From: a virus
IMG/VR virus record: IMGVR_UViG_3300042922_000517
Coordinates: 1 to 51,010 of that record
Strand: one strand, 5' to 3'
DNA length: 51,010 nucleotides
In this document: positions 1-51,010 of the stretch, in pieces
Numbering within the stretch: the first letter of the stretch is position 1
How the letters are laid out: each line of letters begins with the position of its first letter
Notes under the pieces: generated by a model
The model's input: only the letters and a program-made list of their open reading frames with translations
Told to the model about the DNA's origin: nothing
Databases searched by the model: none
Program-made: the position numbers and the translations under genes

Positions 1-15
1 TCCGCCAACTGTTCA
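1..15. repeat. 15-bp terminal overlap, left copy
   Basis: Bases 1-15 are identical to bases 50996-51010. The same reading frame is open through both copies. This is most simply an assembly overlap of a circular molecule. Because 15 is a multiple of three, a genuine tandem repeat (EQLAD twice) cannot be excluded. Confidence 0.9.
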
Positions 16-260
16 TTAACGGCAACCAATTCTGTAGTGTGCCCATCTACATCCGTCCGCAGCGTGTCAGCTGCAGCGCTGACCGCCTCTAAGCCGTTCT
101 CTAGCTTATTCAGGTTCAAGGCATTCACTGGTGTCCCCGCTTCAGTAATGGTCCCTTCAGAGGGCACGTGCGTTATGCTGCCGTCTGAGTTTGTGGTTTC
201 GATATACGTTCGCGGGCGCTGGACAAGACGATCTTTCCATGTTGTTTTGGTATACGCCAT
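1..260 (-). CDS. N-terminal part of SGNH-hydrolase tail fibre protein (continues at right end of window)
   Basis: This is the first 86 or so codons of the tail protein whose remainder is 48835..51010. The start is ATG at 260, with a GGAG Shine-Dalgarno (SD) about 9 bases upstream that overlaps the stop of the preceding gene. The N-terminal ~60 residues (TTWKDRLVQRPRTY, then an EAGTPVNALNLNKLE-type segment) match the N-terminus of the neighbouring tail protein at 711..2108, so both probably use the same baseplate-attachment domain. Reading runs without a stop to base 1 and continues in frame from base 51010 once the shared 15 bases are collapsed, giving an 806-residue protein. Function is inferred from the hydrolase domain in the other part. 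Confidence 0.85.
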   Translation of the reverse strand, partial: MAYTKTTWKDRLVQRPRTYIETTNSDGSITHVPSEGTITEAGTPVNALNLNKLENGLEAVSAAADTLRTDVDGHTTELVAVNEQLA

Positions 261-668
261 TTATAGCACTCCTTCGCCGGCCGCAAATGTCCCGGCATAC
301 TTATAATTGTTAATTGCGTCCATCAGCAAAATATAAATCAGGTTTAGATTGTTTTCATATCGGTTGGCGTCATTGTAATCAAATGGCTGATTCGCTGACC
401 AAGTTGTTTTAACTTCTTTCCAGCCCACCGGTTTATAAAAATTGCTCGCAAGAATTGCAATATTGCCTTCAATGCGATTTAGTTGATCATTAAATTCAAT
501 CCGCGACATCGTTCTATTGGTTGTGACCCCGTTGAGAGAAATCACTCTCGAGAGATATTCCCCTAATTTATCAGCCAAAAAAACAGAGTTTGATTCAACT
601 CTGTTCAGGTCTTCAAAATTATAGTAGTCATTAGATGTCCAATTTGTTTTAGGTGTTTGCCATGCCAA
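261..668 (-). CDS. Tail/baseplate appendage protein with two W..N..D.NR.E.N repeats
   Basis: A 135-residue protein between two tail fibre genes. It contains two copies of a motif of the form W(3-5)T.W...(D/Q)..(N/D)..D.NR.E.N, one near residue 2 and one near residue 85. Such motifs recur in Firmicutes siphophage proteins encoded between the baseplate and the lysis genes. A longer reading starts at ATG 692, but TTG at 668 is preferred because GAAGGTG lies 6-7 bases upstream and the product then begins MAWQTP. The gene ends immediately before the next tail fibre. The role as a baseplate-to-fibre connector is inferred from position and repeat type only. Confidence 0.6.
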   Translation of the reverse strand: MAWQTPKTNWTSNDYYNFEDLNRVESNSVFLADKLGEYLSRVISLNGVTTNRTMSRIEFNDQLNRIEGNIAILASNFYKPVGWKEVKTTWSANQPFDYNDANRYENNLNLIYILLMDAINNYKYAGTFAAGEGVL

Positions 669-710
669 TATATTCACCTTCTTTATATACAAATAACATC
701 TAAAAAGCTT

Positions 711-2108
711 CTAAGCGTAGAGTATATTACCTGCAAAGCAGCATCCATTGTAAGGGCTGCTTGAACCTGATGAAACGGACTGCCAACGCAGTGTAATGGC
801 TCCAGCAGCATTAAAACCACCAGGCAAACTATATGTGTTAGTAGCTCCTATTATATCTTCTGTACTTATTTTAACTGTTCGGGCCGCTGCATTGAAATAT
901 ACGTCTTTTATGCGTACAGTCATCTGTGTATTAGATATGCTGATTAAGTTTAAGCTAACCCCACCAGCATCGACAATCTGGAAATGCAGCAAAGGACTGC
1001 CTGTCGTGGCATACGTAAATATGGAAGAAACACCATTGCTACTTGGATAGTCTCCGAATATGAAATACTTACATGATGGGACCGTGACAATGTTGTATGT
1101 TCCCACAGCACCCGCACCTGGATAGCTATAATAATCTACGCCAATGACCCCAGAAGTATCAGGAACCAAAGAACCTTGTACTCCATAAATCCAAGTACCG
1201 TTTCGGATATTACTAGCTACAATGTTTCCGTCTGCTCTAGCTTGTGATGCCGTTACCTGAATTTCTGGATAACCAACACCAGTATTAGATAAATAAGCTC
1301 CGCGCGGTATTCTAATATAGAGTATACTGCCATCCCAACCACTTGAGACAGCTGCTGTATATGCCGCTTGGTTAGGCATTGTCCCTGCTGTTCCTGCTAT
1401 TGTGGTTCCGGACAATACATTCCCAGCAGGCACCGCAACTCCGCTCACAATGATATTGAAATCTCTTATACCGGGCGGCAACGTTTGGGCTGCTGGACCT
1501 GGAGTTACTGTAGTAACTCCAGAATCTCTTACAGGCAACTCCCCTACCAATTCGTCAGTGATATCATTGGTGAACTTTTTCCCAGCGCGGACATCCATTA
1601 CAACTGCATCACCATTGCCGCCCGCGCTATCGGCTAAAAAATCCGACCCAACTTTGCGAAATGTATAGGGTTTGCCTGCAATGAGCCTGCCGGCTGGGTA
1701 ATTAAGACCGTTTTGCTTCTTTAGTGGATATCCACCAAGTCCATTAATATTGAGCGTAGCATTTGCCCCATTAGTTACGTGAGGCACTATAGTAATACCA
1801 AACCCATCCAATAGTACAGACGGTGCCGGATTGAGTGTGACCGTATATGCCGTTGAGGTGCCCGCAGTGCCCGCGAACGCCGGCTGCCGGATATAGTCGT
1901 TCACCCCATTTCCAACAGCTTCGCTTACATCCTCAAGGCCTTGTTCGATTTGATTCATGTTTTCAGCTATCAATGGTGTTCCTGCTTCTATAATGATCCC
2001 TTCAGCAGGCAACAGTGTGACCGTACCATCGACATTTTCTTGTAAATTGTATGTTTTAGGCCGCTCGACTTGCCGGTCTACCCAAGTCCTAGGGGTATAT
2101 ACCATCAT
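711..2108 (-). CDS. Tail fibre / receptor-binding protein
   Basis: A 465-residue protein, rich in Gly, Ala, Thr and Ser in the C-terminal two thirds. Its first ~60 residues (TWVDRQVERPKTY, then EAGTPLIAENMNQIE) are paralogous to the N-terminus of the SGNH-hydrolase tail protein, suggesting a shared docking domain. The middle contains a NINGLGGYPLKK stretch typical of phage fibre repeats. SD GGCGGTGA precedes two adjacent ATG codons (2108 and 2105). The variable C-terminus is the likely receptor-binding part, though this is inferred from fibre architecture rather than shown by sequence. Confidence 0.7.
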   Translation of the reverse strand: MMVYTPRTWVDRQVERPKTYNLQENVDGTVTLLPAEGIIIEAGTPLIAENMNQIEQGLEDVSEAVGNGVNDYIRQPAFAGTAGTSTAYTVTLNPAPSVLLDGFGITIVPHVTNGANATLNINGLGGYPLKKQNGLNYPAGRLIAGKPYTFRKVGSDFLADSAGGNGDAVVMDVRAGKKFTNDITDELVGELPVRDSGVTTVTPGPAAQTLPPGIRDFNIIVSGVAVPAGNVLSGTTIAGTAGTMPNQAAYTAAVSSGWDGSILYIRIPRGAYLSNTGVGYPEIQVTASQARADGNIVASNIRNGTWIYGVQGSLVPDTSGVIGVDYYSYPGAGAVGTYNIVTVPSCKYFIFGDYPSSNGVSSIFTYATTGSPLLHFQIVDAGGVSLNLISISNTQMTVRIKDVYFNAAARTVKISTEDIIGATNTYSLPGGFNAAGAITLRWQSVSSGSSSPYNGCCFAGNILYA

Positions 2109-2126
2109 TTCACCGCCTTGTAGGTA

Positions 2127-3530
2127 TTAATATTTTTGCAAAATGATCTTAGCGGATACATAATCGCTTGTTCCGAGTCCTCCATATATTCCGTAAGGAG
2201 TGATAGTAACGTTCGTGCTCAGCTGCCGTCTGTTCCCATCCGATAATACTCCGATGACACCTAAAACCATCGTGTTTTCTTTGTTCCAGGAGGAATCCGG
2301 GTAATTAGCGTTAAAATCTGTTGTCCCGGAGATCATGTCGGCATCAATAACAAGCTTGTCCGGAGCTCCGTTGACGCTGACCCCTTTGCGGGGGTGAAAG
2401 GATCTCGTTGTCTTGAGCATTTTCTTAACCGTATAGCTAACTTTGCTATAGTAGTTAAATTCAATGTTTACCCGTAGTCCACCAGATTCCCAGGTATGCT
2501 GCTTATTTCTGAGCATGTCCTCATAATAGGCAGTGGTACCATTCAGATAGGATATGATCATATTATCCTTGTTCCAACTGGAATCAGGAAAAGGAATAAG
2601 TACTGTCGTTGCCCCTGCTGGGTTTATGTCTGCTGATACTGTGCCTACCGTCTCCCAGGAGGTAATCTTTAATTCTCCTTCAGCAGTGACTTCAAGCATG
2701 TCCTGCCAGTTTTCAACCTGTGGCCTCATGTAGCCACCCAAGCGCTTAATAACAAACTTGGTATCTTCCATAGTGGCCCGATTGGATCCGGGGTTAATGG
2801 TTTCCCCCTGATCATAGAAGTTAATAGCACTCTGCAATCCATAGTAATAACCGGCCAGCTGATCCTCGTCTTTATTCCATAGTCCGTGCTGTGTATTCCA
2901 CATTGTGCCGTTGTAGGCAAACGTGTAATCCGTAACCGGCCGCCCGGGCGTTGAACGTCCACCACTAAACTTTCCGATGGAGACTCGCTTAAATGGGGAT
3001 GTTCCAGAACCATCAATCTCAAACCCTGCACCACCTATTGTCATACCTCCATAGGCGTCCAGCATAAAGTGATTGTTCCATCCGAGCATAATTCCATACT
3101 CACGCCAAGAACCGTCCTCCTGGAGAGCTCCAATGTCCTCTCCGGTCAAGTCTCGCATGGGGTCACCTTCGGCATAGGCTTTCTTGCCGTTTGCCTTCCA
3201 CAAGTTAACCCCCTGGTTGATGAAATCCCCTATAGATTCTTCGCCTGGGTAAGTCCCGCCGCCCTGCATCTGCCACCCAAAGGAGAAGTTGTCCGGATCT
3301 GTCCGTTTAAACCGCTGAGTGTCGTAATCGTACCAAGCATTGATTAGTATCCAAACCTCTGTATACGGTACACCGCCGCGGACGCCCGTGATAACAGCAA
3401 AGTTATATGCGCTCTGAGGGTCTTGAGAGTTCTTCGGGAATAAAGATAAACTGCCTTCGGCTCGCACTGGCCCTTTAGTCGAACCTTCTCTAGCCGATGA
3501 CTTTACTCCCCAGTTATATGTCCCTCCCAT
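2127..3530 (-). CDS. Baseplate or upper fibre protein, unknown fold
   Basis: A 467-residue protein directly after the large hub protein (stop and start are adjacent). It is rich in Trp, Tyr, Gly and Asn, with phrases such as FAYNGTMWNTQHG that suggest an extended beta-rich virion protein. Two similar PDSSWNK(D/E)N segments occur near residues 315 and 425, so the C-terminal half may carry an internal duplication. SD GGAGG lies 6 bases before ATG 3530. Position between the hub and the fibres is the only evidence for a baseplate role; no enzyme motif is visible. Confidence 0.6.
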   Translation of the reverse strand: MGGTYNWGVKSSAREGSTKGPVRAEGSLSLFPKNSQDPQSAYNFAVITGVRGGVPYTEVWILINAWYDYDTQRFKRTDPDNFSFGWQMQGGGTYPGEESIGDFINQGVNLWKANGKKAYAEGDPMRDLTGEDIGALQEDGSWREYGIMLGWNNHFMLDAYGGMTIGGAGFEIDGSGTSPFKRVSIGKFSGGRSTPGRPVTDYTFAYNGTMWNTQHGLWNKDEDQLAGYYYGLQSAINFYDQGETINPGSNRATMEDTKFVIKRLGGYMRPQVENWQDMLEVTAEGELKITSWETVGTVSADINPAGATTVLIPFPDSSWNKDNMIISYLNGTTAYYEDMLRNKQHTWESGGLRVNIEFNYYSKVSYTVKKMLKTTRSFHPRKGVSVNGAPDKLVIDADMISGTTDFNANYPDSSWNKENTMVLGVIGVLSDGNRRQLSTNVTITPYGIYGGLGTSDYVSAKIILQKY

Positions 3531-5393
3531 TTACATCCCTCCTTTGGTTGTCGTCTTGCCGCGTAGGGCTCCATCAAATTCATATTCCTGCTTGATAATT
3601 CGCGATTGTTTTTTTGCTCCGAAACTATCCTCGACCAGTACAATATCACCGCACTCTAAACATGGATTTTGCCGCCAATTCACATCATAAATAGCCCGCA
3701 GCGCTTTCTCCTGCAGTATCCATTTACCTATTTCATAAGCGTGCGCCGGGTCATTAATCAGCGGGTTGTCCAGCTTCAGAGGGGCTCCGTCAGAGATTGC
3801 CGGATCCGTCAAAGTATAGGTAGTTTTGACAGTCATGAGAGATGTTCCGGTCACACGAACCCCTACAGCGCCGTTTGCAGTAATTTGGATTCTCAGCCCC
3901 ACATCATATGATCCTAAAACTGTGTATGCTGAAGCTCCTGTTACTGTGATGCTGCTGCTACTGGCGATAATAGGGTCCTGATAATCGAAAAACACAGTGA
4001 GTGTGCCGTCAATGTCCACTGTCGTATTGAGCACTTCCTTGCCAACTTCATCAGCGGCATAGTTATTCACGACAACATCCAGGCTGTTTATCAGCTTATC
4101 AAGTTTGATCTGAGGCTCTTTATACACATTGTCAAAGGTGATTGACTTCATGCCATAATCATTATCAATCTCCATAAAGGTGCTAGGGCTTACATATAGG
4201 CCTGGCTCTCCAATATAGGTTAAGTAGGTTGTGCGGGCATCCAGAGCTTCAAACTGACGAACATTCAGATACCCCGCTCTATCCTTGAAGACAGCAGCCT
4301 TCCCTGCTAGGCCAATACACTGCAGCGCCTTTCTGGCCGATAACTTATCCTTAAATCCGCTTGTTGGTATGTCTGCGAGTGCGGGATCGATATAGTAAAA
4401 CTCCACTCCGGACCGGAGCATTATGTCTTCAGCCAGATCATAGAGATTAGTATCCGATATACTGACATAATCAATAGACTCCAAGTTATTAAGAATATCC
4501 CGGGCCGTAAATGTAGTGGTCAAGGAACCTTCATCGCTCTGCCAATCGGTAAGATAAAATTTACTTGCCCCGATATATTCAAATACGCCGGGGGCCACTT
4601 CTACCCCTAGGGACATGCTTACCTCTTGGTTTTTGTTTAAGTAACGGTAAAACCCATCTGGGTTGAGGATATTGAATTCCTTGTCGCTGTTATCAACCGT
4701 GAATTTCAACTCATTTGACGGCAGCGTGTCACCAACAACATTCATTTGCTCGATGAGATTAACCTTAATCAACTTCTCGCCGTCATACTGTTTAATAATA
4801 CCGAAGTCGATTTCAATCACTCGGGCTCGCCGATACGGCTTAGCCCATTTGGTAATCGTAAGTATGATTTTTTTATAAGCGTTCAGGCCTTCTTCAAATA
4901 CATAAAGCGGACTGTTATTGCCAATCACATTGTCATGGTTGATTATTTCGTTATCTTCGTCATAAACATCAATCACAAAATCAGCAGCGTATTCATTCGC
5001 CATCTGGTCAAATACGATGGACAGCCCTAAAGAACTATGGGGCTCAGCGAATGAACAGGTTATGATTTGCGGAGTGGCGAACACTCCTACAGCATTACAT
5101 ATTTCGGAGCTCCACCAACCTAACTCATCGTCAGCTACATCAGAGGACCGCGGCGGAATACAAAATGTGCCGTCCAGCTTGAAATAGTCTTTTTCGAAAG
5201 TGGCGTACCTGTTTGTTGTTTTCCTGATCTTATTATCCAGTTGCCAAGACCTCGATATAAGCGCCTCAGAGGGCGTGGTGAACGTATTGTCCTCATAGGC
5301 AGTGTTATCCAGGATATCAAACTGCACCGCCGCTGCCGTCTTGCGAGTGGGAGCATAGACGGCGTTTTTGAATGCCCTTGATACATTTATCAA
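3531..5393 (-). CDS. Baseplate hub / tail-associated protein
   Basis: A 620-residue protein just downstream of the tape measure and a small tail protein, the position of the hub or Tal protein in siphophages. It carries beta-rich hub-like segments (NELKFTVDNSDKEF near 230; YIGASKFYLTDWQSD near 275) and ends with LECGDIVLVEDSFGAK and RIIKQEYEFDGALRG. The latter resemble the C-terminus of gp27-like hubs, where the chain returns to a fixed beta barrel. The start is TTG 5393 with GGGAG just upstream. No peptidase or lysozyme motif was seen. Confidence 0.65.
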   Translation of the reverse strand: MINVSRAFKNAVYAPTRKTAAAVQFDILDNTAYEDNTFTTPSEALISRSWQLDNKIRKTTNRYATFEKDYFKLDGTFCIPPRSSDVADDELGWWSSEICNAVGVFATPQIITCSFAEPHSSLGLSIVFDQMANEYAADFVIDVYDEDNEIINHDNVIGNNSPLYVFEEGLNAYKKIILTITKWAKPYRRARVIEIDFGIIKQYDGEKLIKVNLIEQMNVVGDTLPSNELKFTVDNSDKEFNILNPDGFYRYLNKNQEVSMSLGVEVAPGVFEYIGASKFYLTDWQSDEGSLTTTFTARDILNNLESIDYVSISDTNLYDLAEDIMLRSGVEFYYIDPALADIPTSGFKDKLSARKALQCIGLAGKAAVFKDRAGYLNVRQFEALDARTTYLTYIGEPGLYVSPSTFMEIDNDYGMKSITFDNVYKEPQIKLDKLINSLDVVVNNYAADEVGKEVLNTTVDIDGTLTVFFDYQDPIIASSSSITVTGASAYTVLGSYDVGLRIQITANGAVGVRVTGTSLMTVKTTYTLTDPAISDGAPLKLDNPLINDPAHAYEIGKWILQEKALRAIYDVNWRQNPCLECGDIVLVEDSFGAKKQSRIIKQEYEFDGALRGKTTTKGGM

Positions 5394-5407
5394 TATCTCC
5401 CACTCCT

Positions 5408-5749
5408 TTATAGTTCGATCAGATTGAATTTAATATCTTTCCAGCGTATTACGCCGTTCAAAAAATCCATAGCCCCAATACTCTTATCGCCGGCATAGAA
5501 TGACGCCGACTGCCGGCCGCCAGTGGGATCCGGATATGTTACGGTAAAAGTAATCGGCGATATCGTGCTCAGTACAAGAGAAAGTTGGTTTTCGGTCAGG
5601 TATTTCCACGATAATTCTAATTTCCGCTTGGTGGTTATACGCTCAATGATCATGCGCCCCCGGGCATTTCGCTCGGCCTTAACGATATCATTTATACCCA
5701 CCCTAAAATCTGAGGGAGTGGGCAATTCCACTCCATTGACTGTGATCAT
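5408..5749 (-). CDS. Small tail protein, distal-tail-like (DUF6711-type)
   Basis: A 113-residue protein that begins MITVNGVELPTPSDF, an opening shared by a family of small Firmicutes phage proteins found after the tape measure gene (I recall it as DUF6711). The ATG at 5749 follows a GGGAG sequence. Position between tape measure and hub suggests an adaptor or distal-tail role, although it is much shorter than classical Dit proteins. The family recollection is from memory; the role is inference. Confidence 0.6.
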   Translation of the reverse strand: MITVNGVELPTPSDFRVGINDIVKAERNARGRMIIERITTKRKLELSWKYLTENQLSLVLSTISPITFTVTYPDPTGGRQSASFYAGDKSIGAMDFLNGVIRWKDIKFNLIEL

Positions 5750-5761
5750 GTTCCCACTCCC

Positions 5762-8700
5762 TTATGTTGTAGTGAGTATTGCGCCGCCAATACGTCCCTG
5801 CTCTTGTTCCAGATACGGATTCATTATGCGGGCTAGTGTAGTTCCGTCAATTTGCACGACAATATCCCCACCACCGGTAGGTGCTGAGCCGTTTCCGCCC
5901 ATTTGCATTGCTGCCATGACAGCGGACCCTAACGTACTTGCCAAAGTATTCACGAAGCTAGTGTTCTCCAGCGGAATAACAGCTTCCTTGCCCGCTTCGC
6001 CGATCATCGCCACTGTTGGGGAATCAACAATTCCGCCTCTAGCCAATCTAGGTATCCGCGGGATGTCGATACCGAATTTTTCTCCTCCAAATCCTGGCAC
6101 CCAATCAGGTATGTCGATCTTAATCGAATTCAGACCCAAAATCATTTGATTTACTCCATCGATGATCATATTTAAAGGATACTTGACAATTGACCATAGG
6201 CTGTCAAATACGCCTTTGAATATCGTTTTCACACCTTCCCAAGCCTTGCCCCAATCACCGGTAAATGCTCCTAAGAGGAATGTAATTAAACCGTTGAACA
6301 CTTCCATGATCCCCTTAATAACTCCACCAATAGATTTAATTACATCAGTCACAATGTTAAGAGCTATATTAAATCCCTTTACAAATGCTGGTGCAAGGCT
6401 ATCTATGATCATGTTAATCAAAGGGTCGATGAATTTGTTATAAATCATCGTTCCTAATTCAATCAGGTTCAGTACAAAGTCCATCATTTGTTTAGCAATA
6501 TCCTTGAATGTACCTTCCCAGAGCTCTTTGATTTTTGCCAGGAACGGCATGATTATAGGCTTTAGCACATCATCCCATAACCGCTGTACAGTTTTCATGA
6601 TTTTATCAAGCACTTCAGACAATCCGTCCAATATTGCCTGCCCATGTTCTTCCCAAGCACTTTGGATGATATCGAGTGTATCCAGTACAATTTCCTTTAT
6701 GATTTCAAAGATAGGTTTCAGTGTAGTCTCCCATACATCGTTAATCAGTTCTACAGCCCACTCAAACGCTTTAGCCGTTTCTTCAAATGCCCATGCTAAG
6801 GTTTCCGCAAAGATCGGAATGAAAGTTTCTTCCAATTGCTTCACAATCGGTAGGATAAAATCGTTAATTGCAAAATCGATAAATGGTTTAATCGTGTTAT
6901 CCATCAAGCTTTTAATGGAGAATCCGATCGTCTCCATGGCGTTAATGTAGGCATTCTTAACTAATTCAATAGCCGGCTGCCATGTACCGCTCCACAATTC
7001 GTTAACCATGTCTGTGGCATTCCGGAATACTTTAGAGAACTCTTCTATTGACCACACCAGCGTATCAGTAAATAACGGCACGAATACTTTCAAGAACTGA
7101 TTGACGATAGGCACGATAAAGTCATCCACCATGTAGACCACAAAAGGTTTGATGAACCCATTGAGCAGATTCTGCAGCGATCCGCCAATATCAGGTATTG
7201 CACTCATAAATGCATCCCTTAAGGACACCACGGCAGGCATAAGTGTTGATGTGAATAGCGCATTGACCGTGTCTACCACCAGCGTTGCAGTTTTCGAGAA
7301 CTCCGTCATAGCAAACACCAGGGTATCGGCGAAAATTGGGACAAGAGTTTCGTTAAGCTGTGCAGCTACTGGGATAAGGAACTGATTAAGCATGTAATCA
7401 ACAAATGGGTTGATCGTATTGTCCAACAAGCTTTGTATGGATGCTGCTATAGTCGGCATTGTCTCTAAAAATGCATTTTTAACATTCTCCAGAGCCGGCA
7501 GCCACGTCCCCGACCACAATCCCTCTACCACATCAGTTAAATTCCGAAATGTCTTTGCAAATGTTTCAAAAGCCCATGTGATTTCACTAGCAATAACCGG
7601 TGCAAAAGACTTAGTGAATCCAACCACGATGGAAGGAATGAAATCAAGTAAAATATATTTCCCAATAGGGATAAGTGTATTATCTCTCAACTGAGAAAAT
7701 GTCTTACCCATGTCATTTATAGCCGCCATAATGGGAGCCTTCATATCAACCAACGGCTGCAGCGCAGGGCGTAATCCTGACCACGCACCGGCAAACACAT
7801 TCCACAGATCGGCTAAGTCTGATCCCAATTGTTTAAGAATTCTTCTTGCTTCATCGGCCGCAGCTTGAATTGCCTCCGGTATTGGCGCTGCGGTGAAATC
7901 ATTGATTCCGGGCATAATGCCCAAATCACCAACGGCGCCGGCTCCCGCCCCGTCAGCATCGTCAGCCGCGGAGGTTCCTGATTTATCAGCCAACTGGTTA
8001 ATCTCATCAAATGAGGCGACAGCGCCTTTAGCCTCTTTGGCGGCCTTCTTTGCCTTTTTGCCAGCTGCTTCTGCGGCATCTCCTACATTTATTTGAGCTG
8101 CGGCCGCCTGATTAGCACTAGCAGCCTGCGCAGTCTGGCCTTTTGCCACTCCGAAGAGCGCCTGCATAAATGACGCGATGTACGCCGCCACTCTAGCTAC
8201 CGCATTAGCGAGCGTCTGCAGCAAGGGCAAGATAACATTGGCGATCGGCATAAACGCCTGCCCCATGCTCACCTGTATGTCTTTCATCGTCTTTGTGAGT
8301 GCTGCAATACGCCCGGCATAAGTATCCGTGTACTTTGCCGCATCACCGATCTGAAAGCGCGTCTCTTCAATGATACCGTTAACTTCAGCAGTAATTTTTT
8401 GCTGTTTGGTAAGCTCCGTGTAGCTTATGCCCTGTGCCTTTGCATAATCTAGCCACATCTTCGCGACATTTTTTGTGACCCCGGCATTATCTACCAGTAT
8501 CGAGTTTTCATTTTTCAGACCTTCTGTAGCAGACTCTACCGCTTTACCCAGCGTATAGGACGCCTGACGGCCAAATGCAGCGGAGTCCTTTAAGCGATTC
8601 ATTACGATTTGAATTTGATCCTCTGTATACCCTCTAGACGCCAAGTTCTTGTAAGCGGTCACGGCGCTAGTAAGAGGCACTAAACCGTCTTTAATATACT

Positions 8701-8998
8701 CCTGGATGTACTGATTCGCGTTCTTCATCGACATCCCATGGCCTACTACGATGCTTGTCAGCCCCGCCATAGCACTTTCCAGTTCACTCGCGGCGCCGAT
8801 AGCATCTTTGACCAGTTTGGCTATTCCCAGGGCTGCTATTGCAGCAGCGACCGCCTTAAAAGCTTTCGACATGCCGTCCGTAGCCTTCTTAACGCTGTTT
8901 TCCATCTGCCCAACCTGCCGCTGGGCATCCCGTATGCCGTCTCGCAATCCGCGAGTCTCGGCTGTAATCAGTATTCGCAGTTCATCAATTGTCGCCAT
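5762..8998 (-). CDS. Tail tape measure protein
   Basis: A 1078-residue, helix-rich protein that sets tail length and is ejected with DNA. The N-terminus (MATIDELRILITAETRG, then QVGQMENSVKKAT) is typical of tape measures. Residues ~210-290 hold hydrophobic segments, followed by an Ala/Lys-rich linker near 310-350. From about residue 400 to 780 a unit of roughly 90-100 residues repeats four times (for example LDNTINPFVDYMLNQFLIP and MDNTIKPFIDFAINDFILP). ATG 8998 is preferred over the upstream ATG 9046 because it has a GGGGTG SD and overlaps the chaperone gene by only 14 bases. Size and position downstream of frameshifting chaperones fit well. Confidence 0.93.
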   Translation of the reverse strand: MATIDELRILITAETRGLRDGIRDAQRQVGQMENSVKKATDGMSKAFKAVAAAIAALGIAKLVKDAIGAASELESAMAGLTSIVVGHGMSMKNANQYIQEYIKDGLVPLTSAVTAYKNLASRGYTEDQIQIVMNRLKDSAAFGRQASYTLGKAVESATEGLKNENSILVDNAGVTKNVAKMWLDYAKAQGISYTELTKQQKITAEVNGIIEETRFQIGDAAKYTDTYAGRIAALTKTMKDIQVSMGQAFMPIANVILPLLQTLANAVARVAAYIASFMQALFGVAKGQTAQAASANQAAAAQINVGDAAEAAGKKAKKAAKEAKGAVASFDEINQLADKSGTSAADDADGAGAGAVGDLGIMPGINDFTAAPIPEAIQAAADEARRILKQLGSDLADLWNVFAGAWSGLRPALQPLVDMKAPIMAAINDMGKTFSQLRDNTLIPIGKYILLDFIPSIVVGFTKSFAPVIASEITWAFETFAKTFRNLTDVVEGLWSGTWLPALENVKNAFLETMPTIAASIQSLLDNTINPFVDYMLNQFLIPVAAQLNETLVPIFADTLVFAMTEFSKTATLVVDTVNALFTSTLMPAVVSLRDAFMSAIPDIGGSLQNLLNGFIKPFVVYMVDDFIVPIVNQFLKVFVPLFTDTLVWSIEEFSKVFRNATDMVNELWSGTWQPAIELVKNAYINAMETIGFSIKSLMDNTIKPFIDFAINDFILPIVKQLEETFIPIFAETLAWAFEETAKAFEWAVELINDVWETTLKPIFEIIKEIVLDTLDIIQSAWEEHGQAILDGLSEVLDKIMKTVQRLWDDVLKPIIMPFLAKIKELWEGTFKDIAKQMMDFVLNLIELGTMIYNKFIDPLINMIIDSLAPAFVKGFNIALNIVTDVIKSIGGVIKGIMEVFNGLITFLLGAFTGDWGKAWEGVKTIFKGVFDSLWSIVKYPLNMIIDGVNQMILGLNSIKIDIPDWVPGFGGEKFGIDIPRIPRLARGGIVDSPTVAMIGEAGKEAVIPLENTSFVNTLASTLGSAVMAAMQMGGNGSAPTGGGDIVVQIDGTTLARIMNPYLEQEQGRIGGAILTTT

Positions 8999-9727
8999 TC
9001 TTTTTAGCACCCCGCTTCCGGCGTTCAGCTTCAGCTGCGTATGCATTTACCCGGGCCTTCATGATTTCCCATGGTTGTTGTACTGGTTTTTGTTCTTTGG
9101 TATTTTCGTTTTCTTGAGGTTCACACAATTTCGGGAAGGCCTTTTCGAAAGGTGGGTACTTCTTAGGCGCATTGACGGCTATTCCCACCAGGGTTGCGAT
9201 AGAGTGCAATAACTCGGCCTGCTGCTTCAGCTCATTTTTGTTAATTTTCTGTTTTGCCTTAATTGCCGCCGCTATTTCCTTAAAAGTCATGTCCCAATAA
9301 AAAACTGCATCCACACCGCACTCAAGCGCGATAGGATACAGCTCGTCATATAACTCTGTTAATGTTTTGTGTCGGTCTGGCGGGTCGGAGTCTTCTACTC
9401 CGCCACTTTCTCCTTCGGAAAAAAACCACTGACCTTAAATACCTCCATCAATACAGGGATAAGGTCCATATAGGATTGACCGGAGTCTACATATTCATCG
9501 TACATATTCAGTACGTCAGTAAATGAAACATTGGCTTGGAATTTTTGCATCGATGCATGCAGGATTGTTAATAGATCCGATACCAGCGGCATGTTGCTTT
9601 CGCTGAGTGATGTTACTACATCCATCGGATTCTTTCCACCCAGTTTTTTCTCCAGGCTCTGACTCGCAGCTGCCGTCAAGCGCAGTTTATATTCTTTACC
9701 AACAGCTTCAAAGGTCGTGTACAACAT
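8985..9727 (-). CDS. Tail assembly chaperone, -1 frameshift fusion (GT type)
   Basis: The zero-frame chaperone (9395..9727) and the downstream ORF are joined by a -1 shift at a T7 run (9419-9425). The downstream frame is open all the way back to the run, so it needs no start of its own. The fusion would be 247 residues, with the added part containing WDMTFKEIAAAIKAKQK. A stem-loop CGGAGT/ACTCCG sits about 15 bases 3' of the slippery run. This mirrors the lambda G/GT arrangement conserved in siphophages. The product binds the tape measure during tail assembly but is absent from virions (family knowledge). Confidence 0.85.
9395..9727 (-). CDS. Tail assembly chaperone (G type, unshifted)
   Basis: A 110-residue helical acidic protein starting MLYTTFEAVGKEYKLRL, typical of the short chaperone upstream of tape measure genes. 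It ends SGFFPKEKVAE; the FF codons are the slippery T run. The gene is separated from the tail tube gene by a Pmp3-like insertion and a terminator, so it may depend on read-through. Confidence 0.8.
   Translation of the reverse strand: MLYTTFEAVGKEYKLRLTAAASQSLEKKLGGKNPMDVVTSLSESNMPLVSDLLTILHASMQKFQANVSFTDVLNMYDEYVDSGQSYMDLIPVLMEVFKVSGFFPKEKVAE
9419..9425 (-). promoter_or_regulatory. Slippery heptamer T TTT TTT for -1 frameshift
   Basis: Seven T residues (minus strand) read as GGT TTT TTT CCG in the zero frame. Slipping back one base opens a frame free of stops through 8985. A hairpin with 6-bp arms (CGGAGT/ACTCCG) follows about 15 bases downstream. Confidence 0.8.
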
Positions 9728-9756
9728 TAATGATCATCCTCTCAAATTTTCACACG

Positions 9757-9783
9757 AAAAAAGCACTCCCCGTAGAGAGTGCC
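9757..9783 (-). terminator. Intrinsic terminator after Pmp3-like gene
   Basis: Minus strand GCACTC, 8-base loop, GAGTGC, then TTTTTT. It separates the Pmp3-like gene from the chaperone gene. Confidence 0.8.
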
Positions 9784-9803
9784 TAATTAATGTGATACGT
9801 GTA

Positions 9804-10004
9804 TTAAAATCTTTGTCCGTGCTCTATAGCATGTACAATACGGTCAGTTCGTTTGTCGGCTTTATATGCATTTACAACCAGTATGGCATGAATAACTCCA
9901 GGGAAATAGGCACAGATCGTCAAAATGCAGCTCAACAAAAACTGGCCGGGCTTCTTACAGCTTAATACGGCTAATGGTGGCACGAAACAAAGCAGGTATC
10001 GCAT
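9804..10004 (-). CDS. YqaE/Pmp3-family small membrane protein
   Basis: A 66-residue protein starting MRYLLCFVPPLAVLSC. The PPLAV motif and the later CAYFPGVIHAILVV segment are the two hydrophobic helices and signature of the Pmp3/YqaE (UPF0057) family, small proteins linked to membrane potential and stress in bacteria and yeast. ATG 10004 has GGAGG 6 bases upstream; the longer frame to 10055 lacks a site. It sits inside the tail operon with its own promoter-like element and a terminator, so it looks like a moron rather than a virion gene. A role in the lysogen is inferred. Confidence 0.8.
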   Translation of the reverse strand: MRYLLCFVPPLAVLSCKKPGQFLLSCILTICAYFPGVIHAILVVNAYKADKRTDRIVHAIEHGQRF

Positions 10005-10035
10005 TACTTTTCCTCCGTTTTGGTTAGATGCCACC

Positions 10036-10064
10036 ATAATATCACAATAAACCAATTATGTCGT
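10036..10064 (-). promoter_or_regulatory. Candidate promoter for the Pmp3-like moron
   Basis: Minus strand -35 ACGACA, 17-base spacer, extended -10 TGATATTAT. It overlaps the end of the tail tube gene and lies 30 bases before the Pmp3-like ATG. Confidence 0.45.
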
Positions 10065-10478
10065 TGGATTTGTAACAGTAATATCAGATTGCAATGAGAA
10101 TGTTGCCGTAAACATCAGAGCAGCGTTGACTGCAGCGGCGCCCATCTTCACAGATACATAGGCGTCAAATTCATGCGTTGTGCCATCTGGATACTCCAGC
10201 TGATAGGTAGCGAGGGTATTAGCTTCTGACAGCCCATTCAGCACACGATAGTTACTTGTCGCTGTGCTATTATCGTATAGGAAATTAAAGGCCAAATCCC
10301 CCAGGTCTTTGATCCCAGGAATGTACTTTTTGACGTTGTCCTTAAGAGTGGTTACTTCTACTTTTTCCGGGTCACCGCCGATTTCTGGAACTTCCATCAG
10401 CAACGGGATTTCGATAAACGAAGAGCCGCCGCTTGCCTTATAGGATAGTGTGGTCTCTTTACTCAATATACCTGCCAT
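10056..10478 (-). CDS. Major tail tube protein
   Basis: A 140-residue protein with the tail-tube pattern: an N-terminal strand region (LSYKASGGSSFIEIPLLMEVPEIGG), a TTLKDNVKKYIPGIKD motif typical of Firmicutes phage tail tubes, and a compact beta-rich C-terminus. It lies immediately downstream of the tail completion genes and upstream of the chaperones, the standard order. It polymerises into the hexameric tube around the tape measure (family knowledge). A good SD (AGGAGG) precedes ATG 10478. Confidence 0.85.
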   Translation of the reverse strand: MAGILSKETTLSYKASGGSSFIEIPLLMEVPEIGGDPEKVEVTTLKDNVKKYIPGIKDLGDLAFNFLYDNSTATSNYRVLNGLSEANTLATYQLEYPDGTTHEFDAYVSVKMGAAAVNAALMFTATFSLQSDITVTNPTT

Positions 10479-10493
10479 CTTGCCATTCCTCCT

Positions 10494-10847
10494 TTATTGA
10501 TAAACCAAATTATTGCGAGTATCCACTACTCCGCGGTACCGCATTGTTTTATGCTTAATCCCATCCGGATCCGGTACATCGGCCGCGAACTCTCTCCGCA
10601 GTCCGATACTACCTAACTGCTGTTCAACTGCAGCAGCTATTACACCGGTTGAACGGTCATGCCATATATCGACCTGGACAGCCACATCAGATAGCGGCGA
10701 CAACTTTATTTTCAGTGGATCTGTGTTAGCAATCTCGTAAAAGGATATGTGCGGCAGATCATTAAAGCTGGCTGGGTATGCATCGGATACTGTTACACCT
10801 GGGATAGCAGACAGTAATGCATTCACCTCTGGTTTTATATCGTACAT
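10494..10847 (-). CDS. Tail terminator / tail-to-head joining protein (gp17-like)
   Basis: A 117-residue protein of the size and position of SPP1 gp17 / lambda U-type tail completion proteins. It has an early PHISFYEIAN strand, then VAVQVDIWHDRSTG and a C-terminal MRYRGVVDTRNN, a pattern seen in DUF3168-like proteins. The ATG at 10847 overlaps the stop of the preceding gp10-like gene by one base, implying coupled translation. It would cap the tail tube and dock it to the head. Confidence 0.7.
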   Translation of the reverse strand: MYDIKPEVNALLSAIPGVTVSDAYPASFNDLPHISFYEIANTDPLKIKLSPLSDVAVQVDIWHDRSTGVIAAAVEQQLGSIGLRREFAADVPDPDGIKHKTMRYRGVVDTRNNLVYQ

Positions 10848-11290
10848 TATGGAGTGCCTCCCATCAGTCTAATGACATCCTGCTTCACTTTGGCCTTAAC
10901 GATCTGCGGCACAATCTTTTTATTTTGAACGACAGCCGGATATAGAAATGGTTGAGCTCTGTTACCTTTCCAGTCCTGCCGGTATCGGAGCCTGCCTATC
11001 ATTGGAGGCGGGTTAACCGATGCCTCGCCGCGCTGGCCGGTCCCAAACTCTACGTAAGGGGCGTAATAGATGTTGGTTGATATAAACCCCTCTACCTTGC
11101 CGTCTCGCTCCCGGACGCCAGCCTGAATACTGTTACGGAGTATCCCCTCATCTACTGGGCACAGGTCTTTTGCATCTCCCTGGACTTTGTGAGCAGCTTG
11201 TAGCATGCCGATCTTCAGTGACTGATCTACTACGCCGCCAAGTCGATCCAGTTTCCGCAGCAAGCTAGGCAATCCCTCTATTATCGTCAT
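10847..11290 (-). CDS. HK97 gp10-like head-tail joining protein
   Basis: A 147-residue protein with the signature APYVEFGTGQRGE and, earlier, KDLCPVDEGILRNSI, both hallmarks of the HK97 gp10 family. Members sit between head completion and tail completion genes, as here. It overlaps the upstream adaptor gene by 4 bases and the downstream gene by 1, so the set is translationally coupled. Confidence 0.88.
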   Translation of the reverse strand: MTIIEGLPSLLRKLDRLGGVVDQSLKIGMLQAAHKVQGDAKDLCPVDEGILRNSIQAGVRERDGKVEGFISTNIYYAPYVEFGTGQRGEASVNPPPMIGRLRYRQDWKGNRAQPFLYPAVVQNKKIVPQIVKAKVKQDVIRLMGGTP

Positions 11291-11610
11291 TTCTTCACCT
11301 TCTCCAAGTCAATCACCTTATGGCCATTCCAGGGCCGTACAGCGACAACCTTGTAATCCGGATCAGCGGTGTACACACATGCAAAAGTAGACTCAGGAAT
11401 GATTGCCTGAGCCTCTACATACATCGTAAGCATATACGCCAGCCGCTCCCCGTACATTTCAGCCATTGTCCGGCCGCCTGCCGGCTGCACACTACCCCTG
11501 ATGGTTACTCCTACTGGGTCCCAGCCTTCATAGGTGGTCGCGTCAGGCTCTTTAATGGTTATCCTACCCTTAAATACTACCGAACGTTTGTCGCGCTCTC
11601 TAAGCCTCAC
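11287..11610 (-). CDS. Head closure / head-tail adaptor protein (gp16-like)
   Basis: A 107-residue protein beginning MRLRERDKRSVVFKGR, with DPVGVTIRGSVQPAGGRTMAEMYG and a C-terminal VVAVRPWNGHKVIDLEKV. This matches the compact beta-barrel head-tail adaptor family (SPP1 gp16, HK97 gp9-like). It overlaps both flanking genes by a few bases. The protein stops DNA leaking from the filled head and provides the docking face for the tail (family knowledge). Confidence 0.75.
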   Translation of the reverse strand: MRLRERDKRSVVFKGRITIKEPDATTYEGWDPVGVTIRGSVQPAGGRTMAEMYGERLAYMLTMYVEAQAIIPESTFACVYTADPDYKVVAVRPWNGHKVIDLEKVKK

Positions 11611-11932
11611 GAGAGCCCACCACCTTGATAATCACATGGCGGCTGACAGACTGCTTGATTGATGGCGGCAAGTCTTCAAACGAACGGCTCACTCCGCCTT
11701 CTCCGTGGCTTGTCTGACCTTCTATGCCCACCTTGTTATAGCGCATTATAGCGAGCTGCCTCAGAGCTGGTTCAAGCGTTGGAGGTAAGACAGACCTGTT
11801 AGTCCAGGCCAACAGGTCTGTCTCCGTATCCATAAGTAGCAGATTCAGTGCCGGGTCCTGTGTTTCATCGGATGTCGAAATTCCAAGCGCTATCTTAAGT
11901 TTCTCGAGAGTTGTCAAATCCTCCACCCCCAT
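11600..11932 (-). CDS. Head-tail connector (gp15/gp6-like)
   Basis: A 110-residue helical protein beginning MGVEDLTTLEKLKIALGI and containing DTETDLLAWTNR, then RQLAIMRYNKVG, the usual shape of SPP1 gp15 / HK97 gp6 connectors that form a ring beneath the portal. Its position is correct: first of the connector set after the capsid gene. Confidence 0.8.
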   Translation of the reverse strand: MGVEDLTTLEKLKIALGISTSDETQDPALNLLLMDTETDLLAWTNRSVLPPTLEPALRQLAIMRYNKVGIEGQTSHGEGGVSRSFEDLPPSIKQSVSRHVIIKVVGSREA

Positions 11933-11962
11933 AAAATAAAGGGCGGTTACTCGCCGCCCTCG
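11931..11962 (-). terminator. Intrinsic terminator-like hairpin between capsid-side and connector genes
   Basis: Minus strand GGGCGG, 7-base loop, CCGCCC, then TTTATTTTAT. The stem includes the stop codon of the upstream gene. It may lower connector expression relative to capsid. Confidence 0.7.
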
Positions 11963-12231
11963 TTGCCTTGATTGGCTTCATGATCTTGAATGACCTTAAG
12001 CACTTCCTCTTTCCTAGTGGCCCCGGCGAGGTCAATGCCATTCTTCTTAGCATAAGACTTAAGCTCCGGAGCACTCATGTCCTCCAGTTCTTTCGCCTCT
12101 TCCGGGATTTCATCGCCGACTACACCCAGCTCCTGCAGCCGCAGAGCCTGCTTATCGTCCAGTTCGATCTCCCCGGAATCAACAATAACCCCGCCTTGAA
12201 GGACGGGGGTTAGCACTTTGTATTTAGTCAT
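11947..12231 (-). CDS. Small capsid-region protein with HeH/SAP-like C-terminal motif
   Basis: A 94-residue protein from ATG 12231 (GGAGC SD upstream); the longer frame to 12315 has no ribosome site. The N-terminus (MTKYKVLTPVLQGGVIVDSG) is a short beta element seen in many phage capsid-adjacent proteins. The C-terminus (MSAPELKSYAKKNGIDLAG, then TRKEEVLKVIQ) is a helix-extended-helix or SAP/Rho-N-like nucleic-acid-binding motif. Similar proteins lie right after major capsid genes in Firmicutes phages. The role is unknown. Confidence 0.65.
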   Translation of the reverse strand: MTKYKVLTPVLQGGVIVDSGEIELDDKQALRLQELGVVGDEIPEEAKELEDMSAPELKSYAKKNGIDLAGATRKEEVLKVIQDHEANQGNEGGE

Positions 12232-12250
12232 ATTTATGATAGCTCCTCTC

Positions 12251-13240
12251 TTAAACCGACAGGCGGTGGATTTGGGATGGTTGTTTAACGCCGACAAATG
12301 CAGACTCACCCACATATATTTCTTCTTGTGGCGGCGGCCCCATGTCGATTTTAGGCACTACATAGATACCAGGATTGAAGTCCTTCTCCACTGTAGGGCC
12401 TTGAACGGTGACGATAGGTTGCTCTCCCAGCAGGGCAACCGTTCTGGCTGGCAGCAACCGCGAAGCCGCAGCTCCATCAAGTGAAATTTTGTCGTCATTT
12501 ACCCGGATAGCTATTGGTGCATCAGCTACCGAAATAAAGAGACTTTCAATTTGTGCTCTTGTTGGAATCATTGCGCTGTTAACGCCGTAGATCGCACCGC
12601 GAATTTGTTGGTTTAGAGTAATATCCAGCAAAACACTGCCTGAAAGGTCGATGTATTTTGGGGCCTGCCCGGCGTTAGCATCTTTGAATGCTTGGACAGC
12701 AGCTCTGAAATCATCCAACGGATTAGAAGCAGCACGGTCACTCCATGCCGTTGCTGGTGTTACAATAGCGGGCAAACCGAAATTGACATTGATTTGAACG
12801 CCATTTGAATTGTAAACGATCGTTCCGATGTAGGCGGCTTGAGCGCGGATCCACTCTTCAGTGTCATTCACACCCTCAATCAGACGGTCGGTTTGATCAT
12901 ATACACGTTTGATTGCGCGCTCGCGTTCGTCATTAACCCGCGGATTCATAAATTTAAGCTGTTCCCGCTCATCGATACGGACACCATGCTGAATTTTGGC
13001 AATCTCTTGAGTCAAAGTCTTGAGCCCCTGCTTGTCCCTCAATGGAGCTCCTGCGTTCCAGCCAGTGATAGCCGCGCTCGGTGCGTATGTCTGAGTAAAT
13101 ACATCATAATCGAAAGTCAAATCATACGTTACGTCGAATTCGCTGATTGCCTTCAGCAGATATTGTTTCGGAAGGATACGATTCTCTACGTACCCCAAAA
13201 ATGTCGGCTTCTTAAATTGATCCAGTGAAAGAATTCCCAT
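12251..13240 (-). CDS. Major capsid protein (phage capsid E family, HK97 fold)
   Basis: A 329-residue protein in the major capsid position, directly after scaffold and decoration genes. Features of the capsid E group include the N-terminal strand segment (FDVTYDLTFDYDVFTQTYAP), NDTEEWIRAQAAYIG in the spine helix region, and the C-terminal PGIYVVPKIDMGPPP with YVGESAFVGVKQPSQI. It assembles the icosahedral shell on the scaffold. SD GGAAGGG precedes ATG 13240. Confidence 0.9.
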   Translation of the reverse strand: MGILSLDQFKKPTFLGYVENRILPKQYLLKAISEFDVTYDLTFDYDVFTQTYAPSAAITGWNAGAPLRDKQGLKTLTQEIAKIQHGVRIDEREQLKFMNPRVNDERERAIKRVYDQTDRLIEGVNDTEEWIRAQAAYIGTIVYNSNGVQINVNFGLPAIVTPATAWSDRAASNPLDDFRAAVQAFKDANAGQAPKYIDLSGSVLLDITLNQQIRGAIYGVNSAMIPTRAQIESLFISVADAPIAIRVNDDKISLDGAAASRLLPARTVALLGEQPIVTVQGPTVEKDFNPGIYVVPKIDMGPPPQEEIYVGESAFVGVKQPSQIHRLSV

Positions 13241-13266
13241 TCTTTATTCACCCTTCCTTTTGTTTT

Positions 13267-13623
13267 TTAGTAGTAACGGTACCGCCCGCCGGCAGCTGTC
13301 TTAAATGCTGCTGTAACGCCCGCAAGCTTACTTTCAACTACAAGCGCCTCTGCCCATGCCCCAACAACCACATTGACTGTCGTGGCCTCTCCGGTGAATA
13401 CATCATGATTAGTCAGATATGGAACGCCTGTGTCAGCATCAGCCCAGGGCTTAGCCAGACCGCTCACTTGGATGCTTACAGCCGTCCCTGCCGGAATGAG
13501 AGTATTAACAGCGAACTTTGTACCATCAAGCGTGATCCCTCCAACCTTTTCAATAGATCCTTTGACGGTATAGAGGATTTCCTTCTGTGATCCATATTCT
13601 TTAACCCGTGGATTCAAATTCAT
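13267..13623 (-). CDS. Head decoration / head fibre-like protein
   Basis: A 118-residue beta-rich protein between scaffold and capsid genes, the position of lambda D-like or SPP1 gp12-like decoration proteins. The pattern DGTKFAVNTLIPAGTAV and the Tyr-rich tail GGRYRYY agree with head decoration proteins of Firmicutes phages. ATG 13623 overlaps the scaffold stop (TAATG). Confidence 0.65.
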   Translation of the reverse strand: MNLNPRVKEYGSQKEILYTVKGSIEKVGGITLDGTKFAVNTLIPAGTAVSIQVSGLAKPWADADTGVPYLTNHDVFTGEATTVNVVVGAWAEALVVESKLAGVTAAFKTAAGGRYRYY

Positions 13624-14270
13624 TATTTGCCACTTCCTTTCTGGTTTCTTTGTTCAGCCATGGACTTACCTGCATCGTAGCCTTTCGGAGCCGCGCCGCC
13701 CCCGCCTCTTGGGGCTTCACCTTTCAGCCTCTCGTTAACAGCCGATTCTACCGCTGCTCTAAATGCGGTTTCTACGGCTGCAATGCTGCTGTTTGTGCTT
13801 TCGGCGTCCGTATATACGAGAATTTCAGCCAATTGAGAAGGCAGGCTCTTTTCGGCCAGTGATTCCAGAGCAGTAGCCCTCAACTCACGGCGATTGATAG
13901 CTGCTTCACGTTCAGCCAATTCATTCTCACGCTTAGTCCGCTCATGCTCTGCACGTTGATCCGCATTCATCTTCGCCAGTTTCTCAGCTTCTGATTTCTG
14001 AGCCTCAAGCTTTGTTTCAAAGTCCTTCTCCCACTTGGAACGCTCGCGGGCAATCGTTTTGTTTACAATTTTGTCGATATCCTCTTGCGTGAATGATTTT
14101 GAGCCTTGTTCCTTATCATCTTTTCCATCACCCTCGCCGCCGCCGTCTCCGCCCTGTCCGTCCCCACCTTCACCGCCGTCACCTTCGCCCTCGCCGCCCT
14201 CACCGGCAAACATTTGAAGCCAATTAGCAGGCAATCTATCACGAAATGATTTGATTTGTGGTTTTTCCAT
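13623..14270 (-). CDS. Capsid scaffolding protein (DUF4355-like)
   Basis: A 215-residue acidic, coiled-coil protein. Residues ~23-50 are an almost pure Gly/Glu/Asp tract, followed by FTQEDIDKIVNKTIARERSKW and a long charged helix (to ~125), the hallmark of DUF4355 scaffold proteins. The C-terminus is Gly-rich and basic, as in capsid-binding ends. It is lost from the mature head. GGAGG lies 6 bases before ATG 14270. A terminator sits just upstream, so this gene probably starts a separately initiated transcript. Confidence 0.88.
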   Translation of the reverse strand: MEKPQIKSFRDRLPANWLQMFAGEGGEGEGDGGEGGDGQGGDGGGEGDGKDDKEQGSKSFTQEDIDKIVNKTIARERSKWEKDFETKLEAQKSEAEKLAKMNADQRAEHERTKRENELAEREAAINRRELRATALESLAEKSLPSQLAEILVYTDAESTNSSIAAVETAFRAAVESAVNERLKGEAPRGGGGAAPKGYDAGKSMAEQRNQKGSGK

Positions 14271-14344
14271 TGTGAACCTCCGGTTTACGCCCCTCGGCTA
14301 GTCTCATGCAGCTTTTAACGTCCTCCGCACGTTCTGGACGTAAC

Positions 14345-14367
14345 AAAAAAGCCGCCTATTTGGCGAC
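14345..14367 (-). terminator. Intrinsic terminator between minor head and scaffold genes
   Basis: Minus strand GTCGCC, AAATA loop, GGCGGC, then TTTTTT. Confidence 0.82.
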
Positions 14368-14368
14368 A

Positions 14369-15613
14369 TCACTTATTTTTTATGCGCTTTTCTCGATACG
14401 TTTTTCTGAGGTTCACCCACTCATCACCATTGCCATATTTAGCATCGATGAATTTTGCATATGAACTCGGCGCTTCCTTACCCAATACGTCCTTATAACG
14501 CTTGTATAAGCTTTTATCAGTGGTTTTATTCTGTAGCTGCTTCTCGATGGTATTAACACGATCCGTTCCGTGTTTGCCCGTAACGTATTGCTTATACCAT
14601 TGATCATAGTTCATGCTTGCCGGCACCAGTTCAGTTTCACCGGTTACTGGGTTGCGAGCCCGCCGTTGAACTCCCTCCAAGGTAGCCGGACCCAAGTAAG
14701 CACGTGTCGTACTACGGCAGAAGGCGTGTAGCGGAGGCATGTTCTTGCCCGGCATGGCGTCCTTCACATTGAATATCATCCTATCGGCTTTACGGCACTG
14801 CCTAGATGTGCGCTTATCCAGAGTGGCTACATAAATGTACTGATCAATCTCAGCGGCTTTATATGCTTCCATCTCCCCGGCATTCGCCATATAGGTGTAC
14901 TCGGTCCGGACGAGTCGGGATGCTGCGAATTTACCATTACCAGTGGCCTCTTGTATCTCCCTGACCATTTGCCTGCTGCCTGAACCACTCATGAACCCTG
15001 CGGTCATGATATTGGTTAAGCTGCTGGCAAGGATATCTGTATTGGCCCACACCCTAGCGGAGAACTGTTGTCCGCTCCATGGATTGGTTAAGATAGCCTG
15101 GATGGTATTGGTAGGCATCTGGGCAAAATCGAATCCAATACCTAGCCCACGCTGAATATCAAACATATGCTTGTAATAGCTATCATCAACTACCTTGATA
15201 TATGCCCTCTTACTGGCCCTCAGTTCAACGTCAGCCACTTCTTTCGAGCCGACATATATTTGCTGCTGCAACATCTGAAGTCGCGTAATACGAGCCCTGT
15301 AAGCTGGAGCGTTGAGCCTGGATAATACTTCGCGCCGTATATCCGGATCCTTGATCCCGGGGAGCCGCCGCTTTAAGGCCGCATATTCCCTTGGTGATAT
15401 CGGATCATTAAGCATTTTAGCCGCGACCTTCGGATCCAGCTTCCCGTTATTGGCGTATGTCTTGAATATCTTATCGATTTCGAGAGCTAAATCAGATGCC
15501 GCTTTATCATAGGCTGCATTGATAACCTTTATGGTGCTGTCTGCATCCTTGTGGTAACCGGCCATGCGCTGCCGGGACCTTAACGTCCAATAGGCGCTAT
15601 TCTGCTTCTTCAT
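14369..15613 (-). CDS. Minor head protein / head morphogenesis (SPP1 gp7, Mu F-like)
   Basis: A 414-residue protein downstream of and overlapping the portal by 17 bases. The C-terminal third carries the Mu F signature: RLVRTEYTYMANAGEMEAYK, DKRTSRQCRKADRMIF, and PPLHAFCRSTTRAYLG with paired Cys/His. Family members enter the head in few copies, bind portal and assist DNA exit. The chain ends with a basic tail. Followed by a terminator. Confidence 0.9.
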   Translation of the reverse strand: MKKQNSAYWTLRSRQRMAGYHKDADSTIKVINAAYDKAASDLALEIDKIFKTYANNGKLDPKVAAKMLNDPISPREYAALKRRLPGIKDPDIRREVLSRLNAPAYRARITRLQMLQQQIYVGSKEVADVELRASKRAYIKVVDDSYYKHMFDIQRGLGIGFDFAQMPTNTIQAILTNPWSGQQFSARVWANTDILASSLTNIMTAGFMSGSGSRQMVREIQEATGNGKFAASRLVRTEYTYMANAGEMEAYKAAEIDQYIYVATLDKRTSRQCRKADRMIFNVKDAMPGKNMPPLHAFCRSTTRAYLGPATLEGVQRRARNPVTGETELVPASMNYDQWYKQYVTGKHGTDRVNTIEKQLQNKTTDKSLYKRYKDVLGKEAPSSYAKFIDAKYGNGDEWVNLRKTYREKRIKNK

Positions 15614-17000
15614 CGGCGATTACCGCCTCTTCGGATCCGTCTTCATCAGGGAATGGCATACTAAAAGCTTTCTGATTCCGTTTAACTTCAGTTTCCTTCT
15701 GCTCTTCTACCTTCGTGGTTTCCTCTACGGCATCCTTGACGAACGACAGCTGCGAGATCAAAGTTTCATTACTAACCATCCCGCTAAGAGTACCAATCAT
15801 GGTTGCTGTCTCGGCATCGTTACTCGGCAAACTGCGAGTCATGATGATTTCAGTATCGGATACATCCACTTCAGCTGCTTTAACAGCCAAGAAATTGGCA
15901 AAAAGCTTCAACCTCTCTCTAAGGCCTTGAACAAAATAGCGCTCTTTGGTCTTGGCTAACTGTTCCAGGCCAAAGAGCTTATATTTCATCGCTACCCCAG
16001 AGGCATTAGAAGCAAAGTTCTCGTCTGTAAGGTTAGGGACCATGCTGAATTCATGAATATCTGACTTAATCGAATCTTTGAGAACTTCGATTTGAGTTTC
16101 ATTCAGAGCTTTCGTTAGCCATTCTGCTTTACCTTCTAGCGGCAGCTCCATGATCTTGTGACGTTTAAGTAGCTTAACCGCTTCAGATTGATCGTCGAGG
16201 TTGTCGCCAAGAGATCCTCCCGTAAGCATCAGAATGGCATCAACGAATTGCTCCTTGTCGTTGATACGATCCGAAGCAAGCACGTTATAGGCATCAATCA
16301 AACTTAGTTGTTGTTCGAAGTCGCCTTGCCGTTCTTCGTTGTTCCAAAATTCCACGATGGGAACACCTTTGAAGTAATGCTCAACCGTTTCTATTAACTC
16401 AAAACCTTCTCCGGTGATCTCTTTCACCTTAAATCGAAACCATTTGTTATCAGTGCACACGTTGACCGCATAGCCTACAATTTTGTTATCCAAATCCTTC
16501 TTGGCATAGAAATGGACTCCAAACATAGGCTTGTACTCGACTGTGTCATCAACCACAAGGAAAATTTGCCTTGGGTCAATCACCGTTGCTTTTGGGATAG
16601 GTTCATCATCGTTAGAAGCAAAGTATAGCTCTCGTCCCTCACCAAACATTGAAAGATCCTTACCCATCTCCGAATCGTGGCTTACTATGTCTATTTTTTT
16701 GAACACTTCAAGCAGGCTCTGAATTTTGTCACCATTATATTTAACTGGATTGCCCATTACATAACCTACAGCAACATCGGTGATGTACTTGGCGTGGTTG
16801 GCAACCAACTTATTATTGGGCAGGCCCTTATCCTCTCCACCCAAGTCCCTCTGCAGGATGGCATGCTCTCCCTTATAATACTGCTCAAGCTTGTCCAGGC
16901 GGGCGATACCGTCCCTGTGTTCAGCGATGCAATTCTTTAGCAGCGCCGGTGGGATAACGTTCGGATCCTCCCATAGATCCCGGGCACGTATGATTGCCAT
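15597..17000 (-). CDS. Portal protein (SPP1 gp6 family)
   Basis: A 467-residue protein with NKLVANHAKYITDVAVGYVMG near residue 65, RQIFLVVDDT near 145, and SDIHEFSMVPNLTDENFASNASGVAMKYKL split across ~310-340; this last block is the best conserved of SPP1-type portals. The dodecamer forms the DNA gate at the capsid vertex and binds terminase. The C-terminal tail is acidic. GGGGTGAG precedes ATG 17000. Confidence 0.92.
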   Translation of the reverse strand: MAIIRARDLWEDPNVIPPALLKNCIAEHRDGIARLDKLEQYYKGEHAILQRDLGGEDKGLPNNKLVANHAKYITDVAVGYVMGNPVKYNGDKIQSLLEVFKKIDIVSHDSEMGKDLSMFGEGRELYFASNDDEPIPKATVIDPRQIFLVVDDTVEYKPMFGVHFYAKKDLDNKIVGYAVNVCTDNKWFRFKVKEITGEGFELIETVEHYFKGVPIVEFWNNEERQGDFEQQLSLIDAYNVLASDRINDKEQFVDAILMLTGGSLGDNLDDQSEAVKLLKRHKIMELPLEGKAEWLTKALNETQIEVLKDSIKSDIHEFSMVPNLTDENFASNASGVAMKYKLFGLEQLAKTKERYFVQGLRERLKLFANFLAVKAAEVDVSDTEIIMTRSLPSNDAETATMIGTLSGMVSNETLISQLSFVKDAVEETTKVEEQKETEVKRNQKAFSMPFPDEDGSEEAVIADEEAE

Positions 17001-17004
17001 TGGT

Positions 17005-17232
17005 TTATCTCACCCCCAGAACCCATAAGCAGCTGCATTTGATAATGAGTAGCAGCAAATAAGGGTATTGATACCACCTGATATCATACTCGTAACGCGC
17101 CGTTCTCCAAGCCAACAGCGGAAATCCATACCACCTAATAAAGAGCCTCATATCAAAGCTCAATCCCTTGCCTGGAGAGAGAGTATAGTAAACTCCGGGA
17201 CATATTTTTTGTTTGCCTGATGGCATTCTCAT
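17005..17232 (-). CDS. Small aromatic-rich protein between terL and portal, uncertain
   Basis: A 75-residue ORF whose ATG overlaps the terL stop (TAATG) and which ends 5 bases before the portal start, leaving the portal ribosome site within it. It is very rich in Tyr, Trp, Leu and Arg, with a hydrophobic stretch (YLLLLIIKCSCLW) near the end. I do not recognise it. Tight packing between two essential genes favours a real gene, but amino-acid composition is odd, so it may only be a translational bridge. Confidence 0.45.
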   Translation of the reverse strand: MRMPSGKQKICPGVYYTLSPGKGLSFDMRLFIRWYGFPLLAWRTARYEYDIRWYQYPYLLLLIIKCSCLWVLGVR

Positions 17233-18524
17233 TACCTCACCCCCAATGCTGATTTTTTGCCTACTCCGATGGTATAGCCCTTCATATCAGCTACTTCGTA
17301 ATCATCCAGGGCATACCAAATAGCCGAAAACGTATGCGGGTCAATGTTGAATTGATCCGTTATGATCTCTCCGGCTTTGTCTACTGCGTATGTTAATTCC
17401 TTTAGCTCTTCTATGGTATTCGGACAATTGGTAGAGCATATTATCCGCTTGAACCGCTTGATCTTCTTTGTATACTGATCCCGGGAGCCGCCGAACTTCT
17501 TGGCTGCCTGCATATTGAATTTCATCTGCCTGAAGTAAGTAATGGTCTTCGGTTCTGCGCTATCCGCTCTGATCAGTTCTTTCGACTCTCTGAATTCCTT
17601 GATCTCTTCGGCGGTACGATCATCCGTCATATTGTTCTTGTAATATTCCCAGTAGATATAGAGGATCTTCTCCTTATGATCTACAGCAAGCCTTACAAGC
17701 GCATTGTAGGAGTGCTCAAAACCAAAGTCCATGCCGGCGCGCTTCACTGGTGACCGGATACTCTGGATAGCTGCCATAACCTCTGCATGAGCCATTTCCT
17801 CGAACTGCGGCAGCACACGCTTACCGTTTACACCAAATCTCCCATTACGGGCAACCCGGTACAGATCTGGGTCATAGGTCTTCATGTCGTCCAGCTGGTC
17901 AATATAGCTCTGCGGCAAGAAAAAGTTATCATCGGCTGTAGAATGGTGATAGTAAACATTCTTAAGGATGATCACCCGATCACGGTACAATTCATCATCG
18001 TCAAGCGTGAACCGTTCCTTATCCTTGAAGAAGTATTTATAGCACCAGTTCGCCGTGCTAACTGGGTTGGTTGACAGGATCATGTGCAGCGGAAGCTTGG
18101 GGTGCCGCATACGGCCTAATAACTCCTTGAAGCCGGCATACTTCACTTCAGAACACTCTTCAATCCAGATAAGCGAGATATTGTTGATTGACTTCAGTTT
18201 GACCGGCTTGTCCATACCCTTGAATATGATTTTGCTGCCATTTGGAAACCTGATATGCATCGGGGAAGACATGGGCTTAACCTTACCCTCTAGCCCCAGG
18301 TCTACTATGATCTCCTCCAGCAGCGAGAATGTAGAATCTCGATGGGTGTCGTATACCTCGCGAACAACCAGGGCGGTACGCTTCTCTTTCAGCAGCTTAA
18401 GTATGATCTTCAGCCCGACATGGTAACTCTTTGACGATCCGTAGCCACCGACTAAAAAGTAAAACTTCTGTTCCCAGTCAAATAGGAAGTCTTCAAAGTG
18501 TGGGTTAACCTCTTTTTCTATCAT
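17232..18524 (-). CDS. terL: Terminase large subunit (PBSX/SPP1 type)
   Basis: A 430-residue packaging motor. Walker A GGYGSSKS is at residues 26-33 and Walker [11 protein letters not shown] near 117-126, with [17 protein letters not shown] as the coupling region. The C-terminal RNase-H-like nuclease shows GMDFGFEHS near 265, IRADSAEP, and [16 protein letters not shown]. This architecture belongs to the PBSX family used by headful (pac) phages, agreeing with the circular map. It overlaps terS by 4 bases. Confidence 0.95.
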
Positions 18525-19318
18525 GAGCGGTCACCCTTACGCTTGATGATGATTTCAATCGGTTTGTCCTCATCCTTGTTAACTTTCTGATCCAGGAGAG
18601 CAACTTCACCTTTAAGCTTAGCGACTCTCAGGCGCTGCTCTTCATCCGCATTGCCTTGCCGACACATTTCCTCATACTGCTTAATGAGGCTCTGTAGCGT
18701 TCCCATAGCCCGGCTCTGAGCGGTTAGCAACGTAGCTTGGCGGTCCCATGAAAACTGGAATTCAAACTCTTCCTCGATCACCACTTGTTCCAAGTTTGGC
18801 TTGTCTTCTCCAGTGTCATGCACTTCATACTTCCGTTTCTTTAGCTCTTTTATCATTTCGTCTTTACTTTCAACGTGCATGATTTTCTGAGCTCGGATTA
18901 TAGCTGCATACTGAATTGTGATGTTATCCCACATCATGTCTATTGGAGAACGGGTTTCAAGTTCCTCCATGATCTCTGCAGTGTCGTCCGGCAGGAACTT
19001 GCGGAAGAAGCCATGAGTAACAGCTTTATCGTTCCGGTACGGCCCGCCGTCACCGCCCGCATTTCCGACAGCATTTTTGTTTCCTTGTGGAGCTCCATGA
19101 CCAGCGGCATTCTTATTTCCCTTGGGAGGTCCGCGCCGTTTCATGGATGCATCTTTCGAGGTGGATGCATCTTTTTTCTTTCCGGATGCATCCTTGCTCC
19201 ATCCTTGCCGTTGCTTCCGACTTTTCATCGTAGGATATTTGATTCCGTGTTTTTCGGCTAAGTCCGATAAGGATATTTCACTGGATTCGTATTCTTCTCT
19301 GATCTCTTCCCAGTTCAT
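18521..19318 (-). CDS. terS: Terminase small subunit (PBSX type)
   Basis: A 265-residue protein. The N-terminal helix-turn-helix ([20 protein letters not shown], residues ~15-35) should recognise the packaging site. A repetitive linker with KDAS-type repeats and [16 protein letters not shown] follows, then a helical oligomerisation domain. This is the classical PBSX terminase small subunit layout, directly 5' of terL with a 4-base overlap. The ribosome site is weak (GGTGG about 13 bases upstream), so expression may be kept low. Confidence 0.88.
19145..19192. repeat. Three GGATGCATC repeats inside terS (pac-site candidate)
   Basis: GGATGCATC occurs at 19145, 19163 and 19184, each containing the palindrome GATGCATC. 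They encode KDAS repeats of the terS linker. In SPP1 the pac site lies within and next to terS, so these are a candidate recognition array; the alternative is a simple protein-level repeat. Confidence 0.4.
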
Positions 19319-19429
19319 CGCTACATTTCACCACCCCCGGCCCTTGTTTGAGTTGGTTTTGCAAGCCCATGTACCTTAATTCGCCGTCACCTCTGCAGCT
19401 TTTCAGGCATAAATTATGGGCTGAATCTA

Positions 19430-19630
19430 TTAGTTCCGAGCTATCCCTGCATTAGCCCACATAACGGCTTCTTCCAACTTTGTCATAGCCAGCGATTTCT
19501 CCCGGCTATTCGGAACCTGTTCATCGATCAGATAAGCCAATTTCTTCGCATTTTCACGGATTGCCTCGTGCTTGGCTGGTTCCTTCGGAAAGTGATATTT
19601 ATAGTTGTTCTCGATCTGTGGATTACTCAT
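19430..19630 (-). CDS. Acb2/Tad1-like cyclic-nucleotide sponge, anti-defence protein
   Basis: A 66-residue protein starting MSNPQIENNYKYHFP, then KHEAIRENAKKLAYLIDE and REKSLAMTKLEEAVMWANAG, ending IARN. The closing helix pattern REKSLA.T.LEEAVMWANA.IAR is the one I associate with the Acb2/Tad1 hairpin domain, small phage proteins that sequester cyclic nucleotide signals of CBASS or Thoeris immunity. ATG 19630 has GGGAGG 7 bases upstream; the longer frame to 19645 does not. It sits just 3' of a tRNA and upstream of terS. Family assignment is from motif memory. Confidence 0.7.
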   Translation of the reverse strand: MSNPQIENNYKYHFPKEPAKHEAIRENAKKLAYLIDEQVPNSREKSLAMTKLEEAVMWANAGIARN

Positions 19631-19654
19631 TCGACTACCTCCCAATTTGGTTTA

Positions 19655-19728
19655 TACTCCCTGCTGGAATCGAACCAGCGACCAAACGCATATAAGACGT
19701 CTGCTCTACCTATCTGAGCTAAAGGAGC
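19655..19728 (-). tRNA. tRNA-Ile (anticodon UAU)
   Basis: A full cloverleaf folds on the minus strand: acceptor GCTCCTT/AGGGAGT (two G-U pairs), D arm GCTC/GAGC, anticodon stem GACGT/GCGTT with loop CTTATAT (anticodon TAT, reading AUA), variable TGGTC, and T arm GCTGG TTCGATT CCAGC. The discriminator is A; CCA is not encoded. AUA is usually read by a lysidine-modified CAU tRNA in this group, so a UAU tRNA is a phage supplement. Confidence 0.85.
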
Positions 19729-19736
19729 AAATAATA

Positions 19737-19783
19737 AAGAGCTGTAATAGATCCTCGCCCACCGAAGATCTGCTACAGCTCTT
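19737..19783 (-). terminator. Long hairpin upstream of tRNA, terminator-like
   Basis: Minus strand AAGAGCTGTA pairs with TACAGCTCTT, with an inner AGATC/GATCT stem, and is followed by TATTATTT. It could terminate an upstream RNA or mark the 5' processing point of the tRNA. Confidence 0.45.
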
Positions 19784-19960
19784 AATCAATTCCTACGGCG
19801 TCTCAGTTTTGGGTACCATTCCTCCGCAGGAATTATTTCGGCGTGTGACTCACTATCTTCCCGTTGTCTGCGCTGCGCGCTTACCACTCACAAGAGTGTC
19901 GGTCAGTTTTTACACACCTTTGACTATTAGAGTCGAACCGTTAATAGGTTCCTCCTATAT
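19737..19960 (-). ncRNA. Candidate structured noncoding RNA
   Basis: No gene fits the 19729-19993 interval. On the minus strand several clean hairpins occur in a row: CACTC/GAGTG (19885-19898), GCGC/GCGC next to it, ATTCCT/AGGAAT (19818-19833), and the long 19737-19783 stem. GTGTG near 19917 and CACAC near 19845 could close a multibranch domain. I match it to no known family. It could be a small RNA, an untranslated leader of the tRNA-acb2-terminase transcript, or a processing substrate. Confidence 0.4.
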
Positions 19961-19993
19961 ATAGGTGGCAAGTGTAAGGAGTGAAATGCATTT

Positions 19994-20563
19994 TTAGCTG
20001 CTGATCTGAAATAAACTTACCTGGATAGGCTCTTTCAGCTTCCTTTCCGCATTCTCGATGTATTCTTGCGCCGTCCCCCTGGATATTTGCAACTCTTCCG
20101 CAATTTGTCGGAGAGATAAGCAAAGACCATGCTTAAGTGTGAAGCACTGCTTTTCTCGCGGTGAAAGCACTGCAAGGGCATCATCTATTTGTTTCCGCTC
20201 TGAATCGGTCAATGTTGTCGGGCTGCCGCAGGCTGCCGGCTGCGCATAGGACTGCATCCGCAATGGATCTACTGGAATGGTTAACTGGTCCATAGATAAC
20301 CGATGAATCCCCCGGCGTGGTCCCGGGTTGTGCCCCAGATGCAGCCACTCTATGGCTAATTGCACATCAGATAGCATACTATTCAGCTTTGATATGTGTG
20401 AATTGATTGCATCCAGTTCCGTTTCGACCTCTGAATAATCTTCCTTTCCCTTCCGCTTGGTCACAATGAGGGCTTCCAGCTTCCGTTTAATTACCATCGC
20501 CGAATTCTTGCATTCATTTAGGATCTTCCGGGTATTTCGGTAACTCAGCTCTAAATCCTCCAC
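19994..20563 (-). CDS. Late transcription regulator, sigma-70 region 4-like
   Basis: A 189-residue protein. The N-terminal half is a coiled coil (to ~85). The middle has IEWLHLGHNPGPRRGIHR, the linker motif of phage sigma-like factors related to Xpf. The C-terminus holds a sigma region 4 helix-turn-helix (LSPREKQCFTLKHG, then LSLRQIAEELQISRGTAQEY at ~150-170). It lies immediately upstream of the packaging genes and at the end of the early operon, so it is the likely activator of late transcription. Confidence 0.8.
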   Translation of the reverse strand: MEDLELSYRNTRKILNECKNSAMVIKRKLEALIVTKRKGKEDYSEVETELDAINSHISKLNSMLSDVQLAIEWLHLGHNPGPRRGIHRLSMDQLTIPVDPLRMQSYAQPAACGSPTTLTDSERKQIDDALAVLSPREKQCFTLKHGLCLSLRQIAEELQISRGTAQEYIENAERKLKEPIQVSLFQISS

Positions 20564-20614
20564 AATGTATGCCTCCCTGGTTGTGTTATAATTTGTGAGG
20601 ATAAAAGTTGCTGC

Positions 20615-20851
20615 TTATTGCCCTGATGCTGATTCAGGGCTTTTTTCTGTGTCTTCAGGGACATGAATGCTCTCTATCGAAAATCCAAAGACCCGCATAT
20701 TAGTGCTCAAAAATAGTCTCATTGCTGGAGTCTTGTAACGGACCCAATTATCTCCGAACTTCAAAACCTCGGCCACGCTACCTCCGTGGAGATTAAACTG
20801 CCTGTGCCCAGCTTTCAGCGCCTCCCGTGCTTGATAGGCATACCATGTCAT
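20615..20851 (-). CDS. Hypothetical small early protein
   Basis: A 78-residue protein, MTWYAYQAREALKAGHRQFN at the start, with a hydrophilic C-terminus. It has an AGGGGG site 8 bases before its ATG and overlaps the preceding 59-residue gene by 4 bases (ATGA), so it is part of the early operon. No family recognised. Confidence 0.65.
   Translation of the reverse strand: MTWYAYQAREALKAGHRQFNLHGGSVAEVLKFGDNWVRYKTPAMRLFLSTNMRVFGFSIESIHVPEDTEKSPESASGQ
20620..20646 (+). terminator. Plus-strand terminator-like hairpin at the 3' end of a minus-strand gene
   Basis: Plus strand GCCCTGA, 7-base loop, TCAGGGC, TTTTTT. No plus-strand gene precedes it, so it may stop antisense RNA entering from the left; coding constraints of the minus-strand gene are another explanation. 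Confidence 0.4.
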
Positions 20852-21027
20852 TCTATTGTCCCCCTGATTACAAATGGTCTCTCAGCTGCTTTACCAGTAG
20901 GTGGCGGACATCTCAAATCCAATTCTGCACGTTCTTCCGGTGTTAGCTGCGATTTCTTAATAACTCCCTGACCGCCGCCGGCTTCCTCATTGGCTTTATT
21001 CGTTATTCCATATTTCCATTTACCCAC
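20848..21027 (-). CDS. Hypothetical 59-residue protein (GTG start)
   Basis: A short gene reading MGKWKYGITNKANEEAGGG at the start, with a basic middle (KKSQLTPEERAELDLRCPPP) and ending FVIRGTIE. Start GTG 21027 has GGAGG about 10 bases upstream, and the stop overlaps the next start (ATGA). Coupled overlap and a clean site support translation. The sequence suggests a small soluble regulatory or processing accessory protein but no family is clear. Confidence 0.65.
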   Translation of the reverse strand: MGKWKYGITNKANEEAGGGQGVIKKSQLTPEERAELDLRCPPPTGKAAERPFVIRGTIE

Positions 21028-21049
21028 CTGTTATAGCCTCCTGTTGATC

Positions 21050-21259
21050 TTAGTTGAGTTTCCAAACTTCGCGGGCGACCTCCATCGGGTCCCGGACCTT
21101 TTGGTATCCCGGACCGGTCAAGGTCACTTTACCGCGGGGATTTACTTTGACCGGCTTTGGATAACCTGTCTTTGTATTGTTGCGGCTGCTGAAGATCACT
21201 CCCTCACGGCTTACGCTGAATCCGGGATAGTTTGGGATTGGTTTAAGTGGAGGGATCAT
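21050..21259 (-). CDS. NUMOD4-like stand-alone small protein
   Basis: A 69-residue protein beginning MIPPLKPIPNYPGFSVSREG. The PIPNYPG(Y/F).VS..G pattern is that of NUMOD4 motifs, normally the DNA-binding N-terminal part of HNH homing endonucleases. No HNH follows in this frame or the next gene. GGAGG lies 8 bases before the ATG, and it overlaps the upstream gene by 17 bases. Either a relict of a homing endonuclease or a small DNA-binding protein. Confidence 0.6.
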   Translation of the reverse strand: MIPPLKPIPNYPGFSVSREGVIFSSRNNTKTGYPKPVKVNPRGKVTLTGPGYQKVRDPMEVAREVWKLN

Positions 21260-21560
21260 TGGGGATTACCTCCAGACTTTTTATATCCACGTATGAAGAC
21301 ATTGTTCCATCATGCCAACGTACCTTTGCTCTAAGGCCGCTTTTTGAAATTTTATCTACGATACCAGACGCCTTGAACTTTTGGTGATACACCTTATCCC
21401 CCGGCTTTGTGTCTGGCTGTACTGGTGGTGTGGGGTCACATTTTCCAGACTCAATTTCTTCTAAGATACTCCACAGTAAATTCTTCTCTAGTTTGCTGTC
21501 AGTTGCCTCGATCAAGTACCCTAGCAATCCAATCAGCTTATCTGCGTCTATCAGTTTCAT
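21243..21560 (-). CDS. Hypothetical early protein with KOW/SH3-like C-terminus
   Basis: A 105-residue protein. The N-terminal half is helical (MKLIDADKLIGLLGYL); the C-terminal half (KPGDKVYHQKFKASGIVDK, then AKVRWHDGTMSSYVDIKSL) reads like a small SH3-type barrel. It overlaps its upstream neighbour by 4 bases and its downstream neighbour by 17. No specific function can be assigned. Confidence 0.6.
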   Translation of the reverse strand: MKLIDADKLIGLLGYLIEATDSKLEKNLLWSILEEIESGKCDPTPPVQPDTKPGDKVYHQKFKASGIVDKISKSGLRAKVRWHDGTMSSYVDIKSLEVIPNDPST

Positions 21561-21772
21561 GGTCTGTCTTCCTCCCCTGGTAGGTTGATATGGGCGTAAT
21601 GTGAAACGTAACTTACAGGTGAATCACTCCAAATTTGTTCTATTTCCCAATATGCTCCGGTTTCTAAAGGATCTACATATCCAGATATATCAACGTCATG
21701 TTTATCAGTTACAAGGTACTCTTTACCAACTTCCGGCGGATTCGCCGGGTCATACTTTATCCATTCGATCAT
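21557..21772 (-). CDS. DUF551-like small protein
   Basis: A 71-residue protein starting MIEWIKYDPANPPEVGKEYL. The W(I/L)...D.P.NPP..G..YLV opening is typical of DUF551-like phage proteins. ATG 21772 is chosen over 21823 because AAGGGGA lies 8 bases upstream. It overlaps the small membrane protein gene upstream and the next gene downstream. Function of the family is unknown. Confidence 0.65.
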   Translation of the reverse strand: MIEWIKYDPANPPEVGKEYLVTDKHDVDISGYVDPLETGAYWEIEQIWSDSPVSYVSHYAHINLPGEEDRP

Positions 21773-21860
21773 CTGATTCATCCCCTTTTTGTCCGTCTCT
21801 GTATCCCATGTAATAACTGCCAATGATTAAGATCATGAGAAATATGAGTACTGATATCAT
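21750..21860 (-). CDS. 36-residue single-span membrane protein
   Basis: Reads MISVLIFLMILIIGSYYMG, one hydrophobic helix, followed by a charged cytoplasmic tail (YRDGQKGDESDDRMDKV). ATG 21860 has AAAGGA about 9 bases upstream, and the gene overlaps the start of the DUF551-like gene by 23 bases in another frame. Clear membrane span plus ribosome site argue it is real despite its size. Role unknown. Confidence 0.6.
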   Translation of the reverse strand: MISVLIFLMILIIGSYYMGYRDGQKGDESDDRMDKV

Positions 21861-21922
21861 GTGGGTTGTTCCTTTCTTTATGGGGAGCCAGATAACCCTA
21901 TCCGGCACCCGCGGTGCTGGGT

Positions 21923-22456
21923 CTATTCGGTCTGCCTCGATGGCGCTACGCGCAATGAATCAAAATCAAATTCACTCAAGATCTTCAAGAGCCTTTCCAC
22001 CTTCGGCGCTCTCCAGGCTGTCATTGCATAGGTGTGAGCTTCATTAGTGTAGTGGTAGTGATTTGACTTGATATGTTGCTTGGCCTCAGCCTTGGTTAAG
22101 AACATGGTGTTCTGTCGAATGAAATGTTCCTTTTTCTCCGAATGAAGGCTTGCACCTTCGTCATAGTGTTCCTGAATCCAGTCAAAGGCGCTAACTTCGC
22201 AACTAATTTCCTTGAAAGCCTCTAAGGCATCCTCTGAAAGGTCCTCCTTATCCAGAGACTCAGTTAGAAAATAATTGATCTCGTGAGATTCTCCGGCATT
22301 AGGAAGATATACGGAATGCCTTTCCGCATTGTCATCGTTACACTCCACCCAGCGGTAATCCCCCACTGTCCAAAACCTCGGGGCTGCCTGGGAATCATTG
22401 TCCTGACTATTCAGTTCTGTCTGTAATTCCTTCAAAAACTCGATATCTGTGCTCAT
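21923..22456 (-). CDS. Hypothetical phage protein, 177 residues
   Basis: An acidic, soluble protein (MSTDIEFLKELQTELNSQDN at the start) with a C-terminal block TKAEAKQHIKSNHYHYTNEA, then MTAWRAPKVERLLKILSEFD. That C-terminal pattern recurs in uncharacterised proteins of Firmicutes phages as far as I recall. AGAAGAGGA precedes ATG 22456. No catalytic motif is visible. Confidence 0.65.
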   Translation of the reverse strand: MSTDIEFLKELQTELNSQDNDSQAAPRFWTVGDYRWVECNDDNAERHSVYLPNAGESHEINYFLTESLDKEDLSEDALEAFKEISCEVSAFDWIQEHYDEGASLHSEKKEHFIRQNTMFLTKAEAKQHIKSNHYHYTNEAHTYAMTAWRAPKVERLLKILSEFDFDSLRVAPSRQTE

Positions 22457-22471
22457 ATCCTCTTCTCCCCC

Positions 22472-22897
22472 TTATACCTCTAGTAGTTCTGGATTATCTA
22501 TTGCATTCCCAATTACCGCCGTTCGGCTCAGTTGTCCATCTGATTCAAGTCTATGGTATTGGCTAGGGTTGCGAGTGAACACCAGGTAAGAGCAGTGTTC
22601 CTGCACCCATTCAACTTCCCCGATTCCGTTTTCGTCTTCTACCAAATCGCGGCCGTAAATCTCTCGTCCATTCTTGTCTGTAAATCCGATGAATTGACCA
22701 ATTGTTTTCGGATCAACCTCATTTACGAACGGTGCTTCTGTGTTCAAAAAGTCCCCATTCTCGTCAATGCAAGCACCAAAACGATTGTCTACGATGAATT
22801 TCCTGCCGCCGCCCTGTTCTCCAAGTAGTTGTATCAGGTCGCCGTATGTCCACTTTCCGTTATCCTTGCGCTTGCCACGGAACTTATTCTCTCTCAC
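22472..22897 (-). CDS. YopX-family protein
   Basis: A 141-residue protein opening MRENKFRGKRKDNGKWTYGD and containing GQFIGFTDKNGREIYGRDLV, the two diagnostic blocks of the YopX family, very common in Firmicutes phages but of unknown function. Starts at GTG 22897 with GGGAGAGG upstream and a G-rich leader hairpin just before that. Confidence 0.88.
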   Translation of the reverse strand: MRENKFRGKRKDNGKWTYGDLIQLLGEQGGGRKFIVDNRFGACIDENGDFLNTEAPFVNEVDPKTIGQFIGFTDKNGREIYGRDLVEDENGIGEVEWVQEHCSYLVFTRNPSQYHRLESDGQLSRTAVIGNAIDNPELLEV

Positions 22898-22914
22898 GTG
22901 TATCCTCTCCCTTT

Positions 22915-22929
22915 GGGGTCTCTGCCCCC
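22915..22929 (-). promoter_or_regulatory. Leader hairpin GGGG...CCCC before YopX-family gene
   Basis: Minus strand GGGGCAGAGACCCC immediately followed by AAAGGGAGAGG. One of a set of similar hairpins placed just before ribosome sites in this early region. A second copy of GGGGGCAGAGAC lies about 70 bases upstream. Confidence 0.5.
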
Positions 22930-23016
22930 TAAAATGCTCTTCGCAACTAAACTATTAAATTCCGCTGTTTTTGCAACCAGAGGTGTGTCTCTGCCCCCTT
23001 ATAAGTTAAGTACCGC

Positions 23017-23232
23017 CTATCCTGCATACATAATGTCACTGTGTCCGTCATTTCCGGTTGCTGTTAGGTCCGTGCATCCGCTGCATAACTTCAATTCTCT
23101 GAGTGGTTCAAAAGAGTGCGCTGATCCGAACAGCCTACGGTATTTTATTCCCGGCCCAATGCTTCCGCCGCAACCATCGCACTCATGGAACTTCCTTGCC
23201 GTATGAATCTTATTTTTGATTACCGTACTCAA
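23017..23232 (-). CDS. Small zinc-ribbon protein
   Basis: A 71-residue protein with CDGCGG near residue 18 and CSGCTD near residue 50, forming a four-cysteine zinc site. TTG 23232 is the start, with GAGGTGAGG upstream. Many phages encode such one-domain zinc proteins in early regions; binding partner unknown. Confidence 0.65.
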   Translation of the reverse strand: MSTVIKNKIHTARKFHECDGCGGSIGPGIKYRRLFGSAHSFEPLRELKLCSGCTDLTATGNDGHSDIMYAG

Positions 23233-23259
23233 TTTGCCTCACCTCTTCCCTTGTGAGTG

Positions 23260-23472
23260 TCATTGGTTATCTCCTTCCTCAATCCTGGGATTTTTGGGCA
23301 ACCGCCCTCCAAATACGATGGTCGGCATTTCATGATCTTTTGTCACTAAGCGCCGGAGGATCTCTTTTTTGTACTCTTCAGCAAATTCATAATCTCCGGC
23401 ACGGCAGGCAATCTCAAACTCGGACACCAACTCGTCATTTTCGCATACTTCCGGTTCTCTTCCTGGTCCCAT
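23260..23472 (-). CDS. Hypothetical acidic small protein
   Basis: A 70-residue protein beginning MGPGREPEVCENDELVSEFE, mostly helical, with a proline-rich end. GGAGG lies 8 bases before ATG 23472. Sits between the 94-residue gene and the zinc-ribbon gene in one operon. No family recognised. Confidence 0.6.
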   Translation of the reverse strand: MGPGREPEVCENDELVSEFEIACRAGDYEFAEEYKKEILRRLVTKDHEMPTIVFGGRLPKNPRIEEGDNQ

Positions 23473-23475
23473 AAT

Positions 23476-23760
23476 TTAAACCTCCTCGTTTGTGGGTGCA
23501 GGGGTATCTGGGTATAGGGTGGAGACCATGGCCCTCAGTTCCCTTGCGTGGTTCTCAGCGCCTCGTAGGTCCGCCAGATCCGCCTCATACTCGATGATCT
23601 CTACCAGTTCTTTCAGCTTGTCCTGTAGTGTCTTGGCTTCTTGGAGCCAGTGCAGCCCAATACTTAGAGCGTGCTTTTCATTTTCATCTGCTGCTGTTCT
23701 TTGACAGAGCTGTAAGAGTGCTTCATCCTTTTGCCAGTCCCTCGATGGTGTTTGTGTCAT
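23476..23760 (-). CDS. Hypothetical helical protein
   Basis: A 94-residue, mostly alpha-helical protein (KTLQDKLKELVEIIEYEADL near the centre suggests a coiled coil). ATG 23760 has GGGGAGG upstream and overlaps the stop of the methyltransferase by 4 bases; the longer frame to 23805 is rejected. Possibly a partner of the methyltransferase given coupling, but this is inference. Confidence 0.6.
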   Translation of the reverse strand: MTQTPSRDWQKDEALLQLCQRTAADENEKHALSIGLHWLQEAKTLQDKLKELVEIIEYEADLADLRGAENHARELRAMVSTLYPDTPAPTNEEV

Positions 23761-24266
23761 TGGGCTTCCTCCCCTACCTCTCTCAAATCTATGAATTTTC
23801 CCCACTGCTTCACGTGGTAAAGTGCTTCTACATTTTTAGATCCGTATGCGATAAGTACTGAAGGTGCACCTGCATTAGCTCCAGCGCGTTTACCTGTAAC
23901 GTGATGGAAGTACAATCGACCCCGGAAGAACAGCAGCGCGTCCGCCTTATCCCATACCTGAGTGAAAAACATATCTGTTTCTGTCCGGGCGAATATGAGC
24001 GCAATACCGTTGCCATGACCCCCCAATTTATCCAGCCACTCTGTAGCCTCTCTCCCGTAGGGAGGATTAAGCCATACACGCCCTGACCACGGTTGTAGCA
24101 ATCCATCATCCTCTATCGTGTAATGTCGATCTGCGGTGTCCCATGGCCTGTTGATGGGGCTGCATGGGTCAAGGTCGAAATGTCCCAGACCTTTGATGAT
24201 ATCAGGCGGTGTGAGCCATTCGTCCTTAAGCATCCGCGCTGATTGATGGCTGCCCATGCCATTCAT
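23757..24266 (-). CDS. Phage-type DNA N6-adenine methyltransferase
   Basis: A 169-residue protein of the phage Dam family. It begins with DEWLTPPDIIKGLGHFDLDP, where family members bind S-adenosylmethionine, and has motif IV NPPYG at residues 67-71, then ATEWLDKLGGHGNGIALIFART. Usual family length is ~150-180. Expected to methylate adenine in host or phage DNA, protecting from restriction. GGGAGG lies 7 bases upstream of ATG 24266, preceded by a leader hairpin. A second methyltransferase is encoded just upstream. Confidence 0.88.
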   Translation of the reverse strand: MNGMGSHQSARMLKDEWLTPPDIIKGLGHFDLDPCSPINRPWDTADRHYTIEDDGLLQPWSGRVWLNPPYGREATEWLDKLGGHGNGIALIFARTETDMFFTQVWDKADALLFFRGRLYFHHVTGKRAGANAGAPSVLIAYGSKNVEALYHVKQWGKFIDLREVGEEAQ

Positions 24267-24293
24267 GCGTTATATCCTCCCTTAGTGGGAGAG

Positions 24294-24310
24294 GAGGGCT
24301 GTATACCCTC
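24294..24310 (-). promoter_or_regulatory. Leader hairpin before adenine methyltransferase
   Basis: Minus strand GAGGG, TATACAG loop, CCCTC, about 18 bases before the GGGAGG site. Confidence 0.45.
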
Positions 24311-24334
24311 TCTGTCCCGGTATCCTCGTACTGT

Positions 24335-25066
24335 TCAGCAGAGCTGCGTCTGAATGCACTTGAGCCTTTCTTCGGCGATGCAGACATACTCCATTTCCTT
24401 CTCAATTCCGACAAAGTTGCGATTCAGGGCTGCTGCAGCTACGGCCATTGTTCCACTTCCGATGCAGTTGTCCAGAATCGTATCGCCCTCATTCGTATAA
24501 GTGCGGATCAAGTATTCAAACAGCGCAACCGGCTTTTGCGTCGGGTGGTACCGTTCGTTGTCTCGCGGGAAGTGTAGTACATCGACCGGGTACCGATCTG
24601 TCTGCCCGCCGCCTTCGGTACCGATAATTGTCTTACCGTAATTGCTGCCATCGCTGGAATGTTTCTTGTATTTATTGACCGGCTTATGCCCCTGTGTCTT
24701 CTGGGCGTTATATGTCGGCAGATTCTTGTAAAAGACGAGAATGTTCTCGTGGGCCTTCAACGGCATTCTGTTCGCATTCAGGAATCCGGTACCGTTGCTC
24801 TTAATCCATATCCATTCATACCTGAGCAACCGCAAGTTGCTGGCCCCCAGCACTTTATCGAATGGTGTCTGAGCAGTTAGGACAATCGCGCCGCCATCCT
24901 TAATTAGCCGTTCATACTGCTGCCATAGCTGGTCCAGAGGAATAATTGAATCCCATCCGTTTTCTGTGGTACCGTAAGGCAAATCACAGAGGATCATGTC
25001 AAAACTCTTGTCCGGCAACCTTGGCATGACCTCTAAGCAGTCACCGTGAATGATTTGATTCTTCAC
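24335..25066 (-). CDS. Site-specific DNA methyltransferase (N6/N4, beta-class order)
   Basis: A 243-residue enzyme. Motif IV DLPYG is at 28-32 near the N-terminus, and motif I DNCIGSGTMAVAA near residue 200, followed by RNFVGIEKEMEY. The order IV then I is that of beta-class amino-methyltransferases of the N6_N4 group. The target-recognition region lies between (TGFLNANRMPLKAHENILVF). No restriction partner is nearby, so it is an orphan enzyme, probably for anti-restriction or gene control. Confidence 0.92.
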   Translation of the reverse strand: MKNQIIHGDCLEVMPRLPDKSFDMILCDLPYGTTENGWDSIIPLDQLWQQYERLIKDGGAIVLTAQTPFDKVLGASNLRLLRYEWIWIKSNGTGFLNANRMPLKAHENILVFYKNLPTYNAQKTQGHKPVNKYKKHSSDGSNYGKTIIGTEGGGQTDRYPVDVLHFPRDNERYHPTQKPVALFEYLIRTYTNEGDTILDNCIGSGTMAVAAAALNRNFVGIEKEMEYVCIAEERLKCIQTQLC

Positions 25067-25099
25067 CGCGGCATCTCCCTTCTGGTGAACCGTATGCGT

Positions 25100-25513
25100 C
25101 TACTGCTTACTACTAAGCGTGATATATGCCGCCTCTGCCCTCTCTCGGGGGCTGGCGGAAAGTAATATTGCTATGATGCTAATGCTCATATTAGGCCAAT
25201 GCTTGATGTCATTTGGGTTTATGTTCATGCCTGTTTTGGCCCTTGCCTGGACTGTGTAGAGAGTGCGTACATAACCTTCGTCATCTTTGGCTATCGCTGC
25301 TGTCTGTACCTCTAGAGAGGTAGCAGGGTCTCCAGCATAATCAGGAGCATAGGACCATATCAGTTCCACCGGTACGCTAGATGTCGCTTGTATCTTCCCG
25401 CCTTTTATCAGGCGGTAGACTCCATTTTGCACGCTAGGTTCTACCGTGTACCCCATCAACTCAGCGATCTTACGGTTAAGCTGCTGATTCGTCATTGTCT
25501 GTACCTGTGTCAT
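25100..25513 (-). CDS. Phage ABA-sandwich-like protein
   Basis: A 137-residue protein. MTNQQLNRKIAELMGYTVEP at the start and SPRERAEAAYITLSSKQ at the end resemble the opening and closing blocks of the phage ABA-sandwich domain family. Function unknown. Overlaps its upstream neighbour by 4 bases. Confidence 0.6.
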   Translation of the reverse strand: MTQVQTMTNQQLNRKIAELMGYTVEPSVQNGVYRLIKGGKIQATSSVPVELIWSYAPDYAGDPATSLEVQTAAIAKDDEGYVRTLYTVQARAKTGMNINPNDIKHWPNMSISIIAILLSASPRERAEAAYITLSSKQ

Positions 25514-25941
25514 GGCTGTGTCTCCCCTTCCTCAACTCTTTCCCCAAGTGCTGACTGGATACCGCAATATACTCCCCAGAGCCGCGCATCTATCATTTTC
25601 ATCCTGCCAAGCACTTTCATGGTGTCGTTCAGGATTCGTGTTTGCTGGGCTATGGTCTGTTGTGCCTCACGATGCGTTCTAGCTAGTACGCTATGTTTGT
25701 TAAGCAAAGAATCGTACTCTCCACGGCTTACGCAGAATCCTTGAAGTCCTTCATATGCCGCATACGCCAACTCTGCTTGTTGTTGTGCCTCTTCTAGAGC
25801 AGCCAGCAACCCCAAAAGTTCAATATTCGATATGTTTGAAGTGCAATTTCTGTATATTGTTTCAGCTTCTTCTTGAGCGTCACGTTTGATCTCTTCTATC
25901 CGTTCAGGTGTGGGTAAGGAAACTTTTCCTGCTTCACTCAT
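25510..25941 (-). CDS. Hypothetical coiled-coil protein
   Basis: A 143-residue protein, MSEAGKVSLPTPERIEEIKR at the start, then long helices with heptad-like Leu/Ala spacing (ELLGLLAALEEAQQQAELAY). ATG 25941 has AAGGAG about 10 bases upstream and overlaps the stop of the ASCH gene (ATGA). No family recognised. Confidence 0.6.
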   Translation of the reverse strand: MSEAGKVSLPTPERIEEIKRDAQEEAETIYRNCTSNISNIELLGLLAALEEAQQQAELAYAAYEGLQGFCVSRGEYDSLLNKHSVLARTHREAQQTIAQQTRILNDTMKVLGRMKMIDARLWGVYCGIQSALGERVEEGETQP

Positions 25942-26393
25942 GGCTGCTGTACTCCTTCCCAATTCCAAAGACTGAGTTTCCCCTTGGCCGGGATCGGCTC
26001 CGGCAGCTGCTTCACATCCCCCAACTCCCAGGCGTACCGTCCACTCTCGTAAAATCCGAAAGCAAATTCTTTATTGCTTCGGCCGATCCAGAACACCGGA
26101 ACAAGTCTATGAAGGAGAACTGCATCTCCTGTATGGTCAATGTGGATCTCTTGGCAGGCTGACAGTTCGGAGACGGCAATCACCACCCCGGTGGGAAGTG
26201 TGTCCGCCGTGTATCCATGCCGGGCTAATGCTGCTTTAATCTCCGGTTCCTCGCATGCGGCCTTGTCTAACTTCTTGCCGGCGTGTATCGCCAGTTCGCC
26301 CCGGTACTTCGCGGCCCAGCCGCGCGTTTCAAACCGCTTCTCCCTGGTAGCGATCAGTGTCGCATAGGGCTGTATAATGGTTATAGCCTTCAT
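25938..26393 (-). CDS. ASCH-domain protein
   Basis: A 151-residue protein with the ASCH signature: MKAITIIQPYATLIATREKR, FETRGWAAKYRGELAIHAGK, and near the end YAWELGDVKQLPEPIPAKGK. ASCH domains are PUA-related beta barrels thought to bind RNA or modified nucleotides. Located between a zinc protein and a coiled-coil protein in the early operon. Confidence 0.88.
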   Translation of the reverse strand: MKAITIIQPYATLIATREKRFETRGWAAKYRGELAIHAGKKLDKAACEEPEIKAALARHGYTADTLPTGVVIAVSELSACQEIHIDHTGDAVLLHRLVPVFWIGRSNKEFAFGFYESGRYAWELGDVKQLPEPIPAKGKLSLWNWEGVQQP

Positions 26394-26647
26394 GACTCAT
26401 CCTCACTTTCATATTTCCCGCATGCCTGCCAGCGGACCCGGTGGTCTGTAGCTCGGCCGTGAGAATTCGCCCGAAGGCCACACTTATAATAGGTTTTTGC
26501 GTACCTCCAAGCCTCTAAATGCTGGCAAGTCTTGCAGATTGCATCTATAGGTCCCACTCCATGCAAACCAACCATTGGATTTATAGGTGGTTCCGGTAGG
26601 GGATCGGGCTCAGGTTCGGGCGGGAAGAACTCCAGTTGTTCACTCAC
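26390..26647 (-). CDS. Small cysteine-rich protein
   Basis: An 85-residue protein from GTG 26647 (GAGGCGG upstream, overlap GTGA with the preceding stop). After a proline/glutamate-rich stretch it has CKTCQHL, then YYKCGL and WQACGKYE, a four-cysteine zinc pattern. The pattern C..C...C...C after a G(P/V)IDA segment is common in Firmicutes phage early proteins. Confidence 0.6.
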   Translation of the reverse strand: MSEQLEFFPPEPEPDPLPEPPINPMVGLHGVGPIDAICKTCQHLEAWRYAKTYYKCGLRANSHGRATDHRVRWQACGKYESEDES

Positions 26648-27288
26648 GCCTTCGCCGCCTCTCTTGGTTTCAGATATCCCAGCTCTACCGCTATCTGCCG
26701 GATGGCCTGCATATCCTCTTCCGGATAACCCCAGTGCGGGCAATATAGGCCGCCGTATCCGTTGTTGTGGTTGGCGTCTTCATCCCCGAAGATATAATCC
26801 CGGAAATCGTTTATCAGCCCCCACATAGTGCCACCGTTGCTGAAGCGATGTTTCTGCTCATTGGTTTTGCCTTCAGCTCCCGGCACAAGAATCATAGGCA
26901 TGTCGGAATAATGATCTGTGTACCAGAGCCTCCCGCCAGCCCAGTGAAATTCTGAATATCGATTCTCTTTATCGTGATATAGAAACTTGCGTCCGCGGCT
27001 GCCGATCTCACGAATCAGCCGGTTTGCCGTTTCAATCCGTTTCTCAAGCCATGGCAAGCCTGGCGGCAGGACCTCTCCTGGCCTTGGCTGAGACTGCCCT
27101 ATCTTCCGGCAGCGAATCATCTTGAGAAATTCAATATAAGTCGTATCGGGCCAAGGATCTGAGTATTCAAGATACTCGGCATATTTCACTTTTCCTGCAG
27201 TTAACCCGCTCCGGATAACAGAATACGACTCATATTCGCCTGCTTCCCCCGGGTAAGTGACCTCATATACATTCAAGGCTATGCTCAT
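26644..27288 (-). CDS. Hypothetical phage protein, 214 residues
   Basis: MSIALNVYEVTYPGEAGEYE at the start, then a Trp/Tyr-rich middle (EFHWAGGRLWYTDHYSDMP) and C-terminal GGLYCPHWGYPEEDMQAIRQ. I do not recognise a family. A GAGGG/CCTC leader hairpin and AAAGGAG site precede ATG 27288. Confidence 0.6.
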   Translation of the reverse strand: MSIALNVYEVTYPGEAGEYESYSVIRSGLTAGKVKYAEYLEYSDPWPDTTYIEFLKMIRCRKIGQSQPRPGEVLPPGLPWLEKRIETANRLIREIGSRGRKFLYHDKENRYSEFHWAGGRLWYTDHYSDMPMILVPGAEGKTNEQKHRFSNGGTMWGLINDFRDYIFGDEDANHNNGYGGLYCPHWGYPEEDMQAIRQIAVELGYLKPREAAKA

Positions 27289-27313
27289 TGCTTATCAGCT
27301 CCTTTATAGGGGA

Positions 27314-27330
27314 GAGGATGGTTAACCCTC
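27314..27330 (-). promoter_or_regulatory. Leader-type hairpin in the 27289-27332 gap
   Basis: Minus strand GAGG, GTTAACCAT loop, CCTC, upstream of TATAAAGGAG and the 214-residue gene. Same placement as other early leader hairpins. Confidence 0.4.
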
Positions 27331-27332
27331 CC

Positions 27333-27575
27333 TCAGATCAGTTCTCTTGGATCGCGTTCACCGGCATCGCGCAAATCCTCGCCGCGCTCTTCTTCCTCAT
27401 AGTCGCTATAGCAGGTATGGCATACAGATGAGGGTAATTCCTCTGCGTCTCTCCAAAGGCTTTGCAATTCCGGTTTAGGAACCAAATTGCCGCATGCTTC
27501 ACATTGTCCCATGCCTTGACTCCGTTGCCTGTCCTCTTCCCGCCATTCCTCGCTGTGATTCTCGTACTTGTCCAT
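27333..27575 (-). CDS. Small acidic zinc-finger protein
   Basis: An 80-residue protein with CEACGN near residue 25 and CHTCYSDYEEEE near 52 (C..C ... C..C), flanked by very acidic ends. GGAGAG precedes ATG 27575 by about 12 bases. Probably a zinc-binding phage-host interaction protein; no specific family. Confidence 0.6.
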   Translation of the reverse strand: MDKYENHSEEWREEDRQRSQGMGQCEACGNLVPKPELQSLWRDAEELPSSVCHTCYSDYEEEERGEDLRDAGERDPRELI

Positions 27576-27595
27576 AGCGCGCGTTCTCTCCTTAT

Positions 27596-27607
27596 GGGCC
27601 TATGCCC
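27596..27607 (-). promoter_or_regulatory. Leader hairpin GGGC/GCCC before zinc-finger gene
   Basis: Minus strand GGGCATAGGCCC followed by ATAAGGAGAG and the gene start. Confidence 0.5.
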
Positions 27608-28069
27608 TCATAGTTTGTATTGCAGCAGCACTAGCCCGCGCCGTTTGCTCCTGCCGATCTGCCGCCAGCCCGCCGCCTTGAAGCAGCAGCCGGGGTTTAC
27701 GCTGCGGATCTTCGCGGCATCCACGTAGGTGATAATGCCGTCCGGCGGTGGGTGGCCCCATAGACTGAGCGTAGCAGCTACCGCTGACCGGATCATGTCA
27801 CTACTGAGCAGGTCAGATTCGTTGCGGAAGTGGGTACACTCCCAAGCCTGAAGCCCATCATCCCGGATGCCCCGCCATGTGACCCACAAGGCATCCCCCA
27901 GTGCGGTCCGCATTACAATGTTCTCGCCTGGGCGGGTAAACTGGTCAGCTCCCACCGTCTGGCGGCTATAATGCCGGTCCGCCAGCTGTCGGCAGGAGTC
28001 GTCCGTTTTCTTTACCTTCATCCACGGGCCGTACTGGGGTATGTCGAGCATGATCTGATTCGGCTCCAT
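27608..28069 (-). CDS. GNAT-like phage protein, possibly Mom-related
   Basis: A 153-residue protein with CRQLADRHYSRQTVGADQF near residue 26, ALWVTWRGIRDDGLQAWECT, then YVDAAKIRSVNPGCCFKAAG and a final GLVLLQYKL. The alternating strand pattern and the late N.G.CF..AGW block resemble the acetyl-CoA-binding and final strands of GNAT folds. The HYSR block is reminiscent of Mom-type DNA-modification acyltransferases, but this is weak memory. Usual GNAT length fits. Function unproven. Confidence 0.5.
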   Translation of the reverse strand: MEPNQIMLDIPQYGPWMKVKKTDDSCRQLADRHYSRQTVGADQFTRPGENIVMRTALGDALWVTWRGIRDDGLQAWECTHFRNESDLLSSDMIRSAVAATLSLWGHPPPDGIITYVDAAKIRSVNPGCCFKAAGWRQIGRSKRRGLVLLQYKL

Positions 28070-28084
28070 GTCTGTTCCCTCCTT

Positions 28085-28100
28085 GGGCCTATAACAGCCC
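28085..28100 (-). promoter_or_regulatory. Leader hairpin GGGC/GCCC before GNAT-like gene
   Basis: Minus strand GGGCTGTTATAGGCCC followed directly by AAGGAGGG and the ATG at 28069. Confidence 0.5.
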
Positions 28101-28167
28101 GATAAAAATCACTGTTTTCATTTCTGTAATCTAGTAAAGTAAAAAAATAAATTATAGGGGGAAGATT

Positions 28168-28368
28168 ATGGAATATGTGATTAACTTATTACTCATTGCA
28201 TTGTTGGTTTTTTCTTTAGTGAAAGTGCAGCAATATTGTAGGAATCCTGAAGTTCGAAAGCGCTCGTCCAAAGCAAGGCTATTATTCCTTAACATCGCTT
28301 CATATGGCATGTTTTTTATCTTCGCTTTATTGATTATTGTTGGAATAATTCAACAATTCTCATCATAA
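28168..28368 (+). CDS. Two-span small membrane protein, plus-strand moron
   Basis: A 66-residue protein with two hydrophobic helices (NLLLIALLVFSLVKV and FFIFALLIIVGIIQQF) separated by a basic loop. It is alone on the plus strand within a long minus-strand operon. GGGGG lies 7 bases before the ATG, an AT-rich stretch precedes it, and a terminator follows, so it is an autonomous unit. Such units often act in the lysogen, for example in superinfection exclusion; that role is inference. Confidence 0.7.
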   Translation: MEYVINLLLIALLVFSLVKVQQYCRNPEVRKRSSKARLLFLNIASYGMFFIFALLIIVGIIQQFSS

Positions 28369-28390
28369 GGGGCGGCTTACCGCCCTCTTT
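28369..28390 (+). terminator. Terminator after plus-strand moron
   Basis: GGGCGG, CTTA loop, CCGCCC, then TCTTT. Confidence 0.65.
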
Positions 28391-28535
28391 AAAATGAAAC
28401 CACTTCGTTCTACAACTCCGCGCCTTCCACTTCATCCATCGTAATTGTGGCTCATTCTTCTTGTTTCTTCCGACTCCTACTGCAGCAAGTTGTGTTATAG
28501 GCTAAACTCCATCCAAACTAACTGACTTGATGCAT

Positions 28536-28712
28536 TTACAACCATAAAAGCACCAACCAATTAAACAGCTCCGCAGCCTCTACGGCTATCCAGACCAGCA
28601 CAGCAGCTATTGATATGTCACCAATGATTTCCTGCAGCGTCTTGTCTGACTCCCGGCGGGCCGTGCCGATGATCCGCCCGTTGTCGTCCCGCAATTTAAT
28701 GGATGTTCTCAT
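28536..28712 (-). CDS. 58-residue membrane protein
   Basis: Starts MRTSIKLRDDNGRIIGTARR, then one hydrophobic helix (IAAVLVWIAVEAAELF) and a hydrophobic C-terminal end WLVLLWL. CGGAG lies about 10 bases before ATG 28712. Encoded in the gap downstream of the HNH gene. Soluble N-terminus plus C-terminal anchor; function unknown. Confidence 0.6.
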   Translation of the reverse strand: MRTSIKLRDDNGRIIGTARRESDKTLQEIIGDISIAAVLVWIAVEAAELFNWLVLLWL

Positions 28713-28743
28713 ATGCGCTCATCTCCGTTGTTATATGATTTAA

Positions 28744-29412
28744 TCAATCCTCAAATCGGTCATGCGGGTGAAAAGCTCCCTGCGCAGCGTAACCGTTAAG
28801 GGCATCCGTGAAGAGTCCGGTAAATATCTGCAGATCATTCGGCGGAAGCATTTCAATCAGCCGAATCTCATTGGCCCTCAACCCCCGGCCGGCTGCCGTG
28901 GATATCAGATCCACAACCGGTGCAAGCTTCTGCCGCTGCTCTGCTCGCTCCCTTTCCGCCCGTTCAATGCCGGCCAGCTTCTGATTGTGCTCTTCCCAGT
29001 CCTGGGCATCAAACCAAAAGTATTCGCCGTATTTGTCATAATGGACTGAAATCCAGAACTGCAGTTGTTCTTCGTCCGTTTGGATAATGTCGTGACACAC
29101 TCCACACAGCCGGAGCCCGTTTGCTTTGACTCCCCGGCCCCGCCGCCCCCGCGGCATAACATGGTGGGTAGTGGTTGCCGGAGCCGTCTTGCAGCATTGA
29201 CAGGCACCTTCCGACTCTCTTATAAGCTCCTGGACAACTGATGCTGGAAACTCTGCCCGGCTGGCTGAACTCTTTCCCGGTTTGTGATGTTCAAAAAGCT
29301 TTTGCTTATATTCGGGAATAGGCTTCTTGTCTTTCTTGCCCCGACCGAGGCTGCTGGCCTTCTTAACCTTTTCTTGCTTCTGTGGCTTGGGGAAAGTGCG
29401 GTGTGGCTCCAC
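28744..29412 (-). CDS. HNH endonuclease-like protein
   Basis: A 222-residue protein from GTG 29412 (AGGAGG 8 bases upstream). The first 60 residues are very basic. The central block CQCCKTAPATTTHHVMPRG, then GLRLCGVCHDII, carries the paired CxxC zinc knuckles and the HH of an HNH nuclease. The remainder is helical. It sits in the recombination/replication region, not next to the terminase, so a role in recombination or host-DNA cleavage is more likely than in packaging. Confidence 0.78.
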   Translation of the reverse strand: MEPHRTFPKPQKQEKVKKASSLGRGKKDKKPIPEYKQKLFEHHKPGKSSASRAEFPASVVQELIRESEGACQCCKTAPATTTHHVMPRGRRGRGVKANGLRLCGVCHDIIQTDEEQLQFWISVHYDKYGEYFWFDAQDWEEHNQKLAGIERAERERAEQRQKLAPVVDLISTAAGRGLRANEIRLIEMLPPNDLQIFTGLFTDALNGYAAQGAFHPHDRFED

Positions 29413-29434
29413 TATTCCCACCTCCTGATGTAAG

Positions 29435-29599
29435 TTAATATTTAGGCTTTATTTTGAAATTGACGATTGCATAACGCCGCCCGGTGCGCCGGCTTATTTC
29501 TTCGGCAGCCTGCCTGCGGTAAATGATATTGGCTCCTTCATCGTGTAGCACAGCGTATAATTCTAGCACCGTGGCTAACCTCCAGCTGAAATCCTTCAT
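29435..29599 (-). CDS. Hypothetical 54-residue protein
   Basis: MKDFSWRLATVLELYAVLHD, then IYRRQAAEEISRRTGRRYAI; helical and basic, possibly DNA-binding. ATG 29599 overlaps the stop of the preceding gene by 4 bases, which favours it over the longer frame to 29632. Confidence 0.55.
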   Translation of the reverse strand: MKDFSWRLATVLELYAVLHDEGANIIYRRQAAEEISRRTGRRYAIVNFKIKPKY

Positions 29600-29928
29600 G
29601 TTGTCATCACCGGCCTTTGCCGTTTTAACCATCTGTCTTCATAATGTGTAGTCTTTTTCAGATCCAATTTTTCAGGCTGTCTATGATAAAAGGGTACGTA
29701 CCTGTAATCGTCTTTGATTTCAATTCGGTATATAAAAGCTACGGGATACTCGCGGTCCTGCACTGGGGATCCCAGCGCGGCGCAGCGTCTTCTTGTCAGG
29801 ATGATTCCATCCAATGGTGGCTCACCGAACCACCTTCCATTTAAAGCGCCCGGCGCGTCCGGAATAAAACAGGCAGCTCCGGTATCCATCATTTCGTTCC
29901 TGGTGTATCTCCCTTTTTGGTCGGGCAT
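29596..29928 (-). CDS. Hypothetical early protein, 110 residues
   Basis: MPDQKGRYTRNEMMDTGAAC at the start and IYRIEIKDDYRYVPFYHRQP in the middle. A GGGGAG site and a long leader hairpin precede ATG 29928. No family recognised. Confidence 0.55.
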   Translation of the reverse strand: MPDQKGRYTRNEMMDTGAACFIPDAPGALNGRWFGEPPLDGIILTRRRCAALGSPVQDREYPVAFIYRIEIKDDYRYVPFYHRQPEKLDLKKTTHYEDRWLKRQRPVMTT

Positions 29929-29949
29929 GACGTTCTCCCCTTTAAGGGT

Positions 29950-29969
29950 GGGGCAGCTGTAGCCGCCCC
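29950..29969 (-). promoter_or_regulatory. Leader hairpin GGGGC...GCCCC
   Basis: Minus strand GGGGCGGCTACAGCTGCCCC, then ACCCTTAAAGGGGAG containing the ribosome site, itself able to pair. Precedes the gene at 29928. Confidence 0.5.
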
Positions 29970-29978
29970 GGTATGATA

Positions 29979-30686
29979 TTAAGCGATGATTACGAAGTCA
30001 CCGGTGCCAATTTCATCTTTCAATTCTTTTTCCAAGTACGCTTTGATTGTGTCCATGGCTTCAACCTTCCAAGCTCCGCCGTCTGCTTCGATTAGGGCTG
30101 CAGTCGGGCCGCTCCGCATCCGGAAGACGAAGAGTGATTGCGGCTGGTTAATTTCAACAAATGTACGATACGGGAACAAGTTGACCGGATTCGGAATGGT
30201 TACGTTCGCCACGGTAGCAACTCCCGTTTTTGCTGTAATCTGCTGGGCAACTCCATCATCGCCGGTGTTCTGTACATTCTCCTCTTTGATGTTTCCTACA
30301 ATTTTAAGCAGTTCGGCCCGGGTGTCGGATGGAACAAAGAGAGACTGCAGCATGATATTAAAAGATTCTGCATCCATAAAGCTGTCAAAGCGGATGGAAG
30401 GAAGCAGGGCGTCTGCAACAGCGAACGTGGAACGGACGGAATCGTCATTGAATGAACTGAATGCAGAAACTTTGGTCGGGCTCTCAACATGAATCATGAG
30501 TTTTCCCGGAGCATCGTATTGAGATTTGAGATATTCCACAAATCCGGAAAGGCTGCGGATCACCAGAGGTGCCGGAGTTGGATGCTTTAATAGTGTCAAG
30601 GAGTGATTGGAGTATTGCTGGCCGTTAATTTCGAGTGTCTTTTGACTTGCCAACCCGGCGATGTATTGCAGTGCTTCTTTGATCAT
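29979..30686 (-). CDS. Replication-region phage protein, 235 residues
   Basis: MIKEALQYIAGLASQKTLEI at the start, beta-rich middle, and PQSLFVFRMRSGPTAALIEA near the C-terminus. Paired with the next gene in many Firmicutes phages, in my recollection, between RecU and the HNH region. No enzyme motif is visible. The gene starts 2 bases after the upstream stop, so the two are co-translated. Confidence 0.6.
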   Translation of the reverse strand: MIKEALQYIAGLASQKTLEINGQQYSNHSLTLLKHPTPAPLVIRSLSGFVEYLKSQYDAPGKLMIHVESPTKVSAFSSFNDDSVRSTFAVADALLPSIRFDSFMDAESFNIMLQSLFVPSDTRAELLKIVGNIKEENVQNTGDDGVAQQITAKTGVATVANVTIPNPVNLFPYRTFVEINQPQSLFVFRMRSGPTAALIEADGGAWKVEAMDTIKAYLEKELKDEIGTGDFVIIA

Positions 30687-30688
30687 TG

Positions 30689-31102
30689 TTATTTAGCCTC
30701 CTGTGATTTACGTTGTAAGTATGAAACATTGCTTTCTGCTTCCTGCTCTTTTACCTTGACCCCTTTGTCGTCCGCGATGTCGCCGTCATTATCGATCATC
30801 ATTTGATTTTTCATGCCGGAAACGAGCTCCGCTGCAACCGGAGTACCGTCATTTTCGACACCGAAGATGATTTTTGTAGCAATGCCGTGCGCCGGTGCCA
30901 GCGTGGTCTTAACATCTGCGGACACAAGGGCAATTTCCCTTTCCTCGTCCGGCTTCAGTGTGATTGTAACTACTACCTTGCGGGCCTTCTTCCAGTCGGT
31001 ATTCGGGTCCTGGACGTTCTCAGCGATCTTCTGCAGCTCAATGTTAATCCGCTCCCCTACAGCTCCACCTGCTAATGTACTGAGATTGATGTTTGTCTTC
31101 AT
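30689..31102 (-). CDS. Replication-associated protein (often labelled replication terminator)
   Basis: A 137-residue protein beginning MKTNINLSTLAGGAVGERIN and continuing LQKIAENVQDPNTDWKKARK, blocks I know from phage proteins commonly annotated as replication terminator protein, although the function is not proven. CGGAGG lies 9 bases before ATG 31102, which is preferred to 31144. Confidence 0.7.
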   Translation of the reverse strand: MKTNINLSTLAGGAVGERINIELQKIAENVQDPNTDWKKARKVVVTITLKPDEEREIALVSADVKTTLAPAHGIATKIIFGVENDGTPVAAELVSGMKNQMMIDNDGDIADDKGVKVKEQEAESNVSYLQRKSQEAK

Positions 31103-31197
31103 GCTGTCTGACCTCCGTATGGTTGTTTTTGGTTTTATAGGCACACCAGTTCGATTAATAGCTGCGGCGGTGCGCGGTCCCGGGTCATATCCGGCCC

Positions 31198-31755
31198 CTA
31201 CGCTTTAGCTGGAAACCAAATTCTATCAACGGCTGCCAGGAAGTCCACCGGCACCCTGCCGTTACGAATCTCGTAACCTTCAATCTCAAAATCGTCTATT
31301 GATATGCTCTTGCGTCCGCCCGGCACCTCCGAAGCCTGTTTGAAGACTCTTAATGCGACAAAAGGCAGGAGATACATTTTCCGGTTACGTCCAAAACTGA
31401 CAAGGATGAAAGCCATTGATCCGTGTCTGTGCGATTTCTCCAGGTGATCATATTGGTGTTTCTCGATCCTGTTCAGATTAAGGCGCATAAGGTCGGCTAC
31501 TTCTTTCGCTTCAAAATCAATCCGGCGGTCCCGGTAGATGCCATCATAGTCTACGGTGGAAGGCTTCTCGAATACCGCCTTGGTAATCATGCCGCCGCGC
31601 TGCTCCAGCACCTTAACCGGGGTTGGACGTTTATTAATAATGGCCCTGTTCATGGATTCGTACATTTCGTTGCTCAAGTCAATGTGGCTTTCAAAAATCA
31701 TCCCCCTATTCGCGTGACTGATGGGGCCCTGCTTCTTTCTTGTTCTTACGCCCAT
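31198..31755 (-). CDS. recU: Holliday junction resolvase RecU
   Basis: A 185-residue nuclease with the RecU blocks NRGMIFESHIDLSNEMY, KRPTPVKVLEQRGG, STVDYDGIYRDRRIDFEAK (the metal-binding D/E/K of the PD-(D/E)XK-like core) and NLNRIEKHQYDHLEK. Resolves recombination intermediates formed during phage replication. ATG 31755 has AAGGGTGG 6 bases upstream. The usual host RecU is ~200 residues, so length is right. Confidence 0.93.
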   Translation of the reverse strand: MGVRTRKKQGPISHANRGMIFESHIDLSNEMYESMNRAIINKRPTPVKVLEQRGGMITKAVFEKPSTVDYDGIYRDRRIDFEAKEVADLMRLNLNRIEKHQYDHLEKSHRHGSMAFILVSFGRNRKMYLLPFVALRVFKQASEVPGGRKSISIDDFEIEGYEIRNGRVPVDFLAAVDRIWFPAKA

Positions 31756-31900
31756 AAATACCACCCTTCCCATCTGGCCGCGGCGGATCAAGAACATATC
31801 TCATGTCATCGATCATTAGCACGCTCGGCACTTCATCGTGGAGTTTAATAACCGTTGCGATTTTCTTGTATTTCTTACCGATTTCATATTTTGTTGTCAT
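31706..31900 (-). CDS. Hypothetical 64-residue protein overlapping recU
   Basis: MTTKYEIGKKYKKIATVIKL at the start; small beta-rich with a basic Gly-rich tail. ATG overlaps the stop of the upstream gene by 4 bases, and its 3' end overlaps recU by 50 bases, suggesting coupling of RecU to the operon. Confidence 0.6.
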   Translation of the reverse strand: MTTKYEIGKKYKKIATVIKLHDEVPSVLMIDDMRYVLDPPRPDGKGGIYGRKNKKEAGPHQSRE

Positions 31901-32211
31901 CCTGCAGCCTCGGCATCATCTTTCCAAGGGAACAACGGCTTAATTTGATTTAGTAGAGTGCGCTCCGCTGCATTCATCCGCTCCAGATAGTAATCTTGCT
32001 GTTCAAGCTTCAACCGATCCTTACAGCCAGCACACACCGGCACAGTCGCCCAGGTGGTTCCAGCGTGATTCTTACAGCCGGGGACCAAGCAAGGCTTATT
32101 TACGCGCTTTATCCGTTCAATCGCCGCCTTCATTCTAAACTCAGGGGCAATACTGTCAGTGTTGATGATCTGCAGTAATTCCTCATTTGTTCTCCAGTTC
32201 AGAAAGTTCAC
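31897..32211 (-). CDS. Zinc-finger small protein next to initiator
   Basis: A 104-residue protein with CLVPGCKNHAG near residue 41 and CAGCKDRLKL near 60 (four cysteines). GTG 32211 overlaps the initiator stop (GTGA). Encoded between the replication initiator and RecU, so a replication accessory role is possible. Confidence 0.65.
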   Translation of the reverse strand: MNFLNWRTNEELLQIINTDSIAPEFRMKAAIERIKRVNKPCLVPGCKNHAGTTWATVPVCAGCKDRLKLEQQDYYLERMNAAERTLLNQIKPLFPWKDDAEAAG

Positions 32212-33194
32212 CGTTTTATCCCCTCCTGTTGTCTCCGTTCCCGTTCCGCTTTTAAATCTCTTGCCTTTTGCATCATTTTTTCATGTTCTTCTGGGGTCAA
32301 GCTGCCCTCCTTGCCGTCATCCTGAACAATTGGGATTTCCGTTTTCCCTGAATAACCGCCAGCGCTGTAACTGTTCTTCTTAGGTTTTTGCTGGACTCTC
32401 ATATCGGTCAGTATCTTCGGGTACTGTTCCCTCAAGTTATCCGGGCTGAAAATGATTGTCCGGTAAAAGTTATGTGATAATGCGTATTTTATTGTTTCTC
32501 CTAATTCAATCTCTGGAATCTTATCCTTTTCGAGGATCAGCCGAAAAGTATTTGCCCATTTTTGAAAATTAGGATTATTGATTAAATGGCTTGTTCCGAG
32601 CTCTAAAGCATTCTCGTAAGCAATATCATGAAATCGCTTAGCCAACCTATACACCCGATCATCCTCGGAATAAACGCGCTTAGCGTTTTTCTGAGAGGGA
32701 GGTTTTGGGGTCTCTATCTTTTTATTATCTTTGTTCTCTTTATTATCTTTATTATTATTGTTCCATCCCTGTTCCAACTGCGTTCCATCCCCGTTCTCAG
32801 TGCGTTCCAAGTCCGTTCCAACGCTGTTCCAAGTTGTCTTTTTATAGTGTTCAAAACCTTGATACATCGCGTAATTAACGACTGTAAAGAGCGTTCCAAG
32901 TTCGGTATCTTCAATTTTCAATCGTTCTTCCTTAACGAGTTGATCAATTTTTCTCGAAATAACGGATAATGAGTACTTTTTAACGGAACGGTTCTCAATA
33001 TATTCCAAATCATTCGCTAGATTTCGGTATGCCCGGAGAAATTGACCGCGCTTCACATGAACACCGGAGATCACTTTTCCATCCTCCGCATACACTGCAT
33101 TCCCAACGATGTAGAAGAAGATTCGGAATTTCGGAATGTCCTGCCATATTGGATTCTCAAAGATATCCCGGCTCGTTTGAAACGCGCCACTCAT
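32208..33194 (-). CDS. Replication initiator / DnaD-like replisome organiser
   Basis: A 328-residue protein. The N-terminal winged-helix region (FENPIWQDIPKFRIFFYIVG, then VHVKRGQFLRAYRNLANDLE) is typical of phage replisome organisers. The middle (about residues 120-160) is low-complexity and Asn/Lys-rich, encoded by an iteron array and AT-rich tract. The C-terminal part (ANTFRLILEKDKIPEIELGE, then YALSHNFYRTIIFSPDNL) resembles the helicase-recruiting DnaD-like module. It would bind the internal origin and load host helicase. No separate helicase loader is visible. Confidence 0.82.
   Translation of the reverse strand: MSGAFQTSRDIFENPIWQDIPKFRIFFYIVGNAVYAEDGKVISGVHVKRGQFLRAYRNLANDLEYIENRSVKKYSLSVISRKIDQLVKEERLKIEDTELGTLFTVVNYAMYQGFEHYKKTTWNSVGTDLERTENGDGTQLEQGWNNNNKDNKENKDNKKIETPKPPSQKNAKRVYSEDDRVYRLAKRFHDIAYENALELGTSHLINNPNFQKWANTFRLILEKDKIPEIELGETIKYALSHNFYRTIIFSPDNLREQYPKILTDMRVQQKPKKNSYSAGGYSGKTEIPIVQDDGKEGSLTPEEHEKMMQKARDLKAERERRQQEGIKR
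32715..32831. other. Putative replication origin: seven 11-bp iterons plus AT-rich tract
   Basis: GTTCCA (minus TGGAAC) recurs at 32760, 32771, 32782, 32804, 32815 and 32826, with a degenerate copy (GTTCTC) at 32793, so seven units are spaced exactly 11 bp, one helical turn. Next to them, 32715-32759 is nearly all A/T on the duplex. Iterons plus an unwinding element inside the initiator gene is the standard phage origin design. Confidence 0.75.
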
Positions 33195-33211
33195 GAAACC
33201 ACCTGCTTACC

Positions 33212-33589
33212 TTATGTCTTGGCTGTCTTTTTCTTTTGAGGCTCCACAGCGTCCGCGTGAGCGCACTTCTCGCTGCAGTAATGCCGTTTCCTATATTTCA
33301 GTGATTTAGTTTTGGCAGGCAAGGTATTCGTACACTCGGGATATGCGCAGGGCCTGGAGAACTTCAAAGGCATTTGAGATCGTTTCGGCCCCTTCGTCCG
33401 GTCGTCATCTTTACCAATAGACATTTTATCCACCTTTGCAAGTTCCTTACGAAGAAGCATGATTTCATCTTTCTTCTCGGCTGATGGTACGCCGTATAAG
33501 CGCACTATGTCGGCCTGCTCCCGATACTTAACCGTAAGCCCCTGGCGCAGCCTCTGCCGCTCTGACAGGTCTTCTGACGTCTTGTTCAC
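33212..33589 (-). CDS. Hypothetical zinc-binding early protein
   Basis: A 125-residue protein with a helical N-terminus and C-terminal CAYPECTNTL and HYCSEKCAHAD, a four-Cys zinc site of the type seen in nucleic-acid-binding proteins. Start overlaps the upstream stop by 1 base. Confidence 0.6.
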   Translation of the reverse strand: MNKTSEDLSERQRLRQGLTVKYREQADIVRLYGVPSAEKKDEIMLLRKELAKVDKMSIGKDDDRTKGPKRSQMPLKFSRPCAYPECTNTLPAKTKSLKYRKRHYCSEKCAHADAVEPQKKKTAKT

Positions 33590-33990
33590 TAACCCCCACC
33601 TCCGTAGGACATTTTGTTTTCCCGGTTCGCCTTAAGGTGCAACGTAAAGAGTTGTTGATAGACTGATTCTCGTTCATGCTTCCATAACATCCATTCTTCT
33701 TTAGCTGTTGCTTCTAGCATTCTCAATTCCATAATAGAGAGCTCAGCTCGCGTTTCCTTATCATTTGGACCTGTTGATGCCTTAGCCTGAGCGTGAGTAG
33801 ACTTTCTGAGGGCGTATACGCGCATGTATTCGCCTTCTCTAACGGCCTCTACACGCCCCATGTACATGTAGGCATCATTGAGCAGGTCCAGTTTAAGAAA
33901 GTCAGCTCCAGGCGCATCCCCGTCAATTTTCGCTGCTTTGGCACGGAGAATCTTCGACTCCTTAATGCAGTGCTTAACATCAATGTCCAT
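33589..33990 (-). CDS. Hypothetical helical early protein
   Basis: A 133-residue protein (MDIDVKHCIKESKILRAKAA), mostly helical, ending in Gly residues. Overlaps its neighbour upstream by 11 bases. No family recognised. Confidence 0.6.
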   Translation of the reverse strand: MDIDVKHCIKESKILRAKAAKIDGDAPGADFLKLDLLNDAYMYMGRVEAVREGEYMRVYALRKSTHAQAKASTGPNDKETRAELSIMELRMLEATAKEEWMLWKHERESVYQQLFTLHLKANRENKMSYGGGG

Positions 33991-34498
33991 CGGGCTGTCC
34001 GGCTGCCAGCATCAGGCCATAGCAGTTATAACCGCAGCACAATGCGTTCTTATTATCAGCCCTCACTCGCATAGCTCTTGCTCCAGCCGGAATAACATCA
34101 CCGCAGCCGGCACAGAATCGGGGGCTCAAAAGAGGTATCCGATTTGGTTCCTCCATTTTCAGCAGCAGTTTTAGTTGCTTATAACGGTGACGCTCTGGTG
34201 TCATTTGGAAATATCCCATACCTGCAACATGATGAATAAAGAGGTAGTCGATTTTATTTCGAATTCTTACCAACAAATCCTCATGCTCTAATACAAGCCG
34301 TTCTTCGAGCGTAAGCTCCATCTTTTCCCGAAGCACAGTTTGATTCGGTTCGTACCTCATTTTGTAGATTACTGACCAAAGCAGATTATCCCTATGACAC
34401 TGGGTAACTAACTCCTCACCAGTTTCATACTCCCGATATGGTATATTGATAAGCGCATCTTCGGTGTTAAGAGACATATTCATTGCGCATGCCTCCAA
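33980..34498 (-). CDS. Hypothetical protein with C-terminal zinc site
   Basis: A 172-residue protein; LTLEERLVLEHEDLLVRIRN in the centre and CAGCGDVIPAGARAM, then CCGYNCYGLML near the end, giving four cysteines for a zinc ribbon. Encoded upstream of the replication initiator; may be an early host-interaction protein. Confidence 0.6.
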   Translation of the reverse strand: MEACAMNMSLNTEDALINIPYREYETGEELVTQCHRDNLLWSVIYKMRYEPNQTVLREKMELTLEERLVLEHEDLLVRIRNKIDYLFIHHVAGMGYFQMTPERHRYKQLKLLLKMEEPNRIPLLSPRFCAGCGDVIPAGARAMRVRADNKNALCCGYNCYGLMLAAGQPDGH

Positions 34499-34790
34499 AC
34501 TGTGTTAAACTGTCCGTAATTGAATTTGTTATGTTCGTGTTCAGCTCTCCGGCTCCTACCCCGGTGGGCTGTTTTTCATTTGAGAAGAATAATGCATGGG
34601 TTTCAAACATTCTCCGTGTGGGGCCATCCCAGAGATTCAGCAACTCATCCTGCAGCCGGCGGCGCTGCTTTGCAGCATACTCAGCGATCTTCAGGTCTAC
34701 TTCCCCGCCGCGCCAGTGCGCATCCTGCTGTACCTGGAGCCAGAAGGCTATTTCCTCTCTTAAATCACGCTCAATGAGTTTTTTGTCCAA
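34467..34790 (-). CDS. Hypothetical helical protein
   Basis: A 107-residue protein (MDKKLIERDLREEIAFWLQV), helical N-terminus with a Thr/Asn-rich end. Overlaps both neighbours by about 30 bases. No family recognised. Confidence 0.55.
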   Translation of the reverse strand: MDKKLIERDLREEIAFWLQVQQDAHWRGGEVDLKIAEYAAKQRRRLQDELLNLWDGPTRRMFETHALFFSNEKQPTGVGAGELNTNITNSITDSLTQFGGMRNEYVS

Positions 34791-35053
34791 GATTCCTCAC
34801 CCTCCCATGATTTCGGCTGTTCTGCAATTGCTTCATTCAGAAGAAATTTGCCAAACTTATTCAAAATTACAATGGCCTGCGGATCTCCGAATTCATCAGT
34901 GCCTTCAAGCCAGATACCGCGGAAATCCTCTTTAAAAGTCAATTGAAGATTACGTTCAATCACTTCCCCGGTTGTTGGGTCCGCTGCAATAATCTTTACT
35001 TCATTTGCCCGAAACCCTTTCTTAGTCACATCTGGGACCAGTTCGATTGCCAA
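34760..35053 (-). CDS. Hypothetical beta-rich early protein
   Basis: A 97-residue protein (MAIELVPDVTKKGFRANEVK) with alternating strands, ending in a 31-base overlap with the next gene. Lies just after the antirepressor. Function unknown. Confidence 0.55.
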   Translation of the reverse strand: MAIELVPDVTKKGFRANEVKIIAADPTTGEVIERNLQLTFKEDFRGIWLEGTDEFGDPQAIVILNKFGKFLLNEAIAEQPKSWEGEESWTKNSLSVI

Positions 35054-35064
35054 GTTAATCCCTC

Positions 35065-35808
35065 CTATGATTCGAATCCCATAAATTTATTGATAAAATA
35101 GCCAATTCCCTTGCCGGTAATCTTCGGTGTCCGTGTTACCTTCATTCTTTCACTGGCACTCCCGCGCTGCCCGATTTTGATTTCCATGATCTGCAGCTCC
35201 ATTGAGCGTTGAGTCGGCATGTTGTATTCTGAGCCGGATTTGATTAGGTAGCCCTGCTGCCGGAGCTCCCGGAACAGCCTTATCTCTCCGATATCAATTC
35301 CTTTCTGCCGAAGCAGTTTTGCCAAATCTCCAATCAGTATCGAATCCTTGGATACCTCCAGAGCCTCTGCGAACACGACCTTGTGCCGATCCTCGTCAAT
35401 CTTTGCCTCTAACGCCTTCCGGGCTGCCCGTTCCTCCTTGAGCCTCGTAGCTGCCTGAATTAAGAGGTCCGGATTATCTAACAGTTCATCCGTTGCATAC
35501 ATTCCTGTCTTCCGTATAGCCGGCAGCACTGCGTGAGTGATCCACCGTTTGAAGCTTTTGGCCTCTGGTTTTCGGCTGCCGAGTATGAGCGCATATAGCC
35601 CGGGTTCATTTACGGCAAGCATTTCCTGATATCCACCAAGGGTCTGTATTAAACGCAACCCCTTTTCGTCTTCATCGAGTCTCCTGGTTTGTGATTGATC
35701 TATATCGATTGCTTGGCATACATCCCTTGCAATCCACCAAGGTTGACCCTCATGTACGACCACTCGCACTTCCTGGCCCGCGAAATTGAATACTTGTAGT
35801 TGATTCAT
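35065..35808 (-). CDS. Phage antirepressor (Bro-N plus KilA-C-like)
   Basis: A 247-residue protein. Residues 1-110 form a Bro-N domain (VFNFAGQEVRVVVHEGQPWW, ARDVCQAIDI, NEPGLYALILGSRKPEAK, FKRWITHAVLPAIRKTGMYA). Residues ~130-245 form an ANT/KilA-C domain (SILIGDLAKLLRQKGIDIGE, LFRELRQQGYLI). Antirepressors of this build relieve repression by binding the repressor or DNA and favour lytic growth. It follows the Cro-like gene in the early operon. Confidence 0.92.
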   Translation of the reverse strand: MNQLQVFNFAGQEVRVVVHEGQPWWIARDVCQAIDIDQSQTRRLDEDEKGLRLIQTLGGYQEMLAVNEPGLYALILGSRKPEAKSFKRWITHAVLPAIRKTGMYATDELLDNPDLLIQAATRLKEERAARKALEAKIDEDRHKVVFAEALEVSKDSILIGDLAKLLRQKGIDIGEIRLFRELRQQGYLIKSGSEYNMPTQRSMELQIMEIKIGQRGSASERMKVTRTPKITGKGIGYFINKFMGFES

Positions 35809-35822
35809 GTTGTCACTTCCTT

Positions 35823-36005
35823 TCAGGTAGCCACAGAGGTTAAATTAATAATCTCCAATTCATCTATAATCCGGATCATTTCCGGGTTATCCATATGCTG
35901 CCGGCGTGCCCGGTCCAGGAAATCCTGCAGCTGCTCTGGTGTGCATCCACGTTCTAAACAGTTTTGGAATATCGCTGTAAGACTGGGGCGCTTTCTTTGT
36001 TTCAT
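35823..36005 (-). CDS. Hypothetical 60-residue early protein
   Basis: MKQRKRPSLTAIFQNCLERG, then a helical acidic part. ATG 36005 has AAGGAGG 6 bases upstream. An in-frame GTG at 36074 overlaps the previous stop and could give an N-terminally extended form. Confidence 0.6.
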   Translation of the reverse strand: MKQRKRPSLTAIFQNCLERGCTPEQLQDFLDRARRQHMDNPEMIRIIDELEIINLTSVAT

Positions 36006-36070
36006 ACCCAACCTCCTTAAAATCAAATGCTTGTCCAACTGGTAGGGAGCTTGTCCATCACGGGAGGCTC

Positions 36071-36193
36071 TCACGAGCCCGCTTGCACCTCCTCAGAGGT
36101 TTCAACTGCAGCCTGTTTCGCCCGTTCCATTGCTTTGACACACAAGTCATAGATGAAGTCCTGTACGTCCTGTGGAAATTGTTCGATATGCAT
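36071..36193 (-). CDS. Hypothetical 40-residue early protein
   Basis: MHIEQFPQDVQDFIYDLCVK, then ERAKQAAVETSEEVQ: a small amphipathic helical protein. ATG 36193 has GGGAGG 7 bases upstream; an ATG 6 bases earlier is too close to that site. Its stop overlaps the alternative GTG of the next gene. Confidence 0.5.
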   Translation of the reverse strand: MHIEQFPQDVQDFIYDLCVKAMERAKQAAVETSEEVQAGS

Positions 36194-36243
36194 CTTCATC
36201 CCTCCCTGTTACATGTGTATGAAATTAATGGAATAGGACGACC

Positions 36244-36507
36244 CTAATTTCTACCTGGAATAGCTTGCTGCTGAAGAATTTCGCTAAAAGCGGATTCAGG
36301 CCCAAAAAAAATATTGTCTTGCTTGGTATAATAGACACGCTCGATTTCCCAAACTTTTTCTTGGGAGATTCTTGCTGAGTCTTCTTCCCACAACCTCAGA
36401 GTAGCGTCACTAACATTCAATAACTTTGCCGCTTCTTTCTGAGATAAACCTAGTCTTACCCTCAGTGATCTGAGCGTATTTTTGAGGTATGCAGGTGTGG
36501 TTGCCAT
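36244..36507 (-). CDS. Cro-like XRE-family regulator
   Basis: An 87-residue protein with a helix-turn-helix at ~12-45 (LRVRLGLSQKEAAKLLNVSD, then LRLWEEDSARISQEKVWEIE). First gene of the leftward early operon, divergent from the repressor across the operator region, hence the Cro position. GGAGG precedes ATG 36507. Confidence 0.85.
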   Translation of the reverse strand: MATTPAYLKNTLRSLRVRLGLSQKEAAKLLNVSDATLRLWEEDSARISQEKVWEIERVYYTKQDNIFFGPESAFSEILQQQAIPGRN

Positions 36508-36530
36508 ATGCGCTTCACCTCCTTGAGAAC

Positions 36531-36559
36531 ATAATAATCCGCTTTAAGCGAAATGTAAA
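36531..36559 (-). promoter_or_regulatory. Leftward early promoter (PR-like)
   Basis: Minus strand -35 TTTACA, 17-base spacer, -10 TATTAT. The spacer contains operator O1. Confidence 0.8.
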
Positions 36560-36626
36560 TACCTAAATTTCGTTTTAAGCGGATTTATTTTCGTGAAATA
36601 CGTTGTTTTTTTCGTTTAAAGCGATA
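36538..36626. promoter_or_regulatory. Three-operator array of the immunity region
   Basis: Related palindromic sites: O1 TCCGCTTTAAGCGAAAT (36538-36554), O2 ATTTCGTTTTAAGCGGAT (36567-36584), O3 TTTCGTTTAAAGCGATA (36610-36626). All share a CGYTTWAARCG-type core. O1 sits in the leftward promoter and O3 in the rightward one. Confidence 0.8.
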
Positions 36627-36630
36627 TAAT
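36603..36630 (+). promoter_or_regulatory. Repressor promoter (PRM-like)
   Basis: -35 TTGTTT, 16-base spacer containing O3, -10 TATAAT, followed by the repressor gene. Confidence 0.75.
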
Positions 36631-36661
36631 AATAAGTAAATATATTAAGGGAGTGCGGATT

Positions 36662-37300
36662 GTGGAAGAGAAGAATCTGAAAGAAATATTCTCAGTAAAT
36701 ATACTCTTATTAAGAAAAAGTAAGAATATGACTCAAGGTGATCTTGCCGATGTTTTAGGGGTCGGTATTTCCACTGTATCGGATTGGGAAAAGGGAAAAA
36801 AGTATCCTAGATCTGGCGCCACCGAAAAAATATCGGAATACTTCAATGTTTCTAAGAGCAGGTTGTTCGAAGAAGCTAAGAGTGTTAGTGATTTGTATGA
36901 AGATGCTAACGAGATTTCTGCACTTCCGATCGTAGGGGGAATATCATGCGGGAATGGAACGATTGCGTACGAGAACATTGATGGATATGAAGACACGCCT
37001 AAGTCATGGGTCCGTGGTGGAGAATTCTTTTATCTTAGAGCTTCTGGTGATAGTATGATCAATGCGAGAATATTTGACGGAGATCTCCTATTAATTCGTA
37101 AACAAGAATATGTAGAAGATGGCGAAATTGCTGCCGTTCTTATTGATGATGAGGTATTTCTAAAAAGAGTATACAAGAATGATGATACTTTAATTCTACA
37201 GTCAGAAAACCCTACATATCCTCAAATTACAAAAACCGCTTCTGATCATCAAAACATAAGAGTGATTGGAAAATTGAAAAGAATTATCATCAAACTTTAA
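36662..37300 (+). CDS. LexA/CI-like repressor with self-cleavage domain
   Basis: A 212-residue repressor. Residues ~10-65 form an XRE helix-turn-helix (KNMTQGDLADVLGVGISTVS). The C-terminal S24 peptidase domain shows a Cys96-Gly97 cleavage site (GGISCGNG), catalytic Ser131 (ASGDSM) and Lys168 (EVFLKRV). Cys-Gly, as in UmuD, replaces the more common Ala-Gly. GTG 36662 has AAGGGAG 8 bases upstream. Induction through RecA-stimulated self-cleavage is expected. The integrase gene follows after 15 bases. Confidence 0.92.
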   Translation: MEEKNLKEIFSVNILLLRKSKNMTQGDLADVLGVGISTVSDWEKGKKYPRSGATEKISEYFNVSKSRLFEEAKSVSDLYEDANEISALPIVGGISCGNGTIAYENIDGYEDTPKSWVRGGEFFYLRASGDSMINARIFDGDLLLIRKQEYVEDGEIAAVLIDDEVFLKRVYKNDDTLILQSENPTYPQITKTASDHQNIRVIGKLKRIIIKL

Positions 37301-37315
37301 ATAGAGGTGAGCATT

Positions 37316-38740
37316 TTGACTGTCGCCATATACATTAGGGTTTCGACAGATGAACAAGCAGAACAAGGCTATTCAATCGATTTTCAAAAAGAAAAGCTAA
37401 TCCATTATTGCAAATCGCAGGACTGGGACGACTACAAATTATACATAGACGATGGATATACAGGAACTAACATGGAAAGACCAGCTTTAAAACGTATGCT
37501 CCGGCATATAAAAGAAAAAAGGGTAACAGCCGTATTGGTCTACAAGTTAGATAGATTGAGTCGGAGGCAACGTGACATTTTAGAGCTTATTGAAGACGAA
37601 TTCGAAAAAAACGGAGCTTCTTTCACTTCTTCTGTTGAAAAAATCGACACTTCTACTGCTTTCGGCAAAGCTATGCTTGGTGTTTTAGCGGTTTTCGCAC
37701 AATTGGATAGGGATATGATTATCGAACGGACTACTGCCGGCAGGCGGCAAAGGGTTAGCCAGGGTAAATGGTATGGAGGGCGTATACCTTTTGGATATAG
37801 TTGGAACAGGGAATTACAGCAATTAGAAATAATACCAGAAGAAGCTCGCATAATTCGAGAATCATATAGATTATATCTAAATGGTCACTCGCGGTTGTCT
37901 ATTGCCGAATGGGCTGCTCCTCGCTGTCTTAGCAGGACAATAGATCATTCTGTAATCAGGGACATTCTTTCAAGACAAATTTATACTGGGAATCTTGGGT
38001 ATGTCGGGAATATCTATGAAGGAAAACATGAAGCCATCATTGATCAGGCTACATGGGATGCGGTTCAGATTGAGTTAGAAAAAAGAAAGGATGGAGCCAC
38101 CCCGATAGGAGTATACTTGTTAACTGGATTACTCCAATGCGGAGTATGTGGCGGAAATGTAGTCCATGTAAGAAGGAAATCAAAACATAAAAATAAGGAA
38201 TATGTCTATGAATTCTATGGATGTAAAGATCAACATGTAAGGCCAAAAGATAGAAGAGCCGGAAAAGCCTGTACAATGGGTTATATTAGGAGAGACGAAG
38301 TTGAAAAGTTTGTGATTTCAAAAATAAAGGATATCTCCTTAGACCCTACAAAAATAACTAATATGTTGAAAAACAAAAAAGGCGAAGTTTCTGATTTAAA
38401 TGAACAAGTCATGCAATTGAACGATTCACTTAAAAAAGTAAATACAAATCTCGAAAATCTATATGATGCAATTCAGAATGGAGACATTAAGGCTTCAGCT
38501 GTAAGTGATAGAATTAAAAACCTCGAATTACAAAGAGATAGACTCGAAGAAGATCTGGATGATATTTTAGACATTAACCCCAAAGCAATTGACGAAAAGA
38601 AAACACAAAAACTATTCCACGATATAGGAACTGCATGGGAATTTTTCACTGAGGACGAACAAAAGATAGCTGTCCGGAAGTTGGTAAAATCCATTTCTCT
38701 TATCAAAGGTACCCCACCAGAAATTGAATGGTTCTTCTAA
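37316..38740 (+). CDS. Large serine recombinase (phage integrase)
   Basis: A 474-residue integrase. The N-terminal resolvase domain has YIRVSTDEQ with catalytic Ser10, DDGYTGTNMERP, and KLDRLSRRQRDILEL. The recombinase domain starts near 150 (GGRIPFGYSWN). A zinc ribbon lies near 280-325 (CGVCGGNVV with GKACTMG), then a coiled coil (~345-430). TTG 37316 is chosen because AGAGGTGA lies 5 bases upstream. It is co-transcribed with the repressor. It should catalyse directional attP x attB integration. Confidence 0.95.
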   Translation: MTVAIYIRVSTDEQAEQGYSIDFQKEKLIHYCKSQDWDDYKLYIDDGYTGTNMERPALKRMLRHIKEKRVTAVLVYKLDRLSRRQRDILELIEDEFEKNGASFTSSVEKIDTSTAFGKAMLGVLAVFAQLDRDMIIERTTAGRRQRVSQGKWYGGRIPFGYSWNRELQQLEIIPEEARIIRESYRLYLNGHSRLSIAEWAAPRCLSRTIDHSVIRDILSRQIYTGNLGYVGNIYEGKHEAIIDQATWDAVQIELEKRKDGATPIGVYLLTGLLQCGVCGGNVVHVRRKSKHKNKEYVYEFYGCKDQHVRPKDRRAGKACTMGYIRRDEVEKFVISKIKDISLDPTKITNMLKNKKGEVSDLNEQVMQLNDSLKKVNTNLENLYDAIQNGDIKASAVSDRIKNLELQRDRLEEDLDDILDINPKAIDEKKTQKLFHDIGTAWEFFTEDEQKIAVRKLVKSISLIKGTPPEIEWFF

Positions 38741-38745
38741 AACGT

Positions 38746-38797
38746 TTCTTCATTCTTATTATGTTTAGACAAGACAATACATAATAAGAATGAAGAA
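38746..38797. other. Candidate attP: perfect 19-bp inverted repeat next to serine integrase
   Basis: Arms 38746-38764 and 38779-38797 are perfect inverted repeats separated by 14 bases (TTAGACAAGACAAT) with AA at the exact centre. It starts 6 bases after the integrase stop. Serine integrase attP sites are about 50 bp, imperfectly palindromic and usually beside int. It lacks the GC stem and T run of a terminator. Confidence 0.55.
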
Positions 38798-38809
38798 TAG
38801 TGCAGTGTC

Positions 38810-38857
38810 ATAAATACAGCTCAGTTCCCTATTATTAGAGAACCGAGCTGTATTTAT
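38810..38857. terminator. Long AT-rich hairpin between converging genes
   Basis: Arms of 18 bases (ATAAATACAGCTC.GTTC and its complement) with one mismatch and a 12-base loop, lying between the ends of the integrase gene and the 80-residue minus-strand gene. Likely a bidirectional terminator though T runs are weak. Confidence 0.6.
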
Positions 38858-38859
38858 TG

Positions 38860-39102
38860 TTATGACTTAATGCTGAGAATTTCTTTAACCCCAGTTATGT
38901 AACTCTCTTCTACCGTATGTTGAGTATGGGATATAAATAAATCTCCTAACTCCATAATTATTTCTGGACTTAACGCCTCTTGACCTCTTAATATATCCAT
39001 AAATGATTTATACCCATCAGGTTTTGAATTAGCCAGTATATCGTCACTTATTTCTGAAATTCTCTTTTCTATACTTGGATTTAACCATTCCAACATATCC
39101 AT
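38860..39102 (-). CDS. Hypothetical 80-residue helical protein
   Basis: MDMLEWLNPSIEKRISEISD at the start, helical throughout, ending EESYITGVKEILSIKS. GGGGG lies 7 bases before ATG 39102. It adjoins the signalling region; no family recognised. Lower GC than the structural genes, like its neighbours. Confidence 0.6.
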   Translation of the reverse strand: MDMLEWLNPSIEKRISEISDDILANSKPDGYKSFMDILRGQEALSPEIIMELGDLFISHTQHTVEESYITGVKEILSIKS

Positions 39103-39213
39103 AAATTTTCCCCCAGGTGTATTTTTGTCAATAGCTTTCTACGCGCTGAAAGCACTTATTTTTTTAATAGATATGTGTTACATTTGAATTGTATTTTTTA
39201 GAAATCATTTCAC

Positions 39214-39627
39214 TTAAGGGCTTGTCGGCCAGGACAGGCCCTTAAACAATTTTATTCCATTGCTATTTACTGTTGGAATAGCAGGGTTACCTTCACGGAA
39301 TGATCTATACCCAGAGCTAGACATAGTACAACTCTTTGTCTCTTTTTCAATATTTTCATCAAAATACGCTAGTTTGAATTCCTTATCTACAACTTTTATT
39401 TTATCTACGTTTGCCAACACTCCTCTATCTACCCTCATAAAATTCAATCCGGCCTTTTCAAATGCAGCCTCCCAAAATCTTAAGGGTCCAACGGCAACAT
39501 ATTGTTTTTCTTCGGTGTGAACTGCAATTGATAGTCTATTGTCAAATTGCATATATAAGATATCCTCGACTTTTATTTGCTGAATACCCTTGCCTTCTTC
39601 ATTTTCAGTAACTGTTAAATAGATCAT
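39214..39627 (-). CDS. Stand-alone LytTR DNA-binding protein (first paralogue)
   Basis: A 137-residue protein made almost entirely of one LytTR domain: KVEDILYMQFDNRLSIAVHT, GPLRFWEAAFEKAGLNFMRV, then DRGVLANVDKIKVVDKEFK. There is no receiver domain as in AgrA. It is clearly paralogous to the protein at 40222..40602 (shared ...YW/FW..., VDR..V.N.D.I.V.D and YF(D/E)ENI). ATG 39627 with GGGGAG 7 bases upstream is preferred to the longer frame from 39678. The 3' end lies in an inverted repeat. Confidence 0.82.
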   Translation of the reverse strand: MIYLTVTENEEGKGIQQIKVEDILYMQFDNRLSIAVHTEEKQYVAVGPLRFWEAAFEKAGLNFMRVDRGVLANVDKIKVVDKEFKLAYFDENIEKETKSCTMSSSGYRSFREGNPAIPTVNSNGIKLFKGLSWPTSP

Positions 39628-39744
39628 ATAACCACTCCCCATCACTTTTCTTCTGTTCCCCCTTATTAATGCCGGCAATATAATCGTGTGTTATAATTCT
39701 ATCGAGATCACCTTCTTAACTTAATTTTAATAATTGGAGGTATT

Positions 39745-39972
39745 ATGGCGCTATCCTACGGATCGTGCCTGATGCGGTCCATTCGCCTCTCGAAAGGGTT
39801 GACGCAAAGCCAGTTGTCTGACCGTATATTCGATAAAACAGGGATTAGAATATCTGTCACAACGATCTCTTATTTCGAAACGAACGAGAGACAAATGTCG
39901 GCATTGCAACTGCGAGCTGCAGCAATCGCGTTAAAAACCACCGAGAAAAAGCTTTACGAATGGACAATGTAA
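39745..39972 (+). CDS. Small XRE-family regulator inside signalling region
   Basis: A 75-residue protein with a helix-turn-helix (MRSIRLSKGLTQSQLSDRIF, then VTTISYFETNERQMSALQLR). GGAGG lies 4 bases before the ATG. It is divergent from the first LytTR gene with 117 bp between them, so it may control that gene or itself be a target of the LytTR proteins. Confidence 0.75.
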   Translation: MALSYGSCLMRSIRLSKGLTQSQLSDRIFDKTGIRISVTTISYFETNERQMSALQLRAAAIALKTTEKKLYEWTM

Positions 39973-40187
39973 TGCACAGGCCGGAGTAAGTTTTTTTACT
40001 CCTCCGATAAGGACAAGTTAACAAAGCCCATAAATAAACATTTGTCAACACCGTTTCGCCCGTTGGCTTAATTCTATTAAATCCCATATCAAGATTTAAG
40101 TAAACTTAATTTCATCGCGCTGAATATTATTGAGTTACACGCGCGTTTCGACAACATATTACAAAACAATTGTGCTATAATATTCGC
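39973..40187. other. Noncoding stretch between XRE gene and Agr-cassette terminator
   Basis: No credible gene. It contains a GGAGTAA/TTACTCC hairpin near 39985-40004 just after the XRE stop, and AT-rich sequence with a TATAAT at about 40176 on the plus strand. I see no convincing -35 or LytTR direct repeats. Confidence 0.4.
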
Positions 40188-40216
40188 AAAAAAAGAGCCC
40201 CCTTAGGAACTCTTTT
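40188..40216 (-). terminator. Terminator of the Agr-like operon
   Basis: Minus strand AAAGAGTTCC, TAAG, GGGGCTCTTT, followed by further T residues. Directly after the LytTR gene. Confidence 0.8.
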
Positions 40217-40221
40217 CTCGC

Positions 40222-40602
40222 CTATGCCAAACTTGTTTTTTTCTGAATTACACTGTACTTTTCCTTCGCTTTTTCAAAGTTAATATTTGTGAAGGTGCAC
40301 CGCTTCGAAGTGTGAGTTATATTTTCTTCGAAATACGCTATATGATACATTTCATCCAAAACAACTATCCTATCTAAATTAACGACATTTGTTCGATCAA
40401 CAGCAACAAAATTATATCCATTACTGTCTAACCCATTTTGCCAGTATTTTAGAGTGCCTGTTAAGAAAAATGAGGAATCAACCGTATGAACTATAACCCT
40501 ATCAATTCTACGTTCAAATTCCATGAAAGCAACCTCTTTTATAGGTAAAGAGATGAGACCGCTCTCAGCGTTAATATCTTTACTTACCACTAAGCTGTCC
40601 AC
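40222..40602 (-). CDS. Stand-alone LytTR DNA-binding protein of the Agr-like operon
   Basis: A 126-residue LytTR domain without receiver: IKEVAFMEFERRIDRVIVHT, GTLKYWQNGLDSNGYNFVAV, then DRTNVVNLDRIVVLDEMYH. LytTR domains (as in AgrA) bind paired direct repeats and activate transcription. GTG 40602 has GGAG about 9 bases upstream and lies 15 bases after agrD. Being last in the sensor-agrB-agrD operon it takes the place of agrA, but it cannot be phosphorylated in the normal way. Confidence 0.85.
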   Translation of the reverse strand: MDSLVVSKDINAESGLISLPIKEVAFMEFERRIDRVIVHTVDSSFFLTGTLKYWQNGLDSNGYNFVAVDRTNVVNLDRIVVLDEMYHIAYFEENITHTSKRCTFTNINFEKAKEKYSVIQKKTSLA

Positions 40603-40617
40603 TTATACCATCTCCAT

Positions 40618-40734
40618 CTATTTCAGAAGTTCTTTAGGAGCATCTCCGCCATAAATGAACAATGCGCTCGCTGGAGTAACGGTCAGTAGGGCTACGAATG
40701 CCAGAGCAGAAGAAATCATATTCCATTTTTTCAT
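40618..40734 (-). CDS. agrD: AgrD-like autoinducing peptide precursor
   Basis: A 38-residue peptide, too short for routine ORF listing. Residues 1-20 (MKKWNMISSALAFVALLTVT) form the amphipathic/hydrophobic leader. Residues 23-28 (SALFIY) are the likely cyclic core, and GGDAPKELLK is the charged tail with the AgrD hallmark PKEL. There is no cysteine, so Ser23 would close a lactone, as in some staphylococcal AIPs. ATG 40734 follows GGAGGTGA located inside the end of agrB; the stop is 40618. Position directly after agrB is canonical. Confidence 0.85.
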   Translation of the reverse strand: MKKWNMISSALAFVALLTVTPASALFIYGGDAPKELLK

Positions 40735-40735
40735 A

Positions 40736-41260
40736 TTAGTCTTTCACCTCCTTTCGTGGAATTAAAGTCAGGGACTGTACCAGGAAGCAAGCAGCTATTA
40801 CTGCCGATCCAACTATGAGGTTCAGCGATATCAGCATTACCGAGGCTACTTTTAAATGTGGGTAATACTTCTTCGGTATTCGTGACTGATTAGCAATTCC
40901 GGACGGTGCGAACAACAATGCCAATAAGATACTGATTATAGTGAATATAGAAGTTAACAAGTGATTCACATTTACATATGAAAGGCCCACAAATAATGTA
41001 GTTGTAACGACCACACACATATCTCCCGTTTTCAAATGAAATCCACCCGATATCATTCGAAGTAATGCAAATGACGCCATAATAATTATTACTTCTTTCG
41101 TGTGTCCGGTTAACACGCCCCCGATAACCGTAAGAACAATAATGGACACCGTATTTATCAAAACAGCTAATGCATGCTTAAGCACAGCCAATGAGGCAGG
41201 GTGCTCCGGGGCTCTATTCTTCACAGCAACCGCCATTTTAAGCGATATCTGATCTATCAC
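40736..41260 (-). CDS. agrB: AgrB-like peptide-processing membrane protease
   Basis: A 174-residue integral membrane protein with about four to six spans. The catalytic block LLRMISGGFHLKTGDMC holds Arg68, His75 and Cys82; the His-to-Cys spacing of 7 matches AgrB. The enzyme cleaves the C-terminal tail of AgrD and cyclises the core for export. It overlaps the upstream sensor gene by 4 bases and precedes agrD by 1 base. Slightly shorter than typical AgrB (about 190). Confidence 0.93.
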   Translation of the reverse strand: MIDQISLKMAVAVKNRAPEHPASLAVLKHALAVLINTVSIIVLTVIGGVLTGHTKEVIIIMASFALLRMISGGFHLKTGDMCVVVTTTLFVGLSYVNVNHLLTSIFTIISILLALLFAPSGIANQSRIPKKYYPHLKVASVMLISLNLIVGSAVIAACFLVQSLTLIPRKEVKD

Positions 41261-41880
41261 ATATCTCTCTCCTTTTTTATAGCATATCTAAGGAAAATTA
41301 ATAATGAAGCTACAAAGAAGATAAGAGCTATCCAAATTTCATTCACATAAAGAATAAACGTAATGGCAATTAAAAATAGAATGATAGTCGCAAGTATTAT
41401 GATAAGCTCATATTTCAATCTGAATTTTTCTAAATCAAATGAAAAACCATAGCCGAATTTATACAAAATCATTGAAATAGGTACAACAAAAACCGTAGTA
41501 GATGTTTGAAGTATGTACCCGTATGTAATATTAGACTGGGCAACATCAATAGATCCGAAGAGCAGAATAGCCAACATTGCCTGGACCATACCAAAACCAA
41601 CTAACCCCACGATTGACATCATAAATGAGCCTATCAACGATATCTTTACTACAGCTGCATACAACAGGGTGAAAAAGAGTACGTTAATTAATGGAGCTAG
41701 GTATGCAAGAGACAACTCATTCCGCAAAATGAAACTTTGTAAATTCATGAGCAAAATTACAAATAGCGCTTCCCAAAAGTAGTCCATTATTTTAAATCTG
41801 AAAACACTCATACTTAACGCATACCAGGCGAAAACTTCTAATGTTGAAAAAAATACAAACCCAATCGGCTCTAACGACAC
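41257..41880 (-). CDS. AgrC-like membrane sensor domain lacking a histidine kinase
   Basis: About 207 residues with six to seven hydrophobic spans. The pattern FSTLEVFAWYALSMSVFRFK, then NLQSFILRNELSLAYLAPLI and GSFMMSIVGLVGFGMVQAML, matches the N-terminal sensor half of GHKL (AgrC-type) kinases. It stops after the last span with a basic tail (RYAIKKERDM); no H-box or ATP-binding domain follows. GTG 41880 (AGGCGGTG upstream) is preferred; ATG 41913 is an alternative. It may bind the peptide and act as decoy, regulator tether or partner of a host kinase. Confidence 0.72.
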   Translation of the reverse strand: MSLEPIGFVFFSTLEVFAWYALSMSVFRFKIMDYFWEALFVILLMNLQSFILRNELSLAYLAPLINVLFFTLLYAAVVKISLIGSFMMSIVGLVGFGMVQAMLAILLFGSIDVAQSNITYGYILQTSTTVFVVPISMILYKFGYGFSFDLEKFRLKYELIIILATIILFLIAITFILYVNEIWIALIFFVASLLIFLRYAIKKERDM

Positions 41881-41889
41881 AAAACAACA

Positions 41890-41984
41890 CCGCCTGACAT
41901 AATTTTCATTCAATAGATTAATTATAGTTGTTTATACCTATCTGAGTATACTAAAATATGCATTTATAGAGTACGGTCAGGCGG
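41890..41984. repeat. CCGCCTGAC / GTCAGGCGG inverted repeat flanking the Agr-like operon promoter region
   Basis: Perfect 9-bp arms at 41890-41898 and 41976-41984. Between them the minus strand has a TATAAT (41921-41926) with a poor -35, which would suit an activator-dependent promoter. Confidence 0.4.
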
Positions 41985-42000
41985 CTTGTTACGCGATCAT

Positions 42001-42246
42001 TCACACATCGATTTCTTCCCATCCGGGAGGCAGTTCATCTTCGGCAACCGGCTCCAGAGATTCTGCCTCAATCATGACCAGTAAGATATTCCCGATGTCT
42101 ACCGATGCCCCTTTGATGACCTTCTTATTATCCAGTGACTTTGTCTCCCCGACAGCAACGACATTACCCACCCGGCCGCCGTAGCCGCTGGGATGACCCT
42201 CGCTGATCCGGACCGGCAGCCCCACATGTAAATCCTCTAATCTCAT
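42001..42246 (-). CDS. Hypothetical 81-residue protein with small barrel
   Basis: MRLEDLHVGLPVRISEGHPS, then GRVGNVVAVGETKSLD: an SH3/KOW-like barrel pattern. ATG 42246 has AAAGGTGG upstream and overlaps the previous stop by 4 bases. Last gene before the Agr-like operon; no terminator separates them. Confidence 0.6.
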   Translation of the reverse strand: MRLEDLHVGLPVRISEGHPSGYGGRVGNVVAVGETKSLDNKKVIKGASVDIGNILLVMIEAESLEPVAEDELPPGWEEIDV

Positions 42247-42485
42247 TGCATGACCACCTTTCCGGTGCGCCGCAGCCAATCCATTTTTGCGGTAATATCT
42301 GCCTCCCACTTCACATCTTTTGTTTTTCTCGCTTCAATTAATTGGTTGTTGAAGAAATTCATGTCCAGGCAGTAATCGGCATTCACTTTCATACAATGCT
42401 GCAGTTCCATACCCAAGTCATCCGATAATGGACCTTTCAAATGCTCTTGAAAGATTTCGGCAAGTCTATTGTGTACTGGCAACAT
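42243..42485 (-). CDS. Hypothetical 80-residue protein
   Basis: MLPVHNRLAEIFQEHLKGPL, helical, with CMKVNADYCLDMNFFNNQLI, resembling small phage proteins that begin with LH.RL.E......GP. ATG 42485 has AGGAG 8 bases upstream; the GTG at 42494 overlaps that site. A leader hairpin precedes it. Confidence 0.6.
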   Translation of the reverse strand: MLPVHNRLAEIFQEHLKGPLSDDLGMELQHCMKVNADYCLDMNFFNNQLIEARKTKDVKWEADITAKMDWLRRTGKVVMQ

Positions 42486-42506
42486 ATCTATCACTCCTAT
42501 ACATGC

Positions 42507-42525
42507 GAGGGCGCGCGCTGCCCTC
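42507..42525 (-). promoter_or_regulatory. Leader hairpin GAGGGC/GCCCTC
   Basis: Minus strand GAGGGC, AGCGCGC, GCCCTC, then 13 bases to AGGAG. Same design as other early leader hairpins. Confidence 0.5.
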
Positions 42526-42626
42526 TAATGGCGGTTTCCGCGACCATCCCGGCATAATTGTCCGGTAGGTTTCGACCAGGCCCGCAGCCGGTCCAAGGCG
42601 CTTATGCGCTCATCAGGCGGATTAAG

Positions 42627-42842
42627 TTACCCTGCTATCAGGTCCTTCACGGACATTGTTTTAGCTTTCCCGTATTCGCATTTTTCGAGAATGTGGATAG
42701 CATTCACAAGGGCTTTACACGTTCCGTATGACGGGCAAACGGACAGTTTCTTGTAGCCACCCTTGCCGTTCTTCCATTCCCTCCGAAGCATATCCAGTTC
42801 CGGAGAGAGAAATTGACTCAGGGCATTGATTGCGTGATCCAT
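42627..42842 (-). CDS. Hypothetical 71-residue protein
   Basis: MDHAINALSQFLSPELDMLR, helical with two cysteines (SVCPSYGTCKALV). Follows the 61-residue gene after 1 base. No family recognised. Confidence 0.6.
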   Translation of the reverse strand: MDHAINALSQFLSPELDMLRREWKNGKGGYKKLSVCPSYGTCKALVNAIHILEKCEYGKAKTMSVKDLIAG

Positions 42843-42843
42843 G

Positions 42844-43029
42844 TCATTCCCCCGTTTCTTTAAACGTTTCTAGTGCCCCTAAAATGATTTCAATATCTCG
42901 GAGCTTCTTGAAAGGTGATCCGTCACCAGTGACGACTGCTTTGATTAGCCCGACTGCCGCAGGATAACGATACCGTTCGCCTTCCACGGCTATTTGTGCT
43001 GCTCTGCGCCTAACTTCTTCACGATCCAT
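42844..43029 (-). CDS. Hypothetical 61-residue protein
   Basis: MDREEVRRRAAQIAVEGERY, basic helical protein. AAAGGAGG lies about 10 bases before ATG 43029; the ATG at 43038 is too close to it. A strong GGGGC/GCCCC leader hairpin lies just upstream. Confidence 0.55.
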   Translation of the reverse strand: MDREEVRRRAAQIAVEGERYRYPAAVGLIKAVVTGDGSPFKKLRDIEIILGALETFKETGE

Positions 43030-43051
43030 TTTCCGCATTTCCTCCTTTAGA

Positions 43052-43065
43052 GGGGCCGTAGCCCC
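43052..43065 (-). promoter_or_regulatory. Leader hairpin GGGGC/GCCCC
   Basis: Minus strand GGGGCTACGGCCCC, then TCTAAAGGAGG. It lies between the stop of the 59-residue gene and the next start. Confidence 0.55.
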
Positions 43066-43068
43066 GTG

Positions 43069-43248
43069 TTATTTAACGATAAGAGCATCGCAGCAACGAA
43101 TCTGATGATTCACTCCATTCCGTTCAAGCTGAAAGTATGTTCTTGGACGATCTTTGTCGCGTTCAACTTCAAACACTTCCCCGAGGTATTGTCCGTACCA
43201 CCAAACCATTGCTTCCTTCGGCAACTCGTTCTTAATTTTCACTTTCAT
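43069..43248 (-). CDS. Hypothetical 59-residue protein
   Basis: MKVKIKNELPKEAMVWWYGQ, then YLGEVFEVERDKDRPRTYFQ and a final CCDALIVK: a small beta-rich protein. GGGAGGG lies about 8 bases before ATG 43248. Not present among longer ORFs because of size. Confidence 0.65.
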   Translation of the reverse strand: MKVKIKNELPKEAMVWWYGQYLGEVFEVERDKDRPRTYFQLERNGVNHQIRCCDALIVK

Positions 43249-43278
43249 CCCTTATCCCTCCCGCGTATGCCCGCCGGA

Positions 43279-43455
43279 TTAGATTTTTTGTGGATCTATT
43301 GAGATTACTGCAGAGTATCCGATCTCATCTTCATAGTCGCTCTCTGCGATAGCCAATGCTTCCGGCTGTGTTTTAGCGCGCCGTTTTATTTCCCGATATG
43401 GCTGATTGATGAAATGAACTTCAAAATCGTATTCGTTATCTTTATCCAAAAACAT
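43279..43455 (-). CDS. Hypothetical 58-residue protein, first gene after strong promoter
   Basis: MFLDKDNEYDFEVHFINQPY, then KTQPEALAIAESDYEDEIGY, a small acidic alpha/beta protein. The start is uncertain: ATG 43455 is very close to AAGGTGG, while TTG 43449 has better spacing. Transcribed from the 43500-43528 promoter. Confidence 0.6.
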   Translation of the reverse strand: MFLDKDNEYDFEVHFINQPYREIKRRAKTQPEALAIAESDYEDEIGYSAVISIDPQKI

Positions 43456-43469
43456 CACCACCTTATTAA

Positions 43470-43552
43470 ATATCGTTATTTGGTTATTTCGTTATTTACA
43501 ATATACTCCTGCCTTCCATGATTGTCAACACATATAACGATATTGCGTTATA
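43470..43552. promoter_or_regulatory. Operators of the second regulatory switch
   Basis: Palindrome TATAACG-ATATTG-CGTTATA at 43533-43552, and two CGTTATTT copies at about 43474-43497 on the other side of the strong promoter. Probable sites for the small HTH protein encoded at 43594. Confidence 0.6.
43500..43528 (-). promoter_or_regulatory. Near-consensus leftward promoter
   Basis: Minus strand TTGACA, exactly 17 bases, TATATT. Drives the 43455-42001 small-gene operon and perhaps the Agr-like genes beyond. Confidence 0.85.
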
Positions 43553-43593
43553 TCTATAAAGGTGGTAAATTTACATAAAGGGGGCTTGTCCAA

Positions 43594-43800
43594 ATGATTC
43601 GGATTAAATTACAGGAGATACTTGGCGAGAGAGGAATAACACAGAAGCAACTTTCGGAACTTTGCAAGTTGAGGCCTACAACTATAAGTGAGTTATGCAA
43701 TAACATCCGTTCTACCATTAACCGCGAACATCTTGAAAAGGTCATGGTAGCTCTTGAGATTAAGGATATATCTGAAATAATCGAATATAAGGAGGAATAG
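43594..43800 (+). CDS. Small XRE-type repressor of the second switch
   Basis: A 68-residue protein, one helix-turn-helix: MIRIKLQEILGERGITQKQL, then RPTTISELCNNIRSTINREH, ending DISEIIEYKEE. Close paralogue of the protein at 48554 (both end with (D/S)(I/D)I(I)EY.KE). Divergent from the strong leftward promoter with operators between, so it most likely represses that promoter. Confidence 0.82.
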   Translation: MIRIKLQEILGERGITQKQLSELCKLRPTTISELCNNIRSTINREHLEKVMVALEIKDISEIIEYKEE

Positions 43801-43804
43801 TGGG

Positions 43805-43996
43805 ATGGACAAAGAAACGTGGGAGATACTTAATAAGTACTCAGACATTTTGTCGTACCTAATAAAGAAAGTGGAGCAACTGGAGTTGCAAAGCAATAAT
43901 CCAGACTACCATTACACAAAATTGCAGAAACAGATCGGAGAAATCCAGGCCACCCTTGTAAACATCGAAAAAGAGCAACAATCCCCGCCAGTATAA
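43805..43996 (+). CDS. Small coiled-coil protein co-transcribed with HTH
   Basis: MDKETWEILNKYSDILSYLI, then a helical Gln/Glu-rich part. GGAGG lies in the end of the HTH gene, 9 bases before the ATG. Followed by a terminator. May modulate the HTH protein. Confidence 0.6.
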   Translation: MDKETWEILNKYSDILSYLIKKVEQLELQSNNPDYHYTKLQKQIGEIQATLVNIEKEQQSPPV

Positions 43997-44017
43997 TCAC
44001 TGACGGGGTTTCTTTTG
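43983..44017 (+). terminator. Terminator after HTH operon
   Basis: CCCCG.CAGT, ATAATC loop, ACTG.CGGGG, then TTTCTTTT. It overlaps the end of the coiled-coil gene. Confidence 0.82.
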
Positions 44018-44083
44018 CTTAATACATAGAAATATTTACCTCCATCTGATAAACTGTCCGTATTAATCCATATGGAGGTATTT

Positions 44084-44827
44084 ATGAATAAGAAAAAGTT
44101 AATAGTATCTGCTATTGCTGCGTTGATGTTGGTATCATCTTTCACTGCCGGCGCTTATGCTGCCACTAAGTTCAAATTGATTGTAAATGGCAAAGCATCC
44201 TCTGCAGATATCCGCGAAATCAATGGATCTACTTATGTTCCTTTAAAGGATGTCGCTGAATTGCTTGGAGCAAAGGTCGGATTTGACAACAACACAAAGA
44301 CAGTAACCATTACCAGCCAAGGGCAGAGCTCTCCATCTCAAACAAGCACACCTGCTGCAGCTGCTCAAAATAGCCGCACGAAGCCTGCAGCAATCGGATC
44401 TACTATTCCTTTTGCCGTTGATTCTGTAGTAAATAAATACAGTGGGCAGGTAACTATATCTCAGATTATCCGCGGGGACGAAGCGTGGAGCATGATTCAA
44501 AGCACTAATCAATTCAATGAAGCACCAAAGGATGGATTCGAATATTTACTTGCTAAAGCTAAAGTTAGTATTACAGCAAATAATAAGGCAGCTGACGGCG
44601 CTGTAGATATCTGGAGTGGTGACTTCACCTTAGTTTCAGCAGCCGGCACTGATTATGATCGGCTGAGTGTAGTCTTACCTGATCCCGGAATAGATGCTAA
44701 TATTTATGCTGGATCCTCGAAAGAGGGCTGGGTAGCATTCCAAGTTAAAAAGGATGATTTATCTCCGGTTATCAGCTATGCACGTAAGTATGACGGTACC
44801 GGCGGCGCTTGGTTTAAAACAAACTAA
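44084..44827 (+). CDS. Secreted protein: stalk (Cu-amine-oxidase-N-like) plus DUF4352-like domain
   Basis: A 247-residue secreted protein. Residues 1-26 are a signal peptide (MNKKKLIVSAIAALMLVSSF, cleavage near AYA-AT). Residues ~30-80 form a stalk/copper-amine-oxidase-N-like domain (NGSTYVPLKDVAELLGAKVG, then DNNTKTVTIT). After an Ala/Ser/Pro linker, residues ~105-247 have the shape of a DUF4352-like immunoglobulin fold. ATG 44084 has GGAGG 5 bases upstream. Encoded alone on the plus strand with a terminator, so it is a moron, probably expressed in lysogens. Confidence 0.82.
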   Translation: MNKKKLIVSAIAALMLVSSFTAGAYAATKFKLIVNGKASSADIREINGSTYVPLKDVAELLGAKVGFDNNTKTVTITSQGQSSPSQTSTPAAAAQNSRTKPAAIGSTIPFAVDSVVNKYSGQVTISQIIRGDEAWSMIQSTNQFNEAPKDGFEYLLAKAKVSITANNKAADGAVDIWSGDFTLVSAAGTDYDRLSVVLPDPGIDANIYAGSSKEGWVAFQVKKDDLSPVISYARKYDGTGGAWFKTN

Positions 44828-44832
44828 ATTAT

Positions 44833-44866
44833 TAAAAGGCCTCGGGGAATTCCTCGGGCCTTTTTT
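44833..44866. terminator. Bidirectional terminator
   Basis: AAAAGGCC.CGGGG, AATT, CC.CGGGCC, TTTTTTT on the plus strand; the minus strand also ends with T residues. It lies between converging genes. Confidence 0.88.
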
Positions 44867-44874
44867 TGTGGCGT

Positions 44875-45276
44875 CTATTTAATATGATCTTTTAACGCCT
44901 CCCCTACCTCAGTTGTATACCGAGTAAGTCGTAGGCTGATTTCTGTCCGCATCACGTCCCGAGTCATTCCAAAGCGCTCCTGATATCCCCGGAAGAAGAT
45001 AGTATTATACGTGATGAAATCGTCCTGCGTATCCTCAACCACTTTGATATCTCGCTTCTTGAGCTCCTGACGCAACTGGTAGACATCTTTCACAATCTGC
45101 TTTTGGATATAACGGCCGGCAGTTACATAGGCTCTTCGGAGTACGTTTCCAGAGAGCTCTATTTCCTTTATGCTCTTGGCGACCATTGTATCTATGTATG
45201 GCAGCAGGATAAGATCCCGGATCATTGTTCTTTCTTCAACTGTCAGCATTTTATGTCCAGAGTTCACATTGCTCAT
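44875..45276 (-). CDS. Hypothetical phage protein after lysis cassette
   Basis: A 133-residue helical protein; MLTVEERTMIRDLILLPYID, then YNTIFFRGYQERFGMTRDVM and RLTRYTTEVGEALKDHIK. I know similar proteins from Bacillaceae phages, but not their role. GGGGG lies 8 bases before ATG 45276. A terminator separates it from the holin gene, so it has its own transcript or relies on read-through. Confidence 0.6.
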   Translation of the reverse strand: MSNVNSGHKMLTVEERTMIRDLILLPYIDTMVAKSIKEIELSGNVLRRAYVTAGRYIQKQIVKDVYQLRQELKKRDIKVVEDTQDDFITYNTIFFRGYQERFGMTRDVMRTEISLRLTRYTTEVGEALKDHIK

Positions 45277-45330
45277 GAATTCGCCCCCATGAACCTATTA
45301 TATGCGAACTTATGTTCTTTTATCCACAAG

Positions 45331-45357
45331 AAAAAAGCCCCTGCGTTGGCAGAGGCT
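45331..45357 (-). terminator. Terminator after lysis genes
   Basis: Minus strand AGCC.CTGC, loop, GCAG.GGCT, TTTTTT. Confidence 0.82.
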
Positions 45358-45420
45358 TACCGGTGCTTCCGGATTTGGTTGCCTTCATATTAGCATTTTC
45401 AGAATGACTTGTCTACTCCT

Positions 45421-45774
45421 TTATTGTACTGGATTTTGTGACTTAAGATAGGCTGCCTCAATGGCTGCCCGGATCTCCGCAGGCGTGACCTTGATTCCCT
45501 TGCGCCCTAACTGCTGAGTGGCATACTCCAAGGCTTGCGCAAGTTTGATCTGACTTTCGGAGCTTTTATAAACCGTCTCTGCATAGGCATAAGCCTCACC
45601 GGCCACCTTGTGCAGCAGCTCCCGCTGTGTCGCGTCCAACTTACTATCCAGATAATTAACAGCCTTTGCCTTGACAACGCCTACAGCAGACAACAGGACG
45701 GCAACCAGGGCACCTACGAGGGCCGTTACAACAGTCGTCACATACGGCTGAGCCGCTTCTACAATCGGTTGCAT
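45421..45774 (-). CDS. Holin (phage LL-H type)
   Basis: A 117-residue protein with one N-terminal transmembrane helix (VTTVVTALVGALVAVLLSAV), then a helical cytoplasmic part (EAYAYAETVYKSSESQIKLA). This build is that of LL-H-like holins. It follows the endolysin with a 1-base overlap. It would form membrane lesions that release the endolysin. Confidence 0.85.
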   Translation of the reverse strand: MQPIVEAAQPYVTTVVTALVGALVAVLLSAVGVVKAKAVNYLDSKLDATQRELLHKVAGEAYAYAETVYKSSESQIKLAQALEYATQQLGRKGIKVTPAEIRAAIEAAYLKSQNPVQ

Positions 45775-46523
45775 TATTTAGTCTCCTTTGTCGTCAATGT
45801 AGCTGTCTTACTGATATTGTTCCATTCAACTTGCGCGCCAATTGCTTCGCCAATCGCAGCCAGCGGCACATATACCCGTCCTTCAATGAGCACACTCTCT
45901 GCTGCCAGCCGGTTACCGTTTACTACTGTGCCTGCTTTATCTACTCTCACGTCATTTGCCTCCTTCAGATACCGTTCGATTTGTGCCAGAACCTTTGCCG
46001 TCTGTGTCTCTGTGGGCTGCGCTCCCGCCTGCAACTGCTTAATCGATAGGCCAAATGTCATTTCAAAGTGCGGGCCGTCAAAGATGCTCTCAAAGTCACC
46101 ACCCCAGAAGAACCCCAGCGCCTTTGCTTCCTCCACCACTTCATTCCAATCCTTCACCTTGTCGCCGTCACCGTCCCGGAGCATGTCCCAGGACACACTT
46201 GAACCGTTTGGTAGCAGCAGCGCAAAATCGATGGCAAGTCCGTAATTATGATTGCTCGAGCCGCCGATTGCATTCGTAACCCATTTTTCCTTTGGTTGCG
46301 CCTTAACATGTGAGAGACCAACAGCATTTAGTTGTTCCTGCGTCCGGCTTTTTGCGTATAAGGCGTTCTGTTCGGCCTTGGTGCGTAGCCCCTGCGTGAT
46401 TACAATCGGCACGCCCCGGGAATAAGACCGTTCAATAAGCGCATTCGTAGCTGCCAGTACTGCCGGTTGTAATCCGACTAGTCGGGACTTTGATTTGAGT
46501 TTCACCTGATCAAGCGTTAGCAT
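45774..46523 (-). CDS. Endolysin: M15 peptidase plus C-terminal stalk domain
   Basis: A 249-residue lysin. The M15 (CwlK/VanY-like) domain spans ~20-165, with zinc ligands His92 and Asp99 in NHNYGLAIDF and His152 in DGPHFEMTF. The C-terminal ~65 residues (VVNGNRLAAESVLIEGRVYV, then PLAAIGEAIGAQVEWN) form a copper-amine-oxidase-N-like stalk domain, probably for wall or protein binding. It cleaves peptides of peptidoglycan. It overlaps the upstream membrane gene by 14 bases. Confidence 0.92.
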   Translation of the reverse strand: MLTLDQVKLKSKSRLVGLQPAVLAATNALIERSYSRGVPIVITQGLRTKAEQNALYAKSRTQEQLNAVGLSHVKAQPKEKWVTNAIGGSSNHNYGLAIDFALLLPNGSSVSWDMLRDGDGDKVKDWNEVVEEAKALGFFWGGDFESIFDGPHFEMTFGLSIKQLQAGAQPTETQTAKVLAQIERYLKEANDVRVDKAGTVVNGNRLAAESVLIEGRVYVPLAAIGEAIGAQVEWNNISKTATLTTKETK

Positions 46524-46887
46524 CTTGTTCCCCCTCTCTCTTTACCGGTTGGAAGGACATAAACAGATCCTGCCTCCGGGTATACATGAGTACGGTCAGG
46601 ATCAGCAGCCCCAATGTTGTGCCGGTCTGCGCAATAGCCCAGCCTTGCGACTTCAGCGCAGCATAGACGGCGGAATCTCCGGAGGCGCTTGAGAAACGAA
46701 TCCAGAAGGCCACGGCCATCTTCACCGTATACGCCCCCAGAAAGAAGAACACTGCCAACATGAACAGACTTACCACCCGGGCGCGGAATCTCTTCCGGAA
46801 GTACAAAAAAAGCGCGGCCATAAGCAGCAGCGCACAAACGAATGAAATACCATATGCAATCAATAACAAAATATCAATGCCCCCCAT
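46510..46887 (-). CDS. Three-span membrane protein of lysis cassette
   Basis: A 125-residue protein with three hydrophobic helices (ILLLIAYGISFVCALLLMAA; VVSLFMLAVFFFLGAYTVKM; TTLGLLILTVLMY) and a charged tail. Immediately upstream of the endolysin, it is a candidate second holin or antiholin. No specific family recognised. Confidence 0.65.
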   Translation of the reverse strand: MGGIDILLLIAYGISFVCALLLMAALFLYFRKRFRARVVSLFMLAVFFFLGAYTVKMAVAFWIRFSSASGDSAVYAALKSQGWAIAQTGTTLGLLILTVLMYTRRQDLFMSFQPVKREGEQDANA

Positions 46888-47074
46888 ACTGATGATCCCC
46901 CTTATCGTAAATCAAAAATGGCGCAAATCCGTTGTTAAGGATCTCCTCCTGTATCTCTTTGGAGGTATCTTTATATCTGGCAATAGAAAAAGCTACCCGG
47001 CGTGATGCTTGGCTGATTTCTTTATCTAACTCGCCGTGCCGGGGGAATAAACGGTGAATCCACTTTATAAACAC
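46874..47074 (-). CDS. Hypothetical 66-residue lysis-region protein
   Basis: MFIKWIHRLFPRHGELDKEI, basic N-terminus then charged helix, ending APFLIYDKGDHQYGGH. Overlaps the next gene by 14 bases. Role unknown. Confidence 0.6.
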   Translation of the reverse strand: MFIKWIHRLFPRHGELDKEISQASRRVAFSIARYKDTSKEIQEEILNNGFAPFLIYDKGDHQYGGH

Positions 47075-47076
47075 GG

Positions 47077-47379
47077 TTATCCACCCCTGTCCTCATTATT
47101 TTCGGGATTTACGGCATTATGATCAATCTTTAGCCGCTGCAGCACTTCCAGTGTCGGCTGCATAAACGCCTTGCGCTCGCTATCCAGGATCTCCTGAAGG
47201 TGGTCATTATCTTGCAAGGCCCTGTCCAGCATTTCGCGCGGTACCAACTTACCAGTTGCCACGGCCCTCCACTGTGCATAAGCGAAGATCAGAAACAAGA
47301 AAAGTAGCACGACAGAAAGTCCATACTTTTCTACCAACGGCAATATTCTCTCTAAATCGGAAATTCGTTCTGCTTCCAT
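47077..47379 (-). CDS. Single-span membrane protein, holin-accessory-like
   Basis: A 100-residue protein: short N-terminal helix (MEAERISDLERILPLVEKYG), one transmembrane span (LSVVLLFLFLIFAYAQWRAV), then a charged coiled coil (LQDNDHLQEILDSERKAF). Such proteins, resembling XhlA/BhlA types in reverse order, often head lysis cassettes. Confidence 0.65.
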   Translation of the reverse strand: MEAERISDLERILPLVEKYGLSVVLLFLFLIFAYAQWRAVATGKLVPREMLDRALQDNDHLQEILDSERKAFMQPTLEVLQRLKIDHNAVNPENNEDRGG

Positions 47380-47411
47380 TCCCCCGCTCCCTTCTCTCTC
47401 TGTAATGTATA

Positions 47412-47440
47412 TAAAAAGACACGCCCCTGAGGGCGTGTCT
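47412..47440 (-). terminator. Strong terminator after tyrosine recombinase gene
   Basis: Minus strand AGACACGCCC, TCAG, GGGCGTGTCT, TTTTATA. A perfect 10-bp stem. Confidence 0.9.
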
Positions 47441-47445
47441 GAATT

Positions 47446-48438
47446 TTATTGTACTAAATACCGTTTGTGTTGTTCCCGCTTACGTTCTTCGGTAATTCTG
47501 GCATACCGGAGTGTGGTCTGCGGATCCGAATGGCCCATAAGTTCCTGCACAGCGACCAACTCCGCGCCATTATTAAGCGTGAGCGTTGCAAAGGTGTGCC
47601 GCAGCACATGCGGGCTCACCTTGTCCTGAAGCCCAGCTGTACGGGCAATAACGGCTATCTCCCGCTGTATGCCCCGTTTGGTCAGGCGGCGATACTCCTT
47701 GCGCTCTGTCACCATCAGAGCCCCGCAGTTATCATTCCGGCTCTTCAGATATTTGTTGAGGTGGTACATTGCTTTGAACGAAAAGTAAACCTCCCGCTCC
47801 TTATTCCCCTTACCGATCACTCGACAACTCATAGATTGTTGATTGATTGCGTCCCGGTCCATCCCGTAGACCTCAGACAGCCGGCAGCCTGTTGCATACA
47901 TGATTTCGATAAAGGCCCGCTGCCGGACCGTCTTGCAGGATTCCCGCAGCATCTCCAACTCAGGGATTGTCAGAGCTTTCGGCAGCCGCTTCTCCAGCTT
48001 CGGCGTTTTTAGCTTGGCGGATGGGTCACGGGGAATAATCTCCTCCCCTGAAAGCCAGCCGAAGAAGCTTTTAAGTACGGACAACTTCTTGCCGATCGTA
48101 CTCATCTTGAGGTGATTGAATTGTCCAAGGTATGCCCGTATATCGGCGGCTGTGACGTTGTCTGTCCGCTTGCGAACGTGACGGAAGAATATGTGTAGGT
48201 CCAAGGCATATCCGTCCAGCGTCAACGGACTGAGCCCTTCCAGGCGCTTTGATGATAGAAACATCTTGAGCTTCTCTTCGCCATCCGGGTGCGGTTCATC
48301 TTCTTTGATACGCTGAATATGGTAATCAGACACAATGATAGATAGTATAGACTTTGTTCGTTCAACTTCTAAATCAGGGAAAACGTTATAAATCACGGCC
48401 ACGACATCGGACAATAGCTGCTCACTTGCATTATTCAT
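47446..48438 (-). CDS. Tyrosine recombinase (XerC/D-like)
   Basis: A 330-residue recombinase. The core-binding domain lies at ~55-135 and the catalytic domain at ~150-320 with Arg186 (GCRLSE), Lys210 (GKGNKER), His277/Arg280 (HVLRHTFAT), His303 (GHSDPQTT) and Tyr312 (RYARI). It also has an unusual ~50-residue N-terminal extension. It lies between tail fibre and lysis genes, transcribed leftward, and is divergent from a small HTH gene. The phage already has a serine integrase, so this enzyme may act in dimer resolution, DNA inversion or a second integration route. Confidence 0.92.
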   Translation of the reverse strand: MNNASEQLLSDVVAVIYNVFPDLEVERTKSILSIIVSDYHIQRIKEDEPHPDGEEKLKMFLSSKRLEGLSPLTLDGYALDLHIFFRHVRKRTDNVTAADIRAYLGQFNHLKMSTIGKKLSVLKSFFGWLSGEEIIPRDPSAKLKTPKLEKRLPKALTIPELEMLRESCKTVRQRAFIEIMYATGCRLSEVYGMDRDAINQQSMSCRVIGKGNKEREVYFSFKAMYHLNKYLKSRNDNCGALMVTERKEYRRLTKRGIQREIAVIARTAGLQDKVSPHVLRHTFATLTLNNGAELVAVQELMGHSDPQTTLRYARITEERKREQHKRYLVQ

Positions 48439-48450
48439 GATGTCCTCCTA

Positions 48451-48536
48451 GTGATACGTTTATCGTAGTTATAGCATCAATATTATACTGATACTATTTA
48501 CGAATCAATAGGCAAATGGTACTATATTCGTATCAC
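48451..48536. promoter_or_regulatory. Divergent promoter/operator region for tyrosine recombinase and HTH gene
   Basis: GTGATACG (48451-48458) and CGTATCAC (48529-48536) are inverted repeats flanking the region, with further GATAC/TACGAATC-like copies between. Plus promoter: TTTACG, 17 bases, TACTAT (48497-48525). Minus strand -10 TATAAT at 48482-48487. Confidence 0.6.
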
Positions 48537-48553
48537 GTAAGGAGGTAACATCC

Positions 48554-48766
48554 ATGATTATAATTAAGCTATCTACTGTATTGAACGAAGCAAACATTTC
48601 TCAACGTGAACTGTCCAGGAGAACAGGAATAAGGCAGCCAACGATTAGTGAAATGTGCTTGAACAAAGCTAAGTCACTACCGGTAGAGAACCTGGACAAG
48701 ATTTGCAGCGAATTGGACTGTGAACTATCCGATATCATTGAATACAGAAAAGAGCCGCTGGAGTGA
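48554..48766 (+). CDS. Small XRE-type regulator beside tyrosine recombinase
   Basis: A 70-residue helix-turn-helix protein: LSTVLNEANISQRELSRRTG, then IRQPTISEMCLNKAKSLPVE. Paralogous to the 43594 protein. AAGGAGG lies 9 bases before the ATG. Divergent from the recombinase gene with palindromic sites between, so it probably represses recombinase and itself. Confidence 0.85.
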   Translation: MIIIKLSTVLNEANISQRELSRRTGIRQPTISEMCLNKAKSLPVENLDKICSELDCELSDIIEYRKEPLE

Positions 48767-48784
48767 TCCGGCCGCTCTTTTTTT
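48749..48784. terminator. Terminator after HTH gene (possibly bidirectional)
   Basis: AAAGAGC, long loop with inner CCG/CGG pairing, GCTCTTT, further TTTT on the plus strand. It overlaps the HTH stop; converging with the tail fibre gene. Confidence 0.75.
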
Positions 48785-48834
48785 AACGTCCATTTTCGGT
48801 TTTCCGGTATTGCGCAGTATGGTCCGTTTGTCCA

Positions 48835-51010
48835 TTAAGCAACGCCCACTCCGAAGAACGTTAGGTTGTTGCCGGCAGTGTTGATAATCTCAATTTTGAT
48901 TAAGCCCATCCCGCTGATCGAAACGGTGTGATTTGCCGTATTGAGCGTGTAGTCAACTCCGTTAATCCGCGCCGTTACATCGCCAGCAGAAGTGAACGTG
49001 AAATCGAGAGTGACGCCGTATTTAAAGTGGTTGTACAGATTAACCTTAAACACTTTGCCTGCTGCAGCTGTGGTCAGGCTGCTATTATAGCCACCTGTCC
49101 GTGCAGTGAGCTTTGCACAGTTGCCGATCTCTGACCGAACCTCTGGATTGTTGAACCCAATTTTACAGGGTTCCGTTACCTTTATGGTCTCCTTGTTAAA
49201 CTCCGAAAATAAGAACTCCGCTTGATAGATGTGACCCTCTTGCCTGTAGTGTAGACCGTCCGGCACCAACGACTGAATATTATCCACCTTTAGCTGCAGC
49301 ATCTTGGTATAAGTATAATTGTCAACCAATTCGAGGTTGTATTCTTCCGCCAATTCCCGGATGACACTTAAAGATATGCTAGTAGTCTCGGCTGACGTAT
49401 ACCCTGGGCTATACATCGGATATGCAATCATTGTAGCCTGCGGCGTCACCAAGAATGGCTGGATGTTATTCTCAAAACACCATTCAATAATACCTCGCAT
49501 GGCCGCACGGAATGATCCGATGTATTCCGCTGTTGAACTGTTTTCCATCGGATCATTCAACCCGTGTCGGATGCCGATCATCTTCACGTCAGCATAGTGT
49601 GTGTTGGTCTTAATGATTCCGTTTATATTCGCAAGGGCCCAGGTTGCGTCCTTACCGCCGAATCCCGCGTTATAAATCCGCGCAACCGTACTGCCAGTCT
49701 CAGCCCGGATCAGCTCCTGCAGTAGCGTACAGTACGCGTCCGCTGGAGTATGGTCAGTACCGATTGTGTTGGCGCTGGTCGGATTCGTTGTACTTTCCGT
49801 AGTGCTGTCGCCTAAAAAAGCAACCGGAAACTTCTCGCCCTTTTTCCATGCAGAACAAGCATCAGCAAGCGTATAAAGTCTCTTCCGCGTTACAGTGAAA
49901 TTCAGCTTATCTGCGCTTATTGACTTGTCTGGTAACTCAAAATCCGCATTGGCACCTGTTGGTTTCAGCCCGTCTACCATGATTTGCTTGTAACCGAAAG
50001 GGGAATATACTTTACCACCAATGATCCGGCATAGCACGAAGGCATACCCGGTAGTGGATGCAAATATTGTCTGCGAAAACAGATCTCCGGTTGATCTGTC
50101 TACACAGATATAAGTAGCCTGGGTATCGTTATAAGTTATTGATCCGGTTTTAGCCAGAACAAAACCATCATCATTACTTACATAGACATTGTTTGTAAAT
50201 GCGGCTGTCTTGTTGGTTGTATTAATCGATAACTTAGTAGCGCCATCAATGATTTCTGCCCATTTTTTCGTGAGCAACTTTCCGATTCCCACAAAATTAT
50301 CCGGAATGTCAAAAATGGCATTAGCCGATTTTATTGCGGCTCCATTGACTGTTATGTTTTGAAATCCGAATGGACAAGAGACTTTTCCAGATATAACAGA
50401 CGCCAAAACATATGCGTAGGTTAACGTACCCTCTACGATGGGTTTAACAAATAAGTTTTTCGTCGTTCGATCCACGCAAATGTATGAAACTACGCTGTCA
50501 TCATATGTTATCGAGGATGCGTTAGCTAATACTGTCCCGTCATCATTATAGACATATGTGCTGGGCAACGAAGCTGTTTTGGTTGTCGTATTAAAGTTCA
50601 ACTTAGCGTTGCCAAGGATTTCTGCCCACTTCATTGTTTTGAGTGCCGCGACACCGACTGAATTATCGGCAACGCCTGTAGACTGATATACCGTTCCTGC
50701 CGTCCAGCCCGAGCCATTCCAGTAATACCATTTACCATCTGCAGTAACTACATAAGTATTTGTGTTGCCTGTCGGGAAAGCAGCCTGCAATGCGCTCACT
50801 GTAGCATAAGTGCCCTTCGGAGATCCACTTGCTAGACTTGCGACCAGTGTATCAACATATACCTTTTCTGCTTTTGCGGAAACTGCATTATTAGTCGCGT
50901 CTAGGCTGGTTTGTTCAGCTTTGCTTGTGGCAAGAGCATTAACCTCCGTCTTATTGGCTTTAACCTCATCCAAGGTTAATAGTTCTTCCGCAGTATCCGC
51001 CAACTGTTCA
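48835..51010 (-). CDS. Tail fibre protein with SGNH/GDSL hydrolase domain (C-terminal part)
   Basis: Main part of an 806-residue protein that starts at base 260 of the window and crosses the ends; TTG at 51003 is not the true start. Two ~125-residue repeats (each beginning KWAEI..., with SITYDD/SITYND and YICVDR(T/S)T blocks) lie at full-length positions ~215-440. The hydrolase domain (~475-690) shows FLGDSTTES (catalytic Ser), AGFGGKDA, RHGLNDP and PDGLHYRQEGH (Asp/His). It ends in a beta-rich domain. It probably removes ester groups from a wall or capsule polymer during adsorption. Confidence 0.9.
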   Translation of the reverse strand, partial: EQLADTAEELLTLDEVKANKTEVNALATSKAEQTSLDATNNAVSAKAEKVYVDTLVASLASGSPKGTYATVSALQAAFPTGNTNTYVVTADGKWYYWNGSGWTAGTVYQSTGVADNSVGVAALKTMKWAEILGNAKLNFNTTTKTASLPSTYVYNDDGTVLANASSITYDDSVVSYICVDRTTKNLFVKPIVEGTLTYAYVLASVISGKVSCPFGFQNITVNGAAIKSANAIFDIPDNFVGIGKLLTKKWAEIIDGATKLSINTTNKTAAFTNNVYVSNDDGFVLAKTGSITYNDTQATYICVDRSTGDLFSQTIFASTTGYAFVLCRIIGGKVYSPFGYKQIMVDGLKPTGANADFELPDKSISADKLNFTVTRKRLYTLADACSAWKKGEKFPVAFLGDSTTESTTNPTSANTIGTDHTPADAYCTLLQELIRAETGSTVARIYNAGFGGKDATWALANINGIIKTNTHYADVKMIGIRHGLNDPMENSSTAEYIGSFRAAMRGIIEWCFENNIQPFLVTPQATMIAYPMYSPGYTSAETTSISLSVIRELAEEYNLELVDNYTYTKMLQLKVDNIQSLVPDGLHYRQEGHIYQAEFLFSEFNKETIKVTEPCKIGFNNPEVRSEIGNCAKLTARTGGYNSSLTTAAAGKVFKVNLYNHFKYGVTLDFTFTSAGDVTARINGVDYTLNTANHTVSISGMGLIKIEIINTAGNNLTFFGVGVA
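50996..51010. repeat. 15-bp terminal overlap, right copy
   Basis: Identical to bases 1-15; see the left copy. Confidence 0.9.

What the first reader, a model, noticed from the sequence alone, without database searches (positions are those of the whole stretch)
40222..41913. Phage-borne Agr-like signalling operon with no kinase and no receiver
Seen: a four-gene leftward operon encoding an AgrC-like membrane sensor half, AgrB (Arg68/His75/Cys82), a 38-residue AgrD and a LytTR protein, closed by a terminator. Known: agr normally needs a GHKL kinase and a receiver-LytTR regulator; agr genes have been reported in a Clostridioides difficile phage. Inference: here signal production is complete but the phosphorelay is cut out, so reception must use host proteins, direct membrane-to-LytTR contact, or the peptide acts only to jam or mimic host quorum sensing. 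It could couple lysogeny to population density.
Basis: partly seen in the sequence, partly recalled or inferred. Interest (0 to 1): 0.92.

Follow-up and report, generated by a model that had tools for sequence, protein, structure and literature searches.

The report
Kinase-less agr quorum-sensing cassette in phage
This bacterial virus carries a complete peptide-signalling kit whose receptor has lost its usual enzyme half, and the same stripped-down kit turns out to be the usual version of this signalling system in Paenibacillus and its relatives, so it is real, conserved and probably works by a shorter route than the textbook one.

Summary
A leftward operon at 40222-41880 encodes a 7-helix membrane protein, AgrB (R68/H75/C82), a 38-residue AgrD with a ring serine, and a LytTR protein with no receiver. 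The record holds no GHKL kinase and no receiver domain. The cassette is not a phage oddity. The same order (membrane protein, AgrB, AgrD, LytTR, no kinase) occurs in five named Brevibacillus and Paenibacillus phages, in many IMG/VR phages, on Paenibacillus plasmids, and as the predominant agr type on Paenibacillales chromosomes (28 of 29 fetched AgrB loci in nine host genomes). The membrane protein is an AgrC sensor domain without its kinase: two full-length AgrC kinases in one related genome carry the same domain (E 9e-36 and 5e-32), and nearly all genome-wide matches outside the order lie beside AgrB. The best mechanism is a receptor that binds the AgrD lactone and controls LytTR directly, as in LytTR Regulatory Systems; this contact is inferred, not shown. 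A role in lysogeny is plausible from position only. Hargreaves 2014 had noted HATPase-less AgrC candidates in three of these phages, without the LytTR gene or the chromosomal family. Verdict: real, a new variant of the agr kind.

The parts
41257..41880 (-). AgrC-type sensor domain without kinase (207 aa, seven membrane helices; ORF extends to 41913)
   Evidence: ORF; AlphaFold2 mean pLDDT 87.6, pTM 0.84, seven long helices; same domain in full-length AgrC kinases of L187 (E 9e-36, 5e-32); PHROG 15604 E 3.6e-6
40736..41260 (-). AgrB, peptide-processing membrane protease (174 aa), overlapping the sensor gene by 4 bases
   Evidence: Pfam PF04647 E 1.8e-17; R68/H75/C82 invariant among phage relatives
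40618..40734 (-). AgrD-like propeptide (38 aa), predicted lactone ring S-A-L-F-I before the PKEL tail
   Evidence: TIGR04223 E 0.011, below cut-off; Ser or Cys at or within one residue of this position in about 75 of 96 related propeptides
40222..40602 (-). LytTR DNA-binding regulator without receiver domain (126 aa)
   Evidence: Pfam LytTR E 6.8e-8; model pLDDT 93.7, one LytTR fold plus a C-terminal helix
40180..40222 (-). intrinsic terminator of the operon
   Evidence: RNA fold -23.1 kcal/mol, z -4.9
41910..41960 (-). probable operon promoter, TATAATTAAT element conserved in closely related cassettes
   Evidence: shared AGTATAC-N19-TATAAT block in window, L026, L030, L035, L063, L070
39214..39642 (-). 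second receiver-less LytTR gene, companion of the cassette
   Evidence: Pfam LytTR E 5.3e-9; same companion in L026 and L028
39745..39972 (+). small HTH regulator convergent with the cassette, conserved at this place in related phages and prophages
   Evidence: Pfam HTH_3 E 9.7e-6; homologue behind LytTR in L028, L030, L032, L036, L049, L065, L068, L070, L071, L073

Best explanation
The locus is a phage-borne member of a conserved, kinase-less agr-type signalling family of Paenibacillales. AgrB cleaves AgrD and releases a small lactone peptide (ring S-A-L-F-I). The peptide binds the 7-helix membrane protein, an AgrC sensor domain that ends at the membrane where the kinase would begin. The receptor then controls the receiver-less LytTR protein by direct contact (holding it or releasing it), without phosphate transfer, and LytTR switches promoters of the element that carries it. 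Shown: gene content, conservation, homology of the sensor to AgrC, and absence of kinase and receiver. Inferred: lactone structure, ligand binding, direct contact, and the promoters controlled (in the phage possibly the lysogeny region next door).
For: Same order without an in-operon kinase in phages Abouo, Davies, Emery, Harrison and Paisley, IMG/VR contigs, Paenibacillus plasmids and chromosomes: 28 of 29 fetched AgrB loci in nine host genomes, 23 of 29 in an order-wide sample, and the sensor in 101 of 115 non-redundant loci. With one GHKL profile, 20 of 30 AgrB loci from other Bacillota had a kinase within 1.5 kb, whereas L003-L075 had none in the operon. Sensor is homologous to AgrC: full-length kinases in L187; hhalign 94.7%, E 6e-8 against AgrC sensor halves, control AgrB 0.2%; in 249 Bacillota genomes, matches outside Paenibacillales lie beside AgrB in nearly every case. 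Sensor and LytTR distances correlate (r 0.80; partial 0.55 given AgrB), while AgrB-LytTR drops to 0.17 given the sensor. The LytTR domain persists when the output changes: LytTR-GGDEF-EAL in L140/L188 and REC-LytTR in L009. Precedent for a membrane protein controlling LytTR: LytTR Regulatory Systems (PMC6193735).
Against: No direct test of contact. The paired 9-bp repeats that mark LRS promoters were not enriched upstream of these operons, and 21-bp-period repeats only weakly. At least a dozen cassettes have no LytTR gene recognised next to the sensor (L029, L031, L033, L037, L038, L048 and others), so the sensor may have other partners. L009 keeps a receiver in its regulator. The partial correlations could partly reflect differences in alignment length and noise. 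The sensor has no solved structural relative.
Confidence: 0.62

Rival explanations
1. A kinase encoded elsewhere in the host works with the sensor in trans, and the phage LytTR acts together with host receiver-LytTR proteins, for example as a heterodimer or competitor at the same sites.
For: Host genomes carry many GHKL kinases; in other Bacillota the sensor half and kinase can be separate genes beside AgrB (L176, L183); one cassette has a receiver-LytTR regulator (L009).
Against: The LytTR protein here and in nearly all relatives has no receiver to be phosphorylated; cassettes occur on chromosomes, plasmids and phages without a linked kinase.
Confidence: 0.18
2. The cassette mainly interferes with host signalling: its peptide jams or mimics the agr systems of the host or of rival phages, and the receptor serves as a sink or self-protection.
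For: Hosts carry several related cassettes with different predicted rings (SALFI here, SVFFV in L026, SVFYI in L028); agr cross-inhibition is established in staphylococci (general knowledge).
Against: Jamming needs only AgrB and AgrD, yet the sensor and usually LytTR are kept, and sensor and LytTR co-vary.
Confidence: 0.12
3. A decayed or passenger agr remnant picked up by the phage, without present function.
For: Kinase and receiver are absent.
Against: Four intact reading frames, invariant catalytic residues, conserved order across very divergent copies and a conserved place in related phages.
Confidence: 0.03

Closest known systems
Staphylococcal agr (AgrB, AgrD, AgrC, AgrA)
   Same: AgrB protease, AgrD propeptide with PxEL tail and ring residue, AgrC-type membrane sensor, LytTR output
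   Different: no GHKL kinase on the sensor and no receiver on the regulator; serine instead of cysteine in the ring; order sensor-B-D-LytTR
Agr genes of Clostridioides difficile phage phiCDHM1, and the AgrB/AgrD/membrane genes noted in phages Davies, Emery and Abouo (PMC3901668)
   Same: phage-borne agr; the three latter phages hold this very cassette, and that paper noted that their AgrC candidates lack the HATPase domain
   Different: phiCDHM1 has a GHKL kinase and no regulator; that paper does not report the LytTR gene, the chromosomal family, or that the membrane protein is a true AgrC sensor domain
LytTR Regulatory Systems such as HdrRM and BrsRM (PMC6193735)
   Same: a receiver-less LytTR regulator encoded with a membrane protein that controls it without a kinase
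   Different: different membrane protein family and gene order, no AgrB or AgrD, and their promoter repeats were not found enriched here
Arbitrium (AimP/AimR) of SPbeta phages
   Same: a phage peptide signal of possible use in lysogeny
   Different: arbitrium is sensed inside the cell by an RRNPP receptor; here a membrane receptor of the AgrC type is encoded

Membership tests
agr quorum-sensing system | AgrB with catalytic His and Cys | tested here: met
   Pfam E 1.8e-17; R68/H75/C82 invariant
agr quorum-sensing system | AgrD propeptide with ring Cys/Ser and acidic P-x-E-L tail | tested here: met
   Ser ten residues before PKEL; family model 15.9 bits, under its cut-off of 19
agr quorum-sensing system | AgrC membrane sensor domain | tested here: met
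   homologous to sensor halves of AgrC kinases
agr quorum-sensing system | GHKL histidine kinase domain on AgrC | tested here: not met
   none in gene, operon or record
agr quorum-sensing system | AgrA with receiver plus LytTR | tested here: not met
   LytTR only; no Response_reg in record
agr quorum-sensing system | secreted cyclic peptide activates the response | not testable with these tools
   needs chemistry and reporter assay
LytTR Regulatory System | receiver-less LytTR regulator co-encoded with a membrane protein | tested here: met
LytTR Regulatory System | 9-bp direct repeats 12 bp apart upstream of the operon promoter | tested here: not met
   no enrichment over shuffles in 54 upstream regions
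LytTR Regulatory System | membrane protein inhibits the LytTR regulator | not testable with these tools
   genetic test needed

The most novel reading that the evidence does not exclude
A widespread class of peptide quorum sensing in which an AgrC sensor domain, stripped of its kinase, signals straight to a LytTR domain without phosphorylation. It is the predominant agr architecture of Paenibacillales, moves among chromosomes, plasmids and temperate phages, and accepts swapped outputs (tandem LytTR, LytTR-GGDEF-EAL); in phages it informs the lysogeny region.
Probability: 0.5. Interest if true: 0.86.

Novelty: new variant of a known kind. Interest (0 to 1): 0.68.

Why it matters
Agr is a textbook two-component system. 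A predominant natural version without kinase or receiver would show that an AgrC sensor can control a transcription factor directly, would give a compact four-gene peptide switch, and would make phage-to-phage and phage-to-host peptide communication testable in Paenibacillus and Brevibacillus, including already isolated phages such as Abouo and Davies.

Tried and rejected
Hidden kinase or receiver in the phage: none. LRS-type repeats at the operon promoters: not enriched; 21-bp-period repeats in 6 of 58 upstream regions against about 1.4 expected, equalled by period 13, so weak. Copies of the conserved promoter block elsewhere in the phage: no more than chance. LytTR sites before the neighbouring HTH gene: none clear. 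Fold search of the sensor in PDB and viral models: no significant match. Single-protein scans of viral contigs and the first genome-contig scan found nothing; a closer alignment worked. DNA-level search in phages: no match.

Full report
Observation. The minus strand at 40222-41880 carries four tightly packed genes: a membrane protein, AgrB, a 38-residue AgrD-like peptide, and a LytTR protein without receiver. The membrane gene more likely starts at the GTG at 41880 (ribosome site AGGCGG, 207 aa as in relative L026) than at 41913. A strong hairpin with a U-run closes the operon. The record contains no HATPase_c_5, HATPase_c or Response_reg match. A second receiver-less LytTR gene lies downstream (39214-39642), beyond a small HTH gene on the other strand.

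Context. The record is a temperate siphophage: terminase, portal, head, tape measure, tail fibre, endolysin and a DnaD-like replication gene, a serine recombinase and an S24-type repressor, plus a tyrosine integrase-like gene. The cassette lies between the lysis genes and the recombinase/repressor pair. In related phages or prophages (L030, L063, L064, L070) it follows the same small phage genes, and a homologue of the small HTH gene sits behind LytTR on the opposite strand in ten loci. So the cassette has a fixed place in this phage group.

Conservation. The same order occurs in Brevibacillus phages Abouo, Davies and Emery and Paenibacillus phages Harrison and Paisley, where the LytTR gene is annotated hypothetical, 'peptidase' or 'dipeptidyl aminopeptidase'; in IMG/VR contigs; on Paenibacillus plasmids; and in genomes of Paenibacillus, Cohnella and Brevibacillus. 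To avoid bias I searched nine of those host genomes with the Pfam AgrB model: of 29 AgrB loci fetched besides the window, 28 had the membrane gene and one had a separate GHKL ATPase. In a sample from across the order, 23 of 29 loci had the membrane gene with no kinase in it. Overall the membrane gene was found in 101 of 115 non-redundant loci and all four genes in 71 (some loci have only 1.5 kb flanks and the peptide was found by a simple pattern). As a control, a GHKL profile built here found a kinase within 1.5 kb of AgrB in 20 of 30 loci from other Bacillota, but in L003-L075 only two unrelated large kinases on the opposite strand. At the edges, L185 has a separate GHKL kinase gene upstream and L186 a weak GHKL match downstream.

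What the membrane protein is. AlphaFold2 gives seven membrane helices at good confidence; positive-inside charges suggest N-terminus out, C-terminus in, ending just after the last helix (my reading). A profile of the family matches the N-terminal 200 residues of two full-length AgrC-type kinases in a related genome (L187, E 9e-36 and 5e-32), the kinase half following. It also aligns with AgrC sensor halves of other Bacillota (hhalign 94.7%, E 6e-8; control AgrB 0.2%). In 249 Bacillota genomes the profile matched only 17, and nearly every match outside Paenibacillales lies within 2 kb of an AgrB gene (comparison of coordinates). It is therefore an AgrC sensor domain without a kinase.

The peptide. 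Counting back ten residues from P-x-E-L, where staphylococcal AgrD has its ring cysteine (general knowledge), about 75 of 96 propeptides have Ser or Cys at or within one residue; the window has Ser, predicting ring S-A-L-F-I. About 21 propeptides, including those of Abouo, Davies, Emery and Harrison, have no ring nucleophile there, so a linear product or another chemistry is possible in that branch.

Mechanism. With no receiver on LytTR, phosphate transfer to it is not an option. Known precedent for control of a receiver-less LytTR by a membrane protein is the LytTR Regulatory Systems (PMC6193735). Indirect support for direct receptor-LytTR contact: both are constant parts; their distances co-vary (r 0.80; partial 0.55 given AgrB, against 0.17 for AgrB-LytTR given the sensor); and a LytTR domain is kept when the output is altered (LytTR-GGDEF-EAL in L188, tandem LytTR in L010, L013-L015 and L025, REC-LytTR in L009). 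Against: LRS-type promoter repeats are not enriched, at least a dozen cassettes have no LytTR recognised beside them, and L009 keeps a receiver. I hold direct control as most likely (0.62), a host kinase in trans 0.18, interference only 0.12.

Phage role. Phage and chromosomal copies are intermixed on a tree (25 phage or prophage and 48 other copies; 11 changes, shuffled mean 21), and the window groups with chromosomal L026 and phage-like L028 with support 1.0. Repeated exchange is therefore likely. Related cassettes in host genomes have different predicted rings, so the phage may carry its own dialect. Regulation of lysogeny is suggested only by position.

Novelty. Hargreaves 2014 (PMC3901668) reported AgrB, AgrD and membrane proteins lacking HATPase in Davies, Emery and Abouo. 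An agr-like cassette in P. polymyxa is mentioned in PMC7425212. In the papers searched I found no account of the LytTR partner, of the sensor's identity, or of kinase-less agr as the predominant form in Paenibacillales. The library holds only open-licence papers, so earlier descriptions may exist.

Noticed in passing
L188 3787-5595 (and L140 2225-3447): Cassette whose fourth gene is a LytTR-GGDEF-EAL fusion, preceded by several sensor paralogues and a CAAX-protease-like gene.
   Followed up: partly
L009 4957-5712 (same in L074): Cassette whose regulator is a receiver-LytTR fusion with apparently intact phospho-site, still without a kinase.
   Followed up: partly
L010, L013, L014, L015, L025: Fourth gene encodes about 235-246 aa with two LytTR domains in tandem.
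   Followed up: no
L003, L004, L005, L006, L010, L012-L016, L019 and others: AgrD-like propeptides without Ser or Cys at the ring position; the product may be linear.
   Followed up: partly
L029, L031, L033, L037, L038, L048: Chromosomal sensor-AgrB-AgrD cassettes without any LytTR gene or kinase in the operon.
   Followed up: partly
window 38860-39102: Small gene between the second LytTR and the serine recombinase, with homologues behind LytTR in L016, L028, L072 and by eye in phage Harrison; possible recombination directionality factor, untested.
   Followed up: no
window 37307-38740 and 47446-48438: The phage carries both a serine recombinase and a tyrosine integrase-like gene.
   Followed up: no
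L004 2604-3263 and L005 2607-3272: Phages Davies and Emery carry a second, paralogous sensor gene directly upstream of the cassette.
   Followed up: no
L176, L183, L184, L096: In other Bacillota and one Brevibacillus, sensor half and GHKL kinase are separate adjacent genes beside AgrB, a split form of AgrC.
   Followed up: partly
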